A stretch of DNA of 33,255 nucleotides from Nocardiopsis salina YIM 90010 (GTDB lineage Bacteria > Actinomycetota > Actinomycetes > Streptosporangiales > Streptosporangiaceae), in contig NZ_ANBF01000234.1 of NCBI RefSeq assembly GCF_000341025.1, forward strand, positions 1 through 33,255. Direction: 5' to 3'. Position 1 is the stretch's first letter. Every line of letters begins with the position of its first letter. The notes beneath the pieces were generated by a model. The model was not told where the DNA came from, made no database searches, and saw only the letters and a list, made by a program, of their open reading frames with translations. The position numbers and the translations under genes are program-made. Shown in pieces: positions 1-33,255 of the stretch.

Positions 1-1
1 A

Positions 2-172
2 CCCCGCCACAAGAACGACCTGCCGCCGCTCGTCGCACCGACGCCGTACCGCCCCGCCGGTTCCGCCCTCCACAAGCCCGGAACCCGATACCACCTGGGG
101 ATCCTCCGGCAGTCATGGCACCTGCGACTTCGGACGGACGCGCCGAATGTGGAAGGATTTCTACGTGACTGA
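2..172 (+). CDS. C-terminal end of an unidentified upstream gene (partial)
   Basis: An open frame enters from the left edge and ends at TGA 170-172. It gives about 56 residues, ending in NVEGFLRD. The first two thirds have the strong G/C preference at third codon positions expected of a real gene here; the last dozen codons are less biased. The stop lies 8 bases inside the next gene if that starts at GTG 165, an overlap typical of a translationally coupled operon. I recognise no domain in the fragment, so no function is proposed. It could be chance open sequence in a GC-rich genome; codon bias and the stop/start overlap are the only support. Confidence 0.5.
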   Translation, partial: PRHKNDLPPLVAPTPYRPAGSALHKPGTRYHLGILRQSWHLRLRTDAPNVEGFLRD

Positions 173-1640
173 AGAGTTCCGATCCGCCTTCCAACGGGTG
201 CTCGACACCGCCGCCGCCCAGGCCCCGGACTTCCCGGAGGCCGTGCACGACGTGTTCCGCCTCTCCACGCAGGTGCCGCACGAGGAGCTGGGCCACGCGA
301 TGGAGGCCCTCGCCCCCGTGCTCAGCGACTGCGAACAGGCCGCCGGCATCGCCGCGGACCTGTCCGTGCTGGCCGGCGCCCTCGTGGAGAACGGCGCCCC
401 CGCGGGCCAGGTCGGTCTGGAGGTCCTGCGCCAGCTCGGCAGTTACGGGCAGGCCGCCGTCGCCTTCATGCACGCCTGGGACAAGACGGGCGGCGGACGC
501 CTGCCCGAGCCCGGTGAGGTGTCCGGCACGGAGGAGAAACGCGTCGAAGAGGTCCTGGGCGAGAACGCGCCCCTGGCCACCATCGGGTGGTGGACGTCCC
601 TGCGTTACGGCCTGGCCGCGAAGGCGATGCTCAGCGACGCAGGGGTGCGCGCGGCCGTGCGCGCGGACGGGGGCGCGCTCGAGGGTCTCACACAGATCGT
701 GCACGCGCTCTCCATCCGCCTGCACGAGTTCGTCGAGCTGGGCGAACTCCTGCGCATGGCCGAGGTGGAGTACCTGCTCGTCCTGGACCGCGCGTCGTGG
801 CGCGGGTTCCGTGTACGCGTCGACGGCCTGGGGGACAACTTCCAGCTGCAGACCCTGCTCGCGGACGCGCTCGTCGGCAAGGAGGGCCGCCGCCTTCCCG
901 GCACCCGCCCGGACCCGCGGTGGACGGCTGCGTGCCTGGACGGCGCAGCCGATCCGCTGGCCGACGTGGTCACCGGTGAGTGGGACCTCGTGGGCGGCAA
1001 CGGCGACTGGGTCGGCAACGACGCGGCCCCGGCCGACATCCCGGTGGTCGACGGGGAGCGGGTCCTGGTGTTGGAGCCGCAGTCGTTGACGTACTCGTGG
1101 CGGGCGGGTCGGCGCCATCCGCGTATCCCCGGTTCCCTCGAGGTGGTCGACGAGCTGACCGCGGACGAGGCGACGGCCTGGTGGTCGCGTATGCACCCCG
1201 CCGGGTCGGTGCGCCACCCGCAGGCGGCCGGTATCGAACGCGAGGAGGACGGGGATCCGCGCCCGCCGCTGCACTTCGGTGTGGCCGCACATTTCGCCGA
1301 GGCCGATCCCGGCCCGAGCTCGAGCCAGTTCGCTGCCCTGCCGCCGGAGCTGACGGACCCGCCGGCCGACCCGGACGCGTTCGGACCGGGTCCCTTCGGC
1401 CCGCACACGGTGTCGGAGGAGCTGGACGACGACCCCCCGCTCCCCGAGCCCGTCCCCGCTCCGACGTCCCGATCGGCACCGGAACCCGAGCCCGTCCCGG
1501 CTCCGGCGACCCGGTCGACACCGGAACCCGAGCCCCGGGAGACACCCGGCGCCCCGCTCCTCCCGCCCCTTCCCGAGGGCGTGGCGGACAGCTGGTCGTG
1601 GGCACCGTCGTGGAAGTGGCCGCCGCCTCCCGGGCAGTGA
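165..1640 (+). CDS. Unknown protein with proline/glutamate-rich repeated tail
   Basis: A 491-residue protein of unknown function. GTG 165 is preferred over ATG 147 because GGAAGGA at 151-157 sits about 8 bases before it, while nothing like a ribosome site precedes 147. No signal peptide or membrane segment is visible. Residues 1-130 or so look alpha-helical, the middle third is mixed with many Trp and Asp residues, and from about residue 400 the chain becomes a low-complexity Pro/Glu/Ala tail with a 14-residue repeat. The extreme C-terminus is Trp- and Pro-rich (WSWAPSWKWPPPPGQ). The layout of a globular region plus disordered Pro-rich tail recalls scaffold or secretion-associated actinobacterial proteins, but I cannot name a family. 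It probably forms an operon with the overlapping upstream gene. Confidence 0.85.
   Translation: MTEEFRSAFQRVLDTAAAQAPDFPEAVHDVFRLSTQVPHEELGHAMEALAPVLSDCEQAAGIAADLSVLAGALVENGAPAGQVGLEVLRQLGSYGQAAVAFMHAWDKTGGGRLPEPGEVSGTEEKRVEEVLGENAPLATIGWWTSLRYGLAAKAMLSDAGVRAAVRADGGALEGLTQIVHALSIRLHEFVELGELLRMAEVEYLLVLDRASWRGFRVRVDGLGDNFQLQTLLADALVGKEGRRLPGTRPDPRWTAACLDGAADPLADVVTGEWDLVGGNGDWVGNDAAPADIPVVDGERVLVLEPQSLTYSWRAGRRHPRIPGSLEVVDELTADEATAWWSRMHPAGSVRHPQAAGIEREEDGDPRPPLHFGVAAHFAEADPGPSSSQFAALPPELTDPPADPDAFGPGPFGPHTVSEELDDDPPLPEPVPAPTSRSAPEPEPVPAPATRSTPEPEPRETPGAPLLPPLPEGVADSWSWAPSWKWPPPPGQ
1443..1538 (+). repeat. 42-bp tandem repeat inside the Pro/Glu tail
   Basis: Two full units and a partial third start at 1443, 1485 and 1527, each beginning CCCGAGCCC. 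The unit encodes 14 residues of the form PEPVPAPTSRSAPE. It stays in frame and explains the low-complexity tail of the host gene. Copy number could vary between strains. Confidence 0.75.
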
Positions 1641-1655
1641 ATCTTCCGGTGCGGT

Positions 1656-1669
1656 ATGACACCTGTCAT
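1656..1669 (+). promoter_or_regulatory. 14-bp palindrome, operator candidate (copy 1)
   Basis: ATGACACCTGTCAT is a perfect 6+6 inverted repeat around a 2-base centre. It lies in the gap upstream of the DedA gene, with its centre about 90 bases before ATG 1753. The same ATGACA-N2-TGTCAT pattern recurs at 18189-18202, upstream of the CPBP protease gene. The size and symmetry suit a dimeric transcription factor; which one is unknown. Confidence 0.55.
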
Positions 1670-1739
1670 GGCCCCCGCCCCGCACAACACATGCGCGGGT
1701 CGTGACGGCGGTGTCTGTCCCACGCCCCGCACTCGACAC

Positions 1740-1745
1740 CAGGAT
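1740..1745 (+). promoter_or_regulatory. Possible -10 element, leaderless start
   Basis: CAGGAT lies 7 bases before ATG 1753, the spacing expected if transcription began at the start codon. No convincing -35 box is seen. Support comes mainly from the same arrangement at several other genes in this window. Confidence 0.3.
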
Positions 1746-1752
1746 GGTGGGC

Positions 1753-1855
1753 ATGACGACGGAGAGCACCACCCCCCCGCCCCTCCCGTGACGAGGCCCT
1801 GCGCGAGGCCGAGGAGACGTGGAAGGAAGAGGAGAACGAACGCGCCCAGGCCCAT
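1753..1855 (+). other. Probable frameshifted 5' end of the DedA gene
   Basis: ATG 1753 opens a frame (MTTESTTPPPLP) that stops at TGA 1789-1791, just after a run of seven C at 1772-1778. The frame of the DedA gene is open from 1757 and, before its first usable start at GTG 1856, reads as a charged helical segment (DEALREAEETWKEEENERA). That looks like real protein. Removing one C would join MTTESTTP to this segment and onward into the DedA protein. Either the homopolymer length is a sequencing error or the gene carries a real +1 frameshift. Confidence 0.55.
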
Positions 1856-2581
1856 GTGCGCAACCTCAAGCCCTGGAGCGGCAAGGCACAGCGGCAGGAC
1901 AAGATCCTGCTCTGGCTGGCCGTGGGGCTCCCGGCGTTCTTACTGCTCACGATACCGCTGCGCCCTCTCTTCATCGCCGACCACCCGGTGCCGCTGGCCC
2001 TGGTCACCGGCAGTTACGCGGCCATCGGTGCGGGTGGCGCGCTCGCGAGCATCGGCCAGGAGACGTTGTGGGTCGTGGTGCTGGCCGGGGTCATCGGCAA
2101 GATCAAGATCGACTGGCTGTTCTGGTGGGTGGGCCGCCGCTGGGGGCACGGCATCGTGCGATTCCTGGTGCAGGGTGAGCGGGCCCGGCGCTTCGTCGAC
2201 CGCATGGAGTCCATGAACCCGTGGGTCATGCGGTTGGTGATCCTGTTCAGTTACCTGCCGGGGGTGCCGGGCGGGATCCCGCACATCATGGCCGGGGTCA
2301 GCGGGATGCGGTTGCGCACGTATCTGCTGTTGGACGCCCTGGGAGCGCTGATGGTGACGGCGGCGGTGGCCTGGATCGGTTTCTCGTCGGGGCAGACCGG
2401 GGTGGACCTCGTGCTCCTGGTCGACCGGTACGCGACATGGATCATGGTCGCGCTGATCTTCGCGATGGCGATGGTCCCTGGCTACATGGCTTCCCGGGAC
2501 TCGAAGAAGCGCAGGGCGGCCGCCCTGGCAGCGGCGGCCGAGGCCTACGACGCCGAGACCGAGCGCCTGAACCGAAAGTGA
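1856..2581 (+). CDS. DedA/VTT-domain membrane protein
   Basis: As written, GTG 1856 gives 241 residues. The protein belongs to the DedA (SNARE-associated, VTT) family of polytopic inner-membrane proteins, linked to lipid-carrier recycling and envelope homeostasis. Visible are a hydrophobic segment near residues 18-38, the re-entrant-type region with FSYLPGVPGGIPHIMAG around residues 128-145, a segment rich in L, A and V to about residue 185, and a final membrane helix (WIMVALIFAMAMVPGYM) before a charged tail. The sequence of the middle region matches the family's conserved Pro/Gly-rich signature. GTG 1856 has no ribosome site, and the coding-like sequence upstream argues that the true N-terminus is about 35 residues longer. 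A 14-bp palindrome upstream is a regulatory candidate. Confidence 0.85.
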   Translation: MRNLKPWSGKAQRQDKILLWLAVGLPAFLLLTIPLRPLFIADHPVPLALVTGSYAAIGAGGALASIGQETLWVVVLAGVIGKIKIDWLFWWVGRRWGHGIVRFLVQGERARRFVDRMESMNPWVMRLVILFSYLPGVPGGIPHIMAGVSGMRLRTYLLLDALGALMVTAAVAWIGFSSGQTGVDLVLLVDRYATWIMVALIFAMAMVPGYMASRDSKKRRAAALAAAAEAYDAETERLNRK

Positions 2582-2625
2582 CCACCCTGTTGCTGATGGT
2601 CACTCGCGGGCCAGGGGTGCCGGAC

Positions 2626-2631
2626 TAGCCT
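2626..2631 (+). promoter_or_regulatory. Possible -10 element for lpdA
   Basis: TAGCCT, close to the actinomycete -10 pattern TANNNT, lies about 75 bases before ATG 2708. This would give a leader of roughly 70 bases containing the AAGGAGA ribosome site at 2694-2700. No good -35 match is seen. Confidence 0.3.
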
Positions 2632-2707
2632 GGGACCGGAAATCCGACACCCCGGGGCCGGCCGGCTGCGCCGGGTGCGTAACGCAGACACTCAAGGAGA
2701 TCCCGTC

Positions 2708-4114
2708 ATGGGACAGCGACACTTCGATCTGGTGGTCCTCGGCGCTGGGCCGGGTGGGTACGTCGCAGCGATCCGGGCCGCCCAACTGGGGCTGAACACG
2801 GCCGTCGTCGAGGAGAAGTACTGGGGCGGGGTCTGCCTCAATGTGGGCTGCATCCCCTCCAAGGCGCTGCTGCGCAACGCCGAGCTCGCGCACCTGTTCC
2901 ACAACGAGGCCGACACGTTCGGCATCGAGGTCGACGGGTCGGTACGGTTCGACTACGGCAAGGCGCACAGCCGTAGCCGTGAGGTCGCGGACGGCCGGGT
3001 CAAGGGCATCCACTTCCTCATGAAGAAGAACAAGATCACCCAGATGAACGGCCGCGGGACGTTCACCGACGACCACACCGTCGAGGTGCGCGGCGAGGAC
3101 GGGTCCACCGAGACCGTCACGTTCGACAACGCGGTGATCGCGTCGGGCTCCTCCACCAAGCTCCTGCCCGGGACCCAGCTGTCGGACCGGGTCGTCACCT
3201 ACGAGCAGCAGATTCTCGAGGAGAAACTCCCCGGGAGCATCGTCATCGCGGGTGCGGGCGCGATCGGCGTCGAGTTCGCCTACGTCATGGCCAACTACGG
3301 CGTGGACGTCACCGTCGTGGAGTTCCTCGACCGGTTGGTGCCGCTGGAGGACGAGGAGGTCTCCAAGGAGCTCGGCCGATCGTTCAAGAAACTCGGTGTC
3401 AAGGTCATGACCTCCACCCGGGTGGAGTCGGTCGAGGACACCGGATCCGGGGTGAAGGTACAGGTCACCACCACCGACGGCGAGTCGCAGACCCTGGAGG
3501 CCGACAAGCTGTTGCAGGCCATCGGGTTCTCCCCGAACGTCGAGGGGTTCGGCCTGGAGAGCGCCGGGGTGGAGCTGACCGAGCGCGGCGCCATCGCCAT
3601 CGACGGCCGGGGCCGGACCAACGTGCCGCACATCTACGCGATCGGCGACGTGACCGCGAAGCTCATGCTGGCGCACACCGCGGAGGCGATGGGCATCGTC
3701 GCGTCCGAGACCATCGGGGGTGCGGAGACGCAGGAGATCGACTACCGGTTCATCCCGCGCGCCACCTACTGCCAGCCGCAGATCGCCGCCTTCGGTTACA
3801 GCGAGAGCGAGGCGCGCGAGGCCGGGTACGACGTGCAGGTCGCGAAGTTCCCGTTCATGGGCAACGGCAAGGCGCACGGGCTGGGCGACAGCCGCGGGTT
3901 CGTCAAGGTGCTCTCGGACGCGCGCTACGGGGAGATCATCGGCGCGCACATGATCGGACCGGACGTCACGGAGCTGCTTCCGGAACTGACACTGGCCCAG
4001 CAGTGGGACCTCACGGTGCACGAGGTCGCCCGCAACATCCACGCGCACCCGACGCTGAGCGAGGCGGTCAAGGAGGCCGTGCACGGCCTGGCCGGGCACA
4101 TGATCAACTTCTGA
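2708..4114 (+). CDS. lpdA: Dihydrolipoyl dehydrogenase (E3)
   Basis: A 468-residue FAD/NAD-dependent pyridine nucleotide-disulfide oxidoreductase. It reoxidises dihydrolipoamide in 2-oxoacid dehydrogenase and glycine cleavage complexes in the cytosol. The start is fixed by AAGGAGA at 2694-2700, 7 bases before ATG. The FAD-binding GAGPGG is at residues 12-17, the redox-active disulfide is C43-x4-C48 in [13 protein letters not shown], and the NAD-binding GAGAIG is at 182-187. A second FAD motif (IYAIGDV) follows the NAD domain. The C-terminal dimer interface carries the catalytic pair in HPTLSE, about H447 and E452. All family hallmarks are intact. No E1 or E2 genes lie beside it, so it may serve several complexes. 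A close lipoamide-dehydrogenase paralogue cannot be excluded. Confidence 0.96.
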
Positions 4115-4119
4115 CACGG

Positions 4120-4137
4120 CCGGGGAGACCGCCCCGG
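4120..4137 (+). terminator. Weak hairpin after lpdA
   Basis: CCGGGG and CCCCGG form a 6-bp stem with a 6-base loop starting 6 bases after the lpdA stop. There is no T tract, so termination is only a possibility. Confidence 0.35.
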
Positions 4138-4271
4138 GGCTGCATCACGCGGCCCAGGGCGGTCCCCCGGTACACCCCGGAGTTGCTAAGTTGCGTGTGT
4201 CCCCCGCCGGGCAGCTCCCCCGCCCGGGCAGCTTCCTCCCACCCGGCGCCCTCCCGACCCGAAAGCCACCC

Positions 4272-4955
4272 ATGCGACTGATCCCGTCCACCCCCCTGGC
4301 GCCCCTGGGCGCGGCCGTCGCCGCCGTCGTCCTCCTCTCCGGCTGCGAGGGGAGCGACCTCGACCTCGACACCGACTTCTTCTCGAGCGAGGAGTCCCCC
4401 GACCCCAGCGAGAGTCCCTCCCCCGAGGACGACGAGGAAGGCGGAGAGGACGAGGACGGCGAGGACGAGGAGCAGGCCTCCGGGTACGGCCTCCCGCAGT
4501 CGTGCGAGGCCGCCGATGTCACCGGTGCCGCCGGTGCGCTGGCCCCGGGCACCGATCTGTCCGAGGAGAGCGGCGAGATCGACGACATCGACGGCGCCGC
4601 ACAGGTCGCTTGCACCCTCAGCGGTGGCGGGGCCGGGTCCGGAACGCTCACCGTCGTCTTCACCGAGGGCGCCGACCCCAGCGCCAACCCCGACGTCATC
4701 CAGGTCCCGGGTGACGAGGAGGAGATGAACTGGGACGTGGACATCGACGTGGACGTGGACACCTACCACACCGACGAGTCCGACGACCTGGGCGGCGACC
4801 TGGAGTACGTGGGGGCGGTGGACGGTTCCTCCACGCACCTGTACCTGGAGCTGCCGGACGAGTTCTACGTGACCGCGATCGTCACGGGCGCCGACGTCGA
4901 CCGCGAGGAGCTCGAGCGCGTGGTCCTGCAGGCCGCGGAGAACGCCCGCGGCTGA
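4272..4955 (+). CDS. Acidic lipoprotein of unknown function
   Basis: A 227-residue predicted lipoprotein. From ATG 4272 the N-terminus is MRLIPST followed by a hydrophobic stretch and lipobox LSGC, so lipidation would be at C25. An upstream GTG at 4191 would add an implausible Pro-rich leader before the signal. Residues 30-70 form a very acidic Ser/Glu/Asp linker. The remaining 150 residues look like a small folded domain, with two Cys (in SCEAAD and VACTLSG) that could form a disulfide, and an Asp-rich DVDIDVDVD patch suggestive of metal binding. I do not recognise the family. The gene stands alone between lpdA and a strong terminator. Confidence 0.8.
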   Translation: MRLIPSTPLAPLGAAVAAVVLLSGCEGSDLDLDTDFFSSEESPDPSESPSPEDDEEGGEDEDGEDEEQASGYGLPQSCEAADVTGAAGALAPGTDLSEESGEIDDIDGAAQVACTLSGGGAGSGTLTVVFTEGADPSANPDVIQVPGDEEEMNWDVDIDVDVDTYHTDESDDLGGDLEYVGAVDGSSTHLYLELPDEFYVTAIVTGADVDREELERVVLQAAENARG

Positions 4956-4970
4956 CCCCCGCCGCACACC

Positions 4971-5001
4971 GAGGGGCCACCGACGGCGTCGGCGGCCCCT
5001 C
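4971..5001. terminator. Bidirectional terminator between convergent lipoprotein genes
   Basis: GAGGGGCC 4971-4978 pairs with GGCCCCTC 4994-5001, and CCGAC 4980-4984 pairs with GTCGG 4988-4992, around a GGC loop with one A/C mismatch. The long GC stem lies 16 bases after one stop and about 40 bases from the convergent stop at 5041, so it can serve both strands. Confidence 0.8.
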
Positions 5002-5040
5002 TCGTCCGGCCACGGGGGAGCGGTCCCCGTAGGCGAGTGC

Positions 5041-6627
5041 TCAGTGTTCGACCGGGATCTCCTCGAACTCACCGAACGGGCCGGCGCGCAGGTTCATCTC
5101 CTCGACGTCCACAGCCGGTGCGGGGAAGACCGCGACCAGCTCGTAGGTGTTGCCGGGCTGGAGCATGTGGACCTCCTCCGCGAAGCTGCTGTAACGCCCC
5201 TCGCCGAAGTCCATCTGCGCCACGTACCGGGTCAGCCCGCTGTCGGGCTCGGCGAGCTGGAACCCGCCCAGCGTGCCCTTGTTGAACTGCTCGGGGCCGC
5301 CTGCGATGTTCTCCGAACCACCCAGTTCCGGCACGGTCGGCTCGTCGGTGGTGTTGGTCAGCGTGTACGTGCCGATCACGTAGGCGCCGTCGCGCCGCAG
5401 CGGGTGGATCTCCAGTTCCACGCCATCGGCCTCGCCCTCGTCGACCACGGGGCCGGGGTCGTCGCTGTAGGGCGCCGGCCAGGTGACGTTGCGCTGGGCG
5501 GCGCCGAGGCCGTCGTCGTCGTAGGCCTCTTCCTCCGACGTGTCCACGGTGGGGTTGAAGACGTAGGAGAACTCCACACGCCGGTTCCGGGCCCGGGCCT
5601 CGTCGTCGTCCGCGCCGCCCTCGCGGGCGACGGGTTCGTTCATGCCGCGGCCCTCGACCTCGAGGTCGTGGTCGGTGCCGAGCTCCTCGGCGAGCAGGTC
5701 GCGCACGCTCTCGGCGCGTTCCACCGACAGGTTGTCGTTGTAGGCGTCGTCGCCGATGCCGTCGGTGTGGCCGATGACGGTGATGGTCGGCTCGTCGGGG
5801 TCGACGTTCTGCGCGAGGGTCGTGGCGGCGCGGCGCACGACGTCCTCGGCGTCCCCTGTCAGGTCCGAACGGTCGAACTCGAACATCACGTCGGAGTGCA
5901 GGGAGATGATCTCCCGGTCGCCGTCGCGGGTGGTGGAGGCGACGTCGGAGTCGACGAAGCTCTGCACCCAGCCGTCGTCGGCCAGGGCATCGTCGTCCGG
6001 CGGACGGTTGGCGAAGGTGATGTTCTCGCCGCCCGCAGGGGGGCTGTCGGGGGTGAGGTGGTCGTCGGCGTTGGGGTTGTCGGGGGCGGGGGTCTCCTCG
6101 TCCACGTCCTGGACGGGGATGCCGGTCATCGCGCCGAGGCCGCTGCCGACGAAGGTGACCTGCTCGACGCTGTCGGGCAGGCGGGGGAAGTAGCGGATGA
6201 ACTCGTTGGTGACGCCGTCGTGCACCGGGTACAGGCCGTCGCCGTTGGGGCTCTCCGATCCGTACTTGAGGCCCTCGTCGTCGAGGAACTGCCGGTACAC
6301 GCGACCGGACATGGGGTCGACCAGGGTGTGCGCCATGCTCAGGTTGCGGTTGGCGCCGGCGAAGTCGTCGTCGTAGGTGACCTCGTACCGCATGACCGTG
6401 TAGTCGTCGGTGCGCTCCAGGGAGGTGACGGAGAAGGTCGTCTCGACGTCCTGTCCGGTGTCCTGGAAGATCCGGCCCTCGCGTTCGTAGGGGAAATCCT
6501 CCCTGACCGTCGGCGGGCCGTCTTCGAAGGTGTCCGACCACCAGTCCGAGACCGCGGTGCAACCGGTCAGCAGGAGGCTGCCCGAGACCATCAGCGCGAC
6601 CACTGCGAGGGGCGTCTTCCGCGCCAT
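5041..6627 (-). CDS. OmpA-domain lipoprotein with flanking duplicated domains
   Basis: A 528-residue predicted lipoprotein from ATG 6627 (MARKTPLAVV), with lipobox LTGC and lipidation at C23. A start further upstream would bury the signal peptide. Residues about 240-355 form an OmpA-type peptidoglycan-binding domain, seen in FEFDRSDLT, the motif GHTDG (286-290), LSVERAESVRDLL and RARNRRVEFSY. Those Asp and Arg positions bind diaminopimelate in characterised homologues. On either side lie domains that resemble each other: residues about 62-172 and 404-526 share an L-x-D/E-P-x-SG-x3-Y pattern and similar beginnings and ends. A lipid anchor plus peptidoglycan-binding module implies tethering of membrane to wall. 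Two acidic, Pro-rich linkers separate the domains. It is convergent with the preceding lipoprotein and divergent from the sigma-factor cassette. Confidence 0.9.
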   Translation of the reverse strand: MARKTPLAVVALMVSGSLLLTGCTAVSDWWSDTFEDGPPTVREDFPYEREGRIFQDTGQDVETTFSVTSLERTDDYTVMRYEVTYDDDFAGANRNLSMAHTLVDPMSGRVYRQFLDDEGLKYGSESPNGDGLYPVHDGVTNEFIRYFPRLPDSVEQVTFVGSGLGAMTGIPVQDVDEETPAPDNPNADDHLTPDSPPAGGENITFANRPPDDDALADDGWVQSFVDSDVASTTRDGDREIISLHSDVMFEFDRSDLTGDAEDVVRRAATTLAQNVDPDEPTITVIGHTDGIGDDAYNDNLSVERAESVRDLLAEELGTDHDLEVEGRGMNEPVAREGGADDDEARARNRRVEFSYVFNPTVDTSEEEAYDDDGLGAAQRNVTWPAPYSDDPGPVVDEGEADGVELEIHPLRRDGAYVIGTYTLTNTTDEPTVPELGGSENIAGGPEQFNKGTLGGFQLAEPDSGLTRYVAQMDFGEGRYSSFAEEVHMLQPGNTYELVAVFPAPAVDVEEMNLRAGPFGEFEEIPVEH

Positions 6628-6831
6628 GTGGGGGAACTCCGATCGTGTCTGAGGACGTACCTGCCATATCCTCCTGCACTCGCGCACGGGACCGGAACAC
6701 GGCAGCGCCCCACCCGCCGCCACAAGCGCGGCACCGCACCATGAGCACGACAAGACGGGCGCTCCGACCAGGCAGGAGGCCGCCGACCCGGGGGCCGTCC
6801 GCGGTCCGCTGAAAAAAGTTCGGGATCGGAC

Positions 6832-6858
6832 CCATCCGCCCCGCCCGGTGCCGCGAAT
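6832..6858 (+). promoter_or_regulatory. SigK-like promoter, leaderless
   Basis: CCATCC at 6832-6837 and CGAAT at 6854-6858 are separated by 16 bases. As I recall, mycobacterial SigK promoters carry CCATCC at -35 and CCGAAT at -10. The downstream GTG 6866 is 7 bases after the -10, where transcription would begin, giving a leaderless mRNA. The cassette encodes a SigK-like factor, so autoregulation is the natural reading. The match is by eye. Confidence 0.6.
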
Positions 6859-6865
6859 ACCTCAT

Positions 6866-8476
6866 GTGAGCACAGAGACACGCGAGAGCGCACCCCAGGC
6901 ACCCGGGCGGACCACCGCCACGGGGATCGCCGTCGGGCTGCTCACCGTCGGGGCGGCCCTGGCGGCCGCCGAACCGACCGCCGCCCTGGCCCGTACGGCA
7001 CCCCCGGTGGTCGCCGTCGGGGACGCCCTGGTGGACAACAGCCCCCCGGCCGCGATGGAGCTTGCCATCGAGCTGTTCGGCACCGCCGACAAGCTCGTGC
7101 TGATGGCGGGTGTCGTGGTCGTACTGGTGGCTGCGGGTGCGGTTCTCGGTGTCGTGTCCCTGCGGCGGCCTCCGGCGGCGTTCGCCGGGCTGTTCCTGTT
7201 CGGCGCCGCAGGGATGCTCGCACTGTTCCTCCGCCGTGACGACGACGCCTGGGCCGTCCTGCCCGTCGTCGTCGCCGTGGCGGCGGGGGCCGCGGCCCTC
7301 GGGTTGCTCCTTCGGAGCCTGCCCGGGGCGTCGCGGGGCCGGGAGAGGAGAGAGCCGGGGAAACCGTCGGGGCCCGGGGCGAATGTGCCCGCCCCGGGAC
7401 CGGCACGAGGGCAGGGAAGGCGTGGTTTCGCCCTCACCGCGGCCGGTGTGCTGGCCGCGTCCGGTTCCGCAGGGGTCCTCGGCCGTTGGCTCCCGTCGGT
7501 CCTGGAGGGGCCCGGATCGCGTGAGTCCCTCTCCCTCCCGGCCGCCCGGCACCCGTTGCCCGCCCTGCCCCGGGGTGTGGACCTCCGGGTTCCGGGGCTG
7601 TCCAGTTTCACCACCCCCAACCAGGACTTCTACCGCATCGACACGGCCCTGACCGTTCCGAGGCTCGACTCCACCCAATGGACACTCCGTGTGCACGGCA
7701 TGGTCGACCGTCCCTTCGAGATCGACATGGACGAGCTGCTTTCGATGCCCCTCCAGGAAGCCGACATCACACTCACGTGCGTCTCGAACGAGATCGGGGG
7801 CGACCTGGTCGGCAACACCCGCTGGCTCGGGTTCCCGCTGGCCGAGCTGCTGCGCCGGGCCGGGGTGCAGTCGGGGGCCGACCAGATCCTCAGCACCTCC
7901 CAGGACGGCTGGACCTGCGGCACACCCACCGAGACGGTGATGGACGGCCGCGACGCCCTTCTGGCCGTGGGCATGGACGGCGTCCCCCTCCCCCACCGGC
8001 ACGGTTTCCCCGCGCGCATGGTCGTGCCCGGCCTGTACGGCTACGTCAGTGCCACCAAGTGGGTCACCGACATGAAGCTGACCCGGTTCGCCGACGAAGA
8101 GGCGTACTGGGCCCAGCGCGACTGGGGCGTGCGCGCCCCCATCAAGACCATGTCCCGCGTCGACGTGCCGTCCCCCTTGGGGCGGGTGGATTCCGGCGAG
8201 GTGACGCTCGCCGGGGTCGCCTGGGCACAGACACGCGGCATCGATGCCGTCGAGGTCCGTGTGAACGACGGCGATTGGCAGGAAGCTGAACTTGCCCGGG
8301 TTCCAGGCCTGGACACCTGGGTGCAGTGGATCGCCGAGACCGAGCTGGAGCCGGGCATGCACAGCGCCGAGGTCCGCGCGACCGACGGCACCGGCTTCAC
8401 CCAACCCGCCGAACGTGTGGACCCGTTGCCCGACGGAGCCACCGGTTGGCACCGGATCCGATTCACGGCCGAGTAG
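6866..8476 (+). CDS. Membrane-anchored molybdopterin oxidoreductase (sulfite oxidase fold)
   Basis: A 536-residue enzyme from GTG 6866. GTG 6848 is also open but lies inside the promoter described at 6832-6858. Four hydrophobic segments (about 18-40, 76-98, 106-122, 128-149) are followed by a basic linker and a fifth segment introduced by RRGFALTAAG (R185-R186), which resembles a twin-arginine signal. The catalytic domain starts near residue 230. C305 in LTCVSNEIGG sits where sulfite-oxidase-family enzymes bind molybdenum, and HRHGFPARMVVPGLYGY then ATKWV are typical cofactor contacts. The last 110 residues match the Ig-like dimerisation domain. The substrate is unknown. With the fasciclin and SigK genes it forms one transcription unit, suggesting exported redox chemistry under SigK control. 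Confidence 0.9.
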   Translation: MSTETRESAPQAPGRTTATGIAVGLLTVGAALAAAEPTAALARTAPPVVAVGDALVDNSPPAAMELAIELFGTADKLVLMAGVVVVLVAAGAVLGVVSLRRPPAAFAGLFLFGAAGMLALFLRRDDDAWAVLPVVVAVAAGAAALGLLLRSLPGASRGRERREPGKPSGPGANVPAPGPARGQGRRGFALTAAGVLAASGSAGVLGRWLPSVLEGPGSRESLSLPAARHPLPALPRGVDLRVPGLSSFTTPNQDFYRIDTALTVPRLDSTQWTLRVHGMVDRPFEIDMDELLSMPLQEADITLTCVSNEIGGDLVGNTRWLGFPLAELLRRAGVQSGADQILSTSQDGWTCGTPTETVMDGRDALLAVGMDGVPLPHRHGFPARMVVPGLYGYVSATKWVTDMKLTRFADEEAYWAQRDWGVRAPIKTMSRVDVPSPLGRVDSGEVTLAGVAWAQTRGIDAVEVRVNDGDWQEAELARVPGLDTWVQWIAETELEPGMHSAEVRATDGTGFTQPAERVDPLPDGATGWHRIRFTAE

Positions 8477-8540
8477 TCGGCGGCCACCCCGAGGCACAGA
8501 GCTTCGGGAACGCTGTTCACCGCAGATGAAGGAGATAACG

Positions 8541-9236
8541 ATGATCCGCAAGAGCACACTGACCGTGACCGCCGCCAGTGCCGCCCTGGCCTTCGGCCTC
8601 AGCGCCTGTGGCGGCGACATGGGCGACGACGCCGAGGACGCCAACACCGGTGGTACCGAGGAGACCGAAGAGAACGGGATGGAGAACGGCCAGGAGGAGA
8701 ACGGCGGCGACGAGGCCGCCGCCAACTTCGGCCCCGGCTGTGAAGAGGTGCCCGAGGAGGGTGAAGGCAGCTTCGACGGCATGGCCGAGGAGCCCGTGGC
8801 GACCGCCGCATCCAACAACCCGCTGCTGTCCACACTGACGGAGGCGGTCGAGGAGGCCGACCTGGTCGACACGCTGAACTCCGCCGAGGACGTCACGGTC
8901 TTCGCACCGACCGACGACGCGTTCGACGCGGTGCCCGACGAGGACCTGGACGCTCTCATGCAGGACCAGGAGCAGCTCACCGAGGTCCTCACCTACCACG
9001 TGGTCGAGGGCGTACAGGAGCCCGCCGACCTGGAAGAGGGCACGTTCACCTCGCTCCAGGGCGAGAACGTGACCACCGAGGGCTCCGGCGAGGACTTCAC
9101 CGTCGACGGCGAGGCCCAGGTCGTCTGCGGCAACGTGCAGACCGCGAACGCCAACGTCTACATCATCGACTCCGTCCTCATGCCGGGTGAGGGCGAGGAA
9201 GGCGCCGAGGACGAGGGCGCCGAGGACACCCAGTAA
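8541..9236 (+). CDS. Fasciclin (FAS1) domain lipoprotein
   Basis: A 231-residue lipoprotein related to the MPT70/MPT83 group. ATG 8541 is chosen over 8526 because AAGGAG at 8529-8534 is placed correctly for it. Lipobox LSAC gives lipidation at C23. Residues 25-80 are an acidic Gly/Glu linker. The FAS1 domain spans about 85-215, with the conserved VTVFAPTDDAF (118-128) and YHVV (152-155) motifs and a closing NVYIIDSVLMP. C67 and C196 could form a disulfide like the cysteine pair of the mycobacterial antigens. An acidic tail ends the protein. It lies 64 bases after the oxidoreductase and 116 before sigK, in the same direction. A role in cell-surface adhesion or envelope structure is inferred from the family. 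Confidence 0.92.
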   Translation: MIRKSTLTVTAASAALAFGLSACGGDMGDDAEDANTGGTEETEENGMENGQEENGGDEAAANFGPGCEEVPEEGEGSFDGMAEEPVATAASNNPLLSTLTEAVEEADLVDTLNSAEDVTVFAPTDDAFDAVPDEDLDALMQDQEQLTEVLTYHVVEGVQEPADLEEGTFTSLQGENVTTEGSGEDFTVDGEAQVVCGNVQTANANVYIIDSVLMPGEGEEGAEDEGAEDTQ

Positions 9237-9352
9237 GTTCCGCACCCTGCGGACATGATCGCCCGGGGTGGCCCGTGCGGTGAGGCCGGGTCACCCGGGC
9301 CCCCAGGGGCTCAGGCCCCGGGCCCCCACCACGCCGATCAGGAAGAGAACGC

Positions 9353-9955
9353 ATGGACGAGGAAGCCGTGACCCCGCACCGGGTCGGGGCGAAGGCTCAT
9401 GCGCCCCCCGCCCAGCAGCTCACCGAACTGCTGCGTCTGGTCGCCCGCGGCGACGAGGAGGCCTTCGGGAAGGTGTACGACCTGGTGAGCCCCACCGTCT
9501 ACGGGCTGGTGCGGCGGGTCCTGCGCGACCCGGCCCAGTCCGAGGAGGTGGCCCAGGAAGTACTCGTCGAGGTGTGGCGCTCCGCCTGCCGGTACGACGA
9601 GCGCCGCGGCAGCCCTCAGGCCTGGGTCATGACCCTCGCCCACCGGCGGGCCGTGGACCGGGTCCGCTCCGAGCAGGCGGGGGTCGAGCGTGAACAGCGC
9701 GCCGCCACCGCCGAGGGCACGCGCCCCTACGACGAGGTCTCCGAGGAGGTGACCGACCGTATGGAGCGCGAACGTGTGCGGCGGTGCCTGGAGACCCTGA
9801 CCGAGCTGCAGGGCCAGTCCGTCCACCTGGCCTTCTACGGCGGCTACACCTACCGCGAGGTGGCCCGCCTGCTGTCCACTCCGCTCGGTACCGTCAAGAC
9901 GAGGATGCGGGACGGCTTGATCCGACTTCGAGACTGCCTGGGGGTGGACTGGTGA
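9353..9955 (+). CDS. sigK: ECF RNA polymerase sigma factor, SigK type
   Basis: A 200-residue ECF sigma factor. Region 2 (about 35-105) includes RDPAQSEEVAQEVLVEVW, the usual region 2.1-2.2 pattern, and SPQAWVMTLAHRRAVDRVR for -10 recognition. Region 4 (about 135-195) has the helix-turn-helix YTYREVARLLSTPLGTVKTRMRDGL broken by no gaps. ATG 9353 follows GGAAGAG. The stop overlaps the anti-sigma start as GTGA, so the two are translationally coupled. The SigK assignment rests on sequence character, the coupled RskA-like gene, the fasciclin neighbour and the SigK-like promoter upstream. The gap before it (9237-9352) is very GC-rich, with small inverted repeats such as GGGGC/GCCCC at 9306-9319 that might attenuate read-through. 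No second SigK-like promoter was seen there. Confidence 0.9.
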   Translation: MDEEAVTPHRVGAKAHAPPAQQLTELLRLVARGDEEAFGKVYDLVSPTVYGLVRRVLRDPAQSEEVAQEVLVEVWRSACRYDERRGSPQAWVMTLAHRRAVDRVRSEQAGVEREQRAATAEGTRPYDEVSEEVTDRMERERVRRCLETLTELQGQSVHLAFYGGYTYREVARLLSTPLGTVKTRMRDGLIRLRDCLGVDW

Positions 9956-10704
9956 GGAGAACACTGAGCCAGGACCAGCACACACTCTCGGGTGCCTATG
10001 CCCTGGACGCCCTTCCCCCCGAGGAGAGCGTCCGTTTCGAGGACCACCTCGCCGAGTGCGACGCATGCGTCCAGGAGGTGCGCGGTTTCGCCGAGACCAC
10101 GGCGCGCCTGGCGTCGGCGGCCGCGAGCCCGCCCCCGGAGGAACTGCGTTCCAAGGTGATGTCGGAGATCTCCCGGACCCGCCAGCTCGCCCCGCCTCCT
10201 GCCCGGATCGCCGAACCGCCGCGCCGTTGGGGTTGGGGCACGAGTCTGGCCCTGGCCGCCTGCCTGGTGGTGATCCTGGTGCTGGGCGGGCTCGTCTTCG
10301 ACCAGGTCCGCCAGGTTCAGGAGCTGCGGGAGAACGAGCGCCAGATCGCCGCGGTGCTCTCCGCCCCGGACGCGGTGACCACCTCCGCCGAGGTGGACGA
10401 GGACGTGTCCGCCACGGTGGTGAGCTCACCGAGCACCGGTGATGTCGTCTTCAGCGCCCACGGCCTGCAGGAACTGCAGGACGAGGACTACCAGCTCTGG
10501 CTCACCCGCGACGACGGGTCCGTGTACTCGGCCGGTGTGCTGGACGTCGGCGACGGCGGTGAGGTGTCCCCGATGCTCGCCTCGGTCGAGGACCCCGGCA
10601 CCGAGGGGGTCGCGGTGACCGTGGAGCCCGAGGGCGGCTCCGAACAACCCACGGACGACCCGATGATGGCGATGCCCTTCGACGAGGAGCCCGGCCAGGA
10701 CTGA
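9952..10704 (+). CDS. rskA: Membrane anti-sigma-K factor
   Basis: A 250-residue single-pass membrane anti-sigma factor. GTG 9952 overlaps the sigK stop by four bases (GTGA), which sets the start. The N-terminal anti-sigma domain carries the zinc motif H32-x3-C36-x2-C39. A membrane helix follows at about 97-117 (LALAACLVVILVLGGLVF), then an extracytoplasmic RskA domain from about 140 with DEDYQLWLTRDDGSVYSAGV and a Pro/Asp-rich tail. In the family the cytoplasmic part holds the sigma factor until signal-triggered proteolysis releases it. Its place in the operon ensures stoichiometric production with SigK. All key residues are present. Confidence 0.93.
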   Translation: MRRTLSQDQHTLSGAYALDALPPEESVRFEDHLAECDACVQEVRGFAETTARLASAAASPPPEELRSKVMSEISRTRQLAPPPARIAEPPRRWGWGTSLALAACLVVILVLGGLVFDQVRQVQELRENERQIAAVLSAPDAVTTSAEVDEDVSATVVSSPSTGDVVFSAHGLQELQDEDYQLWLTRDDGSVYSAGVLDVGDGGEVSPMLASVEDPGTEGVAVTVEPEGGSEQPTDDPMMAMPFDEEPGQD

Positions 10705-10710
10705 CCGTCC

Positions 10711-10749
10711 AGGACGTCACCCCCGTGGCTCAGGCGGGGGTGACGTCCT
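10711..10749. terminator. Strong hairpin terminator, rskA / convergent MFS gene
   Basis: AGGACGTCACCCCC (10711-10724) pairs perfectly over 14 bp with 10736-10749 around an 11-base loop. It starts 7 bases after the rskA stop and overlaps the last codons of the convergent MFS gene, whose stop is at 10730. The 3' arm therefore also encodes the MFS C-terminus. Confidence 0.85.
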
Positions 10750-12025
10750 CGGATCGGGGCAGGTTCCGCATCGTCGGTGTGAGGCTGATCAGCGCGGCCA
10801 GGCCCGACACCGCAGCCATCGACAGGAACACCAGCGTGGGCCCGGCCATGTCGAAGACGATGCCGACCGCGAGGATGCCCACCGGCTGGGACACCAGGCA
10901 CAGGAACGACACCGCTCCCAGGACCCGCCCCTGCATGCCGTCGGGGACGGAGGTGGCGATGTACCCGAAGAAGACGGCGTTGACCGCGGGCACGAACGCG
11001 AAGACCGCGCCCACCAACAGCCCGAGACTGAGCACCCCGGGGGTCAGGGCCAGCGCGACCGCGCACACGGGGGCTCCCCAGGCGGCCAGGCGGAAGACCG
11101 TGGAGGGCCGCAGGAACCGCACCACGGCTCCGGCGGCGAGGGCACCCACGAGCCCCCCGGAACCGGCCAGGGACACCGTGAGCCCGATGGTGAAGTCGCC
11201 CGCGCCCTTGCTCTCCGCGGTCGCGATGATCGCCAGGACCGCCCCGGTGCTGGTGAAGGCCAGGTTGAAGCCGACGATCCACGCCATGAGGGGACGCAGG
11301 AGCCGGTTGCGGGCGATCACCCCGAACCCGCCCACGACCCAGGACACCTCCCAGGGGCTCGGGTCCTCGGGCGCGCGGGCCTGCATGGGTCTGCGGATCT
11401 GGAGCACGAGCACCGCCGAGACGAGGTAACTGAACGCCTCGGCGACAAAAGGCAAGGCCCGCCCGAGACCGAAGAGGCCGCCGGCGACCGGCGGCCCGAG
11501 TGCGGTGGTGGAGAAGAAGCGGATCTGGTTCTGTGCGGCGGCCTCGGCCACCTGGGAAGGTGGGACGAGCTGTTTGACCGCGGCCATCGCGACCGGGTTG
11601 GCCACGCCCATGAGCAGGGACGATGACACCGCGACGGCCGACACCACGGGCACCGTCGCGGCGCCGGAGACGACCAGGAGCGCGAACGCGGCCAGCAGCA
11701 CCAGACGGCCGAAGTCGCAGACGAGCAGGACGAACCGGCGGTCGCACCGGTCGGCGATCGAGCCCCCGACCACGGAGGCGACCATCGCCGCGGTGACCTG
11801 GGCGGCGCCGATCGCCCCGGCGTGGGTGGCCGAACCCACCAGGAGCAGCACCAGGAGCGGGTAGGCGACCTCGCCGCTCTCCTTGCCCAGCCCGGCGAAG
11901 AACCGGCTCAGCCACAGCGCCTGGAAATCGCGGTTGCGGAGCAGCGGCGGCTCGGTGCCGGGGGCGGCGGGGTGGCGGCGCGGAGCCGTCCAGTGGAAAT
12001 GGGGTCGCCGTCCGTCCGTGGTCAT
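10730..12025 (-). CDS. MFS transporter (multidrug/siderophore exporter type)
   Basis: A 431-residue major facilitator protein. ATG 12025 (MTTDGRRPHFHW) is chosen because GGGGGGA sits 7 bases upstream on the minus strand; frames extending further upstream give Pro-rich, non-coding-like sequence. The N-terminus LRNRDFQALWLSRFFAGLG opens the first helix, and about 12 hydrophobic segments follow. The loop between helices 2 and 3 has GGSIADRCDRR, a variant of the MFS G-x3-D-R-x2-RR motif. The order and tail resemble MFS_3/EntS-type exporters. Substrate cannot be inferred. Its 3' end overlaps the terminator of the sigma cassette, and its leader contains a nested inverted repeat at 12049-12083. Confidence 0.9.
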   Translation of the reverse strand: MTTDGRRPHFHWTAPRRHPAAPGTEPPLLRNRDFQALWLSRFFAGLGKESGEVAYPLLVLLLVGSATHAGAIGAAQVTAAMVASVVGGSIADRCDRRFVLLVCDFGRLVLLAAFALLVVSGAATVPVVSAVAVSSSLLMGVANPVAMAAVKQLVPPSQVAEAAAQNQIRFFSTTALGPPVAGGLFGLGRALPFVAEAFSYLVSAVLVLQIRRPMQARAPEDPSPWEVSWVVGGFGVIARNRLLRPLMAWIVGFNLAFTSTGAVLAIIATAESKGAGDFTIGLTVSLAGSGGLVGALAAGAVVRFLRPSTVFRLAAWGAPVCAVALALTPGVLSLGLLVGAVFAFVPAVNAVFFGYIATSVPDGMQGRVLGAVSFLCLVSQPVGILAVGIVFDMAGPTLVFLSMAAVSGLAALISLTPTMRNLPRSEDVTPA

Positions 12026-12048
12026 TGTTGTATCCCCCCGCTGCCCTG

Positions 12049-12083
12049 GGTGCCGAGACACGGCCGTGAGAGGCCTCGGCACC
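12049..12083 (-). promoter_or_regulatory. Nested inverted repeat in the MFS leader
   Basis: GGTGCCGAG (12049-12057) and CTCGGCACC (12075-12083) are perfect 9-bp arms. They enclose the 10-bp palindrome CACGGCCGTG at 12059-12068. The structure sits 24 bases upstream of the MFS start. It could be a repressor site or an RNA stem that controls translation or early termination. Confidence 0.5.
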
Positions 12084-12276
12084 TCGGCCGCCGCCGACTC
12101 ACGTGGAGGGGTCACCGGGCACTGAGCGGGAACGGGCCCGGGAGGGGATCCAGGAGGAAGGGGTCCTGGAAGCCATGGCTGAGGGGCGAGACCTGTGCGC
12201 CCCATTATGCGCGTGTTGGCCTTCTACGCGAACCTTTGCCGCATCACGTCCGCGCTGTCCTTCCCGGGACCGCCGT

Positions 12277-13593
12277 TCAGGGACGGGGGCGTGCGAGCCC
12301 CTCGGCCGCGGCCTCCACGGTCCACGGGGTGCGTTCGACCCAGGCCACGACCACGGCAACTGCGAGCGATCCGCCGGCCACGAGCACGTAGGACGGAGCC
12401 CACGTCCCGGCGAGCTCTCCGAGCAGGCCGAACAGGAGCGGCCCGCCCAGGGCCATGGCGCTGCCGGCGCCCTGGACGAACCCGGAGAGCGCCGCTGCCC
12501 CGCCGGGTGTGGTGCTGCGGGTGTTGATCATGGTCATGGTGACGACGAAGAGCCCGCACCCGGTGCCGAGCAGGACCGCCCACAGCGGGGTGAGCTCCGC
12601 CGGCCCCAGGGCGATGCCCGCGTAACCGGCGGCAAACCCGAACAGGCCCACGGCCACGATCGGGAAGGTGTTGGCCGAGCGCACCACGAGGGTGGGTGCC
12701 ACGAGGCCGAAGAGCAGGGCCGTTCCGACCATGAGGGAGACCATCGCACCGGCGTGCGCCTCGGTGCGGCCCGCGTCGGTGAGCAGGCGGGGCAGCCAGG
12801 TGAAGAGCGTGAAGACGTTCCAGCTGACCATCCCGAAGAGCAGTGCGGTGCGCCAGGCCATGCCCACGCGCCACACCGGCCGGGCCAGGGCGGGTGCCGG
12901 GGGCACGGCCCCTGCGCCGGTCCGGGTACCGACCGCGGTGGGGCCGCGCCACTGGGCGGCCCACAGCACGGCGGCGACCATCGCGACGACGGCCCAGGCG
13001 CCGAGCGCGAACCGCCACCCGGCGGCCTCGGCCAGGGGCACGGCAACCAGCGGCGGGAAGAGCGCACCGATGTGGATGGCCACGAGCTGGACGGTGCTCA
13101 GCGCGGCCAGGCGGTCGGGGAAGTACTGCTTGATGAGCGGCGGAAGGACCACGTTGCCGAGTGCGGCGCCGGCCAGCGCGACCCCGGTGAGCACCAGGAG
13201 CGTCCCGGTGTCGGGCGCGAAGGCGCGCAGCGCCTGGCCGACGGCGGTCACGGACATGCTGAGCACGGCCGTGGCCTCGGGGCCGAGGCGGCGCATGATG
13301 GCCGGGGTGACCAGGCCGAACACGGCGAAGGCCACCGGCGGCAGGGTCCCGAACACACCGATGACGGCGGCGCCGAAGCCGAGTTCGCGGCCGACGGTGG
13401 TCAGCAGCGGCGACAGCGACGTCACCACCAGGCGCAGGTTCAGTGCCGCGCAGGCGATGGCGGCGAGGACGAGCACGCGTCCCCGCAGGGTCCCCGGTGC
13501 GGCGGTGGCCGGCGGGGTGTTCGCGGTGGCGGCCCGTACCGACGGTCGGTCGGTGGCCGCAGCGGAGGAAGGTCTCATGGCGACGACGGACAT
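12277..13593 (-). CDS. MFS transporter, CynX/NimT family
   Basis: A 438-residue major facilitator of the cyanate-permease-like CynX/NimT group, which exports or imports small anions and nitroimidazole-type compounds. ATG 13593 is used; ATG 13578 (MRPSSAA) is an equally possible start, as neither has a well-spaced ribosome site. After a 35-residue Ala/Thr-rich N-terminus come ALNLRLVVTSLSPLLTTVGRELG, typical of the family's first helix and loop, and about 12 hydrophobic segments. The centre has a Pro/Ala-rich loop (TRTGAGAVPPAPALARP). The gene is divergent from an Lrp/AsnC regulator with operator-like palindromes between them, so it is a likely target of that regulator. Positions 12026-12276 hold no gene. 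Confidence 0.88.
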   Translation of the reverse strand: MSVVAMRPSSAAATDRPSVRAATANTPPATAAPGTLRGRVLVLAAIACAALNLRLVVTSLSPLLTTVGRELGFGAAVIGVFGTLPPVAFAVFGLVTPAIMRRLGPEATAVLSMSVTAVGQALRAFAPDTGTLLVLTGVALAGAALGNVVLPPLIKQYFPDRLAALSTVQLVAIHIGALFPPLVAVPLAEAAGWRFALGAWAVVAMVAAVLWAAQWRGPTAVGTRTGAGAVPPAPALARPVWRVGMAWRTALLFGMVSWNVFTLFTWLPRLLTDAGRTEAHAGAMVSLMVGTALLFGLVAPTLVVRSANTFPIVAVGLFGFAAGYAGIALGPAELTPLWAVLLGTGCGLFVVTMTMINTRSTTPGGAAALSGFVQGAGSAMALGGPLLFGLLGELAGTWAPSYVLVAGGSLAVAVVVAWVERTPWTVEAAAEGLARPRP

Positions 13594-13721
13594 CCCTGGG
13601 TTTCTCGATGCTCCGTTGCATCACGTCGTGGTCGACCGGCGGCGCCGTTGCCTGCCCCGGAAGGATCTCTTCCTGGCGAGCCAAATACGACCTTTTCACC
13701 TGAATACTAAATGAGCTCCGG

Positions 13722-13731
13722 GTGTATACAC
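13722..13731. promoter_or_regulatory. Perfect palindrome GTGTATACAC
   Basis: A 10-bp perfect palindrome in the AT-rich gap between the divergent CynX-type transporter and Lrp genes. It is a candidate regulator site. Confidence 0.45.
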
Positions 13732-13737
13732 AAACAA

Positions 13738-13752
13738 CCGTATTTAATACGG
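13738..13752. promoter_or_regulatory. Lrp/AsnC operator candidate
   Basis: CCGTATTTAATACGG is a perfect 7+1+7 palindrome, the length and AT-rich centre expected of an Lrp/AsnC site. A further half-site, AAATACG, occurs at 13683-13689 on the transporter side. Placement just upstream of the regulator's own -10 suggests autorepression. Confidence 0.6.
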
Positions 13753-13753
13753 A

Positions 13754-13759
13754 TAGAAT
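13754..13759 (+). promoter_or_regulatory. -10 element, leaderless start of the Lrp gene
   Basis: TAGAAT fits TANNNT and ends 6 bases before ATG 13766. No ribosome site fits between them, so the mRNA is probably leaderless. Confidence 0.5.
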
Positions 13760-13765
13760 GGGCCC

Positions 13766-14248
13766 ATGCCTGATCTCGACGAACTTGATACGGCGATCCT
13801 GGCCGAACTCCAGTCGGACGCACGGAAGACCAACCGGGACGTGGCGGCCGCGGTCGGCGCCTCACCCACCACGACCCTCGACCGCACCCGCGCACTGCGG
13901 GAGAAGGGTGTGATCCGCGGCTCGGTCCTGGACGTGGACCTCGACAGCATCGGACGCCCGGTGCAGGCGCTCATCACCGTGCGCCTCGACCGCCCCTCGC
14001 GGGCCCGAATCGAGGACTTCCGTGACTGGGTGTCCTCACTCCCCGAGACCCTCGCGGTCTTCGTCACCTCGGGCCAGGAGGACTTCATCGTGCACGTGGC
14101 CCTTCCGGACAACAACAGCCTGTACGCGTTCATGGTCGACCGGCTCACCGAACGCCCCGAGGTCGCCGACGTGCGGGCCTCGATCGTCTACGAGCACCTG
14201 CGCAACGACCGTGTGACCCCGGCGAACACCCGGCCCCGGAAGGACTGA
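13766..14248 (+). CDS. Lrp/AsnC-family transcriptional regulator
   Basis: A 160-residue regulator. The N-terminal winged helix-turn-helix spans about 4-52: LDELDTAILAELQSDAR, then NRDVAAAVGASPTTTLDRTRAL, with recognition helix near 29-42. The C-terminal RAM/ligand domain (about 65-140) has the usual beta-alpha-beta-beta-alpha-beta pattern, including TLAVFVTSGQEDFIVHVALPD. Family members form dimers to octamers and sense amino acids or related metabolites. The gene diverges from the CynX-type transporter across a gap holding two palindromes and is followed, 90 bases on, by a DMT transporter, so either transporter may be its target. Start and -10 suggest a leaderless transcript. Confidence 0.93.
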   Translation: MPDLDELDTAILAELQSDARKTNRDVAAAVGASPTTTLDRTRALREKGVIRGSVLDVDLDSIGRPVQALITVRLDRPSRARIEDFRDWVSSLPETLAVFVTSGQEDFIVHVALPDNNSLYAFMVDRLTERPEVADVRASIVYEHLRNDRVTPANTRPRKD

Positions 14249-14338
14249 GGACGCCGGGGGCGGGTCGGGGCGGCCCGGCGGCAGGTCTCTAGGCTGGCCG
14301 GGTCACCCCGCCCGTTCCCGTTCACCCGATTGGCCTCC

Positions 14339-15178
14339 ATGAGCGCACCTGTCGTGGCCGCCGTGCTGGTGGCCGCCCTCCTCCACGCCGCCTGGAACGC
14401 CGTCGCCCACTCCATCAGCGACCGGCTGCTCGGTTTCGCCCTCATCGGCCTGGGCGGCATGGCCGGAACCGCTCCCCTGCTGCTGTTCGTCGGCCTGCCG
14501 CCCCGTGAGGCCTGGCCGGTGCTGGCCGCCTCGGTCGCCGCCCACCTGGTGTACCTGGGCCTGCTCATGCTCTCCTACCGGACCGGGGAGTTCGGGCAGG
14601 TCTACCCCCTGGCCCGCGGTACCGCGCCCTGGGTCGTCGCGCTCATCGGGGCCGTCCTCCTCGGCGAGCGCCTGCCCCCGGACGAGCTCGCCGGCGTCGT
14701 GGTGGTCTCGGTCGGCCTCATGACTCTGGTCCTGGCCGGGGGCGTGCCGAGGAAGGAGCACCTGCCGGCGTTGCTGGCCGCCTTCGCCACAGGGCTCGGG
14801 ATCGCCTCGTACACGGTCATCGACGCCTACGGGGTGCGCCTGACCCAGGACCCGGTCGGTTACATCACCTGGGTGATGCTGCTCCAGGGGCCGGTCTTCT
14901 TCCTCGTGGCGCTGGCCCGGAGGCGCGGGAACCTGTGGGGGCAGCTGCGGCCCATCTGGCGCATGGGGCTCCTGGGCGGGGCGATCAGCGCCGCAGCCTA
15001 CGGGCTCGTGCTGTGGGCTCAGCTGTCGGGGGCCGTCGCCGGTATCGCGGCCCTGCGGGAGACCAGCATCGTCTTCGCGGCGATCCTCGGTGCGATCCTC
15101 TTCAAGGAGCGTTTCGGGGCGGTCCGGGTGGCTGCCTCCACGATCGTCGTGGTCGGGGTCCTACTGCTGGCGACGTGA
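14339..15178 (+). CDS. EamA-family (DMT) transporter
   Basis: A 279-residue drug/metabolite transporter with about ten membrane helices in two EamA repeats. ATG 14339 directly precedes the first helix (VVAAVLVAALLHAAWNAVAHS); LLHAAWNA is characteristic of this group. The end of the first repeat, VYPLARGTAPWVVALIGAVLLGERL, and the end of the second, ALRETSIVFAAILGAILFKERFG, show the conserved Glu-Arg pair of each half. No ribosome site is visible; TAGGCT at 14290-14295 could be a -10. The family exports amino acids, nucleosides or small metabolites. It lies between an Lrp regulator and the amidohydrolase/CoA-ligase pair. Confidence 0.92.
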   Translation: MSAPVVAAVLVAALLHAAWNAVAHSISDRLLGFALIGLGGMAGTAPLLLFVGLPPREAWPVLAASVAAHLVYLGLLMLSYRTGEFGQVYPLARGTAPWVVALIGAVLLGERLPPDELAGVVVVSVGLMTLVLAGGVPRKEHLPALLAAFATGLGIASYTVIDAYGVRLTQDPVGYITWVMLLQGPVFFLVALARRRGNLWGQLRPIWRMGLLGGAISAAAYGLVLWAQLSGAVAGIAALRETSIVFAAILGAILFKERFGAVRVAASTIVVVGVLLLAT

Positions 15179-15224
15179 GTCCGCACGGGCCTACCCGCTC
15201 GTAGCGCACCGAAGGAGCAGCCCT

Positions 15225-15230
15225 TAGGGT
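15225..15230 (+). promoter_or_regulatory. -10 element, probable leaderless start of the amidohydrolase gene
   Basis: TAGGGT ends 7 bases before GTG 15238. An alternative reading is that GAAGGAG at 15211-15217 serves as a ribosome site for GTG 15229. Confidence 0.4.
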
Positions 15231-15237
15231 GTGGCCC

Positions 15238-16143
15238 GTGACACACTCAACGGTCATCGCGGACACCGAGGAGCGCGCCGCCGTGCGCCGGGTGTGGGAG
15301 GACCTCGGGCTCCCCGGACTCGTGGACGTGCACACCCACTTCATGCCGGAGAACGTGCTGCGCAAGGTGTGGGCCTACTTCGACGCCCTGGGCGACGGTG
15401 TCTGGCCCATCACCTACCGCGACGACGAGGACAGCCGCGTCGAACGCCTGCGCTCCTTCGGGGTCCGGCGCTTCACCTCGCTGTTCTACCCCCACCGCCC
15501 CGGCATGGCCCGCTGGCTCAACGGATGGGCCGCCGACTTCGCCGCCCGTACCCCCGAGTGCCTGCGCGGCGCCACCTTCTACCCCGAACCCGACGCCGGC
15601 GACTACACCGAGCAGGCCGTGGCCGATGGTGCACGGGTCTTCAAGGCCCACCTCCAGGTCGGCGCTTACGACCCCCGTGACCCGCACCTGGACCGGGTCT
15701 GGGGTGTGCTCGCCGAGTCCGGCGTCCCGGTCGTCGTGCACTGCGGTTCCGGCCCCCTCGCCGGCCCCTTCACCGGGCCGGGCCCCTTCGCCGACGTACT
15801 GCGCCGCCACCCGCGGCTGACCGCCGTCGTCGCACACGCCGGGTCACCCGAGTACGGTGCGTTCCTGGACCTCGCCGAACGTCACGAGCGGGTACACCTC
15901 GACACCACGATGGTCTTCACCGACTTCACCGAACGCGCAGCGCCCTTCCCGGAGGGCGAGCTGCCCCGGCTGCGCGCGCTCGGTGACCGTGTCCTGCTGG
16001 GCACCGACTACCCCAACATCCCCTACCCCTACCTGCACCAACTGCGCGCCCTCACCCGCCTCGGCCTGGGGCGGGACTGGCTGCGTGCGGTGCTGCACGA
16101 CAACGGCGCCCGCTTGTTCGACCTGCCACCAGCGCGGATGTAG
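15238..16143 (+). CDS. Amidohydrolase-family metal-dependent hydrolase
   Basis: A 301-residue TIM-barrel hydrolase of the amidohydrolase-2 group. GTG 15238 is favoured by the -10 seven bases upstream; GTG 15229 would add three residues. Metal-site signatures run in order: VDVHTHFMP (H32 and H34 on strand 1), FKAHLQVG (possible bridging Lys), VVVHCGSG, VVAHAGSPEY, and LLGTDYPNIPYPY with the catalytic Asp. Members hydrolyse amides or esters or decarboxylate aromatic acids. The acyl-CoA synthetase starts 12 bases after the stop, so the pair is co-transcribed, which suggests that the hydrolase product is a carboxylic acid activated by the ligase. That link is inference. Confidence 0.9.
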   Translation: MTHSTVIADTEERAAVRRVWEDLGLPGLVDVHTHFMPENVLRKVWAYFDALGDGVWPITYRDDEDSRVERLRSFGVRRFTSLFYPHRPGMARWLNGWAADFAARTPECLRGATFYPEPDAGDYTEQAVADGARVFKAHLQVGAYDPRDPHLDRVWGVLAESGVPVVVHCGSGPLAGPFTGPGPFADVLRRHPRLTAVVAHAGSPEYGAFLDLAERHERVHLDTTMVFTDFTERAAPFPEGELPRLRALGDRVLLGTDYPNIPYPYLHQLRALTRLGLGRDWLRAVLHDNGARLFDLPPARM

Positions 16144-16155
16144 AGAGAAGGCACC

Positions 16156-17727
16156 ATGGAGCTGGCACTGACGCCCCTGGAGTTCGCCCGCCGCACCCGG
16201 CGACTGCACCCCCGGCGGGAGGCCGTCGTCGACCGCGGTCTACGGCTGACCTACGAGGAGTTCTTCGACCGCTGCGACCGCTGGTCCTCCGTACTGCAAA
16301 GCATGGGAGTGGCCAAGGGCGACCGGGTCGCCTACATCGCCCCCAACACCCACGCGCAGCTCGAGTCGTTCTACGCCGTCCCGCAGCTGGGGGCGGTGCT
16401 GGTCCCGGTGAACTTCCGACTCACCGCCGACGATTTCGTCTACATCGTCAACCACTCGGGCGCGAAGGTGTTGTGCGCGCACGCCGACCAGCTCGAAGCC
16501 GTCGACAGCGTGCGCGATCAGATGCCCGGCGTCGAGCGGTTCGTGGCTCTGGAGGGCGCCGCGCCGGGGTGGGAGGACTACGAGGCGCTCGTCGCGGAGG
16601 CCTCCCCGGACTACACCGCGCCGGAGATCGCCGAGACCGACCTGCTCACCATCAACTACACGTCGGGGACCACCGCCCGCCCCAAGGGTGTGATGGTCAC
16701 GCACCGCAACGCGTACATGAACTCCGTGGGCACGTTGTTGCACCTGCGCATGGACGTCGGCGACCGGTACCTGTGGACGCTCCCGATGTTCCACGCCAAC
16801 GGGTGGACCTACACCTGGACCGTCACCGCCGTCGGCGCCACGCACGTGTGCCTGCCTGCGATGGACCCGACCCGGGCGTTCGAGCTGATCCGCGAGGAAC
16901 AGGTGAGCTGGCTGTGCGCGGCGCCGACCGTGCTCATCATGCTCGCCAACGCCTCCGAGGAGCAGCGCGGCGAGGTGCCTCCGGGCGTGCACGTGGTGAC
17001 GGCCGGGGCGTCCCCCGCCGCCGACACCATCGAACGGTTGGAGGACGGCTTCGGCTGGACCGTCACCCACGTGTACGGCCTGACCGAGACGGCCCCGTTC
17101 ATCACCGTGTGCGAACCCAGGCCCGAGCACCGGGGGCTGGACGCCGGGGAACGCGGGACCCTCAAGGCCCGCCAGGGGGTCGAGCTCATCACGTCGGGTG
17201 AACTGCTCGTGATCGGAGACGACGGCGCGGAGGTGCCGTGGGACGGCGAGACCGTCGGGCAGATCACGGTGCGCGGCAACGTCGTCATGGCCGGGTACTA
17301 CAACGACCCGGAGGCGACCGAGAAGGCGATGGGCAACGGATGGTTCCGCACCGGTGACGCCGCTGTCGTGTACCCGGACGGGTACGCGGAGATCCAGGAC
17401 CGGATCAAGGACGTGATCATCTCGGGCGGGGAGAACATCTCGTCCGTCGAGGTCGAGGGGGTGCTGCTGCGCCACCCGGCGGTCCTGGAGGTCGCCGTGG
17501 TCGGGGTGCCCCACGAGCGGTGGGGTGAGACACCGCGCGCGAACGTGGTGCTGCACGACGGGGAGTCCGCGACGGAGAAGGAGATCATCGCCTTCGCCCG
17601 GGACAACCTCGCGCACTTCAAGGCGCCCACGCAGGTGGAGTTCGTGGAGCAGCTGCCCAAGACCGCGACGGGCAAGATCCAGAAGTTCGTGCTCCGCGGG
17701 GGCGCCTCCGCCGTCACTCGGCAGTAG
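16156..17727 (+). CDS. Acyl-CoA synthetase (AMP-forming)
   Basis: A 523-residue member of the ANL adenylating superfamily that makes acyl-CoA from carboxylate, ATP and CoA. ATG 16156 follows GAGAAGG. Motifs in order: the phosphate-binding INYTSGTTARPKG (Y168, then TSGTT 169-173), MFHANGWTY, VYGLTET, NGWFRTGD, DRIKDVIISGGENISSVEVE and PKTATGKIQK with catalytic K507. The second Gly of the usual TSGTTG is Ala here, a tolerated change. The sequence is closest in style to medium/long-chain FadD or AlkK-type ligases. The upstream amidohydrolase is in the same operon and a strong terminator follows. Confidence 0.95.
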   Translation: MELALTPLEFARRTRRLHPRREAVVDRGLRLTYEEFFDRCDRWSSVLQSMGVAKGDRVAYIAPNTHAQLESFYAVPQLGAVLVPVNFRLTADDFVYIVNHSGAKVLCAHADQLEAVDSVRDQMPGVERFVALEGAAPGWEDYEALVAEASPDYTAPEIAETDLLTINYTSGTTARPKGVMVTHRNAYMNSVGTLLHLRMDVGDRYLWTLPMFHANGWTYTWTVTAVGATHVCLPAMDPTRAFELIREEQVSWLCAAPTVLIMLANASEEQRGEVPPGVHVVTAGASPAADTIERLEDGFGWTVTHVYGLTETAPFITVCEPRPEHRGLDAGERGTLKARQGVELITSGELLVIGDDGAEVPWDGETVGQITVRGNVVMAGYYNDPEATEKAMGNGWFRTGDAAVVYPDGYAEIQDRIKDVIISGGENISSVEVEGVLLRHPAVLEVAVVGVPHERWGETPRANVVLHDGESATEKEIIAFARDNLAHFKAPTQVEFVEQLPKTATGKIQKFVLRGGASAVTRQ

Positions 17728-17746
17728 GCTCCGGGACCCGGACGAC

Positions 17747-17778
17747 GCGCCCCCGGAGTCAGGGGATTCCGGGGGCGC
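17747..17778 (+). terminator. Terminator after the acyl-CoA synthetase
   Basis: GCGCCCCCGGA (17747-17757) and TCCGGGGGCGC (17768-17778) form a perfect 11-bp stem with a 10-base loop, 19 bases past the stop. No T tract follows, as is common in such genomes. Confidence 0.8.
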
Positions 17779-17813
17779 CGGTGACGGGTAAGGAGCACCG
17801 AGGGGAGGCAACC

Positions 17814-18173
17814 ATGGACGACCAGCAGCTCTTCGACGAGCTCGTGCGCAGGCTCAACACGGAAAACGGATCGGCCGAGTACTCGCCCGAGCAGGGCGGG
17901 ATCCTGTTGCACCGTTTCCAGGGCCAGGAGCACGATCCGCCGTTCGTCCTCCACGTGAGGCCGGATACCTTGCGCGGTCACCTGCGCACGTTCGGCGATC
18001 TGGGCGAGCTCTTCCCGGACGTCGACCACGACGTCGCAGCCCTCCAGATGTTCCTCGTCCACGTCGTGGAGACCGTCGACATCGTCGTGGCAGGCACCGG
18101 GCACTACAGCTCCGAACGCCGCCACCTGGTCCCCGACCAGGGCGGGGTCCGCTCGAAGGACGGCCCGCCGTAG
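17814..18173 (+). CDS. Small protein of unknown function
   Basis: A 119-residue soluble protein. ATG 17814 follows GGGGAGG at 17802-17808; GTG 17781 would place the start before this ribosome site. The N-terminal 25 residues look helical, followed by strand-like ILLHRFQ and PFVLHVRPDTL, an Asp-rich segment, and a helix-strand end (FLVHVVETVDIVVAGTG) with a charged tail. The alternation suggests a small alpha/beta domain. No family is recognised. It lies between a strong terminator and the CPBP protease gene, so it is probably transcribed alone. Confidence 0.75.
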   Translation: MDDQQLFDELVRRLNTENGSAEYSPEQGGILLHRFQGQEHDPPFVLHVRPDTLRGHLRTFGDLGELFPDVDHDVAALQMFLVHVVETVDIVVAGTGHYSSERRHLVPDQGGVRSKDGPP

Positions 18174-18188
18174 GAACGCACCGGGTGT

Positions 18189-18202
18189 ATGACAGATGTC
18201 AT
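18189..18202 (+). promoter_or_regulatory. 14-bp palindrome, operator candidate (copy 2)
   Basis: ATGACAGATGTCAT repeats the ATGACA-N2-TGTCAT pattern of 1656-1669. Its centre is about 88 bases before ATG 18284; the first copy is about 90 bases from ATG 1753. The matching distance suggests that one regulator controls both genes. Confidence 0.6.
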
Positions 18203-18271
18203 CGCGCGGCCGTGCGCGGTGCAGGGAGAAGCGGTGATGCGCGGCACTGCCCAGGGCGGGGCACGGCCCCA

Positions 18272-18277
18272 TAGATT
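18272..18277 (+). promoter_or_regulatory. -10 element, leaderless start of the CPBP gene
   Basis: TAGATT ends 6 bases before ATG 18284, and no ribosome site lies between. A leaderless mRNA is likely. No clear -35 box is seen. Confidence 0.5.
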
Positions 18278-18283
18278 CGGGGC

Positions 18284-19270
18284 ATGAACAGCGAGCACCC
18301 TCCCCCACGAGGCCCTGAGTACCCGCCGCCTCCGCCTCCTCCACCGCCACGGCCACGCGGACCGCGGCCGATCCCGCCGGGCCTCGGGTACCACCAGGTC
18401 CTGACCACCGACAAGCGCCGGGTGGTGCGGGGCATCGCTGCCCTCGTGCTCCTGCTCGGCGGCATGCTCGTCTTCTCCCTGGCCTTCGGGGGGCTGGCGT
18501 TCGTCGTCGAGTCCGCGTTCGGCCTCACCGACCCGGACGCGGATGAGACGGTCATCACCCCGGTCCAACTGGCTGCGGGGCTGTTCTCGCTCGCGCTGCT
18601 CATCCCCTGGAGCATGCTGATCCAGCGTTGGCTCTACAAGGTCGAGGGGGCGTCCCTGCACTCGGTCGGGTCGCTCTTCAGGTTCGACCTGATGGGCCGG
18701 TCACTGGTGGTCCTGTTGCCCGTGTGGGCGGTCTACATGAGTGTGTTCACCCTGCTCATGCCGTACGAGACTGTGCATTGGAGCACGTCCGACCTGTTCC
18801 TGATGTTCGTGGCCGTCGTCGTGTTCACCCCCTTCCAGTCGGCGGGTGAGGAGTACGGCTTCCGGGGGCTGGCGTTCCGGATCGCGGCGAGCTGGGGGCG
18901 CGGACCGCGCGTTGCACTCGTGCTCGGTGTGGTCGTATCGAGCCTGGCCTTCATGGTGGTCCACCTGGCCGCCGACCCGTGGCTCAACCTGTACTACTTC
19001 GTGCTCGGCGCGACCCTGGCGCTCATCACGTGGCGGACCGGGGGTCTCGAGATCGCGGTCGTGGTGCACGCGGTCAACAACACGATCGCGTTCCTCCTCG
19101 TGGTCGTCACCCGCAGCGACCTGGCCGAGGGCATGGACCGCTCGGTGGGCGCGGGGTCGCCCGTGATGCTGCTGCCGTGCGTCCTGATGCTGGTGATCAC
19201 GGCCGTGGTGTGGTGGCGGACCCGTAGGTCGGGGCCGGTGCTGACCCCGGGTCCGCGACCACCTGTGTGA
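18284..19270 (+). CDS. CPBP-family intramembrane protease (CAAX/Abi type)
   Basis: A 328-residue polytopic membrane protein. A Pro-rich cytoplasmic N-terminus (about residues 5-30, poly-Pro runs) precedes roughly eight hydrophobic segments. The CPBP motifs are complete: motif 1 SAGEEYGFRG with E189, E190 and R194, motif 2 VVHLAAD with H227, and motif 3 VVVHAVNNTIAF with H262 and N265. These form the glutamate/histidine site of the Rce1-like intramembrane proteases. In bacteria they act in bacteriocin immunity, peptide maturation or envelope stress; no bacteriocin gene is adjacent. The 14-bp palindrome upstream is shared with the DedA gene. The stop overlaps an optional GTG start of the next frame (GTGA at 19267-19270). 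Confidence 0.92.
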   Translation: MNSEHPPPRGPEYPPPPPPPPPRPRGPRPIPPGLGYHQVLTTDKRRVVRGIAALVLLLGGMLVFSLAFGGLAFVVESAFGLTDPDADETVITPVQLAAGLFSLALLIPWSMLIQRWLYKVEGASLHSVGSLFRFDLMGRSLVVLLPVWAVYMSVFTLLMPYETVHWSTSDLFLMFVAVVVFTPFQSAGEEYGFRGLAFRIAASWGRGPRVALVLGVVVSSLAFMVVHLAADPWLNLYYFVLGATLALITWRTGGLEIAVVVHAVNNTIAFLLVVVTRSDLAEGMDRSVGAGSPVMLLPCVLMLVITAVVWWRTRRSGPVLTPGPRPPV

Positions 19271-19341
19271 CGGTGTGCGGGTCGGGCGGTCCGGGACCGG
19301 TGCCGGGTCTTCACGGGGCAGATGAGGGAAGAACCCTCTCC

Positions 19342-20535
19342 ATGAACCCGCTCGCAGCCCTGTCCGACCGCCTGACCTCGGCACGCGCCTGGCTGGTGCG
19401 CGCACAGCGATCCGGCAGCAACGAATTCAACACTGTCCTCGGCGTGCTCAAGGGCGCCCTGGCCGCCTCGGTCTCCTGGTACGTCGCACAGGAATTGATC
19501 TCGGCAGAGATGCCCGCCTTCGCGCCCTTCACGGCCGTGCTGATGATGCAGGTCACCGTGTACCGGTCGGTGGTGCAGTCCATGCGCTACATCGGGGCGG
19601 TACTCCTCGGTGTGGGGATCCAGGCCTTCCTCGCCTTCACGGCGGGCCCCGACGTCCTCACGTTCGCCGCCGTCGCCCTGATAACCCTGGCCATCGGACA
19701 TCTGCGTTTCCTCGGGGCGCAGGGCCCGCAGGTCCCCACCGCTGCCTTCTTCGCGTTCTCCACCTTCCTCACGGCGACGGGGTTCACCGGCCGGCTGGAG
19801 CAACTTGGTGAGATCGTCCTGCTGGTGGCCGTGGGGTGCGTGGTGGGCACGTCGGTCAACCTGATCGTGTTCCCACCGATGCGGCACCGCAGTGTCGAGT
19901 GGTCCATCGGAACGCTCTCCCACTCCCTCTGCGACCTGCTCGGTGACCTGTCCCGGGAGTTGGAGGACGGTGAGCTCGACGAGCGGCAGACCTCCTCGTT
20001 GCGGCGCCGGGCCAACTCCATGCAGTCGAGCGTCGAACAGGCTCGGGCCTCGGTGCGGACCGCCCGGGAGTCGCTCGTGATCAACCCGGCCCGGTTCCTG
20101 CGCAAACACCGTGGGCACGCGGCCTTCGAGGGCTACGAACTGCTGGTGGAGGCGCTCGGCCGGGTAGCCGCCCACGTGTCCTCGCTCGCCCGCGCGCTGC
20201 ACCTGTGGGCGGACAAGGACGAGCAGCCGGCCCACGAGGAGTTCTTCGCCCGCTACGGCGAGCTGATCTTGGCCCTGGGCGAGGTCACCAACAGCCTGTC
20301 CCAGGTGGACGAGGACTCGTTCGGCGGTCAGGCGGAGAGTCTGCGCCGTTCGGCGACGAAGGCGCAGGAGCACCTCGACGCCCTCACCGATCCCCCGGAA
20401 CAGGGGGATCCGCCCCCGTTCGACGACCTCACGCAGCCGTACGGCATCCTCCTGATCGAGGGCCGCCGGCTCCTGGACGAGATGCAGTACTGCTGCGACA
20501 TCGTCGAGCACTACGTCGACGAACGCGCCCGCTGA
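19342..20535 (+). CDS. FUSC/aromatic acid exporter-like membrane protein
   Basis: A 397-residue protein resembling the FUSC/ArAE (DUF939-like) family of aromatic-acid and weak-acid efflux proteins. ATG 19342 (MNPLAALSDRL) is preferred; GTG 19267 would overlap the CPBP stop by four bases but adds a Gly/Pro-rich segment unlike a membrane protein N-terminus. The first 170 residues hold about six helices with the typical PFTAVLMMQVTVYRS and LLGVGIQAFLAF. The rest is a long cytoplasmic helical region with coiled-coil character (REL, ANSMQSSVEQARASVRTARE). A small GAGGG/CCCTC hairpin at 19324-19338 overlaps the likely ribosome site. It may be co-transcribed with the CPBP gene. Confidence 0.87.
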   Translation: MNPLAALSDRLTSARAWLVRAQRSGSNEFNTVLGVLKGALAASVSWYVAQELISAEMPAFAPFTAVLMMQVTVYRSVVQSMRYIGAVLLGVGIQAFLAFTAGPDVLTFAAVALITLAIGHLRFLGAQGPQVPTAAFFAFSTFLTATGFTGRLEQLGEIVLLVAVGCVVGTSVNLIVFPPMRHRSVEWSIGTLSHSLCDLLGDLSRELEDGELDERQTSSLRRRANSMQSSVEQARASVRTARESLVINPARFLRKHRGHAAFEGYELLVEALGRVAAHVSSLARALHLWADKDEQPAHEEFFARYGELILALGEVTNSLSQVDEDSFGGQAESLRRSATKAQEHLDALTDPPEQGDPPPFDDLTQPYGILLIEGRRLLDEMQYCCDIVEHYVDERAR

Positions 20536-20587
20536 GCCCGTCCACAACGCCGGCTCCGGGACTCTCGGTCAGCAAGTGGGTGAACCC

Positions 20588-21136
20588 TCAGTTCCCGAGC
20601 AGGTGCAACAACGCAACGAGGGTGCCCGAGCTCTGCACCCGGCCGGCCGCGACCAGGCCACGCACGTCGGAGACGGGCACCCATTGGTAGCGGCCTTCGT
20701 CGACCTCGGTCGGCTCCGCGAGCAGCTCCGCGTCTCGGCCCACGAAGATGTGGTGCCTGCTGCGCACGATCCCGATCATCGGCTCGAACATCGCCACGGC
20801 CTCCACCGAACCGACTTCGTACCCGGTCTCCTCCAACGCTTCCCGGACAGCGGTGCGCTCAGGATCCTCGTACTGATCGACCAGCCCTCCCGGCAGTTCC
20901 CACCCCCACACGTCGGGCACGAACCGGTGCCGATAACTCATCAGCACGTGCTCCTCGTCCCGGTCCAGGATCGCAATGACCGCGGCCGGCGGCAGGGTCA
21001 CCGTGTGGTGCTCGAACCTGTTCCCGGAGGGAGTGGTGACGTCAGCCTTGCCCAGCCGTACCCACGGGCTGTCGTACACGGGGCGCTCGCCGTGGATGGT
21101 CCACCGGTCCTGATCCCCACCTGTGCTGTCGTCCAT
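20588..21136 (-). CDS. NUDIX hydrolase
   Basis: A 182-residue NUDIX-fold pyrophosphohydrolase. The signature is complete: G-x5-E-x7-REALEETGY in GGLVDQYEDPERTAVREALEE-type sequence at about residues 84-106. Residues 1-40 form an N-terminal beta domain like that of ADP-ribose pyrophosphatases (VYDSPWVRLGKADVTTPSG). Family enzymes clear nucleoside diphosphate derivatives; ADP-ribose is the likeliest substrate given the N-terminal domain. ATG 21136 lies 7 bases after a -10-like TAGGTT, so a leaderless mRNA is probable. It stands alone, convergent with the FUSC gene. Confidence 0.93.
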   Translation of the reverse strand: MDDSTGGDQDRWTIHGERPVYDSPWVRLGKADVTTPSGNRFEHHTVTLPPAAVIAILDRDEEHVLMSYRHRFVPDVWGWELPGGLVDQYEDPERTAVREALEETGYEVGSVEAVAMFEPMIGIVRSRHHIFVGRDAELLAEPTEVDEGRYQWVPVSDVRGLVAAGRVQSSGTLVALLHLLGN

Positions 21137-21143
21137 GCGGACG

Positions 21144-21149
21144 AACCTA
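21144..21149 (-). promoter_or_regulatory. -10 element, leaderless start of the NUDIX gene
   Basis: On the minus strand TAGGTT ends 7 bases before the ATG at 21136, with no ribosome site between. Confidence 0.45.
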
Positions 21150-21616
21150 CCGCTCACGTGATGCCCACAGGAAGGCGGACGAGAAAATGCCAAGAGCTCG
21201 AGGAAATCCTCCACGCTCTCCGGATGACCCACCGACGCCAGAGCTGGAAGGGGCCGACGACACTCCAAGCTCACCAATTCGGGCAACGGCGACACTTCGG
21301 AATTGTTGAATTCTGAACCTGGCAGCCAAGCACACCGCCACTGAGCTGGAAGAACAAGATTCCCACCACTTTTCTCCGGGAAATCTTGCCAACCCCGTGT
21401 TCGGTTGCTCTACGCTTCTGGCATCACCTTGATCCGGCCGGATCCACCCGCCTCGCTGAGCCTGGCTCTCGAGCTTCAGGCTCCTCTCCGCCGAGTGTCG
21501 GCTTCGGCCGGGGTGGTTCCCCACAACTGAAAAACACGGTGACCCCGCGACGGCTTAACTGCCGCCCGGGGCCGTGGCCAGCAACTACGATCCTTCAAAC
21601 CAGAGGAATTGCCAGC
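21150..21616. other. Geneless stretch, lower GC, with two hairpins
   Basis: About 470 bases without a convincing gene and visibly richer in A and T than the surroundings. A nested hairpin at 21458-21483 pairs GAGCCTG with CAGGCTC and GCT with AGC inside. GCCGA/TCGGC at 21490-21502 forms a second, smaller one. Short open frames exist on both strands but lack codon bias and ribosome sites. TACGAT at 21586-21591 could be a -10 for the next gene. The stretch may be the remains of a decayed or imported segment. Confidence 0.5.
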
Positions 21617-22336
21617 ATGCCCAAGTGTATCGCTGCCGTGTTCGCCGCTGCCTGGAACTGCTTCCGGGCACCCCTCGAAGGGCTGTTCTGCCGACCCAGG
21701 GGCCGTCACTCGGCCGAGCAGCTCCGGCGCCGCCGCTCCACACGCGTGCGCCCCTACGCCCCGATGACCCCCGCGACTCCGGAGCGCCTCCCCTCTCACC
21801 CGACCGTGCACCGAACCAGCCACCCGAGTGACCTGCCGCCTCTGCCAGAACCCCCGGCCCTGGAGTCCTCGGCACTGAAGCCCCCGTCCGTCGAGGTCGA
21901 CGCCGATGAGATCGCGCTCGTGCGCCCCTACTTCACCGCCCACGAGCACAGGGCCGTGGCTGAGGACGAGGCGGCCCGGGCCCAGAACCGTGCGGCCGCC
22001 CGTCTGCGCGCATGGGGCGCCGACCTGGATCACCTGGAGTTCGGGCCGGACTCCAACTTCTCCTTCGGCCCGGCCCCGGAAGGCACCAGGGTCTACACGC
22101 TCGACGGCTACCGCGCCCCCGACACCGATCCGGACCCGGAACCCGAACCAACGTCCTCGCCCCACCCGACCGACCCGACCGACACCTTCCACGTCCCGAC
22201 CCCGCGCACCCCGGCCCCGCGTGTGCCCGCGCGCATGAACGGCCTCCCCCACCTGTCCCGGATCCGCGCTCGACAGCAGGAGCGGCGCGGCCGGAGCCGG
22301 GTCCACGGACGTGTTCTCCAGGGGGCGGGCGCATGA
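21617..22336 (+). CDS. Proline-rich protein of unknown function, partner of an anti-sigma-type ATPase
   Basis: A 239-residue protein. ATG 21617 follows AGAGGAA at 21602-21608; the frame is open further upstream but without coding character. The N-terminus (CIAAVFAAAWNCFRAP) is a weakly hydrophobic stretch with two Cys. A Pro-rich linker follows, then at about residue 100 the motif VRPYFTAHEHR and a helical AARAQNRAAARLRAWG. I recall a VRPY-x2-HE motif in small actinomycete proteins often found beside ATP-binding regulators, but I cannot name the family. The C-terminal half is Pro/Asp-rich and ends in a basic segment. It overlaps the ATPase gene by four bases (ATGA), so they are made together. 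Confidence 0.75.
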   Translation: MPKCIAAVFAAAWNCFRAPLEGLFCRPRGRHSAEQLRRRRSTRVRPYAPMTPATPERLPSHPTVHRTSHPSDLPPLPEPPALESSALKPPSVEVDADEIALVRPYFTAHEHRAVAEDEAARAQNRAAARLRAWGADLDHLEFGPDSNFSFGPAPEGTRVYTLDGYRAPDTDPDPEPEPTSSPHPTDPTDTFHVPTPRTPAPRVPARMNGLPHLSRIRARQQERRGRSRVHGRVLQGAGA

Positions 22337-22836
22337 ACACCATCGGCACCGCACCCACCGTGTGGGAACCCCGTACCTATCCCGGCCGCCTCTCCTGCCT
22401 GCGCAACGTCCGCGCACACCTGACCCACGACCTCAACGGGGTCGACGGAGACCTCGTCGAGACGATCGTTCTCTGCGCGAGCGAACTGTTCGCCAACTGC
22501 GTCGAGTACACCGACTCGGCCCGGCCGGAGGGCGAGGTGATCCGGTTCCTGTCCTGGGACACTGACCGGATCCGCATCGGATTCACCGACGAGGGCGGCT
22601 CCGGAGCTCTCCCCTGTATCCCGGAAGAACGCTCCGACGACGGGTGGGCCTGGGCGGAGGGCCAACGGGGGCTGATGATGGTCGAAACGTTGTCCACAGC
22701 CTGGGGATATCTTCCGACCGCCCCGTGGGCGGACCTGGGAACCCACGTATGGGCCGACTTCGCGACCTCCGAGGGAACCCCGATCCCGCGGCACCTGACC
22801 TCCTACGTCTTCACCACACTCCACGTCGCGGGTTGA
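22333..22836 (+). CDS. GHKL ATP-binding regulator (anti-sigma factor RsbW-like)
   Basis: A 167-residue HATPase_c protein of the SpoIIAB/RsbW type. The ATP-site motifs are present: N-box ELFANCVEYT (about 54-63), G1-like FTDEGGSGA and G2-like GQRGLMMVETLS. In this family such proteins phosphorylate an anti-anti-sigma partner or bind a sigma factor; actinomycetes carry many single copies. ATG 22333 overlaps the preceding stop as ATGA. No STAS or sigma gene lies near, so the Pro-rich neighbour is the only candidate partner here. A strong terminator follows. Confidence 0.88.
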   Translation: MNTIGTAPTVWEPRTYPGRLSCLRNVRAHLTHDLNGVDGDLVETIVLCASELFANCVEYTDSARPEGEVIRFLSWDTDRIRIGFTDEGGSGALPCIPEERSDDGWAWAEGQRGLMMVETLSTAWGYLPTAPWADLGTHVWADFATSEGTPIPRHLTSYVFTTLHVAG

Positions 22837-22871
22837 TCCCTACGGCGTTGGCCTGGGGTCACCGGCCACAG

Positions 22872-22907
22872 GAACCCGGCCCCGGACGGTGGTCCGGGGC
22901 CGGGTTC
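22872..22907 (+). terminator. Strong 16-bp hairpin terminator
   Basis: GAACCCGGCCCCGGAC (22872-22887) pairs perfectly with 22892-22907 around a 4-base loop, 35 bases after the ATPase gene stop. Confidence 0.88.
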
Positions 22908-23551
22908 ACAGGGCGGGGGTCAGGCGGTGGGCGCCTCACCGTGGACGCCGCCTCCGCAAGTCGGTTGGCGGACCGGCAGGACCGGGTGTGGGTAGTGGCG
23001 TCTTGCCTCGAGTGGCCCTACGTCTGAAGACGGGACACACACCCAACGAGGCGACTGCACACGCCCGCACGGCCACTGCCATGCACCGTCTCGTCGGCCG
23101 CCGCTTCGGCCCCCTGCAGCGATCCCGGTTGTGGGCAGCGTGGTCCTCACCTACCAGCCTGGGGCGGCGGTCTCTCCTCCGGGTTGGCCGGATCCGGTCA
23201 ACCGGGCGGCTCGCCGCCTGCTCGCGGGGCGGTGCAAGCCGCGGTCTTGCCGACAAGAGAGCGCTGAAACCTCACGATCATGCAACCGGTCCGTGCGCTC
23301 CACCGGACCCCCATCCGTGTGTGATGTCTCATGCCCAGGTCGGCGATCAGCGCGTCTCCCGGAAAACTCCCGGGACGGCCGCCCCGATCGATCCCTGATG
23401 AAACCCCCTTTTTTGGAGGCCCACCGCCCCGACCCGTCCGCTCACCGGGCCGGACGGCAACCGCTGCCCGAACAGCCCGCACCACCGGCACCATCCCCCT
23501 TCGCCCCGCGCAACGCCAACGACGTGCATGGGGCCCATCCGACGGAGAACC
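22908..23551. other. Geneless stretch upstream of the Rhs pseudogene
   Basis: About 640 bases with no supported gene. It holds a long imperfect palindrome at 23179-23206, a hairpin GGTCCG/CGGACC at 23288-23309, and a run of six T at 23409-23414 not preceded by a GC stem. A 27-codon minus-strand frame beginning MIVRFQRSLVGK near 23282 lacks a ribosome site and is not called. The stretch may contain the long leader of the Rhs gene or eroded sequence. Confidence 0.5.
23179..23206. repeat. 28-base imperfect palindrome centred on GGATCC
   Basis: The 14-base halves pair at 12 Watson-Crick positions plus one G/T, with one G/G mismatch and no loop. It could be a protein-binding site or one side of a former insertion or recombination point. 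Confidence 0.45.
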
Positions 23552-26165
23552 ATGTCCGCGCATCCCCCGCGCAGATCCACCATCCCCGCGGCCGCGGCCG
23601 CGACCGCGCTGGTCACCGCGGTCTCCCTGCTCTCACCGCCGCCCGCCCCGGCCGAGTCCGGCGACTCGGGCTCGCAGCAGGTGCCCGAGGGAGACACCTG
23701 GGAGCCGCCCGAGGAGACCACTTCCGAACCCTCGGGCGGCGACCCGCCCGATCAGAACTGGCAACAGCCCCACGAGCGCGAGTCCGACCAGGCCCCCAAG
23801 ACCTTCTCCGCCCAGGACGAGGAGGCGGGGCAGTCGTGCGATGACGGCACCAACCGCGGTGTGCAGGAGCACTACCCTCTGGAGCGGCACCAGATCAGCG
23901 ACCGCCTGGAGCTGGACGTCAACACCGAGAACGGCAACACCGTCCTGCGCCACCGCGATCTGACCATCCCCGGCACCGGCATCGACCTGTCGGTCTCCAG
24001 CGTCTACAACAGCCAGGACCCGGGCGCCAACGGGTGGAAGCTCTCCACCGGCACCGATGTGGGCCTGGACTTCATCACCGACTCCGACGACGTCGTCTTC
24101 CGCGGCCCCTCCGGGTTCTGCGAGATCTTCACCGACCAGGGCGGCGGCGCCTTCGAGTCCCCCGAGGAGATGGAGGCCGACCTCGAAGAGCTCGACAACG
24201 GCCGCTACGCCCTGACCTTCGGCCAGGGCTCCTACGCCGACCAGATGTGGACCTTCACCGCCGACGGATGGCTCTACTCCCAGAGCGACCACAACGGCAA
24301 CACCCAGACCCTGGGCTATGACGACGACGGCCTGGTCACCTCCATCAGCGACGACCAGGACCGCGTCACCGAACTCGACTGGCACGAGAGCCGCATCGGG
24401 CCGAGCGAGGTCACCGACCCCACCGGCACCACCGCCGCCGAGTACGCCTACGACGCCGACGGACTGCTGACCGAGATCACCGACCGGGCCGGGCAGACCG
24501 TCGAGTTCGCCTACGACGACGACAACCACCTGGACGAGGTCACCGACGCCCGCGGCCACACCTGGCGGCTCGACCACGACGCCGATGGCCGCCTCCAAGA
24601 GCTCACCAAGCCGGTGACCGGCGATGAGACCGCCACCACCAGCTACGACCACGGTGACGGTCGAACCGAGGTCACCGATGCGCGCGGCAACACCTCCACG
24701 CACGCCTTCGACGAGGCAGGGCGCCAGGAGGAGGCCACCGACGCCGAGGGCAACACCCGCTCGACGGCCTGGACCTCGGCGGCCTCGGTGGCGGGGGCGA
24801 CCGACCCGGCGGGCAACTCCACCACCCACGACTACGACGACCTGAACAACATGGTCGGCACCGAGCTGCCCACCGGCGCCGAGTTCCAGGTCGGATACGC
24901 CGACTCGGCCAACCCGCACAAGCCCACCTCCATCGACGCTCCCGATGGGGAGGTGGAGCTGGACTACGACGACCGGGGCAACCTGACCCAGGTCCGCCGG
25001 CCCGGCGCCGAGGAGCCCGAACAGAGCCTGGAGTACAACAACAACGGCACCCTGGCCTCACAGACCAACGGCGAAGGCGCCACCACTGAGTTCTCCTACG
25101 ACGAGGACGGCAACCTCACCGAGATCGATCAGCCCGACCCGCTTGGCACCACCGGCTTCACCTACGACGCTCTTTCCCGGGTGAGCAGTGTCACCGACGG
25201 CAACGGCACCACCATCGAATACTCCTACGACGCCCTGGGCCGCGTCACCGAGATCGTCCACGACGGCGACATCCTGCAGTCCACCGAGTACAACGCCAAC
25301 GGTGATGTCACTGCCACCCACACCCCACAGGCCACCGTGGCCCACACCTACAACAAGCGCGGCGAGGTGGCCAACACCGGGCGCGACGACGGCGACGACC
25401 ACGAGTCCTACGACTACACCTACGACCAGGCCGGCAACCTGACCTCGTTGACCGAGCACGGCGCCACCACCGAATACACCTACGACGCTGCCAACCGCCT
25501 CACCGCCGTCACCGACGACCAGGACGGCGAGACCGAGATCGGCTACGACGAGGCCGGCCACCGCAGCCAGGTGACCTTCCCGGACGGGGCCGCCCAGGAG
25601 CTGGAGCACAACGAGGCCGGACTCCTGGTCGAGTCGGTGATGGCCAACGCCGACGGCGAGGCCTTGGCCGAGGCCGCCTACTCCTACACGACGAGGAGGG
25701 AGAAGAGAGCACCAAGCTGCAGTCGCGCACCGTCAACGGCCAGAGCCTGGAGTTCACCTACGACGAGCGCGGCCGTCTGACCAGCGACGGCGAGCAGGAC
25801 TACACCTACGACGAGGCCGACAACCTCCTCTCCTGGGCGGGACCGACTACGAGGTCAACGAGGCCGACCAGGTCACCGCGGTGGACGGCACCGAGCTGGG
25901 CCACGACGAGGCCGGCAACCTCACCGACGTGGGTGGGGACATCGAGATCGGCTACAGCCCGACCGGGCAGATGCAGGACAAGGACGCCGGCGGTACCGGC
26001 CTGGATGCGGCCATCACCTACGACACCGCCGATTCCACCCAGCGCCGCACCCTCACCCAAGGCTCCGGTGAGGACGCCGTTACCCAGACGCTGACCAACA
26101 CCGCGCTGGGCATCTCCAGCATCGAGCAGGAGGACGGGGACCGCACCCGGTACGTGCGTGACCCC
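23552..26165 (+). pseudogene. Secreted Rhs/YD-repeat protein, frameshifted and 3'-truncated
   Basis: ATG 23552 follows GGAG at 23544-23547. A signal peptide (to about residue 36, PAPAES) and an acidic linker precede an Rhs N-terminal module (TENGNTVLRHRDLTIPGTG). More than a dozen YD repeats follow, such as YDALGRVTEIVHDGD and YDAANRLTAVTDD. Near 25689 one base is missing: the frame moves and continues as DEEGEESTKLQSRTVNGQ. Near 25844 a second base is missing and the frame moves again, into DYEVNEADQVTAV. The third frame carries the start of the Rhs core (DGDRTRYVRDP) and then loses all similarity at about 26165. The rest of the core, the variable toxin tip and any immunity gene are absent. 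Such proteins normally deliver C-terminal toxins in contact competition; this copy cannot. Confidence 0.85.
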
Positions 26166-26244
26166 CCGAACAGTTCGTCCGATCCCAAGTGGAACGGAAG
26201 TCTCCCCGCTCACGGGATGAAGGAGTGGGCCCAGTCGCGGAGAA

Positions 26245-26277
26245 CGCTCCACGCGACCCCTCGGGCCGCGTGGAGCG
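26245..26277 (-). terminator. Terminator of the ABC-importer operon
   Basis: CGCTCCACGCG (26245-26255) and CGCGTGGAGCG (26267-26277) form a perfect 11-bp stem with an 11-base loop, 43 bases past the end of the last operon gene. Confidence 0.75.
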
Positions 26278-26320
26278 CAGAGCCGTGGACACGCGCACCC
26301 GACGCGCGTTACGCGTGGCC

Positions 26321-27661
26321 TCAGTCGTGGAACTCCAGCTCGTCGGGCATGGCGCGGTCGAAGTCCTCGACCTGCTCGATCGGCCCGTCCTCGCGGTCGG
26401 TCACGCGGGCCTCCTGCACCCAGTCCTGGGTGCCGTCGAGCTGGTGCTGGACCACGAAGACCCCCTCGTGGCCGCCGTGATCACCGTCCGAGGAGGCGAA
26501 CGGCACGAAACCGGGTCCGCGCCACTCCTCGGTCTCCAACGCGTCGACGAGCGCTTGCCGCGTCAGGTCCGGGCCGGCTGACTTGAGCGCCTGCGCGAAC
26601 ATCACGGCCTGCGACATCCCGAAGATGTGCGTGTTGGTGATCGGGTCCTCGCCGCCGTACTCCTCGTACACGTCGCGGAAGAACTGCGCCCACTCGTCCT
26701 CGGTGTCCTCGACGCGCGGGATGTAACTGGTGACGAGGGTGTCCTCCAGGAACGCGTCGGCCGGTGTCCCCTCGGCCGCCGTGTCCGAGGTGAACTCCTG
26801 CAACAGACCCTGGAGCGTTGCGGTGTCCCCGCCGATGCTCGAGACCATCCACTGGGGGTCGAACCCGATGCGGGAGGCCTCCAGCATGCCCATCGCGGTG
26901 AACGCAGGGATGCAGGAACACACCACGACATCGGCACCGGCCCGGTCGAGTTCGGCGATCTGCGCGCTCAGGTCGGTCACGTCGCTCTCGTAGTGCTGGC
27001 GCGCGACGACGTCCTCCTCCAGGTACTGGTCGAGGCCGGCCTGGGAGTCCACCCCCACGTCGTCGTTCTGGTAGAGGTAACCGACGCTCTGGCCGGGGAA
27101 GTGTTCGGCGATGTACTCGCCCTGGACCTTGGCCTCCTTGGTGTAGTCGGTCTGCCACCCGTAGGTGAGCGGGTGTACATCGGTGTTGTTCCAGGCCAGG
27201 GCGCCCGAGGACGGGAAGACGTCGGGCACGCCCTCCTCGTTGAGGTAGTCGATGACGCCGCTGTGCGTGGGTGTCCCCAGGCCGCCCATCATCGCGAAGA
27301 TCTCGTCGCGGATGACGAGTTCGCGGGTGACGTCGATCGTCATCGAGGGGTCGTAGGCGTCGTCCTCTGCCCGGAAATCGATCTCGCGCCCGTTCACCCC
27401 GCCCTGCTCGTTGATGTAGTCGAACACGGCGGAGGCGCCCCGCGAGATCGACAGGTAGCCGGGCGCGGCGGGCCCGGTCAGGGGGTGGTGGGCGCCGATG
27501 ACCACGGAGTCGTCGGTGACACCGGGGGCCACGTCGAGGTCGGCAGGCACCCCTTCTTCGATCTGCCCCGCCCCGGTGCAGGCGGTCGCGGTCATCACCA
27601 GGGCGAGCGCCCCGGCGACCGCCGCCTGCACCAGGCGGCGGCCTCGTCTGTTCGCCGGCAT
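26321..27661 (-). CDS. ABC importer substrate-binding lipoprotein (branched-chain amino acid type)
   Basis: A 446-residue extracellular solute-binding protein of the LivJ/LivK (peripla_BP_6) fold. ATG 27661 follows GGAGGAG on the minus strand. The basic start MPANRRGRRL, a hydrophobic core and TATAC put lipidation at C28. Family features include VVIGAHHPLTGPAAPGY, VFDYINEQGGVNGREI and GGLGTPTHSGVIDYLNEEGV. A CSC pair near residue 210 is unusual. The gene follows livM by 23 bases and is the last of five. Related proteins bind branched-chain amino acids, amides, urea or aromatic acids; the ligand cannot be read from sequence. Confidence 0.93.
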   Translation of the reverse strand: MPANRRGRRLVQAAVAGALALVMTATACTGAGQIEEGVPADLDVAPGVTDDSVVIGAHHPLTGPAAPGYLSISRGASAVFDYINEQGGVNGREIDFRAEDDAYDPSMTIDVTRELVIRDEIFAMMGGLGTPTHSGVIDYLNEEGVPDVFPSSGALAWNNTDVHPLTYGWQTDYTKEAKVQGEYIAEHFPGQSVGYLYQNDDVGVDSQAGLDQYLEEDVVARQHYESDVTDLSAQIAELDRAGADVVVCSCIPAFTAMGMLEASRIGFDPQWMVSSIGGDTATLQGLLQEFTSDTAAEGTPADAFLEDTLVTSYIPRVEDTEDEWAQFFRDVYEEYGGEDPITNTHIFGMSQAVMFAQALKSAGPDLTRQALVDALETEEWRGPGFVPFASSDGDHGGHEGVFVVQHQLDGTQDWVQEARVTDREDGPIEQVEDFDRAMPDELEFHD

Positions 27662-27684
27662 GGTCTCCTCCAAGGATCGGGTGG

Positions 27685-28758
27685 TCAGCGGCGTGCGATG
27701 CGGTTGCGCAGGGCCTGCAGGCCGCCGTGCAGGCCGAGCGGCCAGAAACGCAGCACGAGGATCAGCACGACACCGAACAGCACGATCGGCAGGTTGTGCT
27801 GCACGTTGTGGCCGAGGTCCATGGCCCTGGCCAGGTCGGAGGCCCAGACCTCCAGGTAGACGACGGCGACTGCCGCCCACAGCGCGCCCCACAGGCTGCC
27901 GATACCGCCGAGCACGAGGGCGGCGATCAGGGTCAGGGACAGCACCAGGGCGAAGGAGCTGGGTGTGACGGTCCCCAGCGCGTAGGCCTGCAGCCCGCCT
28001 GCCAGACCGCCGGCGGCGGAGGCGATGATGAAGGCGACGACCTTGGTGCGTCCGACCGGGATGCCGGACATCGCGGCTGCGGTCTCGTCGTCACGGATCG
28101 CGCGCATGCGGCGGCCCAGTCGTCCGCCGGAGATCGTCGCGAGAGCGGCCAGTACCAGCAGCACGGTGAACCAGACCACGAGCGCTCGCCACTCGCTGGT
28201 GGTGACGACCCCGTCGAGGAACGGCGGTACCCCGACCGTGCGGATGTTGAGGCCGTTGGAGCCGCCGAACAGGTCGTGGTAGCGGTGCGCGATGCCGGGC
28301 AGCCCGACCGCGAGGATCAGCGTGGCACCGGCGAGGTAGGGGCCGTGCAGCCGGGCTGTGGCTGCACCCACGGCGATCCCCGCGACCGCGGAGACGGCCA
28401 CGACGATGAACAGGTTGGTCGCCAGCGGGAGCATCGGCAGGTGCAGGACGAGCAGCGCCATCGTGTACGCGCCGATCATCATGAACGCGCCGTGGCCCAG
28501 GGAGATCTGTCCGCTGCCGCCGACCAGCAGCTGGAGCCCGGCCAGGGCGAGGAACGTGTACCCGACGGTGGCCAGGCGCAGCGCGGTGAGGTCACCGGTG
28601 ACCGCGAGGAACGCGGTGACGACCAGGAGCGCCACGGCGGCCCCGAGCAGGTTCCGGGCCGGCAGCGGCAGGGCGCGCCACTTCTCGGGCAGGGACGGCG
28701 GGGGTGTGGAGGCGGCCCCCGTGGACGGCTCGGGGCGCTGTCCGGTGGTGGTGGACAT
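27685..28758 (-). CDS. livM: ABC importer permease LivM
   Basis: A 357-residue polytopic permease of the LivM family. ATG 28758 lies 3 bases after the livH stop. A cytoplasmic Pro/Thr-rich N-terminus of 30 residues precedes about nine to ten helices. Family signatures include GGSGQISLGHGAFMMIGAY, the loop GRLGRRMRAIRDDETAAAMSG that contacts the ATPase (EAA-like), and GGIGSLWGALWAA. It pairs with LivH to form the membrane channel. Confidence 0.94.
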   Translation of the reverse strand: MSTTTGQRPEPSTGAASTPPPSLPEKWRALPLPARNLLGAAVALLVVTAFLAVTGDLTALRLATVGYTFLALAGLQLLVGGSGQISLGHGAFMMIGAYTMALLVLHLPMLPLATNLFIVVAVSAVAGIAVGAATARLHGPYLAGATLILAVGLPGIAHRYHDLFGGSNGLNIRTVGVPPFLDGVVTTSEWRALVVWFTVLLVLAALATISGGRLGRRMRAIRDDETAAAMSGIPVGRTKVVAFIIASAAGGLAGGLQAYALGTVTPSSFALVLSLTLIAALVLGGIGSLWGALWAAVAVVYLEVWASDLARAMDLGHNVQHNLPIVLFGVVLILVLRFWPLGLHGGLQALRNRIARR

Positions 28759-28761
28759 GGG

Positions 28762-29613
28762 TCAGACCTTTCGCGCGGTCGGTCGGGAGAGGATGCCGTC
28801 GGGGCGCACGCTCAGCACGACCACGACGATGACCAGGGCGGAGAGTGTGGCGAGCTCCGGGCCGACGTAACCGGAGACCCAGGAGCCGCCGAGGCCGATG
28901 AGCATCCCGCCGAGGATGGCCCCGAAGGGGTTGTCGAGGCCGCCGACGACGGCCGCGGTGATCCCGAAGACGAACACGATGTCGAACACGTTGGGGTACA
29001 GGAACGGGGGTGCGGCGAGCATCCCGGCGAGCGCGCCGATGAAGGAGGCGATCGCCCACCCGGCGGTGAGCATGAGGCCGACCCGCACCCCGCTGAGCCG
29101 TGCGGCCTCGGGGTGGTGGGCGGCGGCACGCATGCGCAGCCCGATCGCGGTGAAGCGGTAGAGCAGGAACAGCAGGAGCGCGACACCGGCGACGGCGCTG
29201 ACGGCGAAGATGTCCGCGGGCGAGAACCGTCCGACGTAACTGAACGCGTACCCGAAGGCGTGCTGTTCGTTGCCCCAGATCATGCCGACGGCGCCCTGCA
29301 CGACCAGGAGCATCCCGAGGGTGACGATGACGCCGTTGAGCGGGGACACACGCGCGATGGGGCGTACGACGAAGCGTTCGGCGGCAGCACCGGCGGTCAT
29401 ACCGGTGATCAGGGCGGCGCCGAAGCCGAGCCAGTACGATCCGGTGATCTGGGTGACGGCGAAGGCGGCGTAGACCGACAGCAGGGCGAACGCGGGCTGG
29501 GCGAAGTTGACCAGGCGGGTGGCCTGGTAGATGAGCACCAGCGACAGGGCCAGTGCGGAGTAGGCCGCCCCGAGCGCCAGCCCGTTGAGGGTCAGGTTGA
29601 TGAAGTGGTCCAT
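28762..29613 (-). CDS. livH: ABC importer permease LivH
   Basis: A 283-residue LivH-type permease with about eight helices. ATG 29613 lies 9 bases after the livF stop. Typical segments are LTLNGLALGAAYSALALSLVLIYQ, RMRAAAHHPEAARLSGVRV (ATPase contact loop) and GGLDNPFGAILGGMLIGLG. It is the partner of LivM in the same operon. Confidence 0.94.
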   Translation of the reverse strand: MDHFINLTLNGLALGAAYSALALSLVLIYQATRLVNFAQPAFALLSVYAAFAVTQITGSYWLGFGAALITGMTAGAAAERFVVRPIARVSPLNGVIVTLGMLLVVQGAVGMIWGNEQHAFGYAFSYVGRFSPADIFAVSAVAGVALLLFLLYRFTAIGLRMRAAAHHPEAARLSGVRVGLMLTAGWAIASFIGALAGMLAAPPFLYPNVFDIVFVFGITAAVVGGLDNPFGAILGGMLIGLGGSWVSGYVGPELATLSALVIVVVVLSVRPDGILSRPTARKV

Positions 29614-29622
29614 GGGGGCTCC

Positions 29623-30335
29623 TCAGAAACCGAGGTAGGCGTGGCGCGTGCGGTCGTCGGAGAGCAGCTCGTCGGAGGGGCCCTCCGCTGCGACACGGCC
29701 CTGGTTGAGCACGAAACCGTGGTCGGTCACTCCCAGGGCACCGGCGGCGTTCTGTTCGACGAGCACCACGGTGAGCCCGGTGCGTTCGCGCAGGTCGCCC
29801 AGGAGCGTGAAGATCTGCTCGGTGACCATGGGCGCGAGCCCCAGGGAGGGTTCGTCGAGCAGGAGCACGCGGGGCCGGGCCATGAGGGCGCGGCCGATGG
29901 CGAGCATCTGGCGTTCCCCGCCGGAGAGGGTGGCGGCGGGTTTGCCGCGCCGTTCGACCAGGGGCGGGAAGAGGTCGAGGACCTCCGCGAGGGTCTCGGG
30001 GTCGTGGCGTGAGCGCCAGAGCCCGCCCAGGCGCAGGTTCTCCTCGACGGTGAGCTCGACGATCACACCCCCGCCCTCGGGCACGTGCGCGAGGCCCTTG
30101 GTGACGGCGCGTTCGGCGGGCAGGCGGGTGATGTCCTCGCCGTCGAGCGTGACCCTGCCGGAGGTGGCCGGGTGGAGCCCGGTGAGGGTGCGCAGGAGGG
30201 TGGACTTGCCGGCCCCGTTCGCGCCGAGGACGGCGCAGAGGCCGCGTTCGGGCACGTCGATGCTGACGCGGTCGAGGGCGCACACGGCGCCGTGGTGTGC
30301 GGTGAGGTCCTCGACCTTCAGGAGGGGTGTCTCGC

Positions 30336-30339
<4 letters not shown>
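29623..30339 (-). CDS. livF: ABC importer ATPase LivF
   Basis: A 238-residue ATP-binding subunit. ATG 30339 overlaps the livG stop by four bases (ATGA). Walker A is GANGAGKST, the Q-loop region is LAHVPEGGGVIVELTVEENL, the signature is LSGGERQ and Walker B is VLLLDEPSLGL. The PEGGGVIVELTVEENL variant of the usual PEGRxVFPxLTVxENL is family typical. It acts with LivG to power import. Confidence 0.95.
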
Positions 30340-31127
<788 letters not shown>

Positions 31128-31160
31128 GGATTGTGCCTTTCTCCAGGTCACCGATTCGCG

Positions 31161-31176
31161 TACCGACCAGTTGGTA
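31161..31176. promoter_or_regulatory. Imperfect dyad upstream of the importer operon
   Basis: TACCGACCAGTTGGTA pairs at six of eight symmetric positions. The ACCNACNNGT-like form and size recall TetR-family operators. It lies 34 bases upstream of the livG start, where a bound repressor would block the promoter. No TetR gene is in the window. Confidence 0.4.
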
Positions 31177-31219
31177 TGATGGGGGTCCGCGGGCGTGCGG
31201 TCGACCGGCCCGCTGGGGG

Positions 31220-33255
31220 TCAGTTGAGAAGCCGGGCCAGGTCCACCCGGGAACGGATGTTGAGCTTGCGGAAGATGCCGCGCAGGTGGTGCTCGACCGT
31301 GCGCGGGCTGATGAACAGGTGCGCGGCGACCTCCCGGTTGGTCGCACCCTCGGCGACCAGGCGGGCGATCTGCTGTTGCTGCGCGGTGAGTTCGCTGGTG
31401 GCGGGCAGATCGGGACCGCGGTCAGCGGTCCCGAGGGCACGCAGCTCCGCACGGGTCTGCCTGACCCACAGGCGGGCGCCGAAGCGCTCGAACGACTCCT
31501 GGGCGTTGTGGAGGTGTTCACGGGCCCGTCCGGGTAGGCGGGCCCGGCGCAGGTGGGCGCCGAAGAGGAGCTGGGTGCGGGCGTGTTCGACGTCGTCGTC
31601 GCCCCCGGCACGGTGCAGGGCCAGGGCGGTCTCGAAGTGGTCTGCGGCCTCGTCGCCGCTGGTCAGCAGGCCCTCGCACCGGGCAGCGAGGGCGAGCGCG
31701 CTGGGGCTGTCCACGGACTCGGCCCAGCGACGGTACCCGGCCAGGGAGGCAGCCGCCCACGCGGTCTCGCCCATGCGGGTGGCGGCCTCCACGAAGTGCG
31801 GGGCGGTGAGCAGGCGCATCGTGGGGTGCCCCTGTCCGGGTCCGGCGTTGGCGAGGGAACGCAGACGGAAGAAGGCCTCGGCCGCGTTGCCTCGGGAGAG
31901 CTCAAGGACGGCCGACCCCCAGGACGCGACGGCGGCGGCCAGGCCCAGGCTCTTCTCCCCCGCCTGGGAGGCGACGGCCCGCGCGCGGATCTGGCAGGTC
32001 TCCACGTCGCCCTGGATAGCCGCGATCATGGCGAGCGAGGCCAGGTGGTGGGTGGCCCAGATGCTCTGCCCGCTGCTGCGCGAGACCCGGAGTCCGGTGA
32101 GCGCGGTGCCGGCGGCGGAAGGAAAACGTCCGCTCCAGAACTCGGAGAAGACGAGGAATCCCAGGGCTGCGGGCATGGTCGCCTGCTCGCCCCGGGCCTT
32201 GCCCTGATCGGCGGCCCGGGTCATCACACCACGCACGAAAGGGTTGTCGCCCAGGCGGAGCCCTGCGATCCCCGCCCAGATGAGTTCGGAGGGTTCGGCG
32301 TCGCCGTCGGCCAACCGCACCGCCCGGCGCAGGATCGGGGTGGAGCCGGCGTAGTCGCCACGGAAGGAGATCGCGCACCCCTGCAGGAAGTCGGCCGTCC
32401 TCCGCATGACCGCGGGGTCGTCGTCGCGCACCAGCGGCAGGGCGAGATCGACCGCGTGCGCGTGCCGGACGGGGTCGCCGGCCAGGGACGCGGAATCGGC
32501 CGAGCGTACGAGAGCTCGCAGGGCCAGGGGGCGGTCGTGGGGCATGAGCTCGCGCCCGATGCGGAGCAGGCGTTCGGCGGCGTCGATGCTGTTCTGGTCG
32601 CGCATCGCGAGCTGGGCGTCGATGAGCTCGATGGTGGCGTGGCGGCGGTCGCTCACCGCCAGGGGGCGAGCGCGGGCGACGAGGTCGGCGGCGCGGGGGG
32701 TGTTGCCCGCCATGCAGGCCTGGTAGGCGGCGGAGGCCGTGCGGCAGGCGCGGGTGTCGGGGTCGGGGGTGAGGCGGGCAGCGCGTTCGAGGGCCGATGA
32801 GGCGGCGGCGCGCCCCTCGACGCGGCCGGCGCGGCGGGCGGCCCGGTCCACGAGCTCGGCGAGCCCCGCGTCAGGGGCTGCGGCGCCCTCGGCGGTGTGG
32901 TGGGCGAAGGCGACGGGGTCGTGCTCGTGATCGGTCACGGCGGCCAGGGCGCGGTGGGCCTCGCGGGAGCGGGTGACGGGGGCGTCCTGAGCGAGGGCGT
33001 CGCGCAGGAGGGGGTCGGTGAAGCGCACTGTGCCCCCGTGCACCCGGACGAGGTCGCGCTCCTCGGCCGGTTCGAGGACGCCGGGGGCGAGGTCCTCGGC
33101 GGGGGTGTTCCCGCCGGCAGAGAGGAGGTCGCTGAGGCTGCGTTCCCCGCCCAGGGCGGCGAGCAGGAGCAGGCGTCGGGCGGGTTCGGGCAGGTCCCGG
33201 ACGGGTTCGAGGAGCCGGGCGCGGAGCCGGGCGGGCAGCAGGAGCGGCTCCGGGG
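31220..33255 (-). CDS. LAL-type LuxR transcriptional regulator (N-terminus beyond the window)
   Basis: The frame is open from the right edge to the stop at 31220, giving at least 678 residues. The C-terminal 60 residues are a LuxR helix-turn-helix: LTAQQQQIARLVAEGATNRE, then HLFISPRTVEHHLRGIFRKL. Before it lies a long helical, TPR-like region. The edge-proximal part (LPARLRARLLEPVRDLPEPA, then DPLLRDALAQ) matches the region that follows the AAA ATPase domain in large ATP-binding LuxR (LAL/MalT-like) regulators. The Walker motifs would lie upstream, outside the window. GTG 33043 is inside this conserved region and is not a believable start. The same strand and 92-base gap suggest that it controls or is co-transcribed with the liv operon. 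Confidence 0.9.
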   Translation of the reverse strand, partial: PEPLLLPARLRARLLEPVRDLPEPARRLLLLAALGGERSLSDLLSAGGNTPAEDLAPGVLEPAEERDLVRVHGGTVRFTDPLLRDALAQDAPVTRSREAHRALAAVTDHEHDPVAFAHHTAEGAAAPDAGLAELVDRAARRAGRVEGRAAASSALERAARLTPDPDTRACRTASAAYQACMAGNTPRAADLVARARPLAVSDRRHATIELIDAQLAMRDQNSIDAAERLLRIGRELMPHDRPLALRALVRSADSASLAGDPVRHAHAVDLALPLVRDDDPAVMRRTADFLQGCAISFRGDYAGSTPILRRAVRLADGDAEPSELIWAGIAGLRLGDNPFVRGVMTRAADQGKARGEQATMPAALGFLVFSEFWSGRFPSAAGTALTGLRVSRSSGQSIWATHHLASLAMIAAIQGDVETCQIRARAVASQAGEKSLGLAAAVASWGSAVLELSRGNAAEAFFRLRSLANAGPGQGHPTMRLLTAPHFVEAATRMGETAWAAASLAGYRRWAESVDSPSALALAARCEGLLTSGDEAADHFETALALHRAGGDDDVEHARTQLLFGAHLRRARLPGRAREHLHNAQESFERFGARLWVRQTRAELRALGTADRGPDLPATSELTAQQQQIARLVAEGATNREVAAHLFISPRTVEHHLRGIFRKLNIRSRVDLARLLN

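Follow-up and report, generated by a model that had tools for sequence, protein, structure and literature searches.

A SigK-RskA cassette in Nocardiopsis salina headed by a molybdopterin oxidoreductase gene with a predicted leaderless start

A compact SigK-RskA switch is very likely encoded on the + strand of Nocardiopsis salina at 6866-10704, within a window of 33,255 nt that is the whole stretch of DNA analysed here. A SigK promoter would start a leaderless RNA at G6866, carrying in order the genes of a molybdopterin oxidoreductase (MoOR), a fasciclin lipoprotein, SigK and RskA. Judged from the position of the promoter boxes, the 5' end of the mRNA most likely lies at the GTG 6866 start codon of the MoOR gene. 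We infer the transcript start, its dependence on SigK and the MoOR substrate.

The cassette and its products

The four genes run in one direction and the profile matches exceed the curated cut-offs, in agreement with the gene order and the coupled RskA proposed in the initial annotation. The first gene (6866-8476, + strand) encodes the membrane-anchored MoOR (PF00174, 145.6 bits, cut-off 24) and the second (8541-9236, +) an MPT70/MPT83-like fasciclin-domain lipoprotein (PF02469, 115.5 bits, cut-off 22), with MPT70 as its closest solved relative (1nyo, E 1.7e-36) and a lipobox, LSAC, that was read by eye. The ECF sigma factor SigK (9353-9955, +) matches NCBIfam PRK09646.1 at 286.3 bits (cut-off 226) and is closest among solved structures to SigK 4nqw (E 2.4e-50). 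Its Cys145 and Cys195 align with two cysteines of 4nqw, are invariant in 20/20 aligned sequences (window included) and occupy the places of the M. tuberculosis pair given as C133/C183 in the available part of PMC7509140. The gene of the anti-sigma factor RskA (9952-10704, +) shares four bases, GTGA, between its start and the sigK stop. Both RskA_C (PF10099, 94.2 bits, cut-off 29.4) and RskA_N score over gathering, NF052375 reaches 205.2 bits (cut-off 100), and helix 1, HTLSGAYALDAL, is similar to the motif HTLAGAYALDAL reported for group AS19-1 in the available text of PMC7406223. A GC-rich hairpin (~10705-10757, no strand assigned; folding -44.2 kcal/mol, z -5.9) separates the convergently oriented rskA and MFS genes; it has no T run and is the probable 3' end of both genes. 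Neither Rfam (at the gathering threshold) nor a tRNA scan gave a match in the 33,255-nt window.

The closest known system is the minimal mpt83-sigK-rskA cassette with the mycobacterial SigK regulon (Veyrier et al. 2008, 2020). The window resembles it in having a fasciclin lipoprotein gene, sigK and rskA in order, a SigK with the Cys pair and a SigK-type site, and differs in having MoOR as its leading gene, with the site placed at the MoOR start codon. The known cassette is autoregulated from an upstream promoter, and the window cassette is predicted to be so too. SigK sites, SigK autoregulation and the Cys pair are described in mycobacteria in the available part of PMC7509140, which also describes the SigK-type site as conserved in Actinobacteria and as present in Yersinia. 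Cassette, autoregulation and site conservation are already known. The words 'oxidoreductase', 'fasciclin' and 'CCATCC' do not occur in the main text of PMC7509140, and a literature search for ECF19 together with fasciclin gave no match. The MoOR at the cassette head and the conserved fusion of promoter and start codon seem to be new.

The window MoOR has a C-terminal SUOX-fold domain, hydrophobic stretches at 16-36, 68-102, 102-123 and 127-153, and a twin-arginine stretch. Its R185, R186 and C305 are conserved to 95% or more across 32 sequences, that of the window among them, and we take Cys305 to be the molybdenum ligand. The fold and this cysteine are shared with SorA, SorT, SoxC and MsrP (YedY), but the equivalog cut-offs are missed by far (score/cut-off in bits: SorA 98/600, SoxC 90/420, SorT 79/570, MsrP 58/207), and identity with a known sulfite dehydrogenase or MsrP equivalog was rejected on these curated NCBIfam values. 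Sco3746-type proteins are described in the available text of PMC5449189 as five-span molybdenum-cofactor proteins inserted by Sec and Tat. MoOR is like them in its four hydrophobic stretches, its C-terminal molybdenum domain and the twin arginine that precedes a fifth, weakly hydrophobic stretch, and unlike them in that the membrane part is without a conserved histidine: in spans 2-4, where the haem-Mo type has one, no His column reaches 95% across the 32 sequences. In the first 200 residues the window MoOR has no histidine and 23/32 sequences have one to four. These features suggest insertion by Sec plus Tat and action outside the membrane, and MoOR is probably an envelope redox or repair enzyme alongside the fasciclin lipoprotein.

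Promoter and start codon in the window

The -35 element CCATCC (6832-6837, +) and the -10 element CGAAT(A) (6854-6859, with CGAAT at 6854-6858, +) are 16 bases apart, and seven bases separate CGAAT from GTG 6866. CCATCC and CGAAT are the mycobacterial SigK consensus boxes, and the site heads the operon in the form C(C/A)ATCC-N16/17-CGAAT expected of SigK regulon promoters. The observation that CCATCC-N16-CGAAT directly precedes GTG 6866 is exact at 6832-6858; in relatives the same spacing recurs at MoOR genes, with CCATCC or CAATCC as -35 box and the -10 box retained. Within the window CCATCC-N14-18-CGAAT occurs once, against 0.06 expected from shuffles, with at least one occurrence in 6/100 of these.

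Transcription is predicted to start at 6866 (+), the first base of the start codon, from the position of the -10 box and the start distances of relatives. Leaderless genes were defined by a 5' end at most five bases from the start codon, here predicted from geometry, and by the absence of a Shine-Dalgarno tetramer, which the window MoOR indeed lacks; its duplex energy is -5.3 kcal/mol, and that of the window fasciclin gene -9.5 kcal/mol. GTG 6848, the preferred MoOR start of the open reading frame list, was rejected because it is located between the two boxes and hence cannot be on a SigK transcript, while ATG 6864 is out of frame and immediately followed by TGA. In the available part of PMC6448022, 24% of the M. 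smegmatis transcripts whose genes have a mapped primary start come from leaderless genes; the MoOR gene is like them in having its start codon at the (predicted) 5' end and unlike them in that the geometry is tied to the site of one alternative sigma factor across genera.

Conservation of the site and of its distance to the start codon

Stretches of relatives were picked from listings (60 family places, 20 by site or place, 40 class places), from which genus labels and genome-wide row counts were tallied by hand, and 'strict' sites in relatives admit CGAAC. Of 39 distinct MoOR genes that no cassette gene directly precedes, 30 carry a strict site (29 by script, plus L102), six have one that deviates at one or two positions and a start 7-8 bases on, counted without a shuffled control, and three (L090, L091 and L092) have no usable site, L091 carrying a two-mismatch site with a start 39 bases downstream. 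The conservation in relatives that the initial annotation proposed as a check holds for MoOR. Across the 33 tabulated MoOR genes with a strict site, in which L097 and L305, listed twice among the sites, enter once and two sites (L038, L350) have CGAAC, the in-frame start lies at seven bases in 29, at six in three and elsewhere in one; in L098 the GTG at seven bases is out of the MoOR frame. CCATCC as the -35 box stands for the window, but relatives more often have CAATCC (24/33), and exact CCATCC as the sole test was abandoned as too strict. As many as 26 different seven-letter strings follow the -10 box in these 33 genes (at 6-base sites the string takes in the first letter of the start codon), and site and distance are retained in 17 genus labels, or 18 counting L102, from three family labels, while the intervening letters have diverged. 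None of the 32 MoOR genes with a 6-7 base distance, window included, has a Shine-Dalgarno tetramer, and four of the 32 reach a duplex energy of -6 kcal/mol or lower. These data, together with the profile matches, uphold the proposed SigK/RskA identity, promoter match and leaderless geometry.

The suggestion that MoOR is an addition peculiar to this operon did not hold, as the gathered loci contain 66 distinct MoOR genes, before, after or divergent from sigK. The MoOR sample was drawn mostly near SigK genes and therefore says little about MoOR elsewhere; L296, a locus picked up through the site pattern, has MoOR without SigK in the fetched stretch.

The leaderless geometry is not universal for SigK-type sites, as fasciclin and many sigK genes have the spacing of leadered genes. 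Leadered spacing is more frequent among fasciclin genes that carry a site themselves, 11/19 having a start 35-45 bases on, and the first in-frame start lies at least 16 bases after the site in 12/19 fasciclin and 32/69 sigK genes. Directly before sigK, a strict site is missing in 82/150 genes without a cassette gene directly upstream, and in a Mycobacterium-like family a 7-base fusion precedes sigK in 9/17 loci under a looser pattern (any first base, N15-18, start of the longest frame). Shine-Dalgarno tetramers are found in 0/31 sigK genes at 6-8 bases, and at 20-60 bases in 8/11 fasciclin and 10/23 sigK genes. The contrast is weaker by duplex energy, with -6 kcal/mol or lower in 15/31 short-distance sigK, 22/23 leadered sigK and 11/11 leadered fasciclin genes. 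Taking all genes together, 22/72 of the 5-9 base class reach this value vs 38/41 leadered ones; the 5-9 base class probably includes some fasciclin and sigK genes with their true start further on.

Genome-wide, the motif alone is insufficient evidence, given displaced-distance controls and 27 matches (6 + 21) to C(C/A)ATCC-N15-17-CGAAY in the 5.8 Mb source genome, where the reversed patterns gave 0 + 7. In 150 family genomes, CCATCC-N15-17-CGAAT-N6-8-RTG gave 70 rows vs 55 at the displaced N12-14 (nine being the same sites), which is only a mild enrichment, and the CAATCC form gave 71 rows vs 32 (ten the same sites) and three when reversed. Of 65 distinct CAATCC leaderless matches, 20 head MoOR, 20 head sigK and 25 head neither; since stretches were partly chosen for SigK, 40/65 is not an unbiased rate. 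It is the position and not the bare motif that is improbable: the window site is the only CGAAT strict match in the source genome with a start codon 6-8 bases on, and it heads the SigK cassette. The looser ATCC-N15-18-CGAAY-N6-8-RTG gave 27 matches in the source genome, with C(C/A)ATCC and CGAAT together only in the window's; L180 and L186 have C(C/A)ATCC with CGAAC at leaderless distance, but their frames are unlike gene starts. A further site, L378 (G000:C245, bases 48-74), has an ATG 38 bases on behind GAAGGGA, in a frame cut by the contig end. It is likely a leadered promoter and a second SigK target in the source genome, which makes a strict one-operon regulon untenable.

Alternative readings and the proposed circuit

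A chance match upstream of a SigK cassette is scarcely credible, since relatives conserve both place and distance, even if CCATCC sites by themselves occur frequently in such GC-rich genomes. It is unlikely, though less so, that the main transcription comes from another sigma factor or from read-through, with the SigK-like boxes being minor or a relic. In favour of this reading, one genome of the same genus (G134) retains the promoter and about 54 codons with the cassette absent, so that a site can survive without function, and a promoter described as not SigK-regulated is located just before M. tuberculosis sigK in the available text of PMC7509140. Against this stand the retention of the MoOR site and distance across genera despite diverged letters and a sigma-70-like scan of 6500-11000 without a match, a scan that covers actinobacterial promoters poorly. 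A real SigK promoter making a leadered RNA, with MoOR translated from a later in-frame codon, would have precedent in the leadered fasciclin and sigK sites, but it is very improbable here: the next in-frame start, 7007, lies 47 codons on with a weak Shine-Dalgarno (-1.7) and would delete the first hydrophobic stretch, while the N-terminal peptides of 12 Nocardiopsis-type sequences are similar from codon 2 onward and the distance from box to start is fixed.

In the preferred reading, a SigK promoter with a leaderless MoOR gene, RskA in the membrane would hold SigK until its release, and RNA polymerase with released SigK would bind CCATCC-N16-CGAAT and begin the RNA at G6866, with which the MoOR start codon opens. 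MoOR would then be made by leaderless initiation, and the same RNA would carry internal ribosome sites for fasciclin, SigK and RskA, so that sigma factor and brake would amplify and reset themselves. From published mycobacterial work we infer SigK recognition of the site, RskA inhibition and redox sensing by the Cys pair; autoregulation of the operon is suggested by that work and by the site. A more tentative and at present doubtful proposal is that, across Actinomycetes, the SigK promoter fused to the start codon is a selected unit, with MoOR and many sigK genes leaderless and fasciclin genes leadered; if true, promoter architecture within one regulon would set the translation mode and hence stress behaviour.

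Promoter position provides a rule for assigning the start codon in MoOR genes. Furthermore, a switch best known from tuberculosis antigens is extended to a soil genus in compact form. As this form has a single fasciclin protein and a small number of candidate targets, the SigK signal could be searched for there with little else interfering. The molybdenum redox enzyme is a recurrent partner, which suggests that the circuit deals with envelope redox state or with protein repair.

Organisation of the predicted SigK operon and its products

Within a 5.8 Mb genome the window forms a single contig, and the SigK-type promoter CCATCC-N16-CGAAT lies at 6832-6858 on its forward strand, seven bases before GTG 6866, where the initial annotation had placed it. 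The four genes that follow all run in the same direction and are each matched by curated models, which bears out the proposed cassette: the membrane-anchored molybdopterin oxidoreductase (MoOR, 6866-8476), the fasciclin lipoprotein (8541-9236), SigK (9353-9955) and the anti-sigma factor RskA (9952-10704), the end of sigK and the start of rskA overlapping in GTGA. Between rskA and a convergent MFS gene lies a strong hairpin lacking a T run, and an OmpA-domain protein gene with a lipoprotein-like start (5041-6627, reverse strand) begins at 6627, divergent from the operon. GC-rich stem-loops between the fasciclin gene and sigK (9237-9352) fold at -63.2 kcal/mol (z -1.8), with 11 of 200 shuffles folding equally well, and could possibly reduce sigK compared with the two genes ahead of it. 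Elsewhere in the window, an RHS-repeat protein (23528-25780, forward strand) is recognised by seven matched stretches.

The best solved relative of the window SigK is M. tuberculosis SigK (4nqw), with two cysteines of which Cys145 and Cys195 align; both are invariant in the 20 aligned SigK sequences, the window's counted in. Among named records, its nearest relatives are from Nocardiopsis. Among solved structures MPT70 (1nyo) is the nearest to the fasciclin domain, and a search by sequence for a solved relative of RskA found none. RskA carries HTLSGAYALDAL, which differs by one letter from the helix 1 consensus of AS19-1 in PMC7406223. Sulfite oxidases are nearest to the SUOX-fold domain of MoOR; the protein scores below the cut-offs of the sulfite dehydrogenase and MsrP equivalog models. 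Its membrane part shows four hydrophobic stretches, a conserved twin arginine and then a weak fifth stretch, as in Sco3746, a Sec-plus-Tat protein (PMC5449189), but lacks the conserved histidines of the latter.

Distance between promoter and start codon in relatives

SigK-type loci were taken from 150 family genomes (60 stretches fetched), named genome records (80 loci), 20 extra stretches picked by site or place and 246 class genomes (40 stretches); the script set comprised 180 distinct sigK loci. Distinct MoOR genes numbered 66, of which four were too close to a contig edge, leaving 62 evaluable: 39 without a cassette gene directly upstream and 23 inside the cluster. The strict site, C(C/A)ATCC-spacer-CGAAT with CGAAC also allowed in relatives, was counted by script at 29 of these 39 genes, and at 30 with the one overlooked at locus L102, so that the two boxes do recur upstream of MoOR in relatives, as the initial annotation had proposed to check. 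Putative near-sites precede six further genes (one mismatch in five, two in one) with the start 7 or 8 bases on, and no usable site was found at three of the 39. Cluster-internal genes carry a site in 4 of 23 cases, all four from Nocardiopsis and preceded by a second fasciclin gene; of those directly behind rskA, 0 of 7 have one. The MoOR sites spread over 17 genus labels (18 counting L102) and three family labels.

At the 33 strict-site MoOR genes the in-frame start lies 7 bases from the -10 box in 29, 6 in three and another distance in one, while the seven letters after the box form 26 different strings. Constant spacing with drifting letters is as predicted by a fixed distance between the -10 box and a start codon at +1. 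This comparison, with 32 of 33 starts 6-7 bases away, supports the earlier suggestion of a leaderless MoOR mRNA, whose 5' end is predicted.

The strict site was also found directly upstream of 68 of 150 sigK genes without a cassette gene there; in some of the other 82, it precedes MoOR or genes further up. Taking the 69 sigK sites together, the start codon follows at 7-8 bases in 31, at 0, 5 or 9 in six, and at 16 or more in 32. One family is inferred to be Mycobacteriaceae from its gene content and best scores. In 9 of its 17 loci a gene on the same strand upstream of sigK starts exactly 7 bases after CGAAT; six of these genes lie close before sigK and three at a distance of about 3-4 kb, and a single one of the sites has TCATCC. 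We take the products to be DUF1365 proteins and Rv0449c-type oxidoreductases. In loci L005, L006, L007, L008, L009, L010 and L011 a second CAATCC-N16/17-CGAAY follows beyond the sigK match; the window has none.

Translation signals differ with distance. At 6-8 bases a Shine-Dalgarno tetramer occurs in 0 of 32 MoOR and 0 of 31 sigK genes, compared to 8 of 11 among the fasciclin genes and 10 of 23 among the sigK genes at 20-60 bases. A duplex energy of -6 kcal/mol or lower is reached by 4 of 32 MoOR and 15 of 31 sigK genes at the short distance, and by 11 of 11 fasciclin and 22 of 23 sigK genes at the long one; MoOR thus shows a clear contrast between short and long distance, and sigK a weaker one. 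In the window the ribosome-site energies are -9.5 for fasciclin, -6.0 for sigK (a small margin) and -12.9 for rskA against -5.3 for MoOR, whose next in-frame start is 47 codons downstream with a weak ribosome site. For M. smegmatis, leaderless mRNAs make up 24% of the transcripts from genes whose primary start has been mapped (PMC6448022).

Predicted extent of the regulon and loss of the module

Over the 150 family genomes CAATCC-N15-17-CGAAT-N6-8-RTG gave 71 rows, with 32 at the control spacing N12-14 (10 being identical sites to the 71) and 3 for the reversed pattern; the CCATCC form gave 70, 55 (9 identical) and 2 respectively. The genome-wide signal is hence carried by the CAATCC form and little by the CCATCC form. 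In the window's genome strict leaderless searches returned one match, and among 27 loose leaderless matches the window site alone has full boxes and CGAAT. C(C/A)ATCC-N15-17-CGAAY at any distance gave 27 matches versus 7 reversed, most of the 27, by eye, not at likely gene starts. A single fasciclin domain and a single close MoOR occur in this genome; the MoOR match ranked second shares 29% identity over part of the length. Judged by motif searches, the strict leaderless regulon in this genome is this operon. Besides it, one or more leadered targets probably exist. The likely second target is L378, on the minus strand of G000:C245 (bases 48-74), where CAATCC-N16-CGAAT is followed after 38 bases by an ATG preceded by GAAGGGA and the contig end truncates the sequence. 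In another genome, G135, two frames start 7 bases after CAATCC-N16-CGAAT (L353 at 3153; L079, minus strand, at 10087); by eye they look like glycosyltransferases and are possible further SigK targets.

A genome of the same genus, G134, retains the SigK-type promoter with roughly 54 codons of MoOR, after which the sequence is unrelated (L259/L293, G134:C50 near 14684), and sigK, rskA and fasciclin were not found in the 14 kb fetched around the promoter. In Nocardiopsis listeri NBRC 13360 (L103) a single open frame holds the MoOR N-terminus together with fasciclin, and the frames of sigK and rskA are both merged and split, which may reflect decay or an assembly error; the cassette is intact in a further N. 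listeri record (L096). Both cases fit a loss of the module as a unit.

The window locus is a well-predicted SigK operon, and the SigK circuit itself is already known: PMC7509140 describes the mpt83-sigK-rskA cassette, SigK sites kept across Actinobacteria, SigK autoregulation and the SigK cysteine pair. Among the matches listed in the literature searched, which covered few subscription journals, none concerned a SigK-driven MoOR or a leaderless SigK regulon, nor, with the same coverage, ECF19 together with fasciclin. What appears to be new, with a predicted 5' end, is that promoter and start codon are fused at a fixed distance, in contrast to the leadered promoters of fasciclin genes, and that a MoOR heads the operon.
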